DNA of 64,000 bases, from positions 1 to 64,000 of the forward strand of contig JAFLEE010000004.1 in NCBI GenBank assembly GCA_017302015.1, read 5' to 3'. Shown here in pieces: positions 1 to 64,000 of this stretch. Made by a program: the position numbers and the translations under genes. The notes below the pieces were generated by a model. It was not told the origin of the DNA. It searched no databases and saw only the letters and a list, made by a program, of their open reading frames with translations. The DNA comes from Spirochaetota bacterium (GTDB lineage: Bacteria; Spirochaetota; UBA12135; COTS27; JAFLEE01). Every line of letters begins with the position of its first letter. Position 1 is the first letter of the stretch.

Positions 1-1594
1 GGCCACGCCCGCCGCCTTGGGGGCGGTGCCGATCGCCGCCGCGGGGGCCGTGATCGTGGGAGGGGCGCTCTTCGCGGCGGTCCTCGCCGTCTTTCATCGC
101 GAACGGGAACCGGGTTTCGCGGGGGATGGCGTGCTTGAGCACGGATTCGACGCCCTCGAGAAGCGCCAAATCGCGGGGGCCGAGGAACGAGAGGGCGGTA
201 CCCGTGTAGCCGGCGCGGCCGGTTCGGCCGATGCGGTGGATGTATTCCTCGGGGTTATTGGGGAGATCGTAATTGACCACGAGTTCGACCTGGGGGATAT
301 CGATCCCCCGGGCGGCGACATCGGTGCCCAGGAGGGTTTTGAGGCGCCCTTCGCGCAGGTCGGAGATGGCCCTGTTTCGCTGTTCCTGGGTCTTGCCGGA
401 GTGGATGCCCGTGCATTCCATGAGGCCGTACTTGCGCAATTCGGTGGAGAAGTGGATGACGTCCTTGATGGTGTTGAAGAAGACGATGGTTTTGCCCTGG
501 TGCATGCGAAGCACAGAGACGAGGGCCTCGAGCTTCCGGCCGGGCGCCACGGGGACGACGAAATGGCTGATGGTATCGGCGGGGGAGAGTTCCTTGCCGA
601 CGACGAGTTTCAGGTAGTCCTTGGCGTACTTCTCGGCGACGCGGATCACCTCGGGCATGAGCGTGGCCGTGAAGAGGAGCGTCTGCTGTGTGCCGGGGAG
701 TTCCTTGTGGATCTTGAGGAGTTCTTCTTCGAACCCCATGTCGAGCATGCGGTCGGCCTCATCGAGGACCACGTAGTCGGTGTAATTGAGCCAGACCAGG
801 CCCTGCCCGATCATGTCGCAGAGGCGCCCGGGCGTGGCGACCAGGATCGGCGGGTACTGCCGCAGGGCCTGCTTCTGGAGGCTCATGTCGGTGCCCCCGA
901 TGACGAGGCCGGCCGTGAGGCCGACGTTGGCGAAGAAGGGCTCCATGGCCTTGTGGGTCTGGATGGCGATCTCGCGGGTCGGGGAGAGGATGAGGGCCTG
1001 GTGGATCTCGCCGCGGCGGAGGCGTTGGATCATGGGGATGACGAAGCCGAGGGTCTTACCCGATCCCGTCATGGCCGAAACCATCAGGTTTCGTTTCTCG
1101 AGGGCGGGCGGGATGCACGCCTTCTGGACGGGGGTGGCGACGACGAAACCGAGGTCCTTCAGGACGGACTGGATTTCGGGGTCGATGGGCATGTCGGTGA
1201 ACGGCACCCGCGGTTCGCTCTCTTCGGGGAGGTCGATCTTCTTGGGCTTGAAGAGTTCGAGGAGTTCGGGCAGGACGGCCTCGCCTTGGCCGCGCCTGGG
1301 TTCTTCCCGGGGGCGTTCGGGCCGGGGGGCGTCGTGACGCGGCCGCTCGGCGCGGTGAGCTTCTGCGCGGCGGGGATGGTGGTCGGGCCGGCCTTTGGGG
1401 CCCTCATGGGGGTGGCTCGGTCGCGCGGACGCGTGGCGCTTCACGGGCGCCGGGGCGTTTTCGCCCCCGTTGAGCCGGGCGACCATCTGGGCCTTGAAGG
1501 CCAGGATCGCGGCTTCGCGCTCGAGGTCGGCGCGGCGTTGTTTGGGGGAGTTTCCGAAAATACGGTGGAAGAACCGGCGGATAGATGAAAGCAT
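1..1594 (-). CDS. DEAD-box ATP-dependent RNA helicase (3' end outside window)
   Basis: The 531 visible residues carry the DEAD-box helicase core. An arginine/proline/glutamate-rich N-terminal extension of about 95 residues is followed by a Q-motif-like GF..TPVQ. Motif I MTGSGKT lies near residue 173, motif II DEAD near 281, a TAT form of the SAT motif near 306, and motif VI HRIGRTGR near 455. The protein should unwind or remodel RNA in the cytoplasm, for example in ribosome assembly or mRNA turnover; the exact subfamily is not resolvable. The ATG at 1594 has GAGG about 5 nt upstream. Its own promoter lies at 1660-1688. The tail at the window edge is low-complexity (His/Gly/Arg), as in RhlE/CsdA-like helicases. 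The stop codon is outside the window. Confidence 0.93.
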   Translation of the reverse strand, partial: MLSSIRRFFHRIFGNSPKQRRADLEREAAILAFKAQMVARLNGGENAPAPVKRHASARPSHPHEGPKGRPDHHPRRAEAHRAERPRHDAPRPERPREEPRRGQGEAVLPELLELFKPKKIDLPEESEPRVPFTDMPIDPEIQSVLKDLGFVVATPVQKACIPPALEKRNLMVSAMTGSGKTLGFVIPMIQRLRRGEIHQALILSPTREIAIQTHKAMEPFFANVGLTAGLVIGGTDMSLQKQALRQYPPILVATPGRLCDMIGQGLVWLNYTDYVVLDEADRMLDMGFEEELLKIHKELPGTQQTLLFTATLMPEVIRVAEKYAKDYLKLVVGKELSPADTISHFVVPVAPGRKLEALVSVLRMHQGKTIVFFNTIKDVIHFSTELRKYGLMECTGIHSGKTQEQRNRAISDLREGRLKTLLGTDVAARGIDIPQVELVVNYDLPNNPEEYIHRIGRTGRAGYTGTALSFLGPRDLALLEGVESVLKHAIPRETRFPFAMKDGEDRREERPSHDHGPRGGDRHRPQGGGRG

Positions 1595-1659
1595 AGGCCT
1601 CGGAGGATGGGCGGCGGGGGCACCGGTCCGGGACGGACCACCTGCCACCGACATGGGCT

Positions 1660-1688
1660 ATTATACCCCTCGGCGGAAGGAGAGGCAA
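1660..1688 (-). promoter_or_regulatory. Sigma-70-type promoter for the DEAD-box helicase
   Basis: On the minus strand TTGCCT (1683-1688) and TATAAT (1660-1665) are separated by exactly 17 bp. They lie between the end of the upstream hypothetical gene and the helicase start, leaving a leader of about 60 nt. The match is seen in the sequence; activity is inferred. Confidence 0.75.
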
Positions 1689-1727
1689 TCGAAGGCGGGG
1701 GTTCGACCGCCCAGGCCTTCGGGGAGC

Positions 1728-2489
1728 CTAGGTTGCGTCAGGGGCCTCAGGAGGCGCGCCGACTTGGGTCGGGGGCGTGGCGACCGAGGTCTCGAGGATT
1801 CCCTCGGGGAGGATTCGTTTCTTGGCCTTGGCGGGCTTCTTTTTCGTTTGCGTTTTGCGGGCGCTCTTTGCCTTACGGGGAGCGGCCTTCACAGGTTCCG
1901 GGGGAAGCGCCCGATCACCGCGGTGGAGCGCCAGAATTTCGAGGATGAGGAGCGGCGTGGCGTCGGCTTGGGCGCCCGTTTGGTTCCAAAATACGAGTGC
2001 GGAGGGCTTGCGCTTTCGTGCGATGACCGCCGCCGATCCGAGGAGGCGCTGCCTGCGCAGATCATGGGCGAGGGGGGAATCGGGAGGGATGGGCAACACG
2101 GCCTGGGCGTCGGAGGAGAAGGGCGGAAGGAGATCGGGATCGACGGAAACGGTCTTGGGCAGGGCGCGGATCGAACCGACCCCTGTGCGGAGGCGCGCGA
2201 GTTTCTTGTCCGAAAAGAGGTAGAGCGCTCCGCGATTGCCGCCGCTCGTGCGCCGCAGGAGTTCTAGCGCGCCGGTTTCCGCGGCCTTACGGGTAGTGAA
2301 TGCTTCCCGGAGGTGGGCGAGGAGGTCGAGGATACGCGCGGCTTGGGTTTCGATGCCCTCTTTCATCGCCGCGATCTCGTCGGGCCGGATGGAAAGCAGG
2401 GCTTTTTGGACGGTGCCCTTGGAATCGCGGTAATTGCGCTTAACGAATTCCCGGAAGAGGTAGTCCCGCGACTTATGGTGCAGGCCCAT
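1728..2489 (-). CDS. Hypothetical protein with basic C-terminal tail
   Basis: 253 residues, not recognised. The N-terminal 110 residues look helical, with a segment around residues 45-70 rich in Ile, Leu and Ala. The middle is mixed alpha/beta. Residues about 200-235 form a Lys/Ala/Pro-rich tail (KKKPAKAKKR) like those of nucleic-acid-binding or disordered linkers. The ATG at 2489 follows the preceding stop codon by one base (TGA-C-ATG), so translation is probably coupled to the acidic protein upstream. A basic protein encoded next to an extremely acidic one suggests they may bind each other; this is inference only. Confidence 0.8.
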   Translation of the reverse strand: MGLHHKSRDYLFREFVKRNYRDSKGTVQKALLSIRPDEIAAMKEGIETQAARILDLLAHLREAFTTRKAAETGALELLRRTSGGNRGALYLFSDKKLARLRTGVGSIRALPKTVSVDPDLLPPFSSDAQAVLPIPPDSPLAHDLRRQRLLGSAAVIARKRKPSALVFWNQTGAQADATPLLILEILALHRGDRALPPEPVKAAPRKAKSARKTQTKKKPAKAKKRILPEGILETSVATPPTQVGAPPEAPDAT

Positions 2490-2490
2490 G

Positions 2491-3927
2491 TCAAATCCCC
2501 AGTCGATTCACCAGGGCGATATAACGGTCGTAATAGCGGCTTTCGGCGAACTCTCGGATGCTCTCTTCGGGGAGTTTCTCGAGGAGCGTATCGAGGTACT
2601 TCAGCAGGTCGTAGAGTTCGCGGTCTTCCACACGCGGGGCGCGCGGGGCGCGCTGGGCGGGCACGCTGGAGGGTTTGGTGGGGCTTTTCGCTTCGGCCTC
2701 GCGGAGTTCCTGCGCCGTGATGCGGCCGTCCCAACCCTCGACGGGGGCTTCGAGGATCGGGGTCTCGGGAGGCCGGGTGGCCTGATGGACCTCATCGAGA
2801 TCGATCGCCTCGAGGGTCTCTTCGGGAATGGCGTCGTTCTCGGGCAGGTCGGGCGGCGCGGGGATGGCGTGGATCTCATCGAAGGCCGTTTCCGGGGCGG
2901 TGGAAGGCTCCTCGAGCGCAGGAGGGGCATCGGCCGACGATTCGCCCTCTGAGGCGGGTTCGGACGGGAGGCCGTCATCGAGGGACGGCAGGTCGTCGGG
3001 GAGGGGTTCGAGCGCCTCATCGGCCTCGGAATCGGCCTCGTCGTCCAATTTCGCGATCTGAACCTGGGCATCCTCCATGATTTCGGCCTCGAAGTTCATG
3101 GAGTCGGCCATGACGTCCTTTTCGGTCGGGGCCGCCGGTTCTTCGTCTTCCGGGGGAACGGGCTCGAGGTCTTGGGTGATCGAATCGAGTTCCTCGCCGG
3201 AGACGCTGACGACCTCGTCATCGCCTTCGGGGCCGCCCAATTCGAGCACCTGGGTTTCGTCGACGTCGGAGAGGATATTGTCGAGTTCGGAATTGGAGAG
3301 GGCGATGGTTTCGTCTTCCTCGCCCCCCGCGCCGGGTTTCCCTTCGTCGAGGATTTCGACCTCTTCCAAGTCTTCGGCGCCCTTTTCCGCCGGGTTCGGT
3401 GAAAGGTCGGGGAGGTCCATATCGTCTAGGGTGGGGAGTTCGTCGGCGGGGTCGGCGTTTTCGAGGACCCCGACCTGGGTTTCTGCGGCATCGGCCGGGT
3501 CGGAAGAAAGGTCGGGGAGTTCGATATCCTTGACTTCCTCGGGGGTCGGGAGATCTTCGGGGATCTCGTCTTCGAGGCGGCTTTCGATGGCGCTCTCGGA
3601 ATCGAGGTCTGCGGCGGGTTCCAGCCCATCGTCGAGGGACGGGAGTTCGGGCTCGTCTTCGGCTCCGTCGATGTCCAAGTCTTCATCGAGGTCGAGGGAG
3701 GGGAGTTCCGGGAGGGAATCGGAGAGGGCGTCTTCTTGGGGTTGCCCGTCGCCCTCGGGCTCGTCGAGCGAGGGGAGGTCGTCATCCACCGGACTCTCCA
3801 ACGAAACCTCGGAGACCTCGGCGCCCCCGAAGAGGTTGTCGAGTTCTCCCTCCGTCAAGGTGACGTTCTCGTCGTCAGGGTTGATATCGGGGCGATCGGG
3901 GGAGCTTGCGCTCTTTTTGTCTGCCAT
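2491..3927 (-). CDS. Acidic low-complexity protein with repeated LPSLD and FliM-like LSxxELDxIL motifs
   Basis: 478 residues, dominated by Asp, Glu, Pro, Ser and Leu and probably disordered over most of its length. LPSLD occurs repeatedly (near residues 51, 76, 95 and 324), with LPTLD and LPDLS variants. Three copies of a second motif occur: LTEGELDNLF (24-33), LSNSELDNIL (210-219) and VSGEELDSIT (242-251). These resemble the N-terminal CheY-binding segment of FliM (LSQxEIDALL). The last 45 residues look folded and helical (ELYDLLKYLDTLLEKLPEES). There is no signal peptide, so it is likely cytoplasmic. The ATG at 3927 has AGGTGG 5 nt upstream; an in-frame start further upstream is less likely. 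It overlaps the SLBB gene by 53 bp. Function unknown. Confidence 0.85.
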   Translation of the reverse strand: MADKKSASSPDRPDINPDDENVTLTEGELDNLFGGAEVSEVSLESPVDDDLPSLDEPEGDGQPQEDALSDSLPELPSLDLDEDLDIDGAEDEPELPSLDDGLEPAADLDSESAIESRLEDEIPEDLPTPEEVKDIELPDLSSDPADAAETQVGVLENADPADELPTLDDMDLPDLSPNPAEKGAEDLEEVEILDEGKPGAGGEEDETIALSNSELDNILSDVDETQVLELGGPEGDDEVVSVSGEELDSITQDLEPVPPEDEEPAAPTEKDVMADSMNFEAEIMEDAQVQIAKLDDEADSEADEALEPLPDDLPSLDDGLPSEPASEGESSADAPPALEEPSTAPETAFDEIHAIPAPPDLPENDAIPEETLEAIDLDEVHQATRPPETPILEAPVEGWDGRITAQELREAEAKSPTKPSSVPAQRAPRAPRVEDRELYDLLKYLDTLLEKLPEESIREFAESRYYDRYIALVNRLGI

Positions 3928-4279
3928 CGTGCCACCTGGTTTCGTCGAGCCAGGGAAGTGTCTCCAAGCGGCCGTTTGCGGCGACCTCTGCAGCACGGGC
4001 GTCGTCCGCGACGGCTTTGGTCCGCCGGGGGGGCTCCGCTCCGCCTGCGCGCCGTATGAGGTCTGCCACGGAATCGTGCGCCTGGAGGGCGTAGATTCCG
4101 GGGTGCCGCACCGGCCCCAGGACTGTCACTTCCTTGTCACGCGCGTGTTCCGGCTTGAAAGGCAATCGGGCGCGGATCGTTTCGGATCCCGTCCAAAGCC
4201 CGTGGGCCAGAGCCATCCCTGCAATCAGGCCTCCGCTTCTGAGGGCAAACCCCAGTTTTTCTCCTTTCAGTATCGGCAT
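3875..4279 (-). CDS. Small membrane-anchored SLBB-domain protein
   Basis: 134 residues. Residues about 9-29 form one hydrophobic segment (GFALRSGGLIAGMALAHGLW). Residues 50-80 match an SLBB/ComEA-like soluble-ligand-binding beta-grasp, with VLGPVRHPGIYAL followed by DSVADLIRRAGG; a second NGRLETLPW segment follows. The expected topology is an N-terminal membrane anchor with the SLBB domain in the periplasm, as in polysaccharide-export or competence proteins. The start at 4279 was chosen because the hydrophobic segment and SLBB domain follow it directly; upstream sequence in this frame is shadow of the OB-like gene. It is the second gene of a four-gene operon, and its 3' end overlaps the acidic gene. 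Confidence 0.68.
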   Translation of the reverse strand: MPILKGEKLGFALRSGGLIAGMALAHGLWTGSETIRARLPFKPEHARDKEVTVLGPVRHPGIYALQAHDSVADLIRRAGGAEPPRRTKAVADDARAAEVAANGRLETLPWLDETRWHDGRQKERKLPRSPRYQP

Positions 4280-4313
4280 TCCAACCTGAATTTTGAATCC
4301 CGAAGGATTTTTG

Positions 4314-4544
4314 TCAAATACAGCGTACTTCCCGGGCATCCAGGCCCCCGTGCACGGGAACCCCCAAAACGACGACCCGGCTGCCCGGAGAGAGAAAACG
4401 GCGGCAAAACTCGCCCAATTGACGGTCGGCCCGGACCGGGTGGGTGCGGCCTTCGGCACCGCGGACGTGGAATTCGACCGCACGGTGGCCCCGGATGTCG
4501 GAAATGATGTCGGGATGGTTTAGGCAAATTCCGTGGATAAGCAT
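4314..4544 (-). CDS. Small OB-fold (SSB-like) protein
   Basis: 76 residues. The strand pattern AVEFHVRG..GRTHPVRA, then a helix GEFCRRFL, then SPGSRVVVLGVPVHG, resembles the middle of a single-stranded-DNA-binding OB fold (FxVR..., LAEfc..fLkpGdrVlVeG). It is too short to be a housekeeping SSB and lacks an acidic C-terminal tip. The ATG at 4544 has AGAGG 5-8 nt upstream, which supports real translation despite the small size. It is the first gene of the minus-strand operon leading to the SLBB and acidic proteins. Its role is unknown; the OB assignment is by eye. Confidence 0.6.
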   Translation of the reverse strand: MLIHGICLNHPDIISDIRGHRAVEFHVRGAEGRTHPVRADRQLGEFCRRFLSPGSRVVVLGVPVHGGLDAREVRCI

Positions 4545-4554
4545 GGGTACCTCT

Positions 4555-4568
4555 GTATCCCTGGATAC
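4555..4568. promoter_or_regulatory. Perfect 6-2-6 dyad in a divergent intergenic region
   Basis: GTATCC and GGATAC are separated by CT. The dyad lies about 10 bp upstream of the OB-like start and about 80 bp upstream of the divergent sigma-region-4-like gene. It could be an operator for either gene; no known consensus was recognised. Confidence 0.35.
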
Positions 4569-4647
4569 CCCGAAAAGGCGGAAAAATGGGAATTTTCATG
4601 GGTTTTTTATGGGCAGTCGGGGGGGAAATGGCCTATACTTCGAAAAG

Positions 4648-5025
4648 ATGAAGATTCCCCTCAGGCTCCGGGTCGGCCTACAGGTGACCGGATCTTATTT
4701 CGGCATTTTTGGGTGGTTGATCGCCGAGTATTTCCGGGATTTGCGGAATTCGGTGAAGAACCCCCTGTCCCATTTTGAGGATGGAATTCGCGATTCCGTT
4801 TGGCGGCCGGAAAAATCTCCGACTCTGGTCCTGGAGGACTGGGTGGATCATTTAAGCCAGTGGGAGCGGAACGTGCTCCTCCTCTACTATCACGAGGGGC
4901 TCGATTTCGCCCAGATCGGTGCGCGCATCCAGTTGGATCCACGGGAGGTGGCCAAAATCCACGCGAACCTCCTCCATAAAATTCGAGACCTTCGAGCGGA
5001 AGAAACCACTGAATCGGTGGTGTGA
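4648..5025 (+). CDS. Sigma factor region-4-like protein lacking regions 1-3
   Basis: 125 residues. Residues about 70-118 closely resemble sigma region 4 of the FliA/WhiG type: LSQWERNVLLLYYHEGLDFAQIG, then a recognition-helix-like LDPREVAKIHANLLHKIR. Regions 2 and 3 are absent. The first 27 residues are hydrophobic (VGLQVTGSYFGIFGWLIAEYF) and could be a membrane or packing helix. This could be a DNA-binding regulator, an anti-sigma-like competitor or a remnant of a sigma gene; a full sigma factor is excluded by length. The start at 4648 has no convincing Shine-Dalgarno; a TATACT hexamer ends 8 bp before it. It is divergent from the OB-like operon. Confidence 0.7.
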   Translation: MKIPLRLRVGLQVTGSYFGIFGWLIAEYFRDLRNSVKNPLSHFEDGIRDSVWRPEKSPTLVLEDWVDHLSQWERNVLLLYYHEGLDFAQIGARIQLDPREVAKIHANLLHKIRDLRAEETTESVV

Positions 5026-5030
5026 CCCCT

Positions 5031-5100
5031 GACGCCCAAGGGAATGACCTGATCTGCGCCCCTGCGCGATGGCATCGCCCGTCGCGGCGCCTTGGGGCGT
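5031..5100. repeat. Intergenic nested inverted repeat
   Basis: ACGCCC-AAGG (5031-5041) pairs with CCTTGGGGCGT (5090-5100) apart from one bulge. Inside lies the perfect dyad GCGATG-G-CATCGC (5066-5078). It sits between two convergent genes (sigma-4-like and gltA) and may act as a bidirectional transcript end or be a REP-like element. There is no clear T-run on the plus side; on the minus side a TTTTT run lies upstream of the structure. Confidence 0.4.
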
Positions 5101-5167
5101 GTAAAAAGCCCGTCGCAGCGACCCGAGGGTGGCGATTCCAACGAATCGCATCGGATTTGAGGCGCTC

Positions 5168-6451
5168 CTAGCGGTCCTCCCGGCCCACGTAGGGTCGCAG
5201 TGTCTTTCCGGTATAGATTTGCCTGGGCCGATTGATGCGGCCGCCCTGATCCAGGAGTTCCTTCCAATTCGAGATCCAACCCGGGGTTCGGCCGATGGCG
5301 AACATCACGGTGAACATATCCGCGGGAATGCCGATGGCCCGGAGGAGGATGCCGCTGTAGAAATCCACATTGGGGTAGAGTTTGCGCTCGATGAAGTAGG
5401 GATCCTTCAGGGCCAGATCCTCCATCTGCATGGCGACCTCGAGGGATTTGTCGCGGATCCCCACGATCTTGAGCACTTTCTCCACCGAGGCCTTCAGGAT
5501 GCGGGCCCGGGGATCGAAGTTCTTATAGACCCGGTGGCCGAAGCCGGAGAGTTTGAAGCCGGAACTTTTATCCTTGGCCCGTTCGATGAACTCGCGGGGG
5601 TTCTTCCCGGTTTTGACGATCTCATCGAGCATCTGGACGACCTCGACGTTCGCCCCGCCGTGCAGCGGCCCCCAGAGGGCGCAGACCCCCGCCGAGACGG
5701 AGGTGAACAGGTTGGTGCGGGCGCTTCCCACGATGCGGACGGTGGAGGTGGAGCAGTTCTGTTCGTGGTCGGCGTGGAGGATCATGAAGAGGTTGAGGGC
5801 GCGCTCGATGTCGGGGTGCACTTCGTAGTGGTGGTACGGAATCGAGAACATCATGTGGAGGAAATTGCCGCAGTACTTGTAGTCGGGATGCGGATCGTTG
5901 AAAGGGAGGCCCTTGGATTTCCGGTAGGCGAAGGCGGCGATGGTGCGCACTTTGGAGATGATCTTGGCCGAGCCCATGAGGAGTTGGGCCTCGTTCTCGA
6001 TCTTGAGGAGTTCGGGGTGCTGGCAGGCCATCACGTTGAGCATGGCGGAAAGGATCGCCATGGGGGGGGCGTGCTCGGGGAAGCCCTCGAAGTGGTGGAG
6101 AGTATCGGTGTGGAGCATGGCCTGCTCGGTGAGCAGGGCGGAGAAGCCTTCGGCCTGCTCGACCGTCGGGAGTTCGCCGTAGATGAGGAGCCAGGCGGTC
6201 TCGATGAAGGTGGAATGCTCGGCCAGTTCCTGGATATCATAGCCGCGGTAGCGCAGGATGCCCTGGTCGCCGTCGATGAACGTGATGGCGCTTTGGCAGG
6301 AGCCGGTGTTCCCGTAGCCGTCATCGAGGGTGATGTAGCCGCTTTCCTCGCGCAGTCTACGGATATCGACGGCCTTCTCCCCCTCCGTTCCGGTGAGCAC
6401 CGGAAGTTCGTAGGTTTTTCCGTCGAGGATGAGGCGGGCGATTTCAGGCAT
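5168..6451 (-). CDS. gltA: Citrate synthase
   Basis: 427 residues, the same length as E. coli GltA, so a type II (hexamer-type) citrate synthase condensing acetyl-CoA and oxaloacetate at the entry of the TCA cycle. The three catalytic residues are visible: His264 in GPLHGGAN, His306 in GFGHRVYKNFDP and Asp363 in PNVDFYSG. The N-terminal beta-domain typical of type II enzymes (SCQSAITFIDGDQGILRYRGY) is complete. The ATG at 6451 is preceded by GGGAG with 8 nt spacing; a TTG six codons upstream is less likely. A promoter lies at 6469-6497, so it is probably transcribed separately from uvrA. Confidence 0.97.
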   Translation of the reverse strand: MPEIARLILDGKTYELPVLTGTEGEKAVDIRRLREESGYITLDDGYGNTGSCQSAITFIDGDQGILRYRGYDIQELAEHSTFIETAWLLIYGELPTVEQAEGFSALLTEQAMLHTDTLHHFEGFPEHAPPMAILSAMLNVMACQHPELLKIENEAQLLMGSAKIISKVRTIAAFAYRKSKGLPFNDPHPDYKYCGNFLHMMFSIPYHHYEVHPDIERALNLFMILHADHEQNCSTSTVRIVGSARTNLFTSVSAGVCALWGPLHGGANVEVVQMLDEIVKTGKNPREFIERAKDKSSGFKLSGFGHRVYKNFDPRARILKASVEKVLKIVGIRDKSLEVAMQMEDLALKDPYFIERKLYPNVDFYSGILLRAIGIPADMFTVMFAIGRTPGWISNWKELLDQGGRINRPRQIYTGKTLRPYVGREDR

Positions 6452-6468
6452 CGGGGGCTCCCGGCCCA

Positions 6469-6497
6469 AGTTTAAATCAAGGCGGGATTCCCGTCAA
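6469..6497 (-). promoter_or_regulatory. Sigma-70-type promoter for gltA
   Basis: TTGACG (6492-6497) and TAAACT (6469-6474) lie 17 bp apart on the minus strand, between the uvrA stop and the gltA start. A small dyad CGGGA-T-TCCCG (6483-6493) lies at the -35/spacer boundary and could bind a regulator. Confidence 0.65.
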
Positions 6498-6509
6498 AAC
6501 GGCCGGGTT

Positions 6510-9500
6510 TTAGAGGAATTTCCAGGTATGCCCCTGGCGGGCCGCCTTAACCTGTTCCGGGGTGCCGGCCGCCACCAATTGGCCCCCTCCGCTCCCACCT
6601 TCGGGCCCCAGATCGACGATCCAATCGCAATTCCGGAGGAACTCCCGGTTATGCTCGATGACGATCACGGTGTTGCCCTGCTTGACGAGGCGGTCGAGGA
6701 TGCGCACCAGCATCTCGGTATCGGCGAGGTGGAGGCCGGTGGAGGGCTCATCCAGGAGGTAGAGGATATCGGTGCGCTGATCGCCGGCGGAGATCTCCTT
6801 AGCGAGCTTCAGGCGCTGGAGTTCCCCGCCCGAGAGGTAATTGGTGTTGAGGCCGAGTTGGAGGTAGCCCAGGCCCGCGTCGAGGAGGAACTTCACCCGC
6901 TCCCGGATGCGGTCCTGCCCGTCGAAGAAATCGTAGGCCTCCTGGAAGGTCATGGCGAGCACGTCGGCGATCGTCTTCCCCTTATAGTGGACGCCGAGGA
7001 TCTCCTTGCGGAATCGTTTGCCCCCGCAGGTATCGCAGACGACCTGGACATCGGAGATGAAGTGCATCTCGATCTCGAGGACGCCGGCGCCCTCGCAGGC
7101 CGGGCAGCGGCCCCGGGGCGTATTGAAGGAGAAGCTCCCGATATCGAACCCCCGCAGTTTGGCGTCCCGGGTGCGCGAGAACAGGTGGCGCACGGGATCC
7201 CAGATCTCGATATAGCTGGCCGCGGTGGAGCGCATGCTCAGGGTGACGGGGGATTGGTCGACGTGGTCGACCTTCACGAAGGGGAGGGTCGTGCGTACTT
7301 TGCCGTTCTCGCTGAAGGCGAGTTCCGAGTCGCGGGAAAGGCGGCTGCGACGACCGACGAGGGCCTGGACGCGCGGGGCGAACCAATCCATGAAGGAACT
7401 CTTCCCGGAGCCGGAGACCCCGCTGATGCCGATGAAGGCGCCCACGGGCAGGCGCAGGTCGAGTTGACGCAGATTGTTCTGGGTGATGCCGTTGAGGAGC
7501 AATTGGGGGCCCCGGGCCAGTTTTTCCCCGTCGAGGCGCTCCCGCCAATGGGCCCGCGTCTGGCCGCCGGCGCCGAGAAAGCGGTGGAAACTCGTCTTGG
7601 CCATGGCGGCCCCGTCGAAGGGGCCCGAATACATGACCTCCCCGCCCTTGGAGCCGGCGCCCGGGCCGAGGTCGACGACCCAATCCGAGTTCTGGATCAT
7701 CCGGGCGTCGTGCTCCACCATGAGCACCGTATTGCCCCGGTCGCGCAGCGCCCGGATGGCCTCGAGGAGTTTCTCCGTTTCATGCTCATGGAGGCCGATC
7801 GTCGGCTCGTCGAGGACGTAGATCACGTCCTTCAATTTGTTCCCGATTTGGGTGGAGAGGCGCACCCGTTGGGTCTCGCCGCCGGAGAGGCTGCCCATCG
7901 TCCGGTCGAGGGTCAGGTAATGGAGGCCGAGGTAGAGCAGGTGGGTGAGGCGGAAATCGAGTTCCTCGAGCACCTCGCCGACGAGGGAACGGTCGCGGGC
8001 GGAGACCGTCTTGTCGAAGCCCCTGAAGAAGTCATGGGCCTCCTGCACGGTCATGGCGGAGACCTCATGGATGGCGCGGCCGCCGACGCGCACCGAGAGG
8101 ATGGCGGGGGAGAGGCGCCCGCCCTTGCATTCGGGGCAGAGGGCGAGGTCCACGACGTGGACGAAGGCGGGGGCCCACCGCTCGGATTCGGATTTGGCGA
8201 ACATATCCTCGACGATGGCCGAGAGGCCGCGCCAGGCCCATTTGCCGCCCGCCTGGTAGGCGTCGTGGTCCGCCTTCTCCCCGTAGAGGAGGAATTGCCG
8301 TTCGCGGTGGTCGAGGAGTTTCCACGGCGTGGACCAGATGTCGATATTCTGCCGGCGGGCGGCGCGCTTGAGGAGGCCGCCGTAGAATTGCCCCCGGCGG
8401 GTGAAGAAGCCGGAGAGGTCCCGGTAGATGGCCCCGCGCAAAAGCGGTTCGTCGGGGTTGGCGATGAACTTCTCCTCGGAGAGGGCGCGGGCGAGGCCGA
8501 TGCCCTGGCAGCGCGGGCAGGCGCCGAGGTGGTGGTTGAAGGAGAAATGCCTCGGGGTGAGTTCGTCGGTGAAATGGAAATCGCTGTCGAAGGAAGTCCA
8601 ATGCTCCGAGTACCCCTGGAGTTTGCCGCGTTCGTCCCGGGCGTAGAGGATGCCCTCGCCGAGATCGTAGCCGCGTTCGGCCATCTCCATGAGGCGCGCC
8701 CGCTGGGATTCGCCGAGGGTGATCCGGTCGAGGGCGAGGAAGAAGCGCTTGATCTTGGGGAGCCGATCCTTGATCTTCTCGGCGAGGCCCTCCTCGTCCA
8801 GGCGGAACAGGGTTCCGTCGATCTCGACGCGCAGATAGCCCTTCTCCCGGAGGGCGGAGAGATAGGGGGGGATGCGTTCGGGCGAATCGAGGATGGAGGG
8901 ATGAGTGCTCGTGGAATCGTAGAGCGGGGCGAGGAAAAGGAGCGTTTCGTCTCCCCTGGATCGGAGGAGATGCGAGGCGAGCTCCGGGGGCGGGTGGCGG
9001 GTGAGGGGCTGGCCCGTGGAGGGATCGTGGAGGATCCCGATGGCGCTCCAGAGCACGCGCAGGCTGTCGAAAATCTCGGTCTGGGTGGCGAGCGTGGAGC
9101 GGGGGTTGCGGCTGCCCACCTTCTGGTCGACGGCGATGGTCGGAGACAAGCCGGTGACCTTCTCGGCCTCGGCGCGGGGGATGCGGCCGAGGAAACGTCG
9201 AGCGTAGGTGGAGAGGCTCTCGACGTATTTGCGTTGGCCCTCCTGGAAGATCGTCTCGAAGGCGAGGGAGGTCTTGCCGGAGCCGGAAAGCCCCGTGACG
9301 GTGATCAACTTATTCTTGGGGAGGTCGAGGTCGATGTGCTTCAGGTTGTGCTTGCGGACTCCCCGGAGGCGGATGGTGCCCGGTACGAAATCGGGGTCGG
9401 TGGAGGCGATGGGCGCGCTCGCTTCCGAATGGTCGGAGAGTTCCCGCAGCAGTTCTTTGGCGCGCGCGCCGCGATAATGGCCGGCCAGGCGCCGCTGGTG

Positions 9501-12473
9501 GCGTTCGAGGTGGACCTTGAGCTCGAGGCCGGTGGGGCTGTTTCCCCGGGCCAGTTTTTCGGGGGTGCATTCCGCCAACACGCGGCCGCCGGATTCCCCC
9601 CCGCCGGGGCCGAGTTCGATGAGGTGATCTGCGCTCTTGATCACGTCGAGATTGTGCTCGATGACCACCACGGTATTCCCCTGGTCGACCAGGGATTGGA
9701 GCGCCTCGAGGAGCTTCCGGATATCGTCGAAATGGAGGCCGGTGGTGGGCTCGTCCAGCACGTAGACCGTCCGTCCGGTGGCCCGCTTCCCCAGTTCGGA
9801 GGCGATCTTGATCCTTTGGGCCTCTCCGCCGGAGAGCGTGGTCGAGGGCTGGCCGATCTTCACGTAGCCCATGCCGAGATCGTTGAGGAGCTTCAAGACG
9901 CGCTGGAGTTTGGGGATGTCCTGGAAAAAGGCGAGGGCCTCCTCGCATGTGAGGTCGAGGACTTGGTGGATGTTCTTGCCTTTATAGTGGATATCGAGGG
10001 TGGCCGCGTTGAAGCGCTTGCCGTCGCACGTTTCGCAGACCACCTCGGCGTCGCCGAAGAGCTGCATGTCGACCACATTGACCCCGCCTCCGCCGCATTC
10101 TTCGCAGCGGCCGCCCTTGACGTTGAAGGAGAAGCGGCCCTTCTCGTAGCCCCGCACGCGGCTTTCGGGAACTTGGGAAAAGAGGTCGCGGATGAAATCC
10201 ATGAGCCCCGTGTAGGTGGCCGGGTTGCTGCGCGGCGTGCGCCCGATCGGGCGTTGGTCGAGTTCGATCACCTTGTCGATGTGCTCGAGACCCCGGAGGT
10301 CCCAGGGAGAGCTGCGGTCTTCCAACAGGTCGACCAGGCCGTTGCGGAGGATATCCAATACCAGGCTGCTTTTGCCGGAACCGGAGACGCCGGTGACGCA
10401 GGTAAAGACGCCGATGGGAAAATCGACGCTCACCTCCTTGAGGTTATTTTTGCTGGCCTTCACCACCGAGAGGTATTTCCCGTCCCGGGCCTTTCGACGC
10501 GCATCCGGCAATGGAATAAGGCGTTCCCCGACGAGGTATTCCCGGGTGATGGAGGTGACCGGTCTCCCTTGCGATCCCTTCGCCTTTGCCCCATTGCCCC
10601 GGTTCGGCCCATCGGTGAGCAGGAGGGCCGGAGGGCCGTTGAAGACGACCTGACCGCCGTGTACGCCCGCGGCAGGGCCGATGTCGACGAGATGGTCGGC
10701 GGAGAGCATGGTTTCCTCGTCATGCTCGATGACATGGACCGTATTGCCCCGATCACGCAGGGTGCGCAGGGTTCGGATGAGTTTTTTATTGTCGCTTTGG
10801 TGCAGACCGATGGAGGGCTCATCGAGGATATAGAGGCAGCCTTCCAAGCCGCTGCCGACCTGGCTGGCGAGGCGGATGCGCTGGGCTTCCCCCCCGGAGA
10901 GGGTATTAGCGCGCCGCGAGAGGGTGAGGTAATCGAGGCCCACGTTGACGAGGAATCCCAAGCGTTCCCGGATCTCGCGCAGGATCGGATCGGCGATGGG
11001 CTTCTGGTTCTCCGGGAACGAGAGGGCGTTGAACCAGGACAGTAGTTTGACGATCTGACGGTCGGCCAAGTCGGAAATTTTGTGTCCCTGGAAAAGGACG
11101 TTCCGCGAGACGGCGTTCAGCCGCTTGCCCCCGCATTCGGGGCAATCGTAGATGCGCATGTAGCGCTCTAGGAGCCCGATATTGTACTTCTCGTAGAGCC
11201 ATTGGAGGGTCTCCACGATGGAAAAAGTCTCGCCGTCCTTTTCCCGACCCTTCCCGGTGAAAAGGCGGTCGCGCAGGGGCTTCGGCAATTTCTTCCAGGG
11301 GGTTTTCGGGTCCGCCTTCCATTTTTTGAGGATCCGCGTGATCTCCGCGCGGCCCGAGCCCATGAAGAGCACGTGCCCCTCGGGGTTGAGTACGGCGAGC
11401 GCCCCGTCGAAAATGGGGGCGTGCTCGTCGCGGACCATCCGGGCTTCGTCGAACTCCTGCTTGATGCCGAGGCCGTCGCAGGAGGGGCACGCGCCCTGGG
11501 GAACGTTGAAGGAGAAGAGCCGGGGTTCGAGTTCGGGGACCGAAAAGCCGCATGTGGCGCAACTGCGCGCGGTGCCGAAGAGGCGATAGCGGATTTTCTG
11601 GTCCCGGTCGGATTGAAGGAGCATCTTGCTCTTCGTTTTGCGGCTGCGGCCTTCCGCCTCCTGAGGAGCTCCCCCTTCCGGGGCTTCCTCTTCACGCTCG
11701 TGGAGGGCGACCGACACGATCCCCTGGGAGAGCGACAGCGCCTTGTGCACGGCATCGTCGAGGCGGCCGCGGCTATCGGGCTGCAATTTGAGGCGGTCGA
11801 TGACCACCTCGATCGTGTGCTTCTCGTAGCGCCCGAGGAGCATCTTCTTCCTCGATTCCTCGTCATCGAGGCGGTGGACCGTGCCATCGACGCGCACGCG
11901 TAGGAATCCCTTGGCTTCGATTTCCTCGAGTTCCTTCCGGTACTCGCCCTTGCGTTCCCGGACGACGGGGGCCATCACGAGCACCGCCTCCCCCAGATAA
12001 TCCCGCAGGATGTGGTCAGTGATGGATTCCGCGTTCTGTCCCTGGATGGGGCCGTGGCCCTTCGGGCAATGGGGCACGCCGAGTCGCGCGTAGAGGAGCC
12101 GCATGAAGTCCCAGACTTCGGTCACGGTGCCCACGGTGGAGCGTGGATTGCGTCCCGCGGTCTTCTGGTCGATGCAGATGGTGGGGGAGAGGCCCTCGAT
12201 GAGGTCGACGGAGGGGCGCTCCATGCGCCCCATGAACTGGCGTGCGTAGGCGGAGAGGCTCGCGAGGTAGCGGCGTTGGCCTTCCTTGAAGATGGTATCG
12301 AAGGCGAGGGAGGATTTCCCCGAGCCGGAAATACCGGTGATCACGGCGAGTACGTGCCGCGGGATCTCGAGGGAAATGTTTTTCAGGTTGTGCTCGTGGG
12401 CGTTATGAACGACGAGCATCCCGGCTTCCGGGCTACGGTCTTTTTTCGATTTCACGGCGCTACTATTTGGCAT
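6510..12473 (-). CDS. uvrA: Double-length (tandem-fused) excinuclease ABC subunit A
   Basis: 1987 residues, about twice the usual 940-970. Two complete UvrA units are fused head to tail, with the junction near residue 1030. UvrA scans DNA for damage and loads UvrB. Four Walker A motifs are seen: GISGSGKS (47-54), GVSGSGKS (about 690), GLSGSGKT (about 1060) and GVSGSGKS (about 1688). Each has its LSGGE signature and DEP.(I/T)GL Walker B/D-loop. In unit 1 zinc finger 1 is intact (CATC...CPSC). In unit 2 the first CxxC pair is missing and only CPRC remains. The C-terminal zinc fingers of both units (CEEC..CETC and CPAC..CDTC) are intact. The ATG at 12473 is used; an ATG at 12419 with a better ribosome site is also possible. 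Confidence 0.95.
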
Positions 12474-12510
12474 CGGGGGAGTGGGGGAATCCGTTTAGGC
12501 TCCCGTGGTG

Positions 12511-12539
12511 AAGATACCCCTTCCGGCACACGAGGACAA
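12511..12539 (-). promoter_or_regulatory. Probable promoter of uvrA
   Basis: TTGTCC (12534-12539) and TATCTT (12511-12516) are spaced 17 bp apart on the minus strand, about 40 bp before the uvrA start. No SOS-box-like dyad was noticed around it. Confidence 0.45.
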
Positions 12540-12578
12540 GCCGGAAAATCCGGGTTTCCTCGGCGTTGGGGAAGGGTT

Positions 12579-13535
12579 TCAGGCGGGGTTGGCGAGCGCG
12601 GCCTTGAAGTATGGAATGGTGCGGCGGAGGCCCTCGTCTAGGGGAATGCGGGGTTCCCAACTGAGTTCCTTCCGCGCCAGGGAGATGTCGGGTCGGCGCA
12701 TCTTCGGGTCGTCCTGGGGGAGGGGCTTCCAGACGATCCGGGAGGACGAACCGGTGAGGGCCAGTACCTTCTGCGCGAGTTCGATCATGGTGAACTCGCC
12801 CGGGTTCCCGAGGTTCACGGGGCCGATAAATGGGCGGGTATTCTCCATCATGCGCACGATGCCGTCCACCAGGTCGTCGACGAAGCAGAAGGAACGCGTC
12901 TGCTTGCCGTCCCCGAAGAGCGTGAGGTCTTGGTTGGAGATCGCTTGGCAGATGAGGTTGGAGACCACCCGCCCGTCATCCGGGCGCATGTTGGGGCCGT
13001 AGGTATTGAAGATCCGGATGATCCTCAGATCAACGCCGCGGCCGCGGTGGTAATCCATGGCGAGGGTCTCGGCGCCCCGTTTCCCCTCGTCGTAGCAGGC
13101 GCGGATGCCGATGGGGTTGACGTGCCCCCAGTAGGTCTCTTTCTGGGGGTGCTCCAAGGGATCGCCATAGACCTCGGACGTCGAGGCGATGAGGAGGCGG
13201 GCCCCGTTGGCCTTCGCGAGTTCGAGGAGGTTCATCGTCCCGATGACCGCCGTGCGGAACGTCTTGACAGGATCGGCCTGGTAGTGGGGCGGGGAGGCCG
13301 GGCAGGCGAAGTGATAGATGCGCTCGCAGGGGAGACGCAGGGGTTCCTCGATGTCATGGCGCACGAACTCGAGGCGGCCTCCGGCGGCCGCATCGGCGAA
13401 CAAAGGCGCGAGGTTCTTCTCGCGTCCCGTGTGGAGGTTGTCGACCACCGTCACGTGGTGGCCTTCGCCCAGGAGGCGCGCACAGAGATTGCTGCCGATG
13501 AATCCCGCTCCGCCGGCGACCATGATTCGTTTCAT
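12579..13535 (-). CDS. UDP-glucuronate decarboxylase (UDP-xylose synthase), extended SDR
   Basis: 318 residues from MKRIM. The Rossmann motif GGAGFIGSN is at 8-16. The SDR catalytic pair is Tyr148/Lys152 in CYDEGKR, with the family's STSEVYGDP (118-126) before it. The UXS-type C-terminal motif GPVNLGNPGEFTM is also present. The enzyme oxidises, decarboxylates and reduces UDP-glucuronate to UDP-xylose, supplying pentose to surface polysaccharide. dTDP-glucose 4,6-dehydratase is less likely because CYDEGKR and the NLGNPGE segment are UXS hallmarks. It starts 21 bp after the LptD-like gene, suggesting co-transcription with an envelope gene. Confidence 0.9.
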   Translation of the reverse strand: MKRIMVAGGAGFIGSNLCARLLGEGHHVTVVDNLHTGREKNLAPLFADAAAGGRLEFVRHDIEEPLRLPCERIYHFACPASPPHYQADPVKTFRTAVIGTMNLLELAKANGARLLIASTSEVYGDPLEHPQKETYWGHVNPIGIRACYDEGKRGAETLAMDYHRGRGVDLRIIRIFNTYGPNMRPDDGRVVSNLICQAISNQDLTLFGDGKQTRSFCFVDDLVDGIVRMMENTRPFIGPVNLGNPGEFTMIELAQKVLALTGSSSRIVWKPLPQDDPKMRRPDISLARKELSWEPRIPLDEGLRRTIPYFKAALANPA

Positions 13536-13556
13536 GGCCAAATTGTAGCACGACGT

Positions 13557-16500
13557 TCAGCGGGTTTGCTGGCCCTGTTGGCGGAGCACGGGCGGGATGA
13601 AATTCTCCCGCCAAGCGGGAATGGAGGTGTTGAAGCCCTTGGGACGGTATTCGGGCTTGAGGTTGATGTCGAAAGAAACCCTCTGGTCGAAATAATACCC
13701 CCTCACGGCTCCGGTATTGGCCAGGGGCACCGGGATGATCTCATAGGTCAGGCTCAGCAGCCAACTCTCAAGATCGTGGGTGGCGGCGATACGGACGCTA
13801 TTCATTTTGATGTGGCCCCGCTGTAGGCCTTCCTGGCCCCGAAACCCCGCGCTGTCAAGGAGATCGTCGAAGAAGTTGATGGACGGGACGCCGAAAGCGG
13901 CCGCCTTTTCGGGGAGGTACTGCCACGCGTAGAGATTATTGGCGGAATCCAGGCTGAAACTCAGGTCGAGCCAACGGAACAGCGTGGCGCTCATGGCGAA
14001 TTTGATGGTCAAAGAATCCTGGGTTTGGGTGGCCAGTTCCGAAAAGACGCTCCAACCGAGGGTCGCCTGGATATTTCCGAACCGGAAAAGGCGGCCGGCC
14101 CGGTTGGTGGTCGGGGACCAATTGAATCCCAGGCTCCAGACCTGGTTGCGGATCTGGCCGAGGAAGGATTTGGTCCCGCGATCGAAGAACGAAATGGGGA
14201 GGGACCAGGTCAATTTGAGCAGATTCTTCCAGCTGAGGTCAGCGAGGTAATTCCCGTCGAAACTCGAGACGCGTTCCGGGCTCCACAGGGACACGTTGGT
14301 CCCCCCGGAGGCGCTCAGATTCTCCAGGAGGTCGTAATTGAGCCCCAAGTTGAATTGGTGGCCGAAATCGAGGTACGGGACGTAAAACAGCCCGTACCCC
14401 TTTTGGCTCAAGGAAAAACTGGCGCTCGCGCCGTGGGAGAGCACATTGGTGAAGGTCGGGGTCACCACGGATTCGTTGATGGGGCCGTAGGCTTGGAAGG
14501 CCCAATTGAACCCGAGGGTGGCCACCGGCAGCATGCTGCGGTAGTCCCAGGAATTATTCCAGAGGGACTTCACCGAAGCGGAGGGGAAATTGAAGACCAG
14601 CCCGGTCCCGAGGACGAGGTTGAGCCGCGTGTTCAACTCGTTCGCGCTGCGGTAATCGAAGCCGAGTTCCTCCCCGCCCCAAACTTTTTTCAGGTTGAGG
14701 TTGACGCTGGGCGTCAGGCTAAAGTCGAGGGCCTTGAGTTCTTTGCCGCCGGGCGTTTGGGTGACCGTGATCGGCCGCGAAAGGGAAACGCTGGCGTTGA
14801 ACGTATTGTTGTGAAATTGGAACTGGAAGTTGGAGGTATTGTAATAGTCGATGAGCGTGTACCCGGCGCTGAACGCGTAGCCGATATTGAGCGCCGGTCG
14901 CTTCCCGTGGTTGGTCGACGGCGGATCGATGGCGCCGGAAAGGCGGAATTGGATGTCGGGCAATTGGATGGTGGAGAGGTGGGTCTCCCATCGCTTCGGG
15001 TCGTAGGGGTTCAGCACGGAGAGGTTCTCGGCGTTGAGGTACCCCCAAAGGGCCCCGAACGAGACGCTCACATTGGGCGCCGAGAGCGTGTAGGAGAGGT
15101 TCAGTTTCCGGTTATCGCTGGCCACGGGTACATAGCGCCCCTCGATCACCTGGTCTCGTAGGACGCTGAGCACGTCCAGCGAGGGGAGCGAACGTTCCAG
15201 GTTGTCGCTGAAAAAGGGATCGGAGGTGATGTAGAAATTCCCCTCCAAGCGGCTGGAGACGCCCTTGGCGGCGAGGGAAGGATCCATGAGGTTGAGGCCG
15301 AGCGTGGAATCGAATTTCCCCCGGAAACGGGGAGTGCGGCTGTACTGGTCCCCGATGAAGGAGGTGTTGACCAGGGTGGGCGCGTAATCGTTGATATACG
15401 CGTTATCGTAGTACATCGCTCCGGCCATGGCCACCCGGTACTGGACGGCGGCGGAACCCCCGGCGTTCGCCAGACTGGCGTAGGATCCGAGTTTCTCGAA
15501 AAAATTGACCTTGACCGCGATTTCCCCCAATCCGGGTACCCGAACGCCGGCGCTGTTGAGGAGATAGTAGCCCTCCCGCGCCGTATGGCCGGTGGCGAGC
15601 GTGATGCTCGTGCTGAGGGGATCCTGGAAGACGAACGGGAACCAGAAGAAGGGCGCGTTATGGACGAAAAACGAGATGTCGCTGACATAATAGGCGTCGC
15701 GGCGAGGATTGATGAGGTGGCCGACCTGGATGAAAAAATGGGGGCGCGCGTTGGTCTCGACGGTGATCTGGGCCCGTTCGACGGAGAATTGGGAGGGGCC
15801 GTTGATCTTGAAGATTTCCCCCTTGAATTGGAAGCCTTCGATGGCGCCGCTGGCCCCGAAAAAGGCGCCTTGTTGGTTGCTGAGATTGATCCACAGGCGA
15901 TCTCCACGGAGGGTCATCCCCTGGCTGACGAGGCGCACATCGCCTTCGGCGACCAGGTCCCGCGTCTCGGTATTGAGGGTCACGGCGGAAGCGCTGAGGG
16001 TGACCCCCCCCACCAGGGCTTCGACCTGGCCCCGGACACGGATGAGGTTTTCCTTGTGCCCGCCCACGGTCACCTCGACGGATTCCAGGACGTCGGCGCG
16101 GCGCAGCACCGTTGCGCCCGCGATGCCCCCATCCCCCAGGGGCGTGGCGCCGAAACTCGCCCGGGGAGGGGCTTGGGGCGCGAGGCGCTCCAGGATGCGG
16201 CGCCGGAGGTCTTCGTAGGTATTTGTGTTGGTGGCCGTCGGGGGCGCCAAGTTGAGGGCCGCCGCGAGGGATAAAAGAACCGGACCGTCCCCATTTTTCG
16301 CCAGCGCCCAGAGAAGCGGGCCGGGTTCTACCGGGAGATTGGTGACCACAGGAATCGATAGATTTTCAAAAAACCAGACCCCCTTCTCGGCCAAGCGGTC
16401 GAAGGGAACTTCCGAGATGATCATCCCGTTCGTAAACCAGCGGATGGCCTGATTGGTGGACGCGGCGTTCGAGGAACCGGTGGCCTCAATCCGGTTGCTT

Positions 16501-16637
16501 CCGGGGTTCGCCAAGGAGGCGCGGGGAGCCGAGTTGGTAAAGACGGTCAGCGCCGTGGACGAAGGCGCCGCCTTGGCGGGAGCTGCCTGCAGGGCCCCGA
16601 GAAAGAAGAGCCATAAAATCAGGTGACTCGGCCTCAC
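13557..16637 (-). CDS. lptD: LptD/OstA-like outer-membrane assembly protein
   Basis: 1026 residues. A signal peptide spans about 1-24 (LILWLFFLGALQAAPAKA). After a variable region, residues about 180-290 resemble the OstA/LptA beta-jellyroll (TLSASAVTLNTETRDLVAEGDVRL). A long C-terminal segment of alternating hydrophobic strands forms a large beta-barrel, with the LptD-like INPRRDAYY..DISFFVHNAPFFWFPFVF at its entry. In the known family LptD inserts lipopolysaccharide or related lipids into the outer leaflet. The start is GTG at 16637, 8 nt after the nadB stop, which implies coupling. The native cargo is uncertain, because some spirochaetes have LptD without classical LPS. Confidence 0.8.
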   Translation of the reverse strand: MRPSHLILWLFFLGALQAAPAKAAPSSTALTVFTNSAPRASLANPGSNRIEATGSSNAASTNQAIRWFTNGMIISEVPFDRLAEKGVWFFENLSIPVVTNLPVEPGPLLWALAKNGDGPVLLSLAAALNLAPPTATNTNTYEDLRRRILERLAPQAPPRASFGATPLGDGGIAGATVLRRADVLESVEVTVGGHKENLIRVRGQVEALVGGVTLSASAVTLNTETRDLVAEGDVRLVSQGMTLRGDRLWINLSNQQGAFFGASGAIEGFQFKGEIFKINGPSQFSVERAQITVETNARPHFFIQVGHLINPRRDAYYVSDISFFVHNAPFFWFPFVFQDPLSTSITLATGHTAREGYYLLNSAGVRVPGLGEIAVKVNFFEKLGSYASLANAGGSAAVQYRVAMAGAMYYDNAYINDYAPTLVNTSFIGDQYSRTPRFRGKFDSTLGLNLMDPSLAAKGVSSRLEGNFYITSDPFFSDNLERSLPSLDVLSVLRDQVIEGRYVPVASDNRKLNLSYTLSAPNVSVSFGALWGYLNAENLSVLNPYDPKRWETHLSTIQLPDIQFRLSGAIDPPSTNHGKRPALNIGYAFSAGYTLIDYYNTSNFQFQFHNNTFNASVSLSRPITVTQTPGGKELKALDFSLTPSVNLNLKKVWGGEELGFDYRSANELNTRLNLVLGTGLVFNFPSASVKSLWNNSWDYRSMLPVATLGFNWAFQAYGPINESVVTPTFTNVLSHGASASFSLSQKGYGLFYVPYLDFGHQFNLGLNYDLLENLSASGGTNVSLWSPERVSSFDGNYLADLSWKNLLKLTWSLPISFFDRGTKSFLGQIRNQVWSLGFNWSPTTNRAGRLFRFGNIQATLGWSVFSELATQTQDSLTIKFAMSATLFRWLDLSFSLDSANNLYAWQYLPEKAAAFGVPSINFFDDLLDSAGFRGQEGLQRGHIKMNSVRIAATHDLESWLLSLTYEIIPVPLANTGAVRGYYFDQRVSFDINLKPEYRPKGFNTSIPAWRENFIPPVLRQQGQQTR

Positions 16638-16644
16638 GGCGGGC

Positions 16645-18216
16645 TCAGGATCGTTCCCGAAGCACGGTATGGCAGCCTCGGGAGACGCGATTTTTCAGGG
16701 CGCTATTGGTGATGAGGAGGGCGGCCTGGATCGCATTCCGCAATTCGAGCATCTCACGGTGGACCTTCACGTTCCAGTAGAAATGATCCACCTGGTTCTT
16801 GAGGTCCTTGAGGGTTTCGAGGGCGCGCTTCATGCGGCTGCGGGTGCGCAGGATGCCCACGTAGTTCCACATCGTGTTCTTGAGCGTCATCCAATCTTGG
16901 CGGACGAGGATCGGATCGTGGGAGGAATGGAGGCCGTGGTCTTCCCAGCCTTGGATCGATTTCTCGAAGGGTCGCGCGAGGAAATCGGAGCGGCACAGGT
17001 GGGCGGCGACGCGGCGGCCGAACACCACCCCTTCCAGGAGCGAGGTGGAAGCCAGGCGATTGGCGCCGTGCAGGCCGGTGCAGGCGCACTCCCCCACCGC
17101 GTAGAGATTGGGGAGGGTGGTTTGCCCGTCCATATCGGTGAGCACGCCGCCGCAGGAAAAATGGAAGGCGGGGGTGACGGGGATGGCTTCCCGCGTGATG
17201 TCGATCTTGAACTCGAGGCATTTGCGCAGGATCGTGGGGAAGCGCTTGCGGATGGTCGCGGGGGAGATGCGATCAAGGGAGAGCAGGACGTGTTCGCGTC
17301 CCGTGCGCTCGAGTTCGGTGAAGATCGCGCGGCTGACCGTGTCGCGGGGCGCCAGCGAGCCCCGGCGATCGTAGGCCTTGGTGAAGTCCTTCCCGGCATG
17401 GTTGAGGAGGATCGCCCCCTCCCCGCGCACCGCCTCGCTGATGAGGAAATTACCGCTGCCCGGCATCGCGAGCGTGGTCGGGTGGAATTGGGTGTATTCC
17501 ATATTGACCACGCGGCAACCGGCGCGCCAGGCCAGCGCCACGCCGTCGCCCGTGGCGCCCTCGGGGTTGGTGGTGTGGCGGAACATCTGCCCGATGCCCC
17601 CGGTGGCGAGCACCACGCGGTCGGCGAAGACTGCGCGAACCTTCTGGTCGCGGGTGTGGTGGAGGTAGGCCCCGAGGCAGAATGGGCGGCGGTAGACATC
17701 CAGCGGATTGCGGGAATGGTGGGGGGCCGTGATGATCTCGACCGCGACCTCGTTGGGGAGGAGCCGGATTTCCGTCTTTTTTTTGAGGAAGGCGAGGAGC
17801 GCGCGGGTGATGGCCCGTCCCGTCTGGTCGGCGCTGTAGAGGATGCGCCGGCGGGAATGGGCCGCCTCCTCGCCGAATTGAAGGTCGCCCGCCCGGTCGC
17901 GTTCGAAGGGCACCTTGGCCCAGTCGAGGAGCACTTCCTGGAGGGCCTCGGGCCCCTCTTCGGCGACGATACGGGCCGCTTCGGGGAGGGCCATCCCGTC
18001 GCTGGCCTCCAGGATGTCTTTCACGAGGAGTTCCGGGCTGTCCTCGTGGCCCCGGTAGACGATGCCACCCTGGGCGTAGGAGGAGTTGCTTTCGGCCGGA
18101 TCGTCGGTCTTGGTCACGACCGTCACCTGGTGGCCCCGTCGCCAGGCATGGATGGCCGCGGTGAGCCCGGCGATGCCGCAGCCGATCACCAGCACACGTA
18201 GTCGGGTTTCCGCCAT
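16645..18216 (-). CDS. nadB: L-aspartate oxidase
   Basis: 523 residues, the usual family length. NadB oxidises L-aspartate to iminoaspartate with FAD, the first step of de novo NAD synthesis. Visible features are the FAD dinucleotide-binding motif GCGIAGLTAA (12-21), SSYAQGGI (45-52), the GGIGQMFRHTTNPEGATGDG block, QFHPTTL, EAVRGEGA and the LAPRDTVSR active-site arginine. GECACTGLHGANRLASTSLLE and a short helical C-terminal domain follow. Succinate dehydrogenase/fumarate reductase is excluded by SSYAQGG and the short C-terminus. nadA and nadC are not in the window. The upstream TTATAAAC may be part of its promoter. Confidence 0.95.
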   Translation of the reverse strand: MAETRLRVLVIGCGIAGLTAAIHAWRRGHQVTVVTKTDDPAESNSSYAQGGIVYRGHEDSPELLVKDILEASDGMALPEAARIVAEEGPEALQEVLLDWAKVPFERDRAGDLQFGEEAAHSRRRILYSADQTGRAITRALLAFLKKKTEIRLLPNEVAVEIITAPHHSRNPLDVYRRPFCLGAYLHHTRDQKVRAVFADRVVLATGGIGQMFRHTTNPEGATGDGVALAWRAGCRVVNMEYTQFHPTTLAMPGSGNFLISEAVRGEGAILLNHAGKDFTKAYDRRGSLAPRDTVSRAIFTELERTGREHVLLSLDRISPATIRKRFPTILRKCLEFKIDITREAIPVTPAFHFSCGGVLTDMDGQTTLPNLYAVGECACTGLHGANRLASTSLLEGVVFGRRVAAHLCRSDFLARPFEKSIQGWEDHGLHSSHDPILVRQDWMTLKNTMWNYVGILRTRSRMKRALETLKDLKNQVDHFYWNVKVHREMLELRNAIQAALLITNSALKNRVSRGCHTVLRERS

Positions 18217-18393
18217 GGGACGGATAGTTTATAACGGGGGAGCCGGGAACGGAAGCTTCCGGGGGCGAAAATGTGGGCCGATCCACTGATTTCACGCGGG
18301 ATTCGAGGGAAACTTCCGGGAATGATATAAGGGATTGGCACGGGTTTCGCCCCGCGCCCCTCCCCGCCCCGCGCGAGCTCAGGAGACCGCTTC

Positions 18394-19605
18394 ATGGAAC
18401 GGAATTGGGATACTCCCCGCGCCCGGGAACGTTACCTCGAGGCCAAACGCGAATTGCCGAAAAACGTTTGGCGCCTCCCCCAATTCTCGAGACCGGTGCT
18501 CACCTGCGGGCAGGGTTATCCCGGAATCTGGTTGGAGCACAATCTCGATAACGTCTTCTACGCTGCGATCGACCCCGAGGTCGCGGTGGCCGGGCATGAG
18601 ATCTTCTTCGAGCACCAACGCGGAGACGGGCTCCTGCCCGCCTATGTCCGCCGTCCCCAGACGGGGTCGATCGACATCGGCTACGGGCACGTCCAGGCGG
18701 TGATCGCGCCGGCGCTCACCGCCTGGCAGGTTGCACAGGTGGCCGGCCAAGAAGCCTTCTTGAAACGTGCCTATGATGCCTATGCGCGCTACGATGCGTG
18801 GTTCGTCGCGCACCGCGACCACGGCCGAAGGGGCCTCGTCGAGATGTATTGCGAATATGACACGGGCCACGATAATAGCCCGCGGGTGAACGCCGACGGC
18901 ATCCCCCGCGCTTGCCCCGGGAACGATGCCGTTAACATGCCCGATATCCCCTGGATGCCCGTAGGAGCGCCCGATCTTTCGGCGATGCTCTACGGGGGGC
19001 GGACGGCCCTGGCGGAAATGGCGGGGGCCTTGGGGCTTCCCGCCGAGGCCCAGCGCTGGCTGGACCTCGCGGAGGAGACCCGCGAAAATCTATTAAGGCA
19101 TTGTTGGGACGACGCGGACGGGTTCTTCTACGACGTCGATGCCCGGGGGGTATGGCGCAAGTTTCGAAGCGAGCACATCACCCGGCTTTTCGCCAATCGC
19201 GTCGTCGAACCCGCGCGTTTCGAGCGGATCTACCAGCGCTACTTCAAGGACCCGAACGAATTCGCCGCGCCCTACCCGTTCCCCTCCTTGTCCCTCTCCG
19301 ATCCGAACCACGATCGCCGTTACCCGAAGAACTCGTGGGGCGGACAGAGCCAGGCCCTCACGGCCCTCAGGGCGTGCCTGTGGATGGAATTCTACGGCAA
19401 AAAAGAAGATTTCCGGAAATTCATGGAAATCTGGGTCCGTGCCGTCGCCGAGAGTCCCTTGCCGTTCACCCAGGAGATGAATCCGAACACGGGACTCTTC
19501 ACCGATTGCGCCCCCTATTACACGCCGACCCTTCTTTTATACCTGGATTTCATGGATCGACTGGATGGAAAGGAAACGGTCTCCTCTAAATTAGGCGAAT
19601 CTTGA
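18394..19605 (+). CDS. GH63-like alpha/alpha-barrel glycosidase
   Basis: 403 residues with the features of the GH63/GH37-type (alpha/alpha)6 barrel (YgjK, mannosylglycerate hydrolase). These are the acidic motif EYDTGHDNSPR (154-164), with Asp160 aligned to the family's catalytic acid, NSWGGQSQ near 330 and a late QEMNPNTG carrying a candidate catalytic base. There is no signal peptide, so it likely acts on cytoplasmic oligosaccharide. The protein is short for the superfamily and lacks an N-terminal beta-domain. The ATG at 18394 has AGGAG with 8 nt spacing. It stands alone between nadB (divergent) and a Gfo/Idh gene (convergent). The exact substrate is not predictable. Confidence 0.78.
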   Translation: MERNWDTPRARERYLEAKRELPKNVWRLPQFSRPVLTCGQGYPGIWLEHNLDNVFYAAIDPEVAVAGHEIFFEHQRGDGLLPAYVRRPQTGSIDIGYGHVQAVIAPALTAWQVAQVAGQEAFLKRAYDAYARYDAWFVAHRDHGRRGLVEMYCEYDTGHDNSPRVNADGIPRACPGNDAVNMPDIPWMPVGAPDLSAMLYGGRTALAEMAGALGLPAEAQRWLDLAEETRENLLRHCWDDADGFFYDVDARGVWRKFRSEHITRLFANRVVEPARFERIYQRYFKDPNEFAAPYPFPSLSLSDPNHDRRYPKNSWGGQSQALTALRACLWMEFYGKKEDFRKFMEIWVRAVAESPLPFTQEMNPNTGLFTDCAPYYTPTLLLYLDFMDRLDGKETVSSKLGES

Positions 19606-19646
19606 CCCGTTTGAGCATCGAGAATTGGGGAACCACCGGCCGAGTG

Positions 19647-19693
19647 AAAAAGTCCCCCGAAAAAGCGGTTTGAACGCCGCGTTTCCGGGGGGG
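19647..19693 (-). terminator. Intrinsic terminator of the Gfo/Idh gene, possibly bidirectional
   Basis: A long hairpin (CCCCCGAAA... paired with TTTCCGGGGG, inner GCGG/CCGC) is followed on the minus strand by a T5 run (plus-strand A's at 19647-19651). It lies between two convergent genes. Confidence 0.65.
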
Positions 19694-19699
19694 CGCCGA

Positions 19700-21010
19700 T
19701 CACGCTTGGTCGATGTCGACGAGATCCTTCACGCGCACCGGGAGGCCGCGGTTTAGGGAATGGTTCCCCGCGATCCCCACGATGATCGATTTGAGGCCGT
19801 CGACATGGTTGGCGGCCGTGCGAAGGGGGTCGGCGGGGTTGGCGCCCTCGAAGATCTCCTTGAGCATCCGCCCGTCGCCGCCGCCATGGCCGCCCTGGCC
19901 CTCTTCCCAGGTGATGTTTTCGGCCTTCTGCCAGAGGCGCTGGAGGCGGATGACCTGCTTCTCGCCTTCGCCCTTGTCGGCGTAACTCGGGTCCGCCGGA
20001 TCCGCCCCCTTCGGGATGAGGAAGGGGCGCTCCACGATATCCATCTCGATGCGGCCCTTGGTGCCGTTGAACATGACCCGGTAGCCTTCCCAGGGGCAGA
20101 AGGCGTTGAGGGAATAGGTGAGCACGGCGCGGTTTCGGTACTTCACCAGCACGCTCATCGTGTCCTCGATATTGATCCCGTCGCCGAAGACGCTCTGGTC
20201 GCGCTGGTAGCCGTCGTCCTTCTCGGCGTCGAGGTACATCTCCTTGGTCGCCGGGTCCTCGATATTGAGGGCGAAGGGATCCTTCGCGGCGACCGCGCTG
20301 CCCTTGACCCTCTGGTAGAACTCGCTCACCCCGCGGCGCTCGGCATTCTCGCGGCCGTAGAACGCCAGGCGGCCCCAGGCGAACACCTCCTCGGGCACGC
20401 TGTCGATCCACCAATTGACGAGGTCGAAATGGTGGGTGGATTTGTGGACCAGGAGACCGCCGCTATTGCGCTTGTCGCGGTGCCAGCGGCGGAAATAATC
20501 GGCGCCGTGGGCGGTATCGAGCATCCATTCGAAGTGCACGCTCACCACGTCCCCGATGGCGCCGCTGTGGATGAGTTCCTTGACCTTGGTATTGCGCGGG
20601 CTGTAGCGGTAGTTGAAGGTCACCGTCAAATTGCGCCCGGTGCGCTTCTTGGCCTGGATGATCTCGCGGGCCTTTTCGTCGTCGACGGTCATCGGCTTCT
20701 CGCTGATGACGTCGCAGCCGAGTTCCATGGCCCGGATGATGTAGTGGTGGTGGAGGCGGTCGAGGCAGGTCACCACCACGACATCGGGCTTCAGTTTCTT
20801 CACCATGGCGTCGAACTCGCCGGGCTTGTGGGTGGGCACCGGCTTTTGGCCGAATTTCTCCTGGGCCCAGCGGTTGGCGAGGTCCATGCGAACCCCGTTG
20901 ATATCGCAGAGCCCCACGAGTTCGCAGGCGTCCTTGAAGGTCGAACTGATCGCCTCGTGGAACATGCGCGAGCGGCCCCCGGTTCCGACGATGACATAGC
21001 GCTTTTTCAT
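19700..21010 (-). CDS. Gfo/Idh/MocA-family NAD(P)-dependent oxidoreductase
   Basis: 436 residues. The N-terminal Rossmann fold begins YVIVGTGGRSRMF (5-17). The family EKP motif is at 104-106 (ISEKPMTVD). The C-terminal alpha/beta domain contains GGLLVHKSTHHFDLVNWW, with histidines at the sugar-binding site. It probably oxidises or reduces a sugar or inositol derivative; many close relatives act on plant or host glycans. The ATG at 21010 has AGGAG about 7 nt upstream. A strong promoter with a dyad over the -35 box precedes it, so expression is probably substrate-regulated. Specificity cannot be read from sequence alone. Confidence 0.9.
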   Translation of the reverse strand: MKKRYVIVGTGGRSRMFHEAISSTFKDACELVGLCDINGVRMDLANRWAQEKFGQKPVPTHKPGEFDAMVKKLKPDVVVVTCLDRLHHHYIIRAMELGCDVISEKPMTVDDEKAREIIQAKKRTGRNLTVTFNYRYSPRNTKVKELIHSGAIGDVVSVHFEWMLDTAHGADYFRRWHRDKRNSGGLLVHKSTHHFDLVNWWIDSVPEEVFAWGRLAFYGRENAERRGVSEFYQRVKGSAVAAKDPFALNIEDPATKEMYLDAEKDDGYQRDQSVFGDGINIEDTMSVLVKYRNRAVLTYSLNAFCPWEGYRVMFNGTKGRIEMDIVERPFLIPKGADPADPSYADKGEGEKQVIRLQRLWQKAENITWEEGQGGHGGGDGRMLKEIFEGANPADPLRTAANHVDGLKSIIVGIAGNHSLNRGLPVRVKDLVDIDQA

Positions 21011-21061
21011 GGAAAATCTCCTGTAGTGAAAATCTGTCGCTCCCCTCGGATCGACCCTTAT

Positions 21062-21098
21062 AGTATAGTCAATATTCTTAGATATGCCAACGATGGCA
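21062..21098 (-). promoter_or_regulatory. Promoter with operator-like dyad for the Gfo/Idh gene
   Basis: On the minus strand TTGGCA (21085-21090) and TATACT (21062-21067) are exactly 17 bp apart. The -35 hexamer is half of a dyad TGCCA-4-TGGCA (21085-21098). This is a classic layout for a repressor that blocks RNA polymerase. The regulator is not identified. Confidence 0.7.
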
Positions 21099-21190
21099 CA
21101 AAATTATTTATTTTTGTCGATCATCGGTAAGAAAAGCCGTTTTTCAGGACAATTTAAAGGGCTCCCGGGAAAACAGCGATGATTTGCCGC

Positions 21191-22015
21191 TTAAGGAGGG
21201 GGGATTCGCATCCATTCCCCGTGCACGGGCCTTTTTCCCATGACGGTGGGGTATTTGACGGCCAGATAATCGAGGAATGCCTCGGGATCCCCGGTATTGC
21301 CCTCGAACATGTCGAAATGGGTCGGTACGGCAATTTTTGCCCCCAAGGATCCCGCGAGGTCCACGGCTTCCTGGTAGGTCATATTTCCGATGATGCCCCG
21401 GCGAAGTTGGCCACCGGACCGGCCATTGATGGGCAATAAAACGGCGGAGAAATCCCACTTTTTAAGTTTCGCCTCGAGCCCGGCATAGAGGCAGCAATCC
21501 CCGGAGTGGTAGATCGCGCAGCCTCCCGCCTCCAGGACGACCCCGAGGTGGGGGAATCGACCGGTTCGAGGGTCTTGATCGAGGAATTCGTGGGCCGAAG
21601 CGATCGGGGTGATTTGGAGGCCTCCCAGGTCGACGCGGACCCCCTCGTCGAGTTCGACGAATCGGTGGAGGGGGACATCTGTCTCCCGGGAGATCTTCTC
21701 CTTCAGCATTCCGGGGACGGCGAAGCGGGCGCCGGGGGATGCTTGGGCGAGAAGGGGCCATGCGCCGCGGTCGATGTGGTCGCAGTGGTCGTGGGTCCCG
21801 ATGACGAGGTCGATGCCCGTGGCTTCCTGGGGCGAGAAGGCGGGGGGAACCAGTCGGCGGGGATTGGGGGAAAGGTAGGCGTCGAGACAGATGAGCTGGC
21901 CCCCGGCTTTGATGAGGAACCCGTGTTGGCCGAGCCACCACAGGGCGAAGGACCCGGCGTCCACCGGCGTCAGGGTGGCCTCCTGGAGGAGGGCTGCGCC
22001 GCGGGGGGCGTTCAT
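21191..22015 (-). CDS. UlaG-like metallo-beta-lactamase-fold hydrolase
   Basis: 274 residues. The metal-binding HxHxDH motif appears as THDHCDHID (74-82). Later ligand histidines are in ASAHEFLDQ, GDCCLYAG and PTHFDMFEG. The order and the WWLGQHGFLIKAGG start match the L-ascorbate-6-phosphate lactonase (UlaG)/MBL hydrolase group. It probably hydrolyses a sugar lactone or phosphoester in the cytoplasm. Its ATG overlaps the rpe stop in an ATGA junction (22012-22015), so it is co-translated with the pentose-phosphate enzyme Rpe. That is consistent with a role in pentose or ascorbate-type sugar metabolism, although no ula transport genes are present. Confidence 0.82.
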   Translation of the reverse strand: MNAPRGAALLQEATLTPVDAGSFALWWLGQHGFLIKAGGQLICLDAYLSPNPRRLVPPAFSPQEATGIDLVIGTHDHCDHIDRGAWPLLAQASPGARFAVPGMLKEKISRETDVPLHRFVELDEGVRVDLGGLQITPIASAHEFLDQDPRTGRFPHLGVVLEAGGCAIYHSGDCCLYAGLEAKLKKWDFSAVLLPINGRSGGQLRRGIIGNMTYQEAVDLAGSLGAKIAVPTHFDMFEGNTGDPEAFLDYLAVKYPTVMGKRPVHGEWMRIPPP

Positions 22016-22656
22016 CCGCGCAGGCTCGCCAGGCCGGCCTCGAAATCGGGGTGCTTGTAGAGCCAGGAGCCCGCGACCAGCACGTTAAAGCCGGCCTCCC
22101 TGGCCAGGCGCGCGGTCTCCGCATTGATTCCGCCGTCGATCTCGAGGTCGACGGGGTGACCCCCCTTGCGGATGGCCTGGCGCACGCGGTAGCCCTTATC
22201 GAGGGCGGCGGGGATGAACGATTGGCCGCCGAAACCCGGGTGAACCGACATGAGGAGCACCTGGTCTACCAGTGGCAGAAACTCTTCGATCCCGTCGACC
22301 GGGGTGTCCGGATTGAAGGTCAGACTAGCGCGCGCGCCGAGGGCGCGGATGCGGGCGAGCACGTCCTTGAGGTCGGCGCGGATCTCCCGGTGGATGCCGA
22401 TGATATCCGCACCGGCCTCCCGGAAATCGGCGAGGTATTTCTCTGGCTGGTCCATCATGAGGTGCACGTCGAAGACTTTCTTCGCGAAGGGGCGCATCGC
22501 CTTGACCACCGGCGCGCCGAAGGTGAGGTTGGGGACGAAGTGGCCGTCCATGACGTCGACGTGGATATAATCGCAGGAACTCCGGTCGAGGCGGGCGATC
22601 TCTTCGCCGAAGCGGCTGAAATCGCTGGAGAGGATCGAGGGCGCGGTCTTGATCAT
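22012..22656 (-). CDS. rpe: Ribulose-phosphate 3-epimerase
   Basis: 214 residues, normal for the family. A TIM barrel that interconverts ribulose-5-phosphate and xylulose-5-phosphate. Signature segments are APSILSSDF at the N-terminus with the ligand serine, HVDVMDGHFVPNLTFG (catalytic Asp and metal ligands), HLMMDQPEKY, MSVHPGFGGQSF and EIDGGIN (second catalytic Asp). The ATG at 22656 was chosen over an upstream alternative because GAGGTGA lies 5-8 nt before it and the family begins at this residue. It overlaps the downstream MBL hydrolase by 4 bp. Confidence 0.96.
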   Translation of the reverse strand: MIKTAPSILSSDFSRFGEEIARLDRSSCDYIHVDVMDGHFVPNLTFGAPVVKAMRPFAKKVFDVHLMMDQPEKYLADFREAGADIIGIHREIRADLKDVLARIRALGARASLTFNPDTPVDGIEEFLPLVDQVLLMSVHPGFGGQSFIPAALDKGYRVRQAIRKGGHPVDLEIDGGINAETARLAREAGFNVLVAGSWLYKHPDFEAGLASLRG

Positions 22657-22698
22657 GGGTTCACCTCGGGCGGGCGTCAAATCGTATCACGTCTTGCA

Positions 22699-23607
22699 TC
22701 ACGTCCAGGTTCCGGGATAAAACCCGCTCTCTCCCGGGGGGCGTTTGCGCCAGCGCGGGTGGACCCACATCCAGGGCGCCGGATCGCGGCGGATGAGCTC
22801 TTCGAAGCGACCGTGGATCGCCGCCAGATCGCGTCGCTCGTCGCCCGTGAGGGGTATTTCTTCTGAGAGGAAGAGTTCGTGGCGGCCGCCGGCGGTGCGT
22901 CGCTCCCAGGCGACCCGCACGGGGGACCCGCAGGCGGCGGCGAAATAGACCGGGCCGCGCATCGTGCTGGCCTCGAGCCCGAAGAAGGGGATGAACGCCC
23001 CGCCCACGGCCGCGTTCTGGTCGGCCATGAGGCCGACGATCTCGTTTCGCCGCAGGGCCTCCATGACCGGCCGCACGCTCGTTTTGCGGGCGAGGATGCG
23101 CACCTTCTTGGAGCGCCGTGCCGCGGAGAGGTGGGCATCGAGGAGCGGATTGTCGAGGGGACGTATCACGGCGTTGAGTGGGTAGCCGAGGGAGGCGACG
23201 TAGCCCGCCATCCACTCCCAATTGGAATAATGGGGGCAGCAAACCACCAGGCCCTTCCCTTTGGCCAGGCTCTCCTGGAATCCGGCGCCATTGGGCGAGT
23301 CGGTGAGGCGCAGGAGTTGGGCGCCCGTCACCCGGTGCCAGTTCGCCAATTCCACCGCGGTGAGGCCGAGTTCGTCGAAGGACCGCCGGGCGATGCACCG
23401 TTTTTGGACGGGCGACACGCTGGCGCCGAACGCCAAGTCGAGGTTGTCGAGGGCGGTGCGCCGCGCCGAGCCGATGAGCGCCCAGGCGATGGCGGCCAGG
23501 AAGTTCCCGGCGAGACGCCATGCGCGCCGCGGCAGGAGCCGCACGGGCAGGAGGACCGCCCGGAACAGGAGGTACTCGGCGAGGATCAGGTTTCGGCTTT
23601 TGGCCAT
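22699..23607 (-). CDS. LpxL/HtrB-family lysophospholipid (lipid A) acyltransferase
   Basis: 302 residues. A hydrophobic N-terminal anchor spans about 9-50. The catalytic HX4E motif appears in CPHYSNWEWMAGY near residue 125. The family's late segment MADQNAAVGGAFIPFFG and the C-terminal WMWVHPRWRKRPPGE are both clear. Relatives transfer a secondary acyl chain to lipid A or a related glycolipid at the inner face of the inner membrane. This fits the LptD-like transporter nearby. The gene begins 17 bp after a strong intrinsic terminator and is followed by rpe. Which acyl position or lipid is used is unknown. Confidence 0.88.
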   Translation of the reverse strand: MAKSRNLILAEYLLFRAVLLPVRLLPRRAWRLAGNFLAAIAWALIGSARRTALDNLDLAFGASVSPVQKRCIARRSFDELGLTAVELANWHRVTGAQLLRLTDSPNGAGFQESLAKGKGLVVCCPHYSNWEWMAGYVASLGYPLNAVIRPLDNPLLDAHLSAARRSKKVRILARKTSVRPVMEALRRNEIVGLMADQNAAVGGAFIPFFGLEASTMRGPVYFAAACGSPVRVAWERRTAGGRHELFLSEEIPLTGDERRDLAAIHGRFEELIRRDPAPWMWVHPRWRKRPPGESGFYPGTWT

Positions 23608-23623
23608 CTCGGTACTCGGGAAC

Positions 23624-23649
23624 GAAAAAGCCCGGGTTTCCCCGGGCTT
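23624..23649 (-). terminator. Intrinsic terminator of the flaA operon
   Basis: A perfect 9-bp stem, AAGCCCGGG and its complement, is closed by a GAAA tetraloop on the minus strand. The transcript then continues into a run of U's (plus A's at 23625-23629). It lies just upstream of the acyltransferase start. Confidence 0.9.
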
Positions 23650-23674
23650 GGCGTCGGTGACCCGGAAGCGGGGT

Positions 23675-24367
23675 TCACCAGTCGTCGACGATATCGTCGG
23701 GGTCGACGTTCTCTTCGGCGAACATTTCGCTGATGGCGCTCATATTGTCGAGGTAGAGGAAATATTCCCCGGTGGTCTCTTCCATGGCGCATTCCACGAG
23801 CATGGCCTTGACCTTGAGGCCCCGGGGGCGCCAGATCGGGTTCATCTTGAAATTGTCCTGCTGGATGAACGGGGAGACCTGGGCCGTCATCTTGTTCCAG
23901 CCGGGGAAGTTCATCTTGCCGAAGGTGGCGTAGCGGATCTCGCCGTAGAAATCCTTCACCACCGCCTTGAGGACGTGGTTGTAATTGCGCCCGGAGACCC
24001 AGATCGAGATCGACTTGGTCACGCCGGGGATCTGGATTTCGCGGGGGGGGATCAGCGCGAACCAGGTCGGGCCGGATTTAAAATAATTCACCCGGGCGCC
24101 GAGGACATAGCGGTTGGCGTTGCTGCTTTCCTGCTTGAGTTCGCGGGGCGCGCCTTCGCGGCGGATGACGCGGATGACGCCGAAGTCGATGGGCATGGAG
24201 CCCTGCCAGGCGCCGGCGTCCTCGAAGTTCTCGACGAGGAAATTGCTCGAGATGGAGCCGGACTCGCCCTTCTTGCCGGAGGCGGCGGGCTTGGTTTCCT
24301 GGGCGGCGACGAAAAGCGCCAGGGCCACGAGGGCCAAGAACGCGGAAAGGATGATGCTCTTTTTCAT
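23675..24367 (-). CDS. flaA: Periplasmic flagellar sheath protein FlaA (copy downstream)
   Basis: 230 residues. A signal peptide spans 1-21 (SIILSAFLALVALALFVAAQ). The mature part has the spirochaete FlaA pattern: FLVENFEDAGAW, SISIWVSGRNYNHVLKAVVKDF, GEIRYATFGKMNFPGWNKM and a late LYLDNMSAISEMFAEE. FlaA proteins form the sheath around the FlaB core of periplasmic flagella, so this gene is the main evidence for a spirochaete host. It lies 15 bp after a second FlaA gene with AGGGG before the ATG, and is followed by an intrinsic terminator. The acidic C-terminus (DPDDIVDDW) is unusual but plausible for an exported filament protein. Confidence 0.9.
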   Translation of the reverse strand: MKKSIILSAFLALVALALFVAAQETKPAASGKKGESGSISSNFLVENFEDAGAWQGSMPIDFGVIRVIRREGAPRELKQESSNANRYVLGARVNYFKSGPTWFALIPPREIQIPGVTKSISIWVSGRNYNHVLKAVVKDFYGEIRYATFGKMNFPGWNKMTAQVSPFIQQDNFKMNPIWRPRGLKVKAMLVECAMEETTGEYFLYLDNMSAISEMFAEENVDPDDIVDDW

Positions 24368-24382
24368 GACGTCCCCTGATCC

Positions 24383-25075
24383 TTATTTATTGCCGGAGGA
24401 ATTGCCCTTGCTTTCCTCCACCAGCATGCGCTCGAGTTCGGCGCCGTCGTAATTGGGCTTGAAGGTGTCGGTGATCACCTTGAAGGTGTTGAGGAAGCAA
24501 TTGAAGCGCTCGGGGCGTTCGCTGGGCATGGAGGTCATGCGGAACTTCAGCACCGAAAGGCCCTTGATGCCGCCCACCAGGTGGGTGGATTGGGGGATGG
24601 CGGTGGGGATATCGAGGTTCAGGTTCTGCCAGCCGAGGTAGCGCAGGCTGCCCATGGGGAGGGTGTATTCCACGTCGTTCATGTCTTTGAGGCGGACTTC
24701 GAGCGTCCAATCGTAATTGCCGCCCCACGCCCAGATGTCGACGCTCTGGACGACGCCCTCGAAGGGGGCCTGTTCCTTGACGGGGATCGCATCGACCCAA
24801 TTATGCCCGCGGGCGTAGAAGGCCGCGCCGATGTGGAGGGAATTGCTGCTTTGGCTCGCCATGGTCGTGGGCGATTTGGCCACCACGCGCATCGTCACGT
24901 TGGTGGTGCCGTTGGTCACCTTGACCCCCCGGGAGGCCTCGAAGCGCCAGTCGGCGCCCTTGTCGAACGTGAACCAGGGCATGGTCACGATATTGCGGAA
25001 TCGGGGTTGCTCTGCGAACAGGGCCGTGGCCGTGAGCAGGACCATCACGATGGAAAAGCGTGTCAGGTGCTTCAT
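24383..25075 (-). CDS. Periplasmic flagellar sheath protein FlaA-like (copy upstream)
   Basis: 230 residues from MKHLTRF. A signal peptide spans 1-21 (FSIVMVLLTATALFAEQ). The mature protein repeats the FlaA plan: VQSVDIWAWGGNYDWTLEV, LRYLGWQNLNLDIP, then a C-terminal FNCFLNTFKVITDTF. It is clearly homologous to the next gene but diverged, as are FlaA1/FlaA2 pairs in other spirochaetes. The start at 25075 was preferred to an extended upstream frame because it gives a clean signal peptide and avoids overlap with the SurA-like gene. GAGGG lies about 10 nt before the ATG, slightly far. Confidence 0.85.
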   Translation of the reverse strand: MKHLTRFSIVMVLLTATALFAEQPRFRNIVTMPWFTFDKGADWRFEASRGVKVTNGTTNVTMRVVAKSPTTMASQSSNSLHIGAAFYARGHNWVDAIPVKEQAPFEGVVQSVDIWAWGGNYDWTLEVRLKDMNDVEYTLPMGSLRYLGWQNLNLDIPTAIPQSTHLVGGIKGLSVLKFRMTSMPSERPERFNCFLNTFKVITDTFKPNYDGAELERMLVEESKGNSSGNK

Positions 25076-25131
25076 GTTGGGAAATCCCTCTACTTCTATT
25101 CTATTATCGGATCGTCGCGGAGACAATTGCA

Positions 25132-26196
25132 TCATTGGATCTTGGAAAGTTCGTCGCGGTTGCGGCGGACCTGAATTTCTTCCTTCTTTTCGGACACGAA
25201 CACGGGGTAGCGCTGTTGGAATTTCCGTTCGCGGATGAAGGTTTCGAGGGTGTTTTTGACCTGGTCGTAGGGCTGGTTCTTGAGTTGCTCTTTATTGCGG
25301 TTGAACTCTTCGTCCCGTTCCTTGTCGGAGACCTGGATCTTGCTCTTGAATTCGCCATCGAGGTAACGGTCTAGGAGGAACGACTCCCAAAGAAAGGCCT
25401 CAGCGAGCACGCCGGTGGGGGAGGAGGTGAATTTCAAGTTTGCCATTTCGGTTTTGACCAAATTCAACAGAATCCGGGTCTCACGGATTTCCTTGCGGAA
25501 CTGGTCGAGCATGGCGGGATTCTGCTTGGCGACCACGTCTTTGCTCACGCCGCGGGCGGCGAGTTCCTGGCCGACGGTGTCGTCGATTTCGCTCAGTTTG
25601 ATCTTGGTGCCTTCGACCTGGGCCACGTAGAAATCGTCGTTTTTCGGGGAGCGGGTCACCTTATATTTCTTTTCAAGGCGGTCCTGGTAGTCTTTTTTCA
25701 TGCGCATCTGCATGTAGGCCTGCTGCACCTGCAGTTTTTCCTGGTCGGCGAGGGCTTCCCAGGGCTTTCCCTGGCCCTTGGAGATATCGCGGGTGTAGAA
25801 GCCCTTCAGGTCTTCTTCCTTCACCTGGGGGGTTCCGATGACCTGCTGGATCTGCCAGGTGAGGAAAAATTGGAGGAAGAGCTGCTCTTTCTGCTGCTCC
25901 CACGCCTTGTTGAGGCCTTCATTTTTCTTGGTGTACCCGGCCTTCGAGGCGGCATAGAGAACGGCTTTTCGGTCGATGAATTGTTGCAGAAAGATATTGA
26001 GATCCTCAACATCCCGTAACGCCAATTTTACCTGTTCACTGCCGCCCTGGGCGCGAAGCAGGTTAATGTAGTCTTGAAACTCGCGGGTGGCGTATTCCTG
26101 ATCGCCGACTTTGATGATCCAAGCGCCTAGGCCCTGGGTGCAGATGAGGCATACCGCGAAGACCAGGAAAAGAATGGATTTGGGTATGGTTTTCAA
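25132..26196 (-). CDS. SurA-like secreted protein (putative periplasmic chaperone)
   Basis: 354 residues. A signal peptide spans 1-24 (SILFLVFAVCLICTQGLGAW). The rest is rich in charged helices, in the manner of the SurA/PpiD N-terminal chaperone domain (VKEEDLKGFYT, LSEIDDTVGQELA). No complete parvulin domain is evident, so isomerase activity is doubtful. Translation must begin at the TTG (26196): it is the only start between the promoter and the signal peptide. It is the first gene of the operon with two FlaA sheath proteins, so a role in folding or exporting periplasmic flagellar protein is reasonable, though inferred. Confidence 0.72.
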   Translation of the reverse strand: MKTIPKSILFLVFAVCLICTQGLGAWIIKVGDQEYATREFQDYINLLRAQGGSEQVKLALRDVEDLNIFLQQFIDRKAVLYAASKAGYTKKNEGLNKAWEQQKEQLFLQFFLTWQIQQVIGTPQVKEEDLKGFYTRDISKGQGKPWEALADQEKLQVQQAYMQMRMKKDYQDRLEKKYKVTRSPKNDDFYVAQVEGTKIKLSEIDDTVGQELAARGVSKDVVAKQNPAMLDQFRKEIRETRILLNLVKTEMANLKFTSSPTGVLAEAFLWESFLLDRYLDGEFKSKIQVSDKERDEEFNRNKEQLKNQPYDQVKNTLETFIRERKFQQRYPVFVSEKKEEIQVRRNRDELSKIQ

Positions 26197-26228
26197 GGGG
26201 TTTCCGGTTCGGGTAGTAAAGAGAAGGC

Positions 26229-26258
26229 ATTATAGAATTCTCTCTATAGTGTTGTCAA
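26229..26258 (-). promoter_or_regulatory. Consensus promoter of the surA-like/flaA operon
   Basis: TTGACA (26253-26258) and TATAAT (26229-26234) are both perfect consensus hexamers, with an 18-bp spacer on the minus strand. TATAGA and TCTATA (26231-26236 and 26243-26248) form a dyad overlapping the -10 box and spacer. The transcript should start about 25 nt before the TTG start codon. Confidence 0.85.
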
Positions 26259-26511
26259 AAGTGGCGTTTTCCCGCTGCCATGGCGGCCTAAATCTTCAGG
26301 ATCTTGTCTCCACGGGTGGACCGTTTCTTAGCAGGAAACCGGCCAAAGGATGAATCTCGGATAAACTAGGTATGAAAATTGCTAAAGAGGAGGCTTTTTT
26401 GCATTTTTGGAGATCCTTTGACGGTTTGGGAGAATTTTGGGGGGGTGGTTGTAAAATTCAACGCATCTGTTTAAACTTCGTGGACCAAATCCCTCTTTAC
26501 AGGAGTCTTGC

Positions 26512-27063
26512 ATGAGCTATCCCGTTTCGATCTCCTTGACGCGCGAAGCCAGCGCCAGCCGGGTCCAACTTATCTTCGGGTTCCTGATCGCCCTGCCCGA
26601 TTCGATCGTCCTCTTCTTTAAGAGCATCCTCGCCAGCATCTATATGTTCCTCGCCTGCTTCACCATCCTCTTCACGGGGAAATATCCGCAGGGTTGGTGG
26701 GAGTATTCCAAGGGCGTGGCGATCACCAGCGCCCAACTCCAGGCCTACCTGATGAACCTGACCACCAAGAAGGGCTCCGAATCGCTGGTGAAGATCGACC
26801 TGGCCTATCCCGGCTCCTGGTCGCGCCTGAAACTCATCTTTGGCGCTTTCTTCCTCATCCCCCACTTTTTCCTTGGCATCTTTAAAGCAATTGGGTTCAT
26901 TTTTGTCCATGGAATTTCCTTCTGGACGATCCTGTTTGCTGGTACCTATCCCGAAGGCATGTGGAATTACGCCTATAGCTTCTATCGCTTCACGACCCGC
27001 ATCACCTTCTTCTCCCAACTCCTCCTCTCCGATACCCCGCCGACCTCCGGCAAGGCCGACTAA
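26512..27063 (+). CDS. DUF4389 membrane protein with internal duplication
   Basis: 183 residues. Two homologous halves each hold a pair of membrane segments ending in a TILF(T/A)G.YP(Q/E)G motif: residues 18-75, with FTILFTGKYPQG, and 105-160, with WTILFAGTYPEG. This duplicated layout is typical of DUF4389 proteins, whose function is unknown. The protein is predicted to sit in the inner membrane with four helices. AGGAG lies 6 nt before the ATG. A strong intrinsic terminator follows the stop. It is divergent from the surA-like/flaA operon. Confidence 0.85.
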   Translation: MSYPVSISLTREASASRVQLIFGFLIALPDSIVLFFKSILASIYMFLACFTILFTGKYPQGWWEYSKGVAITSAQLQAYLMNLTTKKGSESLVKIDLAYPGSWSRLKLIFGAFFLIPHFFLGIFKAIGFIFVHGISFWTILFAGTYPEGMWNYAYSFYRFTTRITFFSQLLLSDTPPTSGKAD

Positions 27064-27088
27064 GGCCGGGCGTTCCCGCGAACCCGAG

Positions 27089-27118
27089 GCCCCCGTCCCC
27101 GACGGGGGCTTTTTTTTT
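27089..27118 (+). terminator. Strong intrinsic terminator after the DUF4389 gene
   Basis: The 9-bp perfect stem GCCCCCGTC/GACGGGGGC with a CCC loop is followed by nine T's. It ends only 22 bp before the next ATG, leaving little room for a separate promoter. Confidence 0.92.
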
Positions 27119-27140
27119 AATCCCGACTCCGGAGACCGAC

Positions 27141-27653
27141 ATGACCGAACCCGAAGCAGAGCACGGCCCCTACCCCCTGCCCCAGCCCAACGAGCTCACC
27201 CCGCAGGAACGCGAGAACGCCATGAGTTCCTATCTCATGATGTTCGCCTCGTATTTCCTCCTCGGGCTGCCGCTTCCCTGGCTCAATTTCATCGCTTCCT
27301 GGATCTTTTGGGGGGTCAACCGCCGAAAAAGCCGGTTCGTGGCCTTCCATGCCTGGCAGAATTTACAGGCGAATTTCTTCACCAGCCTCCTCAATTCGGG
27401 TTGGTTGGCCTGGGTGATCGTGGCCCTCGTGACGGGTCGGTGGACCCCGGCGTTCTTCGCCGGTACGGCGGTGATCGTGGTGTTCAATATCGCCTACATG
27501 GTCAGCGGGGTGGTCGGGGCGGTGAAGGCCAATAAGGGCCTCGTCTACTACCAGTTCGTCTTCGGGCGCATGGCTTTCGACAAGTACTACGGCCCATCGG
27601 CGGGGCCCTTGGCGGCCGCGGCGGTCGTCAATCGCCCGCCCCCGGGGCTTTGA
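27141..27653 (+). CDS. DUF4870 (Tic20-like) small membrane protein
   Basis: 170 residues. A polar N-terminus (1-28) precedes three or four membrane helices. The DUF4870 signature is visible: LPLPWLNFIASWIFWGVNRRKSRFVAFHAWQNLQ, where the charged RKSRFV.FHAWQ loop joins the first two helices. The function of the family is not established. GGAG lies 7 nt before the ATG. It is followed by an M48 protease gene 2 bp away, so they are co-transcribed and may act together in membrane protein quality control; that is inference. Confidence 0.8.
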   Translation: MTEPEAEHGPYPLPQPNELTPQERENAMSSYLMMFASYFLLGLPLPWLNFIASWIFWGVNRRKSRFVAFHAWQNLQANFFTSLLNSGWLAWVIVALVTGRWTPAFFAGTAVIVVFNIAYMVSGVVGAVKANKGLVYYQFVFGRMAFDKYYGPSAGPLAAAAVVNRPPPGL

Positions 27654-27655
27654 GG

Positions 27656-28471
27656 ATGGAACCGAGACTGAGGGGGTACCTGCGCGACGGTCTCATCCTG
27701 ATCGCCCTCGCCGCCGTCGTCTTCCTGGCGGTTTGGTTCCTCGTTCCCAAGAAGGTCCCCTTCGGCAAGCCGGTGGGGGCCCTCGCCCTCGACCTCGAAC
27801 GACAACTCGGTTTAAGCCTCGAGAAGGCCATCCTCCACGATCCGGGCCTGATCACCGATGCCACGGTCACGAACGCCGTGGGCGCGGTCAAACGCAGGGT
27901 GCTGGAAGGCGCCGTCGGCGTGCCGTTTACGGTGCGCGTCGTGGTGGTCAAGAACCGGGAAGCCAATGCGTTCACCTTCCCCGGTGGGGTGATCGTGGTG
28001 TATTCCGGCCTGTTGTCGATCTGCGATCGCCCGGAGGAATTGGCGGCCGTGCTCGCCCATGAGGTCGGCCATGTCTCCCACCGCGACAGCGTTCGGGCGC
28101 TGGCCCAACAGGTGGGGGTGGCCGTCCTCATGGCCGTGATTTCCGGAGGCAACGGGGGGCAGGCCGGCGACCTCATCCAACAGGTCACGGCGATCCATTA
28201 CGGCAAGAGCGTCGAGGCCGATGCCGATGCCTACGCCGTCGAAACGCTGCGCCGGGCCCGGTTGAGCCCGGCCCATTTGGCGGCCTTTTTCCGCAAGATC
28301 CAGGCGCTTCAAGGCCCGGAAGAAGCTCTTTTAAAATGGGTCGATGTGCATCCAGAGACCGAGGCGCGCATCAAGGGCGCCGAAGCGGCGGCGGCTCAAA
28401 CCACCGTCGTAGATAAGCCCATCCCGGTGAATTGGGCCGCGATGAAACGCCGCCTCCCCTCCGCCTTTTGA
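27656..28471 (+). CDS. Membrane-anchored M48-family zinc metalloprotease
   Basis: 271 residues. One membrane segment lies at 12-30. The zinc motif is HEVGH (135-139), with a third ligand Glu187 in KSVEADADAYAVE, and the upstream NAFTFPGGVIVVYSGLL is typical of M48 enzymes (HtpX, BepA, Oma1 type). It probably degrades misfolded envelope proteins. The family often has TPR or extra domains that are absent here. The ATG at 27656 overlaps the region of the preceding stop; a TTG two codons upstream is an alternative. It lies in an operon with a DUF4870 protein, a lipoprotein and a c-di-GMP protein. Confidence 0.88.
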   Translation: MEPRLRGYLRDGLILIALAAVVFLAVWFLVPKKVPFGKPVGALALDLERQLGLSLEKAILHDPGLITDATVTNAVGAVKRRVLEGAVGVPFTVRVVVVKNREANAFTFPGGVIVVYSGLLSICDRPEELAAVLAHEVGHVSHRDSVRALAQQVGVAVLMAVISGGNGGQAGDLIQQVTAIHYGKSVEADADAYAVETLRRARLSPAHLAAFFRKIQALQGPEEALLKWVDVHPETEARIKGAEAAAAQTTVVDKPIPVNWAAMKRRLPSAF

Positions 28472-28473
28472 CC

Positions 28474-29034
28474 ATGAATCCATGGGCCGCCGTTCTCCCC
28501 CTCCTGCTCCTCGCGGGTTGCCGAAGCGCGCGGGCGCCGGTCACGGTGCTCCCGGTGCGACTCGAACCCCGGGGCCAATGGGTCGTGGCGAGCCGTACGG
28601 ACCAGGCCGGATTCGAGGAGACCGTCACCCGCGACCTCCTCGCCAAATGGGTGAGAGCCTCGGCCCTCATCCGCGTGGATGCCAACCTCACCTTCGACTA
28701 TTATTTCGATTTCCGGTGCGACCGGGCGCGCGTGCATTTCGATCCCGCTACGGGGGTCCTCACGTTCGCGGGGGGGCCGCTACGAGTGAAGAAGCCGGTC
28801 ATCAACCGCGCCCGCGTGCTCATCCTCGAGAAAAGCTTGTGGATCAACGAGGAGCGGGAGGCCCGGAAGATCCTCGAGGGCCTCACCGATCGCCTGGCCT
28901 CCATCGGCGCGGCGTGGCGGGAAGAACCCGCGGTCAGAAGCGCCTGCGAGGCGGGACTCCGCGACCTTCTCGCCGGCCTCGCCCGTGACAACGGGTGGGC
29001 CGTGAAGGAGACCCGGTTGGGCTGGGCGCCATGA
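28474..29034 (+). CDS. Predicted lipoprotein, resembling DUF4230
   Basis: 186 residues. The N-terminus is a lipoprotein signal peptide with lipobox LLLAGC (cysteine at 16). The body is beta-rich (ALIRVDANLTFDYYFDF) with a helical C-terminus (EARKILEGLTDRLASIG...). This loosely resembles DUF4230, whose members have a beta domain followed by paired helices; the match is by eye and uncertain. It is expected in the periplasm, tethered to a membrane. Its stop overlaps the start of the large GGDEF-EAL protein (ATGA at 29031-29034), so the two are translationally coupled. Confidence 0.72.
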   Translation: MNPWAAVLPLLLLAGCRSARAPVTVLPVRLEPRGQWVVASRTDQAGFEETVTRDLLAKWVRASALIRVDANLTFDYYFDFRCDRARVHFDPATGVLTFAGGPLRVKKPVINRARVLILEKSLWINEEREARKILEGLTDRLASIGAAWREEPAVRSACEAGLRDLLAGLARDNGWAVKETRLGWAP

Positions 29035-32000
29035 AGCGCCTTTTTTGGCGCCTTTTCGGCGTCAAAGATATGGGGGATCCCGAACGCAATCGCCAGGCCC
29101 GACTGCTGCACTTCACCCTGGGCATTTTCCTCCTGGTGATGCTGCCGATCCTGGCCATCCTCGTGCGCCGCGCCCCGGCCTTCGGGACCGATTTCTATCG
29201 GGCGATCGGCATGGGAGGGGCTTTCCTGCTCTTCTATTCCCTCGCCAAAGCGGGGCGGCTCCACGCCGCCTCTTTCGGGCTCCTCACCGCGCTCCTCGTC
29301 TTTGTCGCCACGGGAACCCAAACCTATGGCGGGATCGTTTCGCTCTCCTATGTGCTCGGCGGCTCGGGGCTCATCGTCTGCGCCGGCTTGCTCTACGGCG
29401 CGAAGGGGGCCGGCACCGCCAGCGTCCTCATGGCGCTCCTCGGGCTGGTGTTTGTCCTCTTCCCGCCGCCCCTGCGCCATGATTCCCCGGCCACGATCTA
29501 TCCCTACCTCCTCATCAACCTGGTTTTTCTTTTCATCACCGGGATCATCAGCTATAGCGCGGTCCTCGTACGTCGCGCCCGGGAAGAGGCGCACGCTGCG
29601 CTCACCGAACGCAACCAGTCCTTGGAGAAGCTCCTGGCCGTGGAATCCCGCCTCAAACTCGCCCTCGAAGGCGCCCATGTGGCCACCTGGGAGTACACCC
29701 CCTCGGAGGCCACGATCGTCTGGTCGGCGGGGACCGAGAAGATCCTCACCTCCCTCGGCCGCGCGCTTCCGGCGGCCTACGCTGATTTCCTGTCCTTGGT
29801 CCGGCCCGAGGACCGCCTCGCCTTGGAGGACGGCTTCCGCGGGGCCCTGGAACGCCCCGAGCAGGCGTTCCGCCTCGAGATCCAATTGGGATGGGGGGGC
29901 CGGGGGTTCGCGTGGGTCGAACTGCGCGGGCGACTTCTCCACGAGGCCCCGGGCCAGGTTGCGCGCATCATGGGAACCCTCGTGGATACGACGGAGCGCC
30001 GGAAAGTCGAGGAGCGCCTGCGCCTGAGCGAAGAGCGTTTCCGCAGCATGGTCACCGACCTCGCCGCCGGCGTCGTGGAGTTCGAAGCCGACGGGGCGGT
30101 CGTCCACGCCAACCCGCGGGCCTTGATGCTTCTGGGGCTCACGTTGCGGGAATTGGCCGGCCAAGATCCGCTCCCCCAATCCTGGCGGTGTTTGGACGAG
30201 AACGGGATCGAAATTCCGAACTTCGGGGAATCCGTGCGCCGATCCCTCCACGAAGGCGGGGCGGTCTCGGGGGTGGTGGTGAGCGTGTGGAAGCCCCGTG
30301 AACGGGATTTCGCCTGGATCCTCTTCCACCTCACCCCCCAGCTCGACGGGGAGGGCCGCCCGACCGGGGCCCTGGCCCACCTCGCCGATATCACCTCCCT
30401 GCGCCGCACCGAGGCGGCCCTGAAGGAGACCGAGGAGCGGTGGATGGAGGTGGTGACCCGCGTCCCCGAGGAGATCCTCTTGTGCGACCGGGAGGGGCGC
30501 ATCCTCTTCTTCAACCGGGTCGAGCCCGCGCTGCGGCGGCGGGTCCTCGGCCATACCCTCTCCGAACTCGCGGCGCCGGAGTCCCGCGCGCTTCTTCGGG
30601 CCACCCTGGAGCGGGTGTTCGAGCGCGGGCTCTCGTGCGAGATCGAATTGGGCCTCCGCATGCGGCGCACCGAGATCGACCCCTATGCGGCCCGGCTGAG
30701 CCCCGTGCGCCGGGAGGGGCTCGTCGGCACCGTCCTCATCATCGCCCGCGACCTCACGCTGAGCCGCCAGGCGGAGTCGGCCCTGCAGGAGGCCGAGCAG
30801 CACCTCGGCGAGTTCATCCGCCATAGCCCCGCCATCGTCTTCATCAAGAACGCCTCCCATCGCCTCGTCTTCGCCAGCGCCTCCCTCGAGCAACTCATGG
30901 GTTGGGGCCCCGAGTTTTGGCAGGGTCGGGAAGACCGCGAGCTCTTCGGCGAGGAAACCGCCACCGCCCTGCGGGCCAGCGAAGACCGCGTCCGGGAGAC
31001 CGGGGAGCCGGTGGTGGTTGAGGAGCGCCTGCGCACCCCCCTCGGGATCCGAGATTTCCTGGTTTCGAAATTCCTCCTGCGTCGGGGGTCCCAGGTGCAC
31101 CTCGCCGGTGTGGGGACGGACATCACCGAGCGGAAGGCCGCCGCGGCGGGGCTCTTCGAGAGCGGCGAGCGACTACGCAGCCTCTTCGAACAGGCCGCCG
31201 TCGGCATCGTCGAAACCGACCTCGCCGGTCGCATCCTGTTCTTTAACCGTTGCTTCGCCGGGATGCTGGGGATCCCCCAGGACGAACTCCGCGGGCGGGA
31301 ATTGTCCGAATGGATCCTTCCCGACAAAAAGGGCCAAGACCAAGCCGCGCTTTCGCGGCTCCAGGCGAAGGAAACCCCGTCGGTGGAGTGGGAAAAGTCG
31401 CTTCGGCGCCACGACGGTTCGACCTTGTGGGTCCAGGCCTCCATCACGCTGACGCACGCCCCGGACGGATCGCCCCGATCCCGCATCTACATCCTAAAAG
31501 ACGTCACCGAACGAAAGGAGACCCTCGAACGCCTGGAATACCACGCCCACTACGATCCGCTCACCGGGATCCACAACCGCCAAAGCCTCACGACCGCCCT
31601 CGAAGAGCGACTCGCCTCGGGCACGCCGGTGACGCTGCTCACCCTCGATCTGCTTCGTTTCCGCGAGATCAACGACACCCTCGGGCATGGCAATGGCGAC
31701 CGGCTGCTGCGGGAGGTGGCGCGGCGGCTGAAGGAGATGGCGCTGGTGCACCAGGCGATGTTGGCCCGCTTGGCGGGGGACGAGTTCGCCTTCCTGCTGG
31801 AGCGCCTCGACCCGGCCCGGGAAGACGAGATCGCCGCCGTGATCGCCGCCAGCCTTCGCCAGCCCATCCGCCTGTCGGACCTGAACCTCGAGATGGAGGT
31901 TTCCATGGGCCTCGCGCGCGCCCCGGACCACGCCGGCGATGCCTGGAGCCTCCTTCGGGCCGCGGACGTGGCGCTCCATCACGCGCGGCTTAAGGGGATC

Positions 32001-32816
32001 GGGGCCTGCCGTTACGAGAGCGGATTGGACCGGGACTCCCCCCGGCGCCTGGCCCTGCTCTCCGACTTGGGCGCGGGCATACGAAACCACGAACTCGTCC
32101 TCCATTTCCAGCCGAAGATCCGTTTTCCCGGCTGCACGGTGGCGGGGTTCGAGGTGCTCTCGCGCTGGTCCCACCCCCGCCTGGGCCTCGTGTCCCCGGC
32201 CGAGTTCATCCCCCTGGCGGAGATCGGGAATCTCATCGCTCCCCTGACCCTCGAGGTGCTCGAGCGCGCCATGTCGCAATGGCGGGAATGGCGGCAAGGC
32301 GGGCACCATGCCCACCTCGCGGTCAATCTCTCCGTGAGGAACCTCCTCGATGAGCGCCTTCCCGAACAGGTATCGGGCTTGATGGCCCGCTACGGAATGG
32401 ACCCCGGCGAACTGGAACTAGAAATCACCGAGAGCGCCATCATGGAGGACCCCGAACGGGCCCAGGCGGTCCTCGAGCGCCTCGCGCTCCTGGGCGTGCG
32501 CCTGTCCATCGATGATTTCGGCACCGGGCACTCCACGCTCTCCTACCTCACCCGGCTTCCGGTCCATGCCCTCAAGATCGACCTCTCCTTCGTGCGTCAG
32601 ATGCGCGAGAGCGTGCGCCATGCGGCCGTGGTCGCCGCCACCGTGCAATTGGCCCATATTCTCGGCCTCCAGGTGGTGGCCGAGGGGGTGGAGGATGAGG
32701 AGACCTCCCGCACGCTCCAGGCTCTCAAATGCGACCAGGCCCAGGGATTCTTCTATTCTAAGCCCCTCCCGGCCCATGAAATCGATCCGGCGCGCTGGCT
32801 CGTGGAGCCGGTCTGA
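29031..32816 (+). CDS. Membrane PAS-GGDEF-EAL cyclic-di-GMP signalling protein
   Basis: 1261 residues. About six or seven N-terminal membrane helices (25-190) are followed by five or so PAS domains (about 205-810), then a GGDEF domain and an EAL domain. The diguanylate-cyclase signature is LAGDEF near 915, a permissive A-site variant. The phosphodiesterase site keeps NLSVRNLLD, EITESAIMED, DDFGTGHS, KID and AEGVEDEE with GFFYSKP; the EAL triplet itself is EVL (near 1039), which keeps the metal-binding Glu. It should make or degrade c-di-GMP in response to a signal. It is the last gene of the M48/lipoprotein operon, followed by a PAS-only paralogue. Confidence 0.93.
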   Translation: MKRLFWRLFGVKDMGDPERNRQARLLHFTLGIFLLVMLPILAILVRRAPAFGTDFYRAIGMGGAFLLFYSLAKAGRLHAASFGLLTALLVFVATGTQTYGGIVSLSYVLGGSGLIVCAGLLYGAKGAGTASVLMALLGLVFVLFPPPLRHDSPATIYPYLLINLVFLFITGIISYSAVLVRRAREEAHAALTERNQSLEKLLAVESRLKLALEGAHVATWEYTPSEATIVWSAGTEKILTSLGRALPAAYADFLSLVRPEDRLALEDGFRGALERPEQAFRLEIQLGWGGRGFAWVELRGRLLHEAPGQVARIMGTLVDTTERRKVEERLRLSEERFRSMVTDLAAGVVEFEADGAVVHANPRALMLLGLTLRELAGQDPLPQSWRCLDENGIEIPNFGESVRRSLHEGGAVSGVVVSVWKPRERDFAWILFHLTPQLDGEGRPTGALAHLADITSLRRTEAALKETEERWMEVVTRVPEEILLCDREGRILFFNRVEPALRRRVLGHTLSELAAPESRALLRATLERVFERGLSCEIELGLRMRRTEIDPYAARLSPVRREGLVGTVLIIARDLTLSRQAESALQEAEQHLGEFIRHSPAIVFIKNASHRLVFASASLEQLMGWGPEFWQGREDRELFGEETATALRASEDRVRETGEPVVVEERLRTPLGIRDFLVSKFLLRRGSQVHLAGVGTDITERKAAAAGLFESGERLRSLFEQAAVGIVETDLAGRILFFNRCFAGMLGIPQDELRGRELSEWILPDKKGQDQAALSRLQAKETPSVEWEKSLRRHDGSTLWVQASITLTHAPDGSPRSRIYILKDVTERKETLERLEYHAHYDPLTGIHNRQSLTTALEERLASGTPVTLLTLDLLRFREINDTLGHGNGDRLLREVARRLKEMALVHQAMLARLAGDEFAFLLERLDPAREDEIAAVIAASLRQPIRLSDLNLEMEVSMGLARAPDHAGDAWSLLRAADVALHHARLKGIGACRYESGLDRDSPRRLALLSDLGAGIRNHELVLHFQPKIRFPGCTVAGFEVLSRWSHPRLGLVSPAEFIPLAEIGNLIAPLTLEVLERAMSQWREWRQGGHHAHLAVNLSVRNLLDERLPEQVSGLMARYGMDPGELELEITESAIMEDPERAQAVLERLALLGVRLSIDDFGTGHSTLSYLTRLPVHALKIDLSFVRQMRESVRHAAVVAATVQLAHILGLQVVAEGVEDEETSRTLQALKCDQAQGFFYSKPLPAHEIDPARWLVEPV

Positions 32817-32893
32817 GGCGGGGTGCGCGTTTGAAAAAGCCGGGATAATCCCCGACAATAGGGAAGCCTCAGCCCGGGTCGGGGGGGAGCCGC

Positions 32894-35779
32894 TTGAAAA
32901 AAGCCCTGTTCGAATTCTTTCGAGAGATCCTTGCGGTCCCCGCGACGAAGGGGGAGGAACCCGGCCGGCAGGTGCGCATCCTGAGGGTGATCCTCCTCGT
33001 GACGATGGCGTGCCTCATCGGGTATGCCCTCTTCATCCCGTTTTTCAAGGACCAGCGGGAAATCCGCGCGGTCTACGTCTGCTGCGCCCTGGTGTTCAAC
33101 GCCGTGGCCTACCTGCTTTTTCGCCAGGGCTATATCCGCCGGGCCGGCGCGCTCTGCATCATGACGCTCCTGGCGGTCCTGACCGTCGCCGTGCTGAACC
33201 GGGGGAGCCTCCCGCTCGCCTTCACGGGGTTCATCGTCGTGGTCACGATCACCTCGCTCCTCTTCCATCCCATCTGGGCGGTGCTCCTGGCGGCGGGGGC
33301 CAGCGGTCTCGGGCTCTATGTCTTCGTCTTCGCTGCGCCCCTGCCAGGGCGCGAGCCCTTCGTGCAATCGATCAACGATTGGGTCGCCTACACGATCTAC
33401 CTTTTCGCCACGGCGCTCTTGACCGGGTATACCGTGCTCTCCCTGGAGCGCACCTGGAATCGGGTGCGGCGGGAGTGGCAGGAGCGGCTGGAAACCGAGC
33501 GCCACCTGGCGGCGAGCCGGTCCCAATTGGAGCTCGCCATCAGCGCGGCCGACGTGGTGACCTGGGAATGGGACCTGGCCACGGGGGTCCTCTCGTGGTC
33601 GAATAACCGTTCGACGCCGGGCTTGGAGGCCCCCCCGACGACCTACGAGCGTTTCATGGAACGCATCCTCCCCGGGGATCGGGAGGCCATGGAGCGCGCC
33701 ATCGCCGATTGCCTCGATGGCCTGACCGTGCTGTTCCAATGCGAGTTCCGCTTGCTGCGCCCCGACGGTTCCATGGGCTGGGTGGAAACGCGCGGCCGGG
33801 CCCTGCGCCCGGGCGGCGCACGCGCCGAGCGGATCATGGGGGTGCTCGTCGATATCGAGGAGCGCAAGCGTTCCGAGCAGGCGAGGAGCCACCGCGAGGC
33901 GAAGATGCGCGCCCTCATCGGGGAGCTCGACATCGCGATCATCCTCATGGACGCCCGGGGGACGGCCCGCGTCTGGAACCGGAAAGCCCTCCAACTCTTC
34001 GGCCTCGGCGAGGAGCAGGCCGCCGTGGCGGGCGCCTTCCTCGAATTGCCGCTCTCCTGGGAGGACGGTACGCCCATCGATCCGGCGCGCCATCCCGTGC
34101 GCCTCGTGCTCGAATCGGGGGAGCCGGTCTGCGACCGCCTGGTGCGATACGCGACACGGCCCAAGGGCGAAACCGCCTGGCTTCTCCTCAACATCCTGCC
34201 CCAACGCGATGGCGAAGGTTCCCTCAGCGGGGTGCTCCTCTCCGTCACCGACCTCACCTCCTCGCGGCGGATGCAGACGGCCCTGCGCGAAACGGAGGAG
34301 CGTTGGTTCGGCCTGCTCTCCGACATCCCGGACCATGTGATCTCCCTCGACCAGGCGGGGCGCATCCTGTTCATCAACCGCGGGATCGCGGGGGAGGAGC
34401 GCGGCGCCCTGACGGGCCGGCTCCTGGGCGATTTCCTCCCGCCCGCAAGCGCCGAGGTGGTCCAGGGGCTCCTCGGCCATGTCTTCCACAGCGCCCTGGC
34501 CGCCGAGGTGGAGTGCCAAGGCCCCGGAGATTCCCAGTGGTCCTGCCGCCTCAATCCGGTGCGCCGCGGCGAGCAGGTGGTGGCCGTGTTCCTGTTCGCC
34601 CAGGACGTGACGCGGCGGCGCGAGGTGGAGCAGGCCCTCTCCGAGAGCGAGGGCCGCTTCCAGACCGCCTTCGATTTCAGTCCGGTGGGGATGGCGCTCC
34701 TCTCCACCGATGGGCGCCTGCTCCGGGCCAACCACCGCCTCTCGGAGATCCTCGACTACCCCGAGGGGGAATTGGAGGGGCGGCACTTCATCGACATCAC
34801 CGTGCCGGAAGACCGCGCCTCCGGGCTCGAGAACATCCGGCGTCTCCTCCACGGCGAGATCATGTTCATCCGCTCGGAGAAGCGGTTCCTGCGCCGCGAC
34901 GGGCGCCCCCTCTGGGCGCAATGGATGATCGCCATGGCGCGGGACGAGGGGGGATCGCCCTCCGTGCTCGTCTGCCAGATCCAGGACATCACGGAGCGCC
35001 GGGAGACCGAATCGGCCCTCGCCGAGAGCGAGAAACGATTCCGGGCGATCGTGGAGGCGAGCCCGCTCGGCCTCCAGTTCTGGCGCCTGGAAGAGGATGG
35101 GCGCCTCCTCTTCACCGGCTTCAACCCCGCCGCCGCCCGACTCTTAGGCTCGGACCTCACGGACCGCATCGGACAGACCCTGGAGCAGGCTTTCCCGGGG
35201 CTCAAGGGCACCGAACTCCCCGAGCGTTTCCGCCAGGCGGCGCGCACCGGGGAGTACTGGTCCACCCGGCAACTCGAGTACCGCGAAGAACATTCCCGGG
35301 GGATTTTCGAGTTCCACGCCTTCCGCATCGCGCCCGGCCACATGGCCTCCATGTTCCAGGATATCACCGCCCGCAAGCAGGCGGAGAACGAGGTCCTCCA
35401 GGAGAAGCGCTTCACCGAAGCGCTGGTCAATACGATCCCGGGAATCTTCGTGGTCTGCGATCCGTCCGGCTACCTCTACCAGTGGAACCGCACTTGGACC
35501 CACGCGCTCGGCCACGGGGCCGCGGAACTCGCCCGCCATGAGGTCTCGGCCTTCATCCACCCCGAAGATCGGGAGCCTTTCCGGGCGATGCTGATGACGG
35601 CCTTCGAGAAGGGGAGCGCCGGGGCGGAATGCCGGGTGCTGACCAAGGCGGGCGAAAGCCGCGGCTATTACTTCTCCGCCTCCACCCTGGAGCAGGATGG
35701 ACGACGCCTCGCGGCCTGCATCGGCGTGGATCTGTGGGAACGCCAAAGCCTGGAAGGTCCCCGGCGGGGGCCCGCCTAG
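32894..35779 (+). CDS. Membrane PAS-array protein without an output domain
   Basis: 961 residues. Six or so membrane helices (27-190) and a coiled linker lead into about six PAS/PAC units (typical PAC endings DIEERKRSEQ, DLTSSRRMQ, DVTRRREVE, DITERRETE, DITARKQAE). The protein stops just after the last PAS unit; no kinase, GGDEF, EAL, HTH or phosphatase domain follows. The membrane part and the first PAS units look paralogous to the GGDEF-EAL protein just upstream. The TTG start has GGGGGAG 6 nt before it; no ATG occurs before the first membrane helix. It may pair with the upstream enzyme as a sensing partner. Confidence 0.85.
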   Translation: MKKALFEFFREILAVPATKGEEPGRQVRILRVILLVTMACLIGYALFIPFFKDQREIRAVYVCCALVFNAVAYLLFRQGYIRRAGALCIMTLLAVLTVAVLNRGSLPLAFTGFIVVVTITSLLFHPIWAVLLAAGASGLGLYVFVFAAPLPGREPFVQSINDWVAYTIYLFATALLTGYTVLSLERTWNRVRREWQERLETERHLAASRSQLELAISAADVVTWEWDLATGVLSWSNNRSTPGLEAPPTTYERFMERILPGDREAMERAIADCLDGLTVLFQCEFRLLRPDGSMGWVETRGRALRPGGARAERIMGVLVDIEERKRSEQARSHREAKMRALIGELDIAIILMDARGTARVWNRKALQLFGLGEEQAAVAGAFLELPLSWEDGTPIDPARHPVRLVLESGEPVCDRLVRYATRPKGETAWLLLNILPQRDGEGSLSGVLLSVTDLTSSRRMQTALRETEERWFGLLSDIPDHVISLDQAGRILFINRGIAGEERGALTGRLLGDFLPPASAEVVQGLLGHVFHSALAAEVECQGPGDSQWSCRLNPVRRGEQVVAVFLFAQDVTRRREVEQALSESEGRFQTAFDFSPVGMALLSTDGRLLRANHRLSEILDYPEGELEGRHFIDITVPEDRASGLENIRRLLHGEIMFIRSEKRFLRRDGRPLWAQWMIAMARDEGGSPSVLVCQIQDITERRETESALAESEKRFRAIVEASPLGLQFWRLEEDGRLLFTGFNPAAARLLGSDLTDRIGQTLEQAFPGLKGTELPERFRQAARTGEYWSTRQLEYREEHSRGIFEFHAFRIAPGHMASMFQDITARKQAENEVLQEKRFTEALVNTIPGIFVVCDPSGYLYQWNRTWTHALGHGAAELARHEVSAFIHPEDREPFRAMLMTAFEKGSAGAECRVLTKAGESRGYYFSASTLEQDGRRLAACIGVDLWERQSLEGPRRGPA

Positions 35780-35806
35780 GCCGCATCCGTCGCTATCGGG
35801 TGCGGC
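35780..35806. terminator. Hairpin between convergent genes
   Basis: GCCGCATCC (35780-35788) pairs with GGGTGCGGC (35798-35806) apart from one G-T pair, and the minus-strand gene's stop codon lies in the loop. It may end both transcripts. No T-run is present, so the call is weak. Confidence 0.35.
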
Positions 35807-36701
35807 GCACCACGTCGCGGGCGCGGCGCAGGAGCTCGAGCATGCGGGGATTGTCGACCCAGGGCTCGAGGTTCTCCTGGTCCCCCTCCATCCGGCGGAT
35901 GAGTTCTTCGGCCTGCGCCCGCTCGCCGCTTCTGGCCAGGGCGTTGGCGAGGTGGGCGTTGACCAGGAAGAACGCCGAAACCCCGGCCCCGGGTTCGCGG
36001 GTGAGGAGTTGGTGGGTATCCCGGGCCAGGGGGATCACCGAAACCCATTGCTCGCGGGTGGTGTAATAATCCAGGAGGCGGTAGCGCAGGTAGATGTTCT
36101 CGGGGAACCGGCGCTTGGCGGAGAGCATGCGCGCCTCGAGGCCGTCCCATTTCCGGTCGACCATGGCGAAGATGAAGGAGCGGAAAAGGGCCTCATGCCG
36201 GCAGAAATTGCCGTGGGCGAGGACAAGGTCGAGGTACTGGTAGGCGCGCGCCTGGTCATCGCGCCCGGCGGCGAGCCAGGGGAGGATTTTCGAATACACA
36301 TAGCGGGTGAAATGGAAGATCGCCAGGCCGAAATAGGCGTCCATCACCGGGGGTTCGGTCTTCACCGCGTCCTGGAGGGCGTCGACGGCCTTGAGGCCGG
36401 TGGAGAGGGCGGAGAAATAATTCCCCTCCGTCATCTCGAGCATGCCGCGGTAGCCGAGGGCGCCGCCGAGGTAGAACTTGAGGTTCTTGTCCTCGGGGAA
36501 AAGCTTCAAAAGGCGCGTCGTCGTCTCCTCCACGCGCTTGGTGTCCTGGAAGATCTGGAGGCGTTGGGTCTTGGTGCGGTAGCAATTGACGTAGATGGCC
36601 CGGGCGAAGACCGACATCATGTACCCGTGGGGGGCGTCGGGGAAACGGGCGGTGAGGCGATCGGAGCGCCCGAAGGCCGTCTTGAAATCGTTGGAAGCCA
36701 C
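35793..36701 (-). CDS. Helical-repeat (TPR-like) protein, probably exported
   Basis: 302 residues from the GTG at 36701. Helix pairs with TPR-like spacing run throughout (for example LKFYLGGALGYRGMLEM and NAHLANALARSGERAQAEELIRRME). No exact function is recognised. The reading frame stays open upstream to at least 36860 and encodes what looks like a signal peptide (LLRRGALLLALAAPAAGAEA) plus a first helix, but with no ATG, GTG or TTG; only CTG (36836) or ATT (36860) could initiate. The true start is therefore uncertain and the protein may be about 345-355 residues and periplasmic. It follows purH. Confidence 0.72.
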   Translation of the reverse strand: MASNDFKTAFGRSDRLTARFPDAPHGYMMSVFARAIYVNCYRTKTQRLQIFQDTKRVEETTTRLLKLFPEDKNLKFYLGGALGYRGMLEMTEGNYFSALSTGLKAVDALQDAVKTEPPVMDAYFGLAIFHFTRYVYSKILPWLAAGRDDQARAYQYLDLVLAHGNFCRHEALFRSFIFAMVDRKWDGLEARMLSAKRRFPENIYLRYRLLDYYTTREQWVSVIPLARDTHQLLTREPGAGVSAFFLVNAHLANALARSGERAQAEELIRRMEGDQENLEPWVDNPRMLELLRRARDVVRRTR

Positions 36702-36846
36702 CGCGTCGACGATGAAATTCGCCTCGGCTTCTGCCCAGGCGCGCTCCGCATCGCTTGCGGGGATGCGCAGGGCTTCCGCGCCGGCCGCGGGCGCGGCGAG
36801 GGCCAGGAGCAGGGCTCCGCGTCGCAGCAGGCGCAGGAGGGGATGC

Positions 36847-38436
36847 TCAGTGGCGGAAATGCCGGACCCCCGTGAAGGCCATGGCGATGCCGTAGCGGTC
36901 GCACGCGGCGATGACTTCCGGGTCCTTGAGGCTCCCGCCGGGCTGGACGATCTTGCGGATCCCCAGCTCGTGGGCGATCTCGATATTGTCGGCGAACGGG
37001 AAGAAGGCGTCGCTGGCGAGGATGGACTCGCCCAGGTATTTCGCGGGGTCGCCGCCGTAGAGCCGGGTGAGGTTCTCCTCGGCCTTGGCGCGGGCGAGCT
37101 TGCGGATGGAATCCACGCGGTTGGGCTGGCCCGCCCCCATGCCGAGGACCATGAAGCCGCCGGGCTTGTAGGCGTGCGCGATGACGATGGCGTTGGATTT
37201 CACGTGCTTGACGGCCTTATAGGCGAAGCGCGCCAAGGGCTCGTCCGCGTCGCTCAGGCGCGCCCGGGTCACCGGTTCGAGCTTCTCGAGGACGGTATCG
37301 TCGGGGGATTGGGCCAAAAGCGCGCCGCGCACGAAGCGGTATTCGACCCCCGCGCGGCCCTCTTCGGCGGCGTCCAGGGGCCCGGTCTCGATGAGGCGGA
37401 GGTCCTTGCTCTTGGCCTTGAGGAAGGCGAGGGCATCCTCGAGGAAGGACGGCGCGATGAGCACCTCCACGAACTTGCCCTTGAGGAACGAGGCCGTGGC
37501 GAGGTCCACCGGATGGGTGAGGGTGATGACGGAACCGTAGGAGGAGACGATGTCGCCCTCCCAGGCCTTCTCGAGCGCCTCGAGGAGCGTGGCGCCCGTG
37601 GCGATGCCGCACGGGTTGCCGTGCTTGACGACGACGGCCGCGGCCTCGCCCGCGAACTCCATCGCCGTCTGGAAGCTGGCGTCGGCATCGAGGTAATTGT
37701 TGTAGGACATCGCCTTGCCGTGGAGGAGGCGTCCGGCCGGCACGCTGGGCGCCTCGCCGGTCGGGTAGACCCAGGCGCGCTGGTGGGGGTTCTCGCCGTA
37801 GCGGAGTTCCTCTCCGTCGTGGTAGCTGAGGTGGACGGCCGCCTGGCTGCGCAGCGTTTCGGAGAGCCAACCGTGGATCGCGCCGTCGTAGCGGCTGGTG
37901 AGGGCGAACACCTTCAGGGCGAGGTCTTCGCGGAGGGCCAAGGTGGTCTCGCCCTTTTCCTTCAGTTCAGCGAGCACCCGGGGGTAATCGATCGGATCGG
38001 TGACCACCGTGACGAAGCGGTAATTCTTGGCCGCGCTCCGCAGCATGGACGGCCCGCCGATATCGATGTTCTCGACGGCTTCCTCGAGCGTGCAACCCAA
38101 CTTGGCCACGGTCTGCTCGAAGGGGTAGAGGTTGACGCAGACGAGGTCGATGGGCTCGATGCCGTGGGCGGTGGCCGCCGTTTCGTGCTTCTTATTGCCG
38201 CGGACCATGAGGAGGCCGCCGTGGACCTTGGGGTGGAGCGTCTTCACCCGCCCGTCCATCATCTCGGGGAACCCGGTATAGTCCGAGATATCGCGTACCG
38301 CGAGGCCCGCGTCCTTGAGCGCCCTGGAGGTGCCGCCGGTGGAGAGCAGTTCGTAGCCGCAAGAGACGAGGCCCCGCGCGAACTCGACGATGCCGGACTT
38401 GTCGGAGACGGAGAGGAGGGCGTGCTTTTTGCTCAT
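36847..38436 (-). CDS. purH: Bifunctional AICAR formyltransferase/IMP cyclohydrolase
   Basis: 529 residues, normal for PurH, which catalyses the last two steps of IMP synthesis. The N-terminal MGS-like cyclohydrolase domain (1-200) shows ALLSVSDKSGIVEFARGL, LSTGGTSRALKDAG, GRVKTLHPKVHGGLL and NIDIGGPSMLRSAAKN. The formyltransferase domain shows RYGENPHQ, the catalytic KHGNPCG segment, and SDAFFPFADNIE/IVQPGGS near the end. The ATG at 38436 gives the family's usual N-terminus and starts 4 bp after the DedA gene. The last codons may overlap the start of the helical-repeat gene. Confidence 0.97.
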   Translation of the reverse strand: MSKKHALLSVSDKSGIVEFARGLVSCGYELLSTGGTSRALKDAGLAVRDISDYTGFPEMMDGRVKTLHPKVHGGLLMVRGNKKHETAATAHGIEPIDLVCVNLYPFEQTVAKLGCTLEEAVENIDIGGPSMLRSAAKNYRFVTVVTDPIDYPRVLAELKEKGETTLALREDLALKVFALTSRYDGAIHGWLSETLRSQAAVHLSYHDGEELRYGENPHQRAWVYPTGEAPSVPAGRLLHGKAMSYNNYLDADASFQTAMEFAGEAAAVVVKHGNPCGIATGATLLEALEKAWEGDIVSSYGSVITLTHPVDLATASFLKGKFVEVLIAPSFLEDALAFLKAKSKDLRLIETGPLDAAEEGRAGVEYRFVRGALLAQSPDDTVLEKLEPVTRARLSDADEPLARFAYKAVKHVKSNAIVIAHAYKPGGFMVLGMGAGQPNRVDSIRKLARAKAEENLTRLYGGDPAKYLGESILASDAFFPFADNIEIAHELGIRKIVQPGGSLKDPEVIAACDRYGIAMAFTGVRHFRH

Positions 38437-38440
38437 GGGG

Positions 38441-39196
38441 TTAGGCCGCCTTTTGCCGCCGGCCATCGCGCCAGGCCTTGAACGCCTCGGAAGCGGCGGG
38501 GATGAACGAGATGAAGATGATCGCCAGCACGATGAGGGTGAAATTGCGCTTCACGATGGGGAGATTCCCGAAGAAATAGCCGGCGTAGACGAAGGCCGGC
38601 ACCCAAATGGCGCTGCCCACCAGGCTGAAGGTGAGGAAGCGCGGGTAGGGCATCTCGGAGATGCCGGCGACGAAGGGGGCGAAGGTGCGCAGGATCGGCA
38701 TGAAGCGGGCGAAAAAGACCGTCTTGCCACCGTGTTTGGCGTAGAAAGCGTGGGCCCGGGCGAGGTAATCCTTGCGCACGAAGCGGCTCGCCGAGAGGCG
38801 ATGGCCGAACCAGCGGCCGATCCAATAATTCGTGGTGTCGCCGATGGCGGCGGCGAGGAAGAAGACGAGGGCGACCAGATGGACATTGAGGAGGGCCTTC
38901 ACGGCTTGCGGGGCTTGGGCGATCGCTCCCGACACCGCGTTCGTGACGGGAGAAAGAGAGGCCCCCGCGGCGGCCGGTTGGGAAAGCGACGCGACCGCCC
39001 CCGTGGCGAAAAGCAGGGAATCGCCGGGGAGGAACGGGGTGATGACGAGGCCCGTTTCGCAGAAGACGATGAGGAAGAGGATGAGGTAGGTGCTGGACCC
39101 GAAATGGGCCAGGAGGGTGGCCAGGTGCCGGTCGATGTGGAGGACAAGGTCGATGCCTTGTTTGATGGTTTCGATCATGATGGGCAATTTTTTCAT
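38441..39196 (-). CDS. DedA/SNARE-associated family membrane protein
   Basis: 251 residues. Several membrane helices and the DedA signatures are seen: FCETGLVITPFLPGDSLLF (45-63), then GDTTNYWIGRWFG and ARFMPILRTFAPFVAGISEM, with the conserved acidic and Arg residues. Known DedA members act as flippases for undecaprenyl phosphate or phosphatidylethanolamine, or support membrane energetics. An Ala/Ser-rich insert at about 70-100 is slightly longer than usual. It heads the minus-strand operon with purH. Confidence 0.9.
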   Translation of the reverse strand: MKKLPIMIETIKQGIDLVLHIDRHLATLLAHFGSSTYLILFLIVFCETGLVITPFLPGDSLLFATGAVASLSQPAAAGASLSPVTNAVSGAIAQAPQAVKALLNVHLVALVFFLAAAIGDTTNYWIGRWFGHRLSASRFVRKDYLARAHAFYAKHGGKTVFFARFMPILRTFAPFVAGISEMPYPRFLTFSLVGSAIWVPAFVYAGYFFGNLPIVKRNFTLIVLAIIFISFIPAASEAFKAWRDGRRQKAA

Positions 39197-39209
39197 GTCG
39201 GGCGCCCTT

Positions 39210-39237
39210 TTGCACCGAAGAATCCCCGGGCTATAAT
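39210..39237 (+). promoter_or_regulatory. Promoter predicting a leaderless transcript
   Basis: TTGCAC (39210-39215) and TATAAT (39232-39237) with a 16-bp spacer. The A of the ATG at 39244 lies 7 bp after the -10 box, at the normal position of transcription start. Confidence 0.65.
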
Positions 39238-39243
39238 GGGGGC

Positions 39244-39828
39244 ATGAGTCCCCGAAATAGCCTCTGGTTCGTCCTCCTCGCCGGCTTTCTCGCCACCGCT
39301 TGGGTGGGGGCGGCTACGGTCACCGTCCGCGGGTACGGACTGGGCGATCCGTCGCGCTACCAGGGGTCGCTCCAGTCCACCGAGGCGGCCAAGCGGGCCG
39401 CCCTCCTCGACCTGAAGCGGCAACTCCTTTATCTGGGCGGCACCGAGGTCCAGAAGACCTCCGACGGCTATGCCATCATCAATAAGGGCCGCATCGGCGA
39501 CGCCGAGCCGGAATACCGCAGCCTCTCCCCCGTGTTCGCGGAGGCCGCCTCCGATTATGAGATCCCCGAAGCCCTCTCCCAACGGGTGATGCAGCAGATC
39601 CAGGTGAACGTGGCCTATACGGGCGCCTTGGACGTGAACGCCTTCGGGTCCGCGAAGGCCTACTTGAACTGGGTCGACGATAGCCTGGTGAAGGCCCTCG
39701 GCGATGAACTCTCGAAAAAAGGCTGGTTCAAGGGAGGCGCTTCGGTGACCCTCGAGTTCCTGCATTTCGAGCGGAGCCTCGGGAAGAAAAAGATCGCCGC
39801 CAAGATCTGGTATGTGGCCAAGAAATAG
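39244..39828 (+). CDS. Secreted LPP20-like protein
   Basis: 194 residues. A signal peptide spans about 1-23 (LWFVLLAGFLATAWVGA). The mature N-terminus VTVRGYGLGDPSRYQ..TEAAKRAALLDLKRQL resembles the LPP20/FlgO-type fold, where a G-x-G strand precedes an Ala/Lys-rich helix. The rest is mixed alpha/beta. Function unknown; related proteins occur in outer-membrane and flagellar-rotor contexts. There is no Shine-Dalgarno, and the promoter at 39210-39237 suggests leaderless translation from 39244. A second small gene follows 24 bp downstream. Confidence 0.72.
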   Translation: MSPRNSLWFVLLAGFLATAWVGAATVTVRGYGLGDPSRYQGSLQSTEAAKRAALLDLKRQLLYLGGTEVQKTSDGYAIINKGRIGDAEPEYRSLSPVFAEAASDYEIPEALSQRVMQQIQVNVAYTGALDVNAFGSAKAYLNWVDDSLVKALGDELSKKGWFKGGASVTLEFLHFERSLGKKKIAAKIWYVAKK

Positions 39829-39852
39829 GGCGAGCGCCGAACGCTAGCACCC

Positions 39853-40125
39853 ATGAAGGTTCCGTCCTACATCCTCAAGCACTGGAAACTCGGGGCCCAT
39901 CTCGTGCTCGCCACCCGGCATTTCGGGGTGAATAACCGGTGGTGGACGCCTTGGCCCAGCCCCTGGGGCCTGCCCCTCTGGAAACAGGCCGGTTCGATCC
40001 TCCTGATCAAACCCTTCCTCGACCGGGCCCGCATGATGCGCGTGCGCATGAGCCATAGCCACGGCTGGGCCCCGGCGGCCGATTACGAGGGGCTCTTCGG
40101 GCCCCGGCGACTCTACAAGAAATAA
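39853..40125 (+). CDS. Small Trp/His-rich protein of unknown function
   Basis: 90 residues, not recognised. The first half is rich in tryptophan and proline (NNRWWTPWPSPWGLPLWKQAG), followed by a hydrophobic stretch (SILLIKPFL) and a basic Arg/Met segment (DRARMMRVRM). There is no clear signal peptide. Codon usage is typical of the window (strong GC at third positions), which supports a real gene. It is probably co-transcribed with the LPP20-like gene. Confidence 0.6.
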   Translation: MKVPSYILKHWKLGAHLVLATRHFGVNNRWWTPWPSPWGLPLWKQAGSILLIKPFLDRARMMRVRMSHSHGWAPAADYEGLFGPRRLYKK

Positions 40126-40137
40126 GGCGGCGCGGGC

Positions 40138-41001
40138 CTACCGGGCGCCCGCGATCTTGGCCTGCTTGATGTCCCGCTCCTGCTGCCCCTGGCGGTCGTA
40201 ATCGCGGCAGAGCTCGGGGTGGGCCAGCAGCATGCGCGCGTGGCCCTTGTCGATTTCATCGGTCTTCTTCGTGATGGCCATGGTGGTGACCCGGGTCATG
40301 ACCGCGCGGCCCTCCTCGACGAGGGCGCGGTTCTTCGTCTCGAGCCCCTGGGCCACGAGGACGACGCCGAGTTCGAGGATGACTTCGACCTGGTCGGGCT
40401 GGGTTTGGGCGGCCATGCGCGAATATTGGATGGCCTTATTGAGGTCGCCCTTCACCCCGAAGAGCCATTGGAGGATGGAGGCGTCGGGGCAGAGGCGGTA
40501 GAAGAGCCCGAGGGCGTGCTGCGCCTCGGCCCGGGATTTCATGCCGTTGGGCGAGGTATAACTCATGGGGCAGCTGAGGGATTTGAGCCAATCCTGCTCC
40601 ATGGGCCGGGCGGTGCGCAGGCTATTGAGGATGCCCTTGATCGTGGCGCGGCGGCCCATGCCCAGGGCGCGCATGAAATAGCACTCGCCGCTTCGGGAAT
40701 CGATGCGCACGCCCTCGTCGGCGAGGCGGATCATCTCTTCATAGAGTTCGAGTTTTTCTTTTCGGGCCTTCTCGGGGAGGAGCTCGCCGATCTCGAAGAG
40801 TCCGCGGCAGATGAGGGCCCGGGTGAGCGCGCTGGAGGGCTCGACCGCTAGGGCTTGGCGGAAGGCCTTCACCGAGTTCGTATGGTCCCCCGACATCCAG
40901 AGGGTTTCCCCCCGGTTAAACGCATCGGTAAACGCGGGGGAAGATGGCGCCGCGAGGGCGAACACGAAGAGGCAAACCAAGGAAAGGATCTGATGTTTCA
41001 T
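40138..41001 (-). CDS. Exported helical-repeat protein
   Basis: 287 residues from MKHQIL. A signal peptide spans 1-23 (LSLVCLFVFALAAPSSPAF). TPR-like helix pairs follow (FNRGETLWMSGDHTNSVKAFRQALAVEP, then a repeat near 190-225). It should be periplasmic; its partner is unknown. The start at 41001 gives the signal peptide directly, and upstream sequence in frame is AT-rich intergenic DNA. The composition and gene style match the other helical-repeat gene at 35793, though the two are not obviously close copies. Confidence 0.78.
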   Translation of the reverse strand: MKHQILSLVCLFVFALAAPSSPAFTDAFNRGETLWMSGDHTNSVKAFRQALAVEPSSALTRALICRGLFEIGELLPEKARKEKLELYEEMIRLADEGVRIDSRSGECYFMRALGMGRRATIKGILNSLRTARPMEQDWLKSLSCPMSYTSPNGMKSRAEAQHALGLFYRLCPDASILQWLFGVKGDLNKAIQYSRMAAQTQPDQVEVILELGVVLVAQGLETKNRALVEEGRAVMTRVTTMAITKKTDEIDKGHARMLLAHPELCRDYDRQGQQERDIKQAKIAGAR

Positions 41002-41128
41002 GGGGCTGAATTGTACTTTGGCCCCGACAAAGCAAGAATGATGCCCCATTATGTTTTTTAAAATGAATCTAAATACCATTGGCCCGCGAGAAAGGAATCG
41101 CCTCCCGTCAAGCGGCAAAAGAATGATT

Positions 41129-41767
41129 CTAGCGGCCCATTAGAATAGACCGAAGAAAGGCCGCTGCCATCGCCTCTTCCCAGAGGAAGACCGGCGCGAC
41201 TGTTTTGGCGGCGAGGTAGTCGCGATTTTCCCGGGCGAGGGAAAGATCCACCGGGTCGGGCCCGGGATTGAGGATCACGGCCGCGACGGGGAGCTTCCGA
41301 TTAGAGGCGGCCTCGAGGCTCAAGAGGGTGTGGTTGAGGGTGCCCAGGCCCGCGCGGGCCACGAGCACGAGGGGGAGTTCCAGCGCGCGGGCCAAATCCG
41401 CCATGGTCCATTCCTCGGTGATGGGCACGAGAAGCCCCCCCGCGCCTTCGATGACGAGATCCCCCGACTCGGGGATGGCCTTGCGGCAACGATCGGTGAG
41501 GGAAGCGGCGTCGAGAACGGCCCCTTCGGCCCTCGCCGCGAAAAGGGGCGCGAGGGGTTTTCCGAAGCGCAGGATCGCCCGGGCTTCGACCCCGGGGACG
41601 CGGCTTGCGACCCAGGCCGCGTCGTCATCCCCCCCATCGACGCCGGTTTGCACGGGCTTCAGATAGGCCTTCCGCGGCCCGGGCGCCATGGCGAGGAGCC
41701 GGGCGGAAATCCAGGTCTTTCCGATGCCCGTATCCGTTCCCGAAAGGAAGATCCGAAGGGCGTTCAT
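41129..41767 (-). CDS. bioD: Dethiobiotin synthetase
   Basis: 212 residues. The P-loop GTDTGIGKTW (10-19), KPVQTG with the substrate-binding Lys, and EGAGGLLVP with a catalytic Glu identify BioD. It closes the ureido ring of dethiobiotin using ATP and CO2. Its ATG overlaps the bioC stop (ATGA, 41764-41767). The window has no bioA, bioB or bioF, so the rest of the pathway is elsewhere. Confidence 0.95.
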   Translation of the reverse strand: MNALRIFLSGTDTGIGKTWISARLLAMAPGPRKAYLKPVQTGVDGGDDDAAWVASRVPGVEARAILRFGKPLAPLFAARAEGAVLDAASLTDRCRKAIPESGDLVIEGAGGLLVPITEEWTMADLARALELPLVLVARAGLGTLNHTLLSLEAASNRKLPVAAVILNPGPDPVDLSLARENRDYLAAKTVAPVFLWEEAMAAAFLRSILMGR

Positions 41768-42543
41768 GGGAGGAGCCGCCTGGAGAGATAAAGGCCGAAA
41801 TGCCAGGTGAGGGGAAGCCCGAGGGGATCGGGAAAAAGTTCCTTCCAGCGCGTTTCGAGTTTGCGCACCAGGCCCGGAGTGAGGTGGCCCTCCATCCCGG
41901 TGATGGCCCCGAGATCGCGGAGTTTCCCCAGGAGGGGGAGGAGGGCGGGGAAGCGCTCCACCTCCCGATGCTCCGCGCAGAATACCTGGGAGAGGCGCGC
42001 CGAGGCGATCCAATCCAATAGGGTCGCTCCCGCTCGGAACCCGGGCCGGGGAAGGAGCCGAACCCCGCAGGCCCCGAAGACGGAAACGAGTTCTTGGCAG
42101 GTGCCTTCGAGGAAGGCCCCGAGGGCGAAATAGCCCCCGGCGCGCAGGCTTTCGCGCACGCGAGCGGCGACGGCGGCCCCATCGGCGCTCCATTGGAGGG
42201 CCATGTTCGAGTAGACGAGATCCCAGCGGTCCGTGGCCCACCAAGCCGGGTCGTCCATATCTTCCTGAAGGAAGGTCGCGTTTTGGAGGCCGGTATTCGC
42301 CTTGGCCGCCGCGAGCATGCCCTCGGCGAGATCCACCGCTGTCAGGGCGCACTGCGGCCAGCGCGCGCGCATGCCGGCGCTGTGCTCCCCGTCGCCGCAG
42401 CCGAGGTCGAGGACGCCCCGGGGGGCGAAATCCTTCGGGAGTAGATTGAGGAGGGCTTCGCCGGCCTTGCGTTGGATCTCCGAGGCTTTCGCATAGCTTC
42501 GGGCCGCCCGGCCGAATTGGCGCGCGATGCGGGCCTTATTCAT
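41764..42543 (-). CDS. bioC: Malonyl-[ACP] O-methyltransferase
   Basis: 259 residues. A class I SAM methyltransferase with the SAM-binding VLDLGCGDGEHS (44-55) and an N-terminal IARQFGRAARSYAKASEIQRKAG that is typical of BioC. BioC methylates malonyl-ACP so that it can enter fatty acid synthesis as a disguised starter for pimelate. Context supports the call: it overlaps bioD by 4 bp and the upstream alpha/beta hydrolase by 4 bp (42540-42543). Confidence 0.93.
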   Translation of the reverse strand: MNKARIARQFGRAARSYAKASEIQRKAGEALLNLLPKDFAPRGVLDLGCGDGEHSAGMRARWPQCALTAVDLAEGMLAAAKANTGLQNATFLQEDMDDPAWWATDRWDLVYSNMALQWSADGAAVAARVRESLRAGGYFALGAFLEGTCQELVSVFGACGVRLLPRPGFRAGATLLDWIASARLSQVFCAEHREVERFPALLPLLGKLRDLGAITGMEGHLTPGLVRKLETRWKELFPDPLGLPLTWHFGLYLSRRLLP

Positions 42544-43208
42544 GGAAGACCCGCCAGGGCCCCTCGGATGATTTGGGCGAGTTCGTCCACATGGGAAAGC
42601 GGCAGGGCATGGCCGGCGCCCCGAATTTCGTGGAGGATGCAGGAGGTCGCGCGGGAAAAGGCGCGGGCGCCCTCCACGGGGAGGATCCGGTCAAGGGTGC
42701 CCTGCACGAGATGGACGGGCACGGGGGGCGCCTTCCCGCCCAGATCCGCGGCGAGCAGAAGGTCGAGGGCCCCGGAAAGTCGATGAGTCTGCGGCGTTTC
42801 CGCCGGGAAGGGGGAGGGCACGGGCAGGGGTTTGAAGCAGCGCCTGCGGAACTCGGTGAGGACGGCCTGCCCGTCGCGGCCCAGATCTCTTTTCATTTCT
42901 ACGATCGTCTCCCGAGGGGCTCCGCTGGGATTGGCGGGGGACCGGATGAAGGTCTGGGCAAGCCCGCAAAAGACGCCGCCGGCGACCCCGGGCGAGGACA
43001 AATGGGGATAGAGGCAGAAGGCGCCCAGGGAAAACCCCAAAAGCAAAAAGGGCTCCCCAAGGGCGGAATGCCGGGGGATTTCATTCGCGGCATCCAGTGG
43101 ATCGATCGCTTGGAGCCCATGGGGGGCCAGGCGTGAAGCGAGGGGATCCCAGAGACTCCCATCGAAGGACCAACCGGTGGCGGCGAGAATTTTCACGGAA
43201 GGAACCAT
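42540..43208 (-). CDS. BioH-like alpha/beta hydrolase (probable pimeloyl-ACP methyl esterase)
   Basis: 222 residues from the ATG at 43208. An alpha/beta hydrolase with the N-terminal GWSFDGSLW like BioH, nucleophile GFSLGA (Ser60), a GTLDRILPVEG acid-loop Asp and a late GAGHALPLSH histidine. It overlaps bioC by an ATGA junction, so it very probably cleaves the pimeloyl-ACP methyl ester made through BioC. It is too diverged to say which named esterase class (BioH, BioG, BioV) it belongs to. Alternative starts at 43220 or a GTG at 43196 change only the first residues. Confidence 0.78.
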   Translation of the reverse strand: MVPSVKILAATGWSFDGSLWDPLASRLAPHGLQAIDPLDAANEIPRHSALGEPFLLLGFSLGAFCLYPHLSSPGVAGGVFCGLAQTFIRSPANPSGAPRETIVEMKRDLGRDGQAVLTEFRRRCFKPLPVPSPFPAETPQTHRLSGALDLLLAADLGGKAPPVPVHLVQGTLDRILPVEGARAFSRATSCILHEIRGAGHALPLSHVDELAQIIRGALAGLP

Positions 43209-43320
43209 CTCCGGGGGCATGGTTGGAGGAAGGCGGGACGCATACGGCGATGAACTTGTAACATGAAGCGGGAGAGAAACCGTCCCTATTAACGAAACCA
43301 TTAACTTGGTATCATCAACC

Positions 43321-44709
43321 ATGGCCGGTTTAGACAGCGAAATCCTCCCCTTCGGGGTGTTCACCCTCGACAAGAAATTCCGCATCTGCGAATGGAACCC
43401 GGCCCTGGAGGCGATCTCGGGCTTCTCGAGATCCGAGATGCAGGGCAAATCCTGGCAGGAACTCGTCTTCCACAATCCGGGGGAGCGCGAGAAGCGCTTG
43501 TCCTTGGCCGATTGCCTGCAAAATCTCGAGGGCGGCCTCGTCCAAAAAAACGCCGAGCTCAAGACGAAGGAAGGGGCCTATCGCCTGGTCTTCCTCAGCG
43601 TACGCCTGGTCGAGCGGGAAGACGCCTGGGTCATCGCCGCCCTCTCCGACCTTTCCCGCACGGTCTCCTGCGACCAATTGGTGGCGAGCGAGTTGGAGGG
43701 GAAGAGCGCGGAGGGCGCCTGGGGCCTGGTGGGCCGCAGCGCGCCCATGCGCGACCTCGCCCGCCTCATCGAACTCACGGCCGAGAGCGACGCCACGGCC
43801 CTCATCCAAGGGGAGACGGGCACGGGGAAGGAATTGGTGGCCGCGGCCATCCACCACCTTTCGCGCCGCCGGGGGAAACCCTTCCTGAGGGTCAATTGCG
43901 CGGCCCTCTCCGAGACCCTCCTGGAGAGCGAACTTTTCGGCCACGCCAAGGGCGCCTTCACCGGGGCCTTGCGCGACAAGGCGGGATACTTCGAGGCCGC
44001 AGAAGGGGGAACGCTCTTTTTGGATGAGGTGGGGGAGATCAGCCCGCTCCTGCAGGTGCGCCTCCTTCGGGTGCTGCAGGAACGCACGGTCACCCGGGTG
44101 GGCGAGCATCGGGAGCGGAAGATCGACCTGCGCCTCCTGGTGGCCACCAATCGCGATCTGCGCTCCCTGGTGCGCCAGGGTACTTTTCGCGAAGACCTCT
44201 ACTACCGGCTCAACGTCATCCCCGTACCCGTCCCCCCGCTGCGCGAAAGGCCGGGCGACGTCATTCTCCTCACGGAGCATTTCGTGCGCCGCCTCAACGG
44301 GCGCACCGGAAAGAGCATCCGGGGGTTCACGGAGGCGGCCCGGCGCGTGCTCCTTTCGTACTGCTGGCCGGGGAACGTGCGCGAGGTCGAGAATTGCCTC
44401 GAGCACGCCTTCGTCGTCTGCGACCGCGACCTCATCGACCTGGCCGATTTTCCACATGAGATCCGGGAAGCCGCCTCCCGGGAGGGGCTTTGCGATGGGC
44501 TTCGTTTGAAGATCTCGCCGCTTGTGGGGAACGGAACCCCGGAAGCCGGCGGCTCATGGAAGAAATCCACGGGGCGCCTCGCCATCACCGCGGGCGAGTT
44601 ATCCGCCCTCCTTTCCAAAAACGGCGGCCACCGGGCCCGCACCGCCCGGGAATTGGGCATCTCGACGGTGGCCCTGTGGAAGAAGATGAAGAAGTTCGGG
44701 ATCTCCTGA
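43321..44709 (+). CDS. PAS-AAA+-Fis sigma-54 transcription activator
   Basis: 462 residues. A single PAS domain (5-115) senses the signal. The AAA+ domain has Walker A GETGTGKE (164-171), the sigma-54 contact loop GAFTGA (211-216), Walker B TLFLDE (231-236) and an arginine-finger segment FREDLYYRL. A Fis-type helix-turn-helix closes the protein (about 425-455, RTARELGISTVALWKKMK). There is no receiver domain, so it is not a classic response regulator. The intact GAFTGA loop indicates it still drives sigma-54 promoters. It is divergent from the biotin genes; targets are unknown. Confidence 0.93.
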   Translation: MAGLDSEILPFGVFTLDKKFRICEWNPALEAISGFSRSEMQGKSWQELVFHNPGEREKRLSLADCLQNLEGGLVQKNAELKTKEGAYRLVFLSVRLVEREDAWVIAALSDLSRTVSCDQLVASELEGKSAEGAWGLVGRSAPMRDLARLIELTAESDATALIQGETGTGKELVAAAIHHLSRRRGKPFLRVNCAALSETLLESELFGHAKGAFTGALRDKAGYFEAAEGGTLFLDEVGEISPLLQVRLLRVLQERTVTRVGEHRERKIDLRLLVATNRDLRSLVRQGTFREDLYYRLNVIPVPVPPLRERPGDVILLTEHFVRRLNGRTGKSIRGFTEAARRVLLSYCWPGNVREVENCLEHAFVVCDRDLIDLADFPHEIREAASREGLCDGLRLKISPLVGNGTPEAGGSWKKSTGRLAITAGELSALLSKNGGHRARTARELGISTVALWKKMKKFGIS

Positions 44710-44746
44710 CGCCCCGCGCGGGGCACCGCTCGTGGGGATCGGCCCC

Positions 44747-45724
44747 CTAGCGGGCGGGAGCCGCTTCGATCACGGCGAAATGGGGCAACCCATAGACGCC
44801 CGAGGCATCCATGCCGCCATGGGCGGGGATATTGACAAGGCCTTTTGGGAAACGGCGGCGGTAGATGAAGTCGGATTGGGTGAAGGTTCCATCCGTGGTC
44901 CAGGTGGCGGTCTGGGGGGTCTTCTCCCATTCGGGGCCCGGGTTCGCCTTGCCGCGGTCATGGACGAACAGGAAAACCATGACCTCTTGCTCCACAGTGA
45001 ACGAATAGGCAACTCCGGGTTTGGCGCGATCCCCGCGCTTCACCGACACGGCGCTTAGTCCGAGGAGGGAAGGGGGAAGGACCGTGAAGGAAAGCCCTTC
45101 TGCGGTGCGGGTCGTGGCCTTGCTGAGGCGGGTGCTCACAAAGCCGACCGTGGCGGCTTCGGCGCCGGGCTTGATGGCCACCAGGGGGGTGCCTTCGGCC
45201 TTGGCGGGGCCGGCTTGGGGAGCGGGCGCCGCGGCTGCACCGGGAGCCTCGAGGATCACGAGGTGGGGGAGCCCGAAAAAGCCGTTGCCATCATTGCCGT
45301 CATGGCCGGGGATGGAAACCAGTCCCTTCGGAAACACGCGGGAATACAGGTCGTCGACGTAATCGCCCCCATTGGGGTTCTTCCATCCCAGGGTGAGGGC
45401 GCTTTTCTGCCACTCGGCGGGGAGCTTCACGCTGCCGCGCCGGTGCACCGAGATCCAAACCCGGGCATCGGCTTCGAGGCGGAACGACCAGGCCGGGGCC
45501 GCCTTGGATCCCTCCCCGCGGTCGACGAGGATGCAGGTCTTATCGGAGAGCGCCGGGGGCAGGGAGGTGATCGTGTTTTGGCCGTTGACCCGCATCCCGC
45601 CGATGGCGAGTTTGCCCACCTTGGCGTTGAGGGCCGCGGGGAGATCCTTGGGGACCAACGCCTGGGCTGGCAGAAGGGCGATGGCGAAAAGGGGGAGGAG
45701 GAGGAAACGGGCCAAGTAAGGCAT
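44747..45724 (-). CDS. Secreted protein with two tandem homologous domains
   Basis: 325 residues. A signal peptide spans 1-23 (FLLLPLFAIALLPAQAL). Two copies of one domain of about 130 residues follow, separated by an Ala/Pro-rich linker. Each contains a beta pattern ending in RVFPKGLVSIPGHDGNDGNGFFGLPHLVILEA and RRFPKGLVNIPAHGGMDASGVYGLPHFAVIEA respectively. The duplicated core (FPKGLV.IP.H.G...G.GLPH) suggests a carbohydrate-binding or cell-surface module. AGGAG lies about 7 nt before the ATG. It is divergent from the GH3 gene. Confidence 0.82.
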   Translation of the reverse strand: MPYLARFLLLPLFAIALLPAQALVPKDLPAALNAKVGKLAIGGMRVNGQNTITSLPPALSDKTCILVDRGEGSKAAPAWSFRLEADARVWISVHRRGSVKLPAEWQKSALTLGWKNPNGGDYVDDLYSRVFPKGLVSIPGHDGNDGNGFFGLPHLVILEAPGAAAAPAPQAGPAKAEGTPLVAIKPGAEAATVGFVSTRLSKATTRTAEGLSFTVLPPSLLGLSAVSVKRGDRAKPGVAYSFTVEQEVMVFLFVHDRGKANPGPEWEKTPQTATWTTDGTFTQSDFIYRRRFPKGLVNIPAHGGMDASGVYGLPHFAVIEAAPAR

Positions 45725-45866
45725 AAATAACTCCTTGCTATTGGAGCAATTTTAACATCGCGGGATCTGATTCGAACAAAAGAATTTTAGGAGAATCCAT
45801 CCCAAAGTATCGGGGAATCCCCGCGGGTGCAACCGGGGAGCCGATGGTAAAACTCGTTCCCATCCC

Positions 45867-47552
45867 ATGAGATTTCTTCCCTCCTTATTCCTGGCTTGCC
45901 TCGGGTTGGCCTCCGCGTTCGCCGCGCCCCGGCTCCCGGCGCTTCGGGCCACCCCCGGCCTTCCCCTCCTCGACCCAGTGCGCATGGATTTCAAGGCCGA
46001 GTTGGCCTTGCGCGCCGCCCTCGACCGGATGGACGTGGAGGATCTCTGCGGGCAGGTGCTCATGATCGATGTGGTGGGCACGCGCTTGGGGGACGGCATG
46101 CGCTCCCTCATGGAAACGGTCCGACCCGGGGGAGTGCTGCTCTTCGACTACAACATCGATTCCCCGCTGGGGCTATTCAGGCTTACGGGCGAACTGAAGG
46201 CCTGGTGCTCCAATCGCCAGATGCCGGCGCCGGTCTTCGCCATCGACCAGGAAGGGGGGCCGATCTCGCGGCTCACCTCGAAGCGGGGTTTCCTGCCCTA
46301 TCCCTCGCCCATGGCCATGGCGGCGTGCGGCGACGAGGCGCTCTTCACCGCCCTGGTGGCCACCATGGCCCGGGAGATCCGCGGCGCGGGGATCGACTTG
46401 GACCTGGCCCCCGTCTTGGACGTCATCGGCCCGAAGAGTTCATCCGTCCTCGGGATCCGCGCCTTCGGCGACCGGCCACGGGCGGTAGCGCGCTGGGGGG
46501 AACTCTGGGTGCGCGCCATGGCATCGGGGGGCGTGGCCAGCGCCGCCAAGCATTTCCCGGGCCACGGCGGAGCCTCCCAGGATTCCCACCTCGACCTGCC
46601 CGATGTGCGGGACGAGCGGGCCACCCTCATCACCCGGGACCTCGTGCCCTTCCTCGCGGCCATGAGGTCGGGGTGCGAGGCCTTCCTCTCGGCCCACGTC
46701 TTCTACCGGGAATTGGAGCCGGAGTCGGGTCGGCCGGCGACCCTCTCGGCCCATATCCTCCACGGCCTCCTGCGCCAGCAGATGTTCTTCGACGGGCTCC
46801 TCATCACCGATTCCATGGTGATGGGGGCCATCGCACGGCACCGGGAACCGGCCGAGGCGGTGCGCGAGGCCCTCGCGGCGGGGGCGGATTTCGCCCTGGT
46901 GCCCGACTCGCCCCAGCGGCTTATGGAACTCCACGCGGGGCTCGTGGAAATGGCCCGTAAAGACGTCGACTTTCGGGCGATCGTGGCGAGGGCCGCCGAG
47001 CGCATCCTCGCCTGGAAGTTCCGCCAGGCCCACCGCCGCCCCCCGTCCACCCCCCTCTCCTCCCGGGATTGGGAGGAAGGAAGGCGCCTGAGCGAGACGG
47101 TCTCCCGCCGGTCCATCGCCGCCCTTGGGAATCGCGGCTTCGACCTGCGGGGGGACCGGGGGCTCGTGGTGGAAATCCCCCAAGCCAGGGGCCTGATCGA
47201 GGCCGTGGGCTGCCAAGGGGCTGTGATCGCGACCGAGCCTTCCCCGGCCGACTTCGACGGGCTCCTTCGCCGCGCCCGGGAGGCCCCCTGGTTATGCGTG
47301 GTGTACCAACAGGACGAGCGGGCCCCCTGGGCCGCCGCTCTGGCGCGCTCCCTCTTGGCGGCCCAGGGCGAAGCGGTCCTCGTTCTCACGGGGCTCCCGT
47401 GGGAGAAGGGCGACCTCGCGGTATCCCGCACCCTCTATACCTTCGGGTGGACTCCCTGGACGGCCTCCCAATTGGCCAAGATTTTAAGGGGGGAGGAGAC
47501 GGCGCAGGGGGTGATGCCGGTGGAGGCGGAAGCTCGCGATCGGGCCCCCTAG
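45867..47552 (+). CDS. GH3-family beta-N-acetylglucosaminidase, NagZ-like, exported
   Basis: 561 residues. A signal peptide spans 1-20 (MRFLPSLFLACLGLASAFAA). The GH3 TIM barrel shows the NagZ type: AIDQEGGPISRL, KHFPGHGGASQDSH with the His241-Asp239 general acid dyad, and nucleophile Asp315 in LLITDSMVMGAI. It should hydrolyse N-acetylglucosaminides, for peptidoglycan turnover or chitin breakdown. About 170 residues follow the barrel as a second domain that single-domain NagZ enzymes lack. Its TAG stop shares a CTAG tetranucleotide with the stop of the convergent URO-D-like gene. Confidence 0.9.
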   Translation: MRFLPSLFLACLGLASAFAAPRLPALRATPGLPLLDPVRMDFKAELALRAALDRMDVEDLCGQVLMIDVVGTRLGDGMRSLMETVRPGGVLLFDYNIDSPLGLFRLTGELKAWCSNRQMPAPVFAIDQEGGPISRLTSKRGFLPYPSPMAMAACGDEALFTALVATMAREIRGAGIDLDLAPVLDVIGPKSSSVLGIRAFGDRPRAVARWGELWVRAMASGGVASAAKHFPGHGGASQDSHLDLPDVRDERATLITRDLVPFLAAMRSGCEAFLSAHVFYRELEPESGRPATLSAHILHGLLRQQMFFDGLLITDSMVMGAIARHREPAEAVREALAAGADFALVPDSPQRLMELHAGLVEMARKDVDFRAIVARAAERILAWKFRQAHRRPPSTPLSSRDWEEGRRLSETVSRRSIAALGNRGFDLRGDRGLVVEIPQARGLIEAVGCQGAVIATEPSPADFDGLLRRAREAPWLCVVYQQDERAPWAAALARSLLAAQGEAVLVLTGLPWEKGDLAVSRTLYTFGWTPWTASQLAKILRGEETAQGVMPVEAEARDRAP

Positions 47553-48694
47553 ACCGCGCCCTCCCGCTCGAGGAGCTCCCAGACCCGCGCCACATAGTGG
47601 CGGTAATTGGCCAGGGGGGTTCCGGCGGGCACGCGATGGTCGAGGCCGATGGTGAAACCGCCGCTTCGGATGAGGGGGGGCAATTTGGCCTCCAGTTCCC
47701 GGTCGATGGCGCCGAAGTCCTTCATGATCGCGTATTTATCGATGCCGCCCTCGAAGGCCAGGGCCGTGCCGTACTCCTTGCGCAGGGCGGCCACGTCCAT
47801 TCCCGCGGCCGGTTCGCAGGGGGAGAAGAGGTTGATCCCCGCCTCGATCAGCGGCTTCAGGATGGGCCGGCAATCGCCGTCGCTGTCGATGAAAAAAAGC
47901 CGGGCCCCCCTGCCGCGCGCCAGGTCCCAGAGGCGGCGGTACTGGGGACGGAGGAACGCATCGACCTGCTTCGGTCCCCACATGGGGCCGCCCTTCCCCG
48001 CCATGTCTTCGTGGACGACGAGCATGTCGATGGGGGAGCGGGCGGTGGCCCGGTCGATGACGGCGTAGGCGGTATCGAAGATCGTCTCGAGCATCTCGCC
48101 GAGGAGCGCGGGATCCTCGTAGGGGAGGACGGCGGCGAGTTCGTCCCCGCAGAGGAGGCGCACCTCGTCGAAGGCCCCGGGGATGCCCGCGGTGATGACG
48201 CGCCCCTGGCGGCGTTGCGCCTCCACCTCGGCGGGGACGAGGCGGGCGGTGCGGTCGGGATGGTCGGCGTAGCGCGCCTTCAATTTTTCCCAGCCTGCGC
48301 GGTCTTCCACCGGATGCTCCAGGGGGAGGGGGAGCGTGCTGCTCTTCTTGAAGATCTTGGAGAGGGTCCCGCGTTCGTCCCGGAAGAGGAGATGGTCGGG
48401 GGATTCTTCGATGAGCGAACTTTCGTCCGGCCCCCGCCAACCGGTTTGGATGGGCAGGCCGAAGGTGCAGGCCTGGCGGAAGCGGAAGGCCTTCCACGAG
48501 AGCTCGTCGGCCGTGGCGCCTTGGGCCCGCCACTCGTCCCGCAGGCCGACGAGGGGCCCGAAAATTTCCTTGAAGAGCGCCGTTCCCGGGCGCTTGAAGC
48601 CCATGATCTCGAGGTACTCCTCCCGGCTGGCGGTCTGTTCCCGGTGGATCGCCAGGTCGCGATGGCCGGCCATCACCTGGTGCATGATGCTCAT
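47549..48694 (-). CDS. URO-D/methyltransferase-like protein
   Basis: 381 residues. The fold-level resemblance is to uroporphyrinogen decarboxylase and corrinoid-dependent methyltransferases (MtaA/CmuA group): IDMLVVHEDMAGKGGPMW, RLFFIDSDGDCRPILKPLIEAGINLFSPCEPAAGMD, FEGGIDKYAI and GFTIGLDHRVP. Such non-haem relatives often sit in sugar or methyl catabolic clusters, so URO-D activity is not claimed. The ATG at 48694 has GGAGG 4-5 nt upstream. It is divergent from an AraC regulator, a likely controller. Confidence 0.82.
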   Translation of the reverse strand: MSIMHQVMAGHRDLAIHREQTASREEYLEIMGFKRPGTALFKEIFGPLVGLRDEWRAQGATADELSWKAFRFRQACTFGLPIQTGWRGPDESSLIEESPDHLLFRDERGTLSKIFKKSSTLPLPLEHPVEDRAGWEKLKARYADHPDRTARLVPAEVEAQRRQGRVITAGIPGAFDEVRLLCGDELAAVLPYEDPALLGEMLETIFDTAYAVIDRATARSPIDMLVVHEDMAGKGGPMWGPKQVDAFLRPQYRRLWDLARGRGARLFFIDSDGDCRPILKPLIEAGINLFSPCEPAAGMDVAALRKEYGTALAFEGGIDKYAIMKDFGAIDRELEAKLPPLIRSGGFTIGLDHRVPAGTPLANYRHYVARVWELLEREGAV

Positions 48695-48746
48695 GGTCCC
48701 TCCATAAAGAATCTCTGGGGTCGCGACGGAAGTCATCCGGGCGCCC

Positions 48747-48767
48747 CGATCCTCCCCAAAAGGATCG
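48747..48767. promoter_or_regulatory. Perfect 7-7-7 dyad in a divergent intergenic region
   Basis: CGATCCT (48747-48753) and AGGATCG (48761-48767) are separated by 7 bp. The site lies between the divergent URO-D-like and AraC genes, where an operator for both is expected. The binding factor is unknown. Confidence 0.35.
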
Positions 48768-48841
48768 GCCTCGGGAGGCAGGACGGCCATGGACGAGGGG
48801 GGAATTCCCATGGATAAAACGCGAAAGCGTTCCCGATCCCG

Positions 48842-49663
48842 ATGGCAAAATCCCCCATGCCTTCCCTCTTAAGCCGTTTGGACGGCGGCGCCCTCGACTT
48901 GAAACTCGCCCCGGGGGTTTTCTTTGGGCCGGTGTCGCCGGATTGGAGCATCGAGTCGCGCTTCTTCTCCGACCACGATTTCTTCTACTGTCTCGACGGC
49001 GAGGCCGAGTTCCGGTGCGGGAAAGAAACCGCCCTCCTCTCGCCGGGGCGGGCTTGCCTGGTGCGGGGAGGGCAGACTCTTTCGGCGCGCCATACCTCCA
49101 AGGGGCGATTTCGGGTGTTCGCCCAGCATTTCGACCTGCGGCTTTGGGGAAGGGAAGACCTCATCTCGCTCTTGGATTTCTCCTTTGATGCCGCGCTCCC
49201 CCACCGGGAATGGTATGAGGTCTGGACCCAGCGCATGGCCGAGATGTCGCAGGCGGGGAATCGGGGGGTCCAGCGCCAAGCCCTCTTCCTTCCCATGCTC
49301 TTGGATTTTCTGGGGGCCGCTTGGGTGGCGGACCGGACGGTGTCCCCCGAGACCCGCGTTCTCCAGGCCGTGGAAGAGGCGCTTCGGGAGGGGTTTCACC
49401 GCGACGACGCCTTGAAGCGGGCCCTCTCCAAGGCGGCCTGGGATTCCCCGTATACTTCTCGACTCTTCGCCCGCCGCTACGGGGCCACGCCCAAGCAATA
49501 CCTCATCCGTTTGCGCCTGGAACGGGCCCGAGAACTCCTGGAGTCGGGGATGCCGGTGAAGGAGGTCGCCCACGCCTGCGGGTTCACCGACGAACTTTAT
49601 TTTAGCCGCCTCTTCCGCAAGAAAGACGGGCGGCCGCCGACGGCCCACCGAAGCCTTTGGTGA
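48842..49663 (+). CDS. AraC-family transcription regulator
   Basis: 273 residues. The N-terminal cupin-like effector domain (about 20-130) contains FFYCLDGEAEFRCGKE. Two helix-turn-helices occupy 190-270, with the family's ELLESGMPVKEVAHACGFTDELYFSRLFRKKDG. It probably controls the adjacent carbohydrate genes (URO-D-like gene divergent, dienelactone hydrolase and TIM-barrel hydrolase downstream). The start may be 48842 or the in-frame ATG at 48857; neither has a strong ribosome site. Confidence 0.88.
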   Translation: MAKSPMPSLLSRLDGGALDLKLAPGVFFGPVSPDWSIESRFFSDHDFFYCLDGEAEFRCGKETALLSPGRACLVRGGQTLSARHTSKGRFRVFAQHFDLRLWGREDLISLLDFSFDAALPHREWYEVWTQRMAEMSQAGNRGVQRQALFLPMLLDFLGAAWVADRTVSPETRVLQAVEEALREGFHRDDALKRALSKAAWDSPYTSRLFARRYGATPKQYLIRLRLERARELLESGMPVKEVAHACGFTDELYFSRLFRKKDGRPPTAHRSLW

Positions 49664-49782
49664 GACGGCGCCGGCCATCCGTCGACGAGAAAAGCTCGAT
49701 GAGCGCGCCGGGGGAGCCGGGCCGGGAACCGCCCTTGCCCGCGGACAGGAATCCCGCTAGTTTTTAGGGAATGAGGTTCAAC

Positions 49783-50559
49783 ATGAAACGACTTCTAATC
49801 CCCTTGCTCTTCGCCCTTCCCCTAGCCCTCCCCGCCGAGGTCAGCGTCAAGACCCTCGCCTATCCCATCGGAAAAGATAAGGCCGTGGGCGAAGGCCTTC
49901 TCGCCCTCGACGGCGCCAAGGCCGGAAAGCGTCCGGGGATCCTCGTGGTCCACGCGTGGATGGGGATCGACGAACACGTCCAAGAAGTGATCCGCCGCTT
50001 GGCCGCCGACGGATATGTGGCCTTCGCCGCCGACATCTACGGAAAGGGCGTCAGGCCCGCCGACCCCAAGGAGGCGGGGGCCCAGGCGGGGAAGTACAAG
50101 GCCGACCGGGCGCTGCTTCGCGAGCGGGTCAACGCCGGGCTGGCCCAATTGAAGGCCGATGCGCGCGTCGACGCGAAGAAGATCGTGGCCATCGGCTACT
50201 GCTTCGGCGGCACGACGGTGCTGGAATTGGCCCGCAGCGGGGCCGACCTCGCCGGGGTCGTCTCGTTCCATGGCGGCCTCGATAGCCCCGCGCCCGCCGA
50301 CGGCAAGAACATCAAGGCCAAGGTGCTGGTGCTCCACGGCGCGGACGATCCGGCGGTGAAAGCGGAAGATCTGGCGGCCTTCCAGCGGGAACTTCGGGAG
50401 GCGAAGGTGGATTGGCAGCAGGTTTCCTACGGGGGGGCCGTGCACGCCTTCACCCAGAAGAGCGCCAATCGGCCCGGCATGGCCCTCTATGACGCGAGCG
50501 CGGATAGGCGTTCGTGGGCCCACTTCAAGGGCTTCCTGGCGGAATGTTTCCAACCCTGA
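49783..50559 (+). CDS. Dienelactone hydrolase-family protein, exported
   Basis: 258 residues. A signal peptide spans 1-18 (LLIPLLFALPLALPAE). The alpha/beta hydrolase triad is complete: Cys140 in GYCFGG, Asp189 in HGADDP and His221 in GGAVHAF. The Cys nucleophile is typical of dienelactone hydrolase relatives; true chlorocatechol metabolism is not implied. The start at 49783 was chosen over 49771 because GAGG sits 6 nt upstream and the signal peptide begins at MKRLL. It is followed by the TIM-barrel hydrolase gene. Confidence 0.87.
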   Translation: MKRLLIPLLFALPLALPAEVSVKTLAYPIGKDKAVGEGLLALDGAKAGKRPGILVVHAWMGIDEHVQEVIRRLAADGYVAFAADIYGKGVRPADPKEAGAQAGKYKADRALLRERVNAGLAQLKADARVDAKKIVAIGYCFGGTTVLELARSGADLAGVVSFHGGLDSPAPADGKNIKAKVLVLHGADDPAVKAEDLAAFQRELREAKVDWQQVSYGGAVHAFTQKSANRPGMALYDASADRRSWAHFKGFLAECFQP

Positions 50560-50640
50560 TCCCCGGCCGGGGGTAGGCTCCCCGGTGGACGGGTTTGTCC
50601 TATAATCCATCCACGATCCATCCCCCGACCGGAGGCTCCC

Positions 50641-52701
50641 GTGGCGAAGAAAGACGGCTGGTACGGCGAACGCCGTACCTTCGGCGTGCATTACGACATG
50701 CACGTGAGCGTGGAGGATCGGCATATCGGGGAGAAGCTCTCGGTGGAGGATCTCGTCCTCAACCTGAAGGCGATGAAGTGCGATTGGGCGCAGACCGATT
50801 GCAAGGGCCACCCCGGGGTCACCGGTTGGCGCAGCCGGGTGCCCCACGCGACGGTCAACGAGCACATCCATAAAGACATGATGGAGGCCTGGAGGGCCGC
50901 GACCCACCGCCTCAAACTACCGCTCCATTGCCATTACTCGGGCATCATCGACCACGCGGCGGGCGAACTCCACCCCGAATGGAGGGTGGTGCAGGGCCCT
51001 TGGGTGAAGAAGGCCCCCGAGATGCACCGCATGTGCCCGCGGTCGGCCTATCTAGACGAACTCCTCATCCCCCAGCTGCTCGAACTCATCGACCGCTACG
51101 GGGTGGACGGCTTTTGGGTGGATGGCGACCTCTGGGGCGTGGACCCCTGCTATTGCCCCCAGTGCAGGGCGGCGTTCGCGGAAAACACCGGCATCGCCGA
51201 GCCGCCGGTGGAGACGACGGAGGCCCATTGGCCCGCCTGGATGAAATTCCACCGGGAGAGTTTCGACGCCTACGTCACGAAATATTGCGACGCGGTGCAC
51301 CGGCACAAACCCGGGGTGAAGGTGTGCTCGAACTGGATCCAGACCTTCGGCGACCCGGGCGAGCCCACGGCCCCGACCGACTGGATCAGCGGGGACAATA
51401 CCTGGGTCTTCGGCATGGATTCCAGCCGCTGCGAGGCGCGCTTCATCTCCACCCGCGGCAAGCCGTGGGACCTCATGCTCTGGAACTTCTATTGCACCGG
51501 CGGGTTCGCGAACCTCGAGACCCAGCCCTGGGTGGTGAAGCCGGCCCAGATGCTCATGCAGGAGGCCGCCGTCTCCCTGGCCCTGGGCGGGCACGTGCAG
51601 GTGTACGAGGCGACCCAGTACGTGCGCGACGGGCGGCTCATCCCCTGGAGGTCCCGGCGCATCGGCGAGGTGGCCGAGTTCGTCAAGGCGCGCCGGAAGG
51701 TCTGCGGGCAGACCGAAACGATCCCCCAGGTGGCCGTGCTCCATTCCGAGCACCATTACCGCAGCGTCGTCGGCCGCAACCTCCACGCGGGCAACGACAC
51801 CGCCGGGGTGCGCGGGGCGGTGTTCTCGCTGCTGGAGAAATCCTACGGGGTCGACGTGCTCGACGAGTGGGCGCTGCGGCCCCGGCTCTCCGATTTCCCC
51901 GCGGTCGTGGTCCCCGAGCAGTGGAACCTCTCCGGGGAGATGGCGGGGAAACTAAAGGACTACGTGGAGGCGGGCGGGGGGCTCCTCGTCAGCGGCGCCC
52001 AGGCCTTCGCCAAATTCGGCGCGGCCTTCCTCGGGGCCGACGGCGATGGCCTCGTCGACGTGGACGGCGGCGAAACCCCGAGCGAGGGGTTCCCCTCGAA
52101 GACGTCCCATTGGTGCGTGTCGGGCGGGGCGGATGTGGGCCCCGTCTGGAGCCGCCAAATCCGCCTCTTGGAGCCCTCGGGGGGGAAGGCCCTGTGCTTC
52201 TTCTGCCGGACGCCCTTCCCCGATTCAGATCTCACCCCCTATCCCGCGGCCGTGGTCCACCAGGTCGGGAAAGGCTGCGTGGTCTACGTCCCCTTCGATG
52301 TCTTCAAATACTTCCACGCCAACCGGTATCCCTTCGTGCGCGAGTTTATCGCGCAGGCCATGGAGGCCCTGAAGATCGATTGGGCGATCCGGGCCTCGGC
52401 CCCGGTGGCCGTCGATGTCGTCCTGCGGCGGCGCGCGAAGGAGCGGATCGTGCACTTCATCCACCGGGGATCCGGAATTCCGAACCTCCCCCAAAGCGGG
52501 GCGATCGATGAGGTCTTCCCCGTGGGGCCGGTGGCCGTGAAGATGGCGCTGGAGCGGCGGCCGAAAGAAGTGGCCCTGGCCCTGGAGGGCGGGAAAATGG
52601 CGTGGAAATTCAAGGCGGGCGTGGGGAAGGCGCCGGGGCGCCTGACGGTGGAAATCCCGCGGGTGCGCCTCCACGAGGCCCTGGTGGTTCGCACCGCTTG
52701 A
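50641..52701 (+). CDS. TIM-barrel glycoside-hydrolase-like protein with amidotransferase-like domain
   Basis: 686 residues. The N-terminal TIM barrel (1-360) has GVDGFWVDGDLWGVDPCYCPQC, where a strand-end Asp and a CxC/CxxC cysteine cluster resemble GH42/GH29-type or uncharacterised GHL enzymes. The middle (about 375-560) looks like the beta-galactosidase trimerisation/glutamine-amidotransferase-like domain (QVAVLHSEHH, AGGGLLVSGAQAF). A small beta domain ends the protein. There is no signal peptide. The exact GH family is unclear. The GTG start has GGAGG 6 nt upstream. A possible TATAAT box lies at 50601-50606. Its stop codon overlaps the -35 box of the export operon. Confidence 0.8.
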   Translation: MAKKDGWYGERRTFGVHYDMHVSVEDRHIGEKLSVEDLVLNLKAMKCDWAQTDCKGHPGVTGWRSRVPHATVNEHIHKDMMEAWRAATHRLKLPLHCHYSGIIDHAAGELHPEWRVVQGPWVKKAPEMHRMCPRSAYLDELLIPQLLELIDRYGVDGFWVDGDLWGVDPCYCPQCRAAFAENTGIAEPPVETTEAHWPAWMKFHRESFDAYVTKYCDAVHRHKPGVKVCSNWIQTFGDPGEPTAPTDWISGDNTWVFGMDSSRCEARFISTRGKPWDLMLWNFYCTGGFANLETQPWVVKPAQMLMQEAAVSLALGGHVQVYEATQYVRDGRLIPWRSRRIGEVAEFVKARRKVCGQTETIPQVAVLHSEHHYRSVVGRNLHAGNDTAGVRGAVFSLLEKSYGVDVLDEWALRPRLSDFPAVVVPEQWNLSGEMAGKLKDYVEAGGGLLVSGAQAFAKFGAAFLGADGDGLVDVDGGETPSEGFPSKTSHWCVSGGADVGPVWSRQIRLLEPSGGKALCFFCRTPFPDSDLTPYPAAVVHQVGKGCVVYVPFDVFKYFHANRYPFVREFIAQAMEALKIDWAIRASAPVAVDVVLRRRAKERIVHFIHRGSGIPNLPQSGAIDEVFPVGPVAVKMALERRPKEVALALEGGKMAWKFKAGVGKAPGRLTVEIPRVRLHEALVVRTA

Positions 52702-52726
52702 CATTCTCTCTTTCATGAAATAATAT
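52698..52726 (+). promoter_or_regulatory. Consensus promoter of the GbsR/ABC export operon
   Basis: TTGACA (52698-52703), 17-bp spacer, TAATAT (52721-52726). The -35 box includes the TGA stop of the upstream hydrolase gene, so the two transcription units are packed end to end. Confidence 0.85.
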
Positions 52727-52751
52727 ACGTTCAGAAACTTTTGAACGTATA
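52724..52751 (+). promoter_or_regulatory. Perfect 10-8-10 inverted repeat, probable GbsR/MarR operator
   Basis: Arms TATACGTTCA (52724-52733) and TGAACGTATA (52742-52751), 8-bp spacer. It covers the end of the -10 box and the expected transcription start, 2 bp before the regulator's ATG. That is the usual place for an autorepressor site. The match is perfect over 20 bases. Confidence 0.8.
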
Positions 52752-52753
52752 GA

Positions 52754-53248
52754 ATGATTAAAAAGAAGCCGGCCCCCCGTTCGCCCGCGGTCACCGCGGA
52801 AGCCTCCGAGTTCATCGAGGAGATGGGGCTCACCTTCGAGAAGACCGGCATGCCCCGCATGGCCGGGCGCATCCTGGGGCACCTGCTCATCTGCGACCCG
52901 CCCACCCAGTCCCTCGACCAGATGGGCCAGGCCCTGGGGGCCAGCAAGGCGAGCATCTCCACCATGTCCAAACTCCTCCTCAACGGGGGGTTCATCAAGC
53001 GCGTGGGCGTCAGCGGCGACCGCCGCGATTACCTCACCCTCAAGGTGGGGACGTTCGAGGACATCGTGACGCGGCAGATCCACGACATGATGTCGTTCCG
53101 CAAGATCCTCGCCAAGGCCCTGGCGATCCTCGAGAAGGAAAAGCGGACCGACACGCACCACCTCCACGAGTTCCTCGAACTCTACGAATTCATGAGAAAA
53201 AAAATGCCGGAAATGCTGGCGCAATGGCAGCGGGAGAGAAAAAAATGA
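52754..53248 (+). CDS. GbsR/MarR-family transcription regulator
   Basis: 164 residues. The winged helix of the GbsR/MarR type is clear: ARILGHLLICDPPTQSLDQMGQALGASKASISTMSKLLLNGGFIKRVGVSGDRRDYLTL, with the recognition helix around residues 68-82. The C-terminal helices are probably for dimerisation. It very likely represses its own operon through the palindrome at 52724-52751; ligands of the family vary (drugs, lipids, osmolytes). There is no Shine-Dalgarno before its ATG. It overlaps the ABC ATPase gene by an ATGA junction at 53245. Confidence 0.9.
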   Translation: MIKKKPAPRSPAVTAEASEFIEEMGLTFEKTGMPRMAGRILGHLLICDPPTQSLDQMGQALGASKASISTMSKLLLNGGFIKRVGVSGDRRDYLTLKVGTFEDIVTRQIHDMMSFRKILAKALAILEKEKRTDTHHLHEFLELYEFMRKKMPEMLAQWQRERKK

Positions 53249-53931
53249 GCAACCCCATCCTTCACTTGAGCGGCGTGACCAAGGACTATTGGCTCGGCAA
53301 GGTCAAGGTGCCGGCGCTGCGCGGCATCGACCTCGAGATCGGCAAGGGCGAGTTCATGTCGATCAAGGGGCCCTCGGGCAGCGGCAAGACCACGCTGCTC
53401 AACATCATCGGGCTCATCGACAACGCCACCGGCGGCAGCGTCCTCCTCGACGGGAAGGACGTCACCCGCGAGACCGACAAGAACATGACCCGGCTGCGCC
53501 TCACCAAGATCGGGTTCATCTTCCAGACCTTCAACCTCATCCCGGTGTTCAACGTCATCGAGAACGTCGAGTTCCCCCTGCTGCTGCTGAAGGACCGCAC
53601 GCCCGCCGAGCGGCGCCGCAAGACGATGGAGCTCATCGACGCCGTCGGGCTGCGCCCCTACGTGCACCACCGGCCCAACGAGCTCTCCGGCGGGCAGCGC
53701 CAGCGGGTAGCCATCGCCCGGGCCCTGGTCACCGACCCCGAGATCATCCTCGCCGACGAGCCGACGGCCAACCTCGATTCGGTGACGGGCAAGTCGATCC
53801 TCGAGGCGATGAAGGAGATGAACGAGCGCCGCCAGACGACCTTCATCTTCTCCACCCACGACGCCGGGGTGCTGCAGTACGCGCGGCGCATCGTCGAGAT
53901 CCACGACGGGCTCCTGACGAGCCGGGGGTAA
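53245..53931 (+). CDS. LolD/MacB-type ABC transporter ATPase
   Basis: 228 residues, normal for the LolD/MacB group. Walker A GPSGSGKT (43-50), Q-loop [21 protein letters not shown], signature LSGGQRQR (147-154), Walker B IILADEPT (167-174) and switch His205. Type VII ABC systems of this kind use ATP for mechanotransmission rather than classical import or export across one membrane, for example releasing lipoproteins to LolA. It is fully embedded between its regulator and the two FtsX-like permeases. Confidence 0.94.
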
Positions 53932-53935
53932 GGCC

Positions 53936-55513
53936 ATGAAGAGCGAAACCGCGGGGGGGCCGGCGTCCGGCCGCGCCTTCCTCACCCATACGGCGCTGCT
54001 GTTCAAGATCGCCTGGCGCAACATCTGGCTGCACCGCGGCAAGAGCCTCATCATCGGCATCATCCTCCTCACGGGCACGGTCGTCATGACCGTGGGGAAC
54101 GCGACGATCACCGGCATGGACAAGGGGCTGCAGAAGACCCTCGTCGACGGCCTGCTCGGCGACCTCATGGTCATCGCCCAATCGACCGACGAGGCCTGGG
54201 CCCTCTTGGGCAATATGGGGAAGTCCGCCGACCTCATCCCCGACTTCGAGAAGGTGCGCGACGTCGTCACCAACGACCCCGGCATCATGAAATTCCTGCC
54301 GATGGATTTCGGCATGTTCATGGCGGTCATCCAGGCCGATTCGGCCTCGGGGCAACCGCCGTTCGTGGTGCCCTTGGGCGTGCAGTACGAGCGCTACCTC
54401 GAGATGTTCTCCAACGTGGCCATCGTCAAGGGCCGCGGCCTGAGGCCGGGGGAGAGCGGGATCCTCCTCCACCACACCACCGCCGACCGCCTGTTCAAGA
54501 CCTACGGCTCGATCTTCTCCCCCGTTGACGACCCGTACGCCTTCACGAATTACCTGCCCCCAGAGGCCGGTTCGAATCTGGCGTCGGTCATCATCTCCAC
54601 CGACCTCATCATCGTGGGCATCAGCGACAAGAAGGCCACCCTCGACATCCGGGTGCCGATCATCGGCATCTACAGCAACCAGCGCATCGAGTTCGGGGGG
54701 CAGGGATTCGACCTCATCGACATCCAGTCCTACCGGCAGGGGATGAACTACACCCTCGGCGACGAAGAGGTGAAATTGAGCGCCTCCGAGAACGCGATGC
54801 TCAACATGGACGAGAACGCCCTCTTCGCCTCGTTCTCCGAGAACGTCTCGGGCGCCGGCGCGGTCCTGGGCGACGTGAAATCGCTCATGGTCAAGAAGCC
54901 GGCCGTGAAGGCCGTCGACTACGACCGCGGGGGCACGGAGATCCTGGCCCTGAGGCTCAAGGACCGCCGCCAGGCGGAGGAAGTCCGCGGCCGCTTGACC
55001 AAGGCCTTCAAGGAGAAGAACCTCAAGGCCAAGGTCATCGATTGGCGCAAGGCGGCGGGCACGCTGGCGAACATGGCCTCGGTCATCCGCATCGCCCTCT
55101 TCGTTTTCGTGGGCTTCGTCTTCTTCGTCGCGGGCATCGTCATCGTGAACACCCTGGCCATGGCGACCATGGAGCGTTCCAGCGAACTCGGGATGATGCG
55201 CGCCGTGGGGGCCCAACGGGGGTTCCTCGGCGAGATGCTGCTCACCGAGACCTTCCTCTTGGCCGTCTTCTTCGGGGGGATCGGCATGGTCGTGGGGGCC
55301 GTGATCGTGAAGATCCTCGCCGCGGCCCAGATCCAGAGCACGCCGGGCCTCCTGGTACTCGTGTTCGGGGGCAACGTCTTCAATCCGCTCATGGGCCTCA
55401 AGGACTTCGTGCAGGGCGGCATTCTCCTGACGCTGGTGACCCTCCTCTCGGTCATCTACCCCGCCCGCCTCGCCCAAAGCATCACCCCGCTCGACGCCGT
55501 CAGCCGCGACTAG
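53936..55513 (+). CDS. FtsX-like ABC permease, first subunit
   Basis: 525 residues. The MacB/LolC layout: one N-terminal membrane helix (about 37-58), a large periplasmic domain (60-380) and three C-terminal helices (about 385-520) with the FtsX-type motif [16 protein letters not shown]. The periplasmic domain presumably contacts the downstream LolA-like protein. It starts 4 bp after the ATPase gene. Having two different permease genes makes a LolCE-like heterodimer likely rather than a MacB homodimer. Confidence 0.9.
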
Positions 55514-55529
55514 CGCCCCGGAGAAACCC

Positions 55530-57389
55530 ATGCCCTCCATGAATCCCGTCGTCCTCGCGCTCCTGTCGGTGCTCGGATCCCTCGCGGGGCTTTTCGTGCT
55601 CATCACCCTCGGCGTCATCGCGTGGGACGTGATCCAGACCACCCGCGAGGGGAAATTGCGCCTGGTCTCGAGCCTCTCCGTGCGCAATCTCCTGCGCCAG
55701 AAGCGCCGCTCCATCCTGCTGGGCACGGCCATCGGTTTCGGCATGATGGTGCTCGTCATCGTCGGGGGTTTCGCCGCCGGCCTCTCGGACCTCATGCTCA
55801 ACAAGGTCTTCGCCCTCATGGCCGGCCATATGGAGGTCGCCATCAGCGAGCGCACCACCGTGAAGGCCGCCATGATCCGCGACCGGGCCCGCATCGCCGC
55901 CATCATCTCCAACGGCGCCCCCGACCACACCGAGATCCGGGACAACCTAGGGGTGTTCTCCCGGGTCATCGGCAACGGCAAGGCCTACACCCTCATCGTC
56001 ATCGGGGTGCCCGTGAGCAACGTCGATTCCTACGAGAAGGGCTTCCTCGACTACAACATCGTGGCCGCCCCGGGGAACGACCTTTGGGCACTCACCAACG
56101 CGGGGACCTGCGGCATCTTCGAGGAAAAAGCGAAGAAACTGAACGTCAAGGTGGGCGACAGCATCAACGTTCGCTTCACCAAGATCCGGGGCGCCTACGA
56201 GGCCCGCAGTTATAAGGTCGGCTGCATCTTCAAGGACAGCAGCTTCTTCATGAACATGACGGTCTACGTCGACGAGCGCGACCTGAAGAAAGACCTCGGC
56301 TACCAGCCCTGGGAGACCCCGGGCCTCCAGGTGATGCTGCGCGATACGAGCAAGGCCGAGCGCTACGCCAACGCGATCCATGAGGCGCTGCGGCCCAGCG
56401 CGGCGATCCTCGAGGGGCAATTCGCCGGGCGCTCCCAGGAAACGTTCGCCCTGGCCCCGATCCGGGACGAGTCGCGTTCGAACCTCCTCCAGCGCATCGC
56501 GCTCGTTTCGGGGGATCCGAACGGCCTCAGCAACGCCCTCTGGATCTCCGAGGCCCTGGCCCGCGAGAACGGCCTCTCGGTGGGGAGCCCCGCCACCTTC
56601 CGCTACCAGACCAAGTACGCCGGGATGCGCGACCTGAACTTCACCGTGGGCGGGGTCTACCAGCCCAAGGGAGTCTTGCCCGCCCGCAGTGCGGTCTACG
56701 GGGCCGACCTCCACCACAAGTACTACTACGACGGGATCCCGGCCGAGCACCAGAAGAAGGCGGCGGAACTGCAGGCCTCGAACCACCCCCTGGCCGACGC
56801 GTTCGTGCCGGAATGGACGCTCCTGCCGCGCACCAAGACCTTCGACGCCCAGAGGGCCAAACTCACCCGCCTCTCGTCCACCAAATGGAAGGGCGAGGCC
56901 GTCGACGTGCGCACCCTCAAGGAGAGCGAGTCGTTCGTGCTGAAGCTCGAGCAGGTGCTCAACACCATCGCCTATAGCGGCGTGCTCATCATGTTCTTCA
57001 TCATCGTCATCGGCGTGGTGAACGCGCTGCGCATGACGATCCGCGAGCGCACCCGGGAGATCGGCACGGTGCGCAGCATGGGCATGGACCGCCGCGAAGT
57101 GCGGCTGCTCTTCCTCTTCGAGACGGTCTCGCTCTCGTTTTTCGCCTGCGTCGCGGGCCTCGTCGTCGGCCTCATCCTCATGGGGCTCGGCGGCCTCATC
57201 CATATCCCCAGCACCGGGATCTTCAGCATGCTCCTCGACAACGGGCACCTCCACTTCATGGTCCGCCCCCTGAACGTGATCGTCAATCTCTCGCTCATCC
57301 TAGCCATCACGGCCATCACCGCCTTCTTCCCCGCCCGGCGCGCGGCCAACCTGCACCCGGCCGAAGCCCTCCGCCACACCGCCAGTTGA
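55530..57389 (+). CDS. FtsX-like ABC permease, second subunit
   Basis: 619 residues, longer than its partner. An extra N-terminal membrane helix (8-30) precedes the usual first helix (RSILLGTAIGFGMMVLVIVGGFAAG). The periplasmic domain is about 80-470, and three C-terminal helices follow TIRERTREIGTVRSMGMDRREVRLLFL. It pairs with the first permease to form the membrane part. GGAG lies 6 nt before the ATG. The additional N-terminal helix is unusual for LolC/LolE. Confidence 0.9.
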   Translation: MPSMNPVVLALLSVLGSLAGLFVLITLGVIAWDVIQTTREGKLRLVSSLSVRNLLRQKRRSILLGTAIGFGMMVLVIVGGFAAGLSDLMLNKVFALMAGHMEVAISERTTVKAAMIRDRARIAAIISNGAPDHTEIRDNLGVFSRVIGNGKAYTLIVIGVPVSNVDSYEKGFLDYNIVAAPGNDLWALTNAGTCGIFEEKAKKLNVKVGDSINVRFTKIRGAYEARSYKVGCIFKDSSFFMNMTVYVDERDLKKDLGYQPWETPGLQVMLRDTSKAERYANAIHEALRPSAAILEGQFAGRSQETFALAPIRDESRSNLLQRIALVSGDPNGLSNALWISEALARENGLSVGSPATFRYQTKYAGMRDLNFTVGGVYQPKGVLPARSAVYGADLHHKYYYDGIPAEHQKKAAELQASNHPLADAFVPEWTLLPRTKTFDAQRAKLTRLSSTKWKGEAVDVRTLKESESFVLKLEQVLNTIAYSGVLIMFFIIVIGVVNALRMTIRERTREIGTVRSMGMDRREVRLLFLFETVSLSFFACVAGLVVGLILMGLGGLIHIPSTGIFSMLLDNGHLHFMVRPLNVIVNLSLILAITAITAFFPARRAANLHPAEALRHTAS

Positions 57390-57407
57390 CCCCCACAGGA
57401 GCCCCCG

Positions 57408-58172
57408 ATGAAAACCGTCCTCACCGCCCTCTTCGCATCCCTCCTCCTCGCCGCCACGGCCGCCGCCGAGACGGTGAACGCCGAGTTCCTCCTCAAGAAG
57501 CTCGACCTCATGCAGAAGATGGGCAGCGACATCACCGCCCAGGTCAGCATCATCCAGCAGCGCAGCGGCCAGGCCCCGCGCAAGCTCGAATCGCGCTATT
57601 ACCGCCGCGACTCCGACGATTCGTTCCTCATCCTCATGACGGCGCCCGACGCCGAGAAGGGCAACGGCTACCTGCGCGTGGGCGATAATATGTGGGTCTA
57701 CCGTCGCAATACCCGCAGTTTCCAGCACATCAACCGCGACGAGAGCATCAGCGGCACCGACATGAAGGGCGGCGACTTCGAGAAGCGCAAGATGGCCGAC
57801 CTCTACCGCGCCGTCATGACCAACGGCCGCGAGGCCCTCACCGAGGAGATGCTGGGTAGTAGGCCGGTTTACCGCCTCGAGATCATCGCCAAGGTGGATG
57901 ATGTGACTTATCCGCGGCAAATCATCTGGATGACGAAAGACACCTATCTGCCCCTGAAAGTGGCCAATTATTCCGGCAATATGACGCTCATGGTGAGCCA
58001 ATATTATCTCGCCTACCAGACGATCCTCGGCCGCTATTTCCCCCTTAAGATGGTCACCCGGGACGAGTTCGAAAAGGGAAACCAATCCGCCATGGAGATC
58101 TCGGGCGTCGATACGAGCCCCATCGATCCACGGCTCTTCACGAAGGCGAAACTCGAAGAATTCTCCCAGTGA
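57408..58172 (+). CDS. LolA-like outer-membrane lipoprotein-sorting protein
   Basis: 254 residues. A signal peptide spans 1-20 (VLTALFASLLLAATAAAE). The mature protein matches the LolA-type half-barrel relatives: KLESRYYRRDSDDSFLILMTAPDAEKGNGYLRVGDNMWVY, then RKMADLYRAVMT and PRQIIWMTKDTYLPLKV. These usually carry a hydrophobic cargo through the periplasm. In the classic Lol system LolA hands lipoproteins to LolB; here the next gene is a barrel instead, so the cargo could be a lipid. It lies 18 bp after the permease gene. Confidence 0.87.
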   Translation: MKTVLTALFASLLLAATAAAETVNAEFLLKKLDLMQKMGSDITAQVSIIQQRSGQAPRKLESRYYRRDSDDSFLILMTAPDAEKGNGYLRVGDNMWVYRRNTRSFQHINRDESISGTDMKGGDFEKRKMADLYRAVMTNGREALTEEMLGSRPVYRLEIIAKVDDVTYPRQIIWMTKDTYLPLKVANYSGNMTLMVSQYYLAYQTILGRYFPLKMVTRDEFEKGNQSAMEISGVDTSPIDPRLFTKAKLEEFSQ

Positions 58173-58198
58173 CCGCGTCGATCCCGAGGGGCTCCGCC

Positions 58199-59674
58199 AT
58201 GAAACTTTCCCTGAAAGCCTCCCTGGTCGCCTTGCTCTTGGCGACGGCGACCGCGAACCTCAGCGCGGCCGATGCCGGCCTCCTCAATATGAGCGAAGCC
58301 GAGATGTTCGGCGGCTCCAATAAGATCGAGGTGGATATCCGCACCAACGGCGGCGGCCTCGTCTCCAATGTCTACCCGCAGGTGAAGTTCGGCGGGAATC
58401 TCCACGCCTGGGCCAATTGGGGCATCCGCCGGCCCTGGGAGAACCAAACCTATCAATGGGAAAGCAATACGGTGCAGGCCTATATGCAGGGCGACCTCAA
58501 CCTCGAGGTTCGCGTCGCATCCGGGTTCAAGGTGTTCACCGAGATGAGCCTGGCATATTCCCCCACGGGGCTCCCCGATAAGGCGACGATGCAGCCGAAA
58601 TGGGAGTGGAAGGCGCAAACGAACCAGGTCTTAATAGGAAGTACGGAAAACGGGGTGTTTTCAACACCTGTCTACACAAATATCGTCATCACCAATTACG
58701 TCCAAGTTTGGAACACGAATATTTCCTCCAATAATCTTCTCCTTTCGATGAAGGAGTTTTTCGCCGATTTCAATATCGGCCAGGTTCTCTATTGGCGCCT
58801 CGGCAAGCAGGTGCTCACCTGGGGCCGGGGCTATTTTTGGCAACCGACGGACCTCATCAATATCGAAAAGTTTAACGTGGTGAACCGGGATCTCCTGCGC
58901 GAAGGCACCTACGGATTGCGGCTCCACATCCCCTACAAGACCTATTTCAACCTCTATTCCTTCCTGAACCTGGGAAGCACGCCGGATTTCAAGAAATACG
59001 CCGTGTCGGTCAAGGCCGAAGGCCGCGTCGGGCCGCTGGAACTCGCCGTCTCCTATTTGGGTCGGCCTTACCGTCTCCCGGTATGGGGAGCGGACTTTTC
59101 CGTCGGCGCCCGGGGGTGGAATTTCTATGGAGAGGCCATGTACGCCCTCGAAGGCCAGAACGATCTGCTCAAAACGGCGAACGTGACGACGAACTTCATC
59201 CCTTGGCTCCAGACGAACCTCGTCCTACCCCAGGTCTACCGTCTCTCCAACGATTATCTCAAGGCCTGTATCGGGGTGAGCAAATCGTTCGGGCGCGAAA
59301 ACAAATGGATGTTCGGCTTCGAGGGGTACTATAACGGCGAGGGCTACACCAATAGCGGCGGGCTCTCCGAGTCGAACCTCCAGCCCCTCTTCCAATACGG
59401 CGGCTTCCTTCGCAGCATGGAGCACGGCCAATGGTACACCGCCGCCTACCTGACGCGGAGCGAACTCTTCAACAAGACGACGACGCTCTCCCTCACCGGG
59501 GTGGCGAACTGGTCCGACTGGTCGGGACTGCTCAGCTTTTCGGCGACCTATTCCCCCATCGATTATTTCACCGTGAGCCTGCGCCTTCCCTTCTATATCG
59601 GGGATTCCAACCGCGAGTTCACGTTCCAGAACCAACTCGCGCCCGTCCAATTGGAACTCGCCTACCGGTTCTGA
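58199..59674 (+). CDS. Outer-membrane beta-barrel protein (DUF1302-like)
   Basis: 491 residues from MKLSL. A signal peptide spans 1-22 (ASLVALLLATATANLSA). Repeated amphipathic strands end in an aromatic residue, with a C-terminal LAYRF typical of outer-membrane barrels. The segment WRLGKQVLTWGRGYFWQPTDLIN resembles DUF1302-type barrels that accompany LolA-like and MMPL proteins. It is the last gene of the export operon and the likely outer-membrane station. GAGGGG lies 8 nt before the ATG. A stretch around 58620-58740 has lower GC than its surroundings. Confidence 0.82.
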   Translation: MKLSLKASLVALLLATATANLSAADAGLLNMSEAEMFGGSNKIEVDIRTNGGGLVSNVYPQVKFGGNLHAWANWGIRRPWENQTYQWESNTVQAYMQGDLNLEVRVASGFKVFTEMSLAYSPTGLPDKATMQPKWEWKAQTNQVLIGSTENGVFSTPVYTNIVITNYVQVWNTNISSNNLLLSMKEFFADFNIGQVLYWRLGKQVLTWGRGYFWQPTDLINIEKFNVVNRDLLREGTYGLRLHIPYKTYFNLYSFLNLGSTPDFKKYAVSVKAEGRVGPLELAVSYLGRPYRLPVWGADFSVGARGWNFYGEAMYALEGQNDLLKTANVTTNFIPWLQTNLVLPQVYRLSNDYLKACIGVSKSFGRENKWMFGFEGYYNGEGYTNSGGLSESNLQPLFQYGGFLRSMEHGQWYTAAYLTRSELFNKTTTLSLTGVANWSDWSGLLSFSATYSPIDYFTVSLRLPFYIGDSNREFTFQNQLAPVQLELAYRF

Positions 59675-59736
59675 TCGCGGGGCTTTCCCTCGCGGGCGAG
59701 CCGGTGGGACGCTGACGGGCTCCCTGCGGGGGCGGG

Positions 59737-59760
59737 GCGATGGGCTTTCGTGGCCATCGC
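59737..59760. terminator. Hairpin between convergent genes
   Basis: GCGATGG (59737-59743) pairs with CCATCGC (59754-59760). It may terminate the export operon and the AraC gene, but no T-run follows, so the call is weak. Confidence 0.35.
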
Positions 59761-59768
59761 GCCCGGTT

Positions 59769-60572
59769 TCAGGATGCCTGGTCGCGTTCTTCGCGGATCT
59801 GGGAGGGGCTTTTTCCGTATTGGCGGCTGAATTGGTTGAAGAAATGGTGGTAATTGCGGTAGCCGCTGAGTTGGGCGATCTCGTTGAGTTTCGCCGATGA
59901 GAACACCACCAGGCTATGGGCGTACTCGAGGCGCCGACGGATGATCCATTCGCTGGGCGAGAACCCGGTGCGCGCCCGAAAGAGCCGGGTGAAATAACTG
60001 GGATGGAGGCCCGCCTGGCGGGCCAATTCGCGGATCTCGGGGGTCGGACCCTCGTGCTGGTCGAGCCAAGCGAGCACGCGGCGCAGGCGTTCGTCTTCGG
60101 GCCGCCGTGGCCCTTGTTCGTCGGGCGTATGGGAGAGGAGGAGGGCGACCCAGCCCAGGAGCCCCTCGGCGGCCCGGTGGAGGTCGAGTTCCGGTCGCCG
60201 CCTGGCCCACAAGAGTTCGTGGAGCGCCCCCTCGAAGCGTTTTCGGTGTTCGACGACCTTGGCGAGGGGAGACACGGGGAAGCGCCCGGCCCACCCCTGG
60301 TCGAAGCGGGCCTTGAGTTGGAAGACGTCGCAAGCCGCCTTCTCGGGGGATGGGAAGGCGAGGCTATGGCGCACGCCCGGGGCGATGGTGATCCAAGTGC
60401 CCCGGGAGGCTTCGAGGGCCACGCCGTCCAGGGTCGCCCGGCAGGAGCCCTTGAAGAGGTAGAGGAATTGGTGGAAATCGTGGACGTGGGCCGGGGCGGA
60501 AAGGTCGACCTGGTTATTCGACCGGGAGAGGAAGAGCACGCGGACGGAATGGGCCATGGGGAATCGTGGCAT
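59769..60572 (-). CDS. AraC-family transcription regulator
   Basis: 267 residues. A cupin-like N-terminal domain (HVHDFHQFLYLFKGSC with histidines near 30) precedes two helix-turn-helices (about 170-262), with the motif LNEIAQLSGYRNYHHFFNQFSRQYGKSPSQ. It probably senses a sugar and controls the divergent Gfo/Idh gene at 60799. The start 60572 is used; an internal ATG at 60557 is a possible alternative. Confidence 0.88.
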   Translation of the reverse strand: MPRFPMAHSVRVLFLSRSNNQVDLSAPAHVHDFHQFLYLFKGSCRATLDGVALEASRGTWITIAPGVRHSLAFPSPEKAACDVFQLKARFDQGWAGRFPVSPLAKVVEHRKRFEGALHELLWARRRPELDLHRAAEGLLGWVALLLSHTPDEQGPRRPEDERLRRVLAWLDQHEGPTPEIRELARQAGLHPSYFTRLFRARTGFSPSEWIIRRRLEYAHSLVVFSSAKLNEIAQLSGYRNYHHFFNQFSRQYGKSPSQIREERDQAS

Positions 60573-60798
60573 CCACGGGGCATTCCGGCAAATGGGCGGT
60601 CGATGTCTACCTTTCGGGACCGCTGAGCGGGGGCCTTCCCACGCTTCGAGGTTCCATGGATTTATGAAGGCGGCGCCCTTAAAAGGGGACTGAAATCGTT
60701 CCCCGCCATCAATAGGTCAATCCCGTGAATGGAGGATCGCCGCGGGTCTGCCTAGAATGGAACGGAAGCCGCCTTCGGCCCCGAACAAGGAGATCCCC

Positions 60799-61857
60799 AT
60801 GCCAAAACCCATCCAAGTCGGTCTCATCGGTTGCGGAGGCTTCGCGAAAGCCGTGCACATCCCCAACCTGTTGGCGAACCCGAAGTTCCGCATCCATGCG
60901 GCCATGGATCTGAACCTCCAAGCGGCGGAGGAAGTAGCGCGCAGCACGGGAGCGGTCTACGCGACAAACGAACTCGACCGGCTCCTCGGGGATCCGGGGG
61001 TGGAATTGGTGTTCATCACCACCCGCCATGATTCCCACGCCTCCCTCTCGATCCGGGCGGCGAAGGCGGGCAAGCATATCCTCTGCGAAAAACCCATGGG
61101 GCTCGATGCTTCGGAGTGCCGCAGCGTCGCCGAGGCCGTCAAAGAAGCGGGCGTTCATTACACCGTGGGCTATAACCGGGGCCTGGCCCCGCTCCTCGCC
61201 CAAGCCAAGGACCTACTCTCGGGCCTGGAAAACAAGCGCTTGATCTACCACCGGCTGCAGGCGCCCTTCCCCGAGCACCTCTGGACCCACGATCCCAAAT
61301 TGGGCGGGGGGCGCTTCGTCGGCGAGGGCTGCCATATCTTCGACCTGCTTTGCGAATTGGTGCCCGCCCCGCCCGTATCGGTCTACGCCGCGGGGGGGAC
61401 CTTCCTCAATTCCGAGATCGTGAAGGTGGCCGATAGCGGGGCGGTCACCCTGACCTTCGCCGATGGCTCCGTGGGCACGACGCTCATCGCCAGCGCGGGG
61501 TGCGGCGCCTTCCCGAAAGAGTCGACGGAGATCTACTGCGCGGGCAAGGCGATCCACATCGCGGATTTCAAGGAGATGGAAATCCACGGCTTCGGGGACG
61601 GGGGGAAGCGGGTCGTGGCGCTTCCGAAGCAGGACAAGGGGCAGGCCCGGGAGATCGATCTCTTGGCCGATGCCATCCGCGGGAACGGGGAAGCCCCTAA
61701 CGGCCTCGCCAAAGCGGCCCGGGCGGCCTACATCAGTTTCAAAGTGGTCCAGTCCATCGCCGAGGGGAGGCCGGTGTCCATCTCGGAAGGAGAATGGCGC
61801 CGAGATCCCGAACGCGCGACCGCCGCGTTCGGGGGGACGGCCGCGGTGTTTGCGTGA
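60799..61857 (+). CDS. Gfo/Idh/MocA-family oxidoreductase
   Basis: 352 residues. The Rossmann motif is GLIGCGGFAKAVH (7-19), the EKP motif follows in HILCEKPMGLDA, and the catalytic-domain segment GGGRFVGEGCHIFDLL includes the substrate histidine. It is a second, shorter member of the family in this window and not a close copy of the gene at 19700. AGGAG lies 6 nt before the ATG, which decides this start over an upstream one. The divergent AraC gene is the obvious regulator; the sugar or cyclitol substrate is unknown. Confidence 0.9.
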   Translation: MPKPIQVGLIGCGGFAKAVHIPNLLANPKFRIHAAMDLNLQAAEEVARSTGAVYATNELDRLLGDPGVELVFITTRHDSHASLSIRAAKAGKHILCEKPMGLDASECRSVAEAVKEAGVHYTVGYNRGLAPLLAQAKDLLSGLENKRLIYHRLQAPFPEHLWTHDPKLGGGRFVGEGCHIFDLLCELVPAPPVSVYAAGGTFLNSEIVKVADSGAVTLTFADGSVGTTLIASAGCGAFPKESTEIYCAGKAIHIADFKEMEIHGFGDGGKRVVALPKQDKGQAREIDLLADAIRGNGEAPNGLAKAARAAYISFKVVQSIAEGRPVSISEGEWRRDPERATAAFGGTAAVFA

Positions 61858-61863
61858 CGGGGG

Positions 61864-62583
61864 TTAGCGCGAGGCCGTATTCAGCGAGGACGGTGCCACG
61901 GGCGCGTCGAGTTTCCCGCTGCGCAGGATCACCATGTAGGAGTCCCTATAGCCCTTGTCGCGGAAGGCCGCCAGATCGTTCATGGCCTTGGAGCGGTTCT
62001 CATAGGGCCCCACGCGGACCATGTAGAGGGTCTTGCTGCCCACCTCGTTCTTCTGGCGCCAGTAGGATTTGAAGTTCTTCTGGTTCAGGGAAACCACCAT
62101 CTTCTCGGCTTTCGCCTTATCGGAGGTGGAGATGAGTTGGAGGTAGAAATGGTCGCCCGGGGAGGTTTTGGAAACGGTCGAGGCCGGATCCGCGGCCCGC
62201 GGCAATTGGGGTTTTCTCGCCGCGGGTTCCGGATTATCGAGGGCGAGCAAGACCCGGGAGGAGGTGCTATCGGCGCCTTTGGCTGCGGGAGTCTTGGTCG
62301 CGCTCTGGCTTCGCGTAAAGGGAAGCGGCCGCTCGGGAGCGCCGTCTTTCCGCCCCTGGAGTTCGGGCTCGCTGGCCTCCGCCAGGCTCATTTCGGCGGC
62401 GCCATCCGGGAGGGCATTGCTGGCGGCCGCGGCGAAGCCCGGCTTGGCGCCATCCCCCGATTTGATCCCCACGGCTAGGCCGAGGAAGAAAAAGAGGGCG
62501 AAAAGGCAGAAAACCGAGACACCGACGGCGACCAGGCGCCCCCGGGTGAGGGAGAGGAGGTAAAGGGAGGGATTTTCTTCCAT
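61864..62583 (-). CDS. SPOR-domain membrane protein
   Basis: 239 residues. A cytoplasmic start of about 16 residues, one membrane helix (17-39, VAVGVSVFCLFALFFFLGLAVG), a Pro/Ala/Ser-rich linker (45-140) and a C-terminal SPOR domain (about 145-225, FYLQLISTSDKAKAEKMV...VRVGPYENRSKAM). SPOR domains bind denuded peptidoglycan glycans and bring proteins such as FtsN or DamX to the septum. A cell-division role in the periplasm is likely. GGAG lies about 9 nt before the ATG. Confidence 0.9.
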   Translation of the reverse strand: MEENPSLYLLSLTRGRLVAVGVSVFCLFALFFFLGLAVGIKSGDGAKPGFAAAASNALPDGAAEMSLAEASEPELQGRKDGAPERPLPFTRSQSATKTPAAKGADSTSSRVLLALDNPEPAARKPQLPRAADPASTVSKTSPGDHFYLQLISTSDKAKAEKMVVSLNQKNFKSYWRQKNEVGSKTLYMVRVGPYENRSKAMNDLAAFRDKGYRDSYMVILRSGKLDAPVAPSSLNTASR

Positions 62584-62733
62584 GAGGGATGCTCCAGACG
62601 GGGGGGGGAAGGATTTTCCCCGCTATAGAGAGTTTCGGAAGAATTCCAAGGGCCTTGAGGACCGAATCCCCGGCGTGAATTTTCCGGGGCCCGGGAGCTT
62701 TGAAAAAAGCGCCGGTCCATAATCCAATTCGCC

Positions 62734-63207
62734 ATGAACCTGGAATACATCAACGCCTTCACCATGTCGATGTGGGATATCCTCAAGAATTACCTCAATA
62801 TCGACAGCCGCAAGGGCGCGGTGGAGGTGAAGGCCAATACGGCCCCGTTCAAGGGCGTGGCCGTGCTGGTGGGCATCACCGGCACCACCACCGGGAAGGT
62901 CATCTTCGACATGGACCGCGACACCGGGTTCCGCCTGACGACGAAGTTCAACGACGAGTTCCACAGCGAGGTGAACGATATCTTCATCGCCACGCTCAAG
63001 GAGTTCGGCAACGTCGTCTGCGGCAAGGCCATCACGAACATGGGCAAGGCGGGCGACGGCCTCGACCTCACCACGCCCACCCTCATCCTGGGGGAGCACA
63101 TGGTGCTCGCTGAGGAGCGGGGCACCGAGATCATCATGGTCTCCTTCCATACCGACATCGGCCAGATCGACATCAACGTCATCATCAATTCGGTCACGCG
63201 CAATTAG
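62734..63207 (+). CDS. cheX: CheX-family chemotaxis phosphatase
   Basis: 157 residues, the size of CheX. It dephosphorylates phospho-CheY in spirochaetes and other bacteria that lack CheZ. The family core is seen: an alpha/beta fold with DIFIATLKEFGNVVCGKAITNM, where the ExxN catalytic motif is Glu-Phe-Gly-Asn, and the preceding GTTTGKVIFDM. The protein ends in the usual strand pattern. It stands one base before aroB and apart from other che genes, which is common. CheX is the second line of evidence for a motile spirochaete. Confidence 0.9.
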   Translation: MNLEYINAFTMSMWDILKNYLNIDSRKGAVEVKANTAPFKGVAVLVGITGTTTGKVIFDMDRDTGFRLTTKFNDEFHSEVNDIFIATLKEFGNVVCGKAITNMGKAGDGLDLTTPTLILGEHMVLAEERGTEIIMVSFHTDIGQIDINVIINSVTRN

Positions 63208-63208
63208 C

Positions 63209-64000
63209 ATGGGGCCCTTCCGACGCGGCGCGCTCCAGGTGCGCACGGCCTCCAAGGCCTACCCCATCCACCTCGGCGAAGAGCCCGCGGCCGACGTTTT
63301 CCGCGGCATCCTCGAGCGGTTCGCCAACCGCAAGATCGCCGTCATCACCGACAGCCACCTCGCCGGCGCCTACCAGGACGCCCTCCACGGGGCCTTCGCG
63401 GACGCGGGCCGCGAGATGGACCTCCTCATCCTCCCCGCCGGGGAGCGGTCCAAGACGCGGGGCGTGAAGGAGAAGATCGAAGACGCCCTCCTCGAGCGCA
63501 AGTACGACCGCGGCTGCCTGCTCATCGCCCTGGGCGGCGGGGTGGTCGGTGACCTCGTGGGCTTCACCGCGGCGACCTACCTGCGCGGCGTCTCTTTTGT
63601 GCAGGTCCCCACCTCGCTGCTCGCCATGGTCGATTCCAGCGTGGGCGGGAAGACCGGCGTCGACACCCCGTTCGGCAAGAATCTCGTGGGGGCCTTCTGG
63701 CAGCCAGAGGCCGTCTACCTCTCCATCGATTTCCTAAAGACCCTCCCGCCCGCCGAATTCCTCCAGGGGTTCGGCGAGATCCTCAAGTACGGGTTCATCA
63801 TGAGCCCGTCCCTCGACCGGCGCCTGGCGAAGGACCGCGAAGCGATCCTGGGGGGGGATCCCGCCGCGCTCCTTCCCGTCATCCGGGAGTCCCTCGCCAT
63901 CAAGCGAGACGTCGTCGGGAAGGACGAGCGCGAAACGGGCGGCCTGCGGCGCACCCTCAATTTCGGCCATACCGCGGGCCACGCCATCGAGCTCCTCTCC
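63209..64000 (+). CDS. aroB: 3-dehydroquinate synthase (3' end outside window)
   Basis: 264 residues are visible of the usual 350-370. AroB converts DAHP to 3-dehydroquinate with NAD and zinc or cobalt, in the shikimate pathway. The NAD-binding LGGGVVGDLVGFTAATYLRG, substrate-binding PTSLLAMVDSSVGGKTGVD, the lysine-containing GKNLVGAFWQP, metal ligand Glu in GFGEILKYG and His in NFGHTAGHAIE are all present. The stop codon and the last domain are beyond the window. It may be co-transcribed with cheX. Confidence 0.96.
   Translation, partial: MGPFRRGALQVRTASKAYPIHLGEEPAADVFRGILERFANRKIAVITDSHLAGAYQDALHGAFADAGREMDLLILPAGERSKTRGVKEKIEDALLERKYDRGCLLIALGGGVVGDLVGFTAATYLRGVSFVQVPTSLLAMVDSSVGGKTGVDTPFGKNLVGAFWQPEAVYLSIDFLKTLPPAEFLQGFGEILKYGFIMSPSLDRRLAKDREAILGGDPAALLPVIRESLAIKRDVVGKDERETGGLRRTLNFGHTAGHAIELLS

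Follow-up and report, generated by a model that had tools for sequence, protein, structure and literature searches.

A six-gene operon of a Spirochaetota bacterium encoding a putative regulated exporter of lipid-like molecules, separate from the Lol system

Only a few routes are known by which lipids and other hydrophobic molecules traverse the periplasm. In Castellaniella defragrans, AmeABCD, which combines DUF1302 and DUF1329 proteins with an RND pump, provides protection against monoterpenes (PMC6394551), and a DUF1302/DUF1329 pair of Pseudomonas putida is required on Tween 20 (PMC10866462). Genes of these two families are also found in uptake and degradation settings, which was counted against an export direction. 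The Borrelia BBJ23-29 cluster, which was proposed by its authors to export lipids or lipoproteins, contains a LolD-type ATPase, an FtsX permease, a LolA-like protein and an outer-membrane barrel; the likeness of BBJ28 to LolA was reported at the fold level only (PMC13078400).

The locus described here occupies positions 52698-59674 on the forward strand of the window, the whole 64,000-nt stretch of DNA that was analysed, in which no Rfam features or tRNA were found. It resembles AmeABCD and related DUF1302-DUF1329-RND sets in joining a probably DUF1302-type barrel to a DUF1329/PF17131-type carrier of the LolA fold, but has an ABC engine (LolD and two FtsX proteins) where these have an RND pump, and lacks an AmeC-like protein. 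The four kinds of component clustered in Borrelia are shared, whereas the Borrelia set has one permease, TPR proteins and a barrel of what is apparently another family, Omp85; BBJ28 and BBJ25 gave no match to PF17131 or to the carrier and barrel profiles. The locus differs from MacAB-TolC in that the ATPase and two permeases are separate and the operon contains no MacA adaptor gene. No description of the exact ABC, PF17131 and DUF1302 operon was found in the open-access PMC literature.

All six genes lie on the same strand, with intergenic gaps of -4, 4, 16, 18 and 26 bp in gene order; the place, strand and spacing of the operon claimed in an earlier sequence-only reading were thus exactly reproduced. 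A MarR/GbsR-type regulator (52754..53248, an ORF call) is followed by a LolD-like ATPase (53245..53931, ORF call and family search), which matched ABC_tran at 7e-32 and carries a Walker motif, Walker B LADEPT and the H-loop THD. Its best NCBIfam match was LolD TIGR02211, at 224.6 bits against an equivalog cut-off of 307.75. The two FtsX-type permeases were assigned by PF02687 and hydropathy. Permease 1 (53936..55513; 3.4e-14) has four transmembrane helices and a periplasmic domain of ~330 aa, and permease 2 (55530..57389; 4.2e-19) has four helices, one extra N-terminal helix and a periplasmic domain of ~400 aa. The extra helix, a hydrophobic stretch at residues 7-25, had been singled out previously and is real in the window protein, but it was absent from all 73 relatives compared and is specific to this genome, which ruled it out as a trait of the system.

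The ATPase and permeases belong to one superfamily with those of LolCDE, and the carrier has the LolA fold; unlike LolCDE-LolA-LolB, however, the operon has a carrier of PF17131/DUF1329 type, a local regulator and, in place of a LolB acceptor, a barrel. The periplasmic domains are also larger than the 222 aa found in the organism's own LolF. Against the LolC/E equivalog the permeases scored 57 and 81 bits, compared with 260 bits for that LolF; the cut-off of 362 bits was reached by no genome searched in the phylum. This genome holds, at other loci, a lolF-lolD pair and a LolA of the classical kind, the latter a PF03548 match on contig C155, and a strong separate LolC/E homologue was present in 40/40 barrel-bearing relatives. 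The operon was therefore rejected as simply the housekeeping Lol system, one of the two outcomes that would have told against the earlier proposal. Together with the constant linkage of the five transporter genes and the palindrome on the promoter (both below), the separate Lol genes lend good support to the original proposal of a regulated, dedicated system connecting the inner and outer membranes.

The carrier (57408..58172) is predicted to be secreted and matched PF17131 (LolA_like) at 2e-35 and no other Pfam family, PF03548-type LolA included. Its AlphaFold2 model (pLDDT 92.8) gave a Z score of 22.9 to the DUF1329 protein 4z48 and of ~12 to classical LolA/LolB, the nearest structures being DUF1329 and LolA3. 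The model thus shows a LolA fold and places the carrier in the DUF1329/PF17131 group. LolA3 of P. gingivalis binds LolB weakly (PMC13103446). Lipoproteins are also among the cargo of LolA-fold proteins.

The last gene (58199..59674) encodes a protein with a signal peptide and a C-terminal F, identified as an outer-membrane beta-barrel by family profile and model. The window barrel itself matched no Pfam family, PF06980 (DUF1302) included; 13 of 27 members of its family matched PF06980 (best 4.2e-7), and the family profile recovered a Prevotella DUF1302 protein at 6.8e-7. The model (pLDDT 83.9) gave Z scores of 22-24 to OprD/Occ porins, chitoporin and AlgE. No Omp85 protein was among the matches listed for it, a list that alone does not exclude Omp85. 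The modelled structure and profile suggest that the barrel is a relative of DUF1302 with an OprD/AlgE-like fold. Alignment revealed that the mature barrel carries near its N-terminus the motif [DSN]-E-x-x-[LM]-F-[SG] (SEAEMFG in the window protein, 58292..58312, forward strand), in which F37 was conserved in 69/69 and E33 in 66/69 aligned barrels, the window barrel counted; the motif was not seen in more distant barrels. Weak matches of the barrel to ribosome-inactivating proteins fell in an N-rich loop, were not repeated with the profile and were attributed to chance.

The regulator matched MarR_2 at 1.4e-5, just under the curated cut-off. Its residues 16-159 aligned with residues 15-158 of 4nb5 (phmmer 3.4e-23), the structure of Rv0678 (PMC10156607), so that the homology is full-length and extends beyond the DNA-binding domain; by sequence, the protein is a homologue of Rv0678 (MmpR5). 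Rv0678 is a lipid-binding repressor of MmpL exporters, with 2-stearoylglycerol as a ligand (PMC6463170). The likeness to Rv0678 with MmpS5-MmpL5 is that of a homologous regulator governing an exporter, here putative, of hydrophobic compounds, but in that system export is by an RND/MmpL pump.

Two elements absent from the earlier reading lie upstream of the regulator. A sigma-70-like promoter (TTGACA-17-TAATAT, 52698..52726, forward strand, 10/12 consensus matches), the first base of whose TTGACA box is the start position given in the earlier reading, has a -35 box that runs across the stop codon of the preceding gene. As 1.2 such matches are expected by chance in the whole region, its position weighs more than the quality of the match. 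A 28-bp imperfect palindrome, TATACGTTCAGAAACTTTTGAACGTATA (52724..52751, unstranded, 12/14 pairs complementary), covers the promoter -10 and the leader and is a probable operator. It occurs once in the 5.4-Mb genome, up to three mismatches in the arms being allowed; with this single site, inference of a wider regulon from the operator was dropped.

The linkage of the transporter genes was assessed in a gene-neighbourhood survey. LolD, the two FtsX genes, the LolA-like gene and the barrel were co-located in each of the 63 loci for which sufficient sequence was available, so that the clustering is not due to chance, and followed the strict order in 61, the other two having overlapping ORF calls. 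The possibility that these genes are never linked, which would have told against the earlier proposal, does not agree with these counts. The five-gene core was found in Spirochaetota, Fibrobacterota, Elusimicrobiota and other phyla; distant paralogous sets keep the components but are reordered, as LolA-barrel-LolD-FtsX-FtsX and, in genome G136, as LolA-FtsX-FtsX-LolD-barrel-regulator. An Rv0678-like regulator linked to such a gene set was seen in only two genomes, in the other of which the set is reordered. Local regulators, of MarR- or TetR-type, differ by lineage; several relatives carry their own and often none is linked. The claim that the system has its own regulator holds for this operon, where the palindrome lies on the promoter, but the conserved unit is the five genes and the regulator is exchangeable.

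No conserved flanking genes or linked cargo gene were found around the core loci, so that the substrate could not be named from its neighbours and rests on analogy. Since the DUF1329/DUF1302 group handles hydrophobic small molecules elsewhere, the cargo leans towards such compounds; of the 'lipid or lipoprotein' suggested originally, a lipid-like molecule is favoured and a lipoprotein disfavoured, given this carrier and barrel. By analogy, the operon probably removes a fatty or oily molecule from the inner membrane, and a soluble carrier would deliver it to a pore in the outer membrane; we consider regulated export of a hydrophobic, lipid-like molecule, driven by the ABC transporter, reasonably likely. 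In favour of this are also a Rahnella relative that lies among genes of a fatty-acyl/polyketide-type cluster, a Prevotella relative that is paired with an MMPL pump, and the lipid ligand of Rv0678. The repressor would occupy the palindrome until released by a lipophilic ligand, and the carrier would load the molecule in its groove, cross the periplasm and dock on the barrel, perhaps at the E-x-x-[LM]-F motif. Through the barrel the molecule may then reach the outer leaflet or the exterior.

A second Lol route that serves a special set of lipoproteins, with the barrel as an insertase or surface-export pore, would accommodate the homology of LolD and FtsX to LolCDE, the LolA fold and the lack of LolB, and is how the Borrelia cluster was interpreted (PMC13078400). 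It is judged unlikely: in other settings the DUF1329/DUF1302-group parts go with MMPL/RND pumps and with compounds that are hydrophobic, the best matches of the barrel model are porin-type, the Borrelia carrier and barrel miss the profiles and adjacent gene families show no consistent linkage. Bulk anterograde transport of a structural phospholipid or glycolipid, rather than induced export of one compound, would suit the occurrence in genomes with and without LpxC, the often unlinked regulator and a LolA tree that mostly tracks phyla and suggests an old trait; the patchy distribution (barrel in 40/149 relatives, close carrier in 44) and the local regulators of several relatives make it decidedly improbable. 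Protection by AmeABCD and the MarR- or TetR-type regulators are compatible with a pump that detoxifies by removing foreign hydrophobic compounds (solvents or antimicrobials, for example), a reading given very little credence in view of the lack of any consistently linked neighbouring genes and of the position of the Rahnella relative inside a biosynthetic cluster.

The preferred reading, hydrophobic export, may tentatively be extended to a general pathway for lipids or hydrophobic metabolites in several phyla with and without LPS, running from a LolCDE-like ABC transporter through a DUF1329-type carrier to a DUF1302-type pore with docking by E-x-x-[LM]-F. LPS was rejected as its general cargo, as LpxC was not seen in 19/40 barrel-bearing genomes, some of them incomplete. 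As a compact five-gene set that spans every layer, stands apart from Lol, recurs in several phyla and has its own switch in this genome, the system allows cargo, carrier and pore to be tested jointly. It further suggests a role for the DUF1302/PF17131 pair as an exchangeable outer half, served by ABC or RND engines alike.

All six genes (52754-59674) were found on one strand where the sequence-only reading had placed them, in the order regulator, LolD-like ATPase, FtsX permease 1, FtsX permease 2, LolA-like carrier and outer-membrane barrel, and re-computation returned the same gaps of -4, 4, 16, 18 and 26 bp. Upstream lies a glycoside-hydrolase-like gene (50641-52701), the stop of which is 52 bp before the regulator; downstream is a convergent AraC-type gene on the minus strand (59769-60572). 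A promoter-like site, TTGACA-17-TAATAT (52698-52726), occupies the gap that precedes the regulator, and a 28-bp palindrome with 12 of 14 pairs complementary (52724-52751) lies over its -10. Only one other 28-bp stretch in the 64-kb window is an equally good palindrome, so a chance occurrence at just this spot is unlikely, and the palindrome is single-copy in the 5.4-Mb genome when up to three mismatches in the arms are allowed. Taken together, the operon is predicted to have its own promoter, and the palindrome is probably its private operator.

The carrier (57408-58172) was searched against the genomes of 84,980 species, yielding 80 loci across Spirochaetota, Fibrobacterota, Elusimicrobiota, Margulisbacteria, Desulfobacterota and several candidate phyla. 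The sequence-only reading had considered that these genes might never be linked elsewhere; the LolD, FtsX1, FtsX2, LolA-like and barrel genes were together on one strand in all 63 loci scorable for five genes. Strict core order was seen in 61 of these, the other two differing only by overlapping ORF calls, while the remaining 17 of the 80 were without one to three core genes, nearly all owing to contig ends. No conserved flanking genes were found around the core in the neighbourhoods of the loci. Distant PF17131 paralogues in Spirochaetota (L190, L192, L193, L198 and L199) showed a second arrangement, LolA-barrel-LolD-FtsX-FtsX, with shorter barrels of about 370 aa that have no N-terminal E-x-x-[LM]-F motif. 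Persistence of the linkage through rearrangement argues for the five parts forming one machine. Of 149 Spirochaetota genomes, 40 had the barrel and 44 had a close carrier (E < 1e-58). The carrier tree mostly tracked phyla, with 17 label changes where shuffles gave 44.7, and the system is therefore probably old; the window's own carrier sits on a long branch.

The operon might have been simply the Lol system of this organism. The same genome, however, carries on contig C89 a LolC/E homologue that scores far higher (260 bits) than the permeases of the operon (57 and 81 bits); this is a 437-aa LolF-type protein whose gene overlaps its own LolD gene. A classical LolA match, in two pieces, was found on contig C155 (29.6 bits, cut-off 23.6). 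The LolC/E family was detected at E <= 1e-40 in 144/149 Spirochaetota genomes, including all 40 with the barrel. The operon is therefore an additional, accessory system and not the housekeeping Lol. Both of its permeases have the FtsX C-terminal domain, and their periplasmic domains, of about 330 and 400 aa, exceed the 222 aa of that in the organism's LolF. The extra N-terminal helix reported for permease 2 was confirmed in the window, but none of the 73 relatives compared has it. Four more FtsX matches, with LolD-like ATPases nearby, were observed on another contig of this genome (C131, 10951-22608).

The carrier model (pLDDT 92.8) best matched the DUF1329 protein 4z48 (Z 22.9, rmsd 2.8 over 221), followed by LolA3 of P. 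gingivalis (9tp6, Z 22.8), 3bk5 (22.5) and NE2245 (3buu, 20.4); classical proteobacterial LolA or LolB matched far more poorly (Z about 12). A Prevotella relative matches both PF17131 and DUF1329. The LolA3-LolB interaction is weak (PMC13103446) and Flavobacterium johnsoniae deleted for LolA3 showed no phenotype (PMC11885536). Given this nearness to DUF1329 and LolA3, the carrier's subfamily of the LolA fold probably lies outside the lipoprotein route.

The window's barrel (58199-59674) had no Pfam match; DUF1302 was matched by 13 of 27 members of its family, and the family profile picked up a Prevotella DUF1302 protein at 6.8e-7. Its model (pLDDT 83.9) scored Z 22-24 against OprD/Occ porins, chitoporin and AlgE. 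The N-terminus of the mature protein has a motif, [DSN]-E-x-x-[LM]-F-[SG], in which F is kept in 69/69 and E in 66/69 aligned sequences. It was also present in some divergent barrels (L183, L187) and absent from the permuted-order, RND-linked and proteobacterial barrels looked at. As confidence in the model is low around the motif, that it perhaps serves docking is a guess.

For the regulator, the Pfam MarR match was weak (1.4e-5), and PDB 4nb5 aligned nearly end to end (3.4e-23). This structure is Rv0678 of Mycobacterium tuberculosis (PMC10156607), which represses MmpL exporters and binds DNA less well with 2-stearoylglycerol (PMC6463170). The operon's regulator would likewise repress and then be released by a ligand. 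Relatives are scarce in Spirochaetota (8/149 genomes). In one of these, G136, a third arrangement (L211, 7482-14070; LolA-like, FtsX, FtsX, LolD, barrel, then an Rv0678-like regulator) links this type of regulator independently to the system. A TetR regulator comes first in some other lineages (L096, L105, L125 and L140), and most have an unrelated gene there; the regulator is thus an exchangeable part outside the core. The earlier interpretation of the operon was partly supported, as to a dedicated, regulated system apart from Lol, and was refined as to the regulator, which is not in the core, and the helix, which the relatives do not share.

The gene set, its linkage, the promoter with its palindrome, the predicted folds and the separateness from Lol were shown here; on the mechanism they would suit, cargo would be extracted at the expense of ATP and taken over by the carrier, which would dock on the barrel, through which the cargo would exit. 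The inner half would work like Lol and the outer half like AmeABCD, although the operon fits the full definition of neither. Of published proposals, the nearest concerns the Borrelia BBJ23-29 cluster (PMC13078400), which has an Omp85 barrel and a single permease where the operon has two. The Borrelia carrier and barrel gave no profile match to those of the operon, and the cluster looks like an analogue with the ABC part in common.

The cargo class may be read by analogy from related sets. AmeABCD, a DUF1302 and DUF1329 pair with an RND pump, gives Castellaniella monoterpene tolerance (PMC6394551), and on Tween 20 Pseudomonas putida requires its DUF1302/DUF1329 pair, which also shows a correlation with an efflux transporter (PMC10866462). 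A Prevotella plasmid record holds TetR-ABC-ABC-MMPL-PF17131-DUF1302. The Rahnella sikkimica plasmid set (L176, 17866-32698; LolD-unknown-FtsX-LolA-barrel) lies inside a fatty-acyl/polyketide-type biosynthetic cluster (ketosynthase, FabZ, ACP, AcpS, SDR and malonyltransferase), the product of which may name the cargo class. A Burkholderia LolD-FtsX-LolA set is near a gene resembling, on reading by eye, ketoacyl synthase III. These sets point to a fatty or hydrophobic cargo. LPS was ruled out as the common cargo because LpxC was not found in 19 of the 40 barrel-bearing genomes, some of which are incomplete. The window's genome has LpxC (contig C91, 457-1278); its open frame runs to 429 codons, about 110 more than most relatives have, as in one other family (f12), and possibly encodes a fused protein.

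A Chitinivibrionales contig (L098, 10001-18395) carries the operon and, nearby on the opposite strand, a second, divergent set of the same parts. Four copies (L170, L113, L138 and L142) were in bins labelled Methanocella, an archaeon, and Bacillota; the archaeal copy is probably a misbinned contig, and the Bacillota copies, which form one supported clade, may be real. Inserts of roughly 2 to 4 kb separate core genes in L095, L105, L118 and L101.
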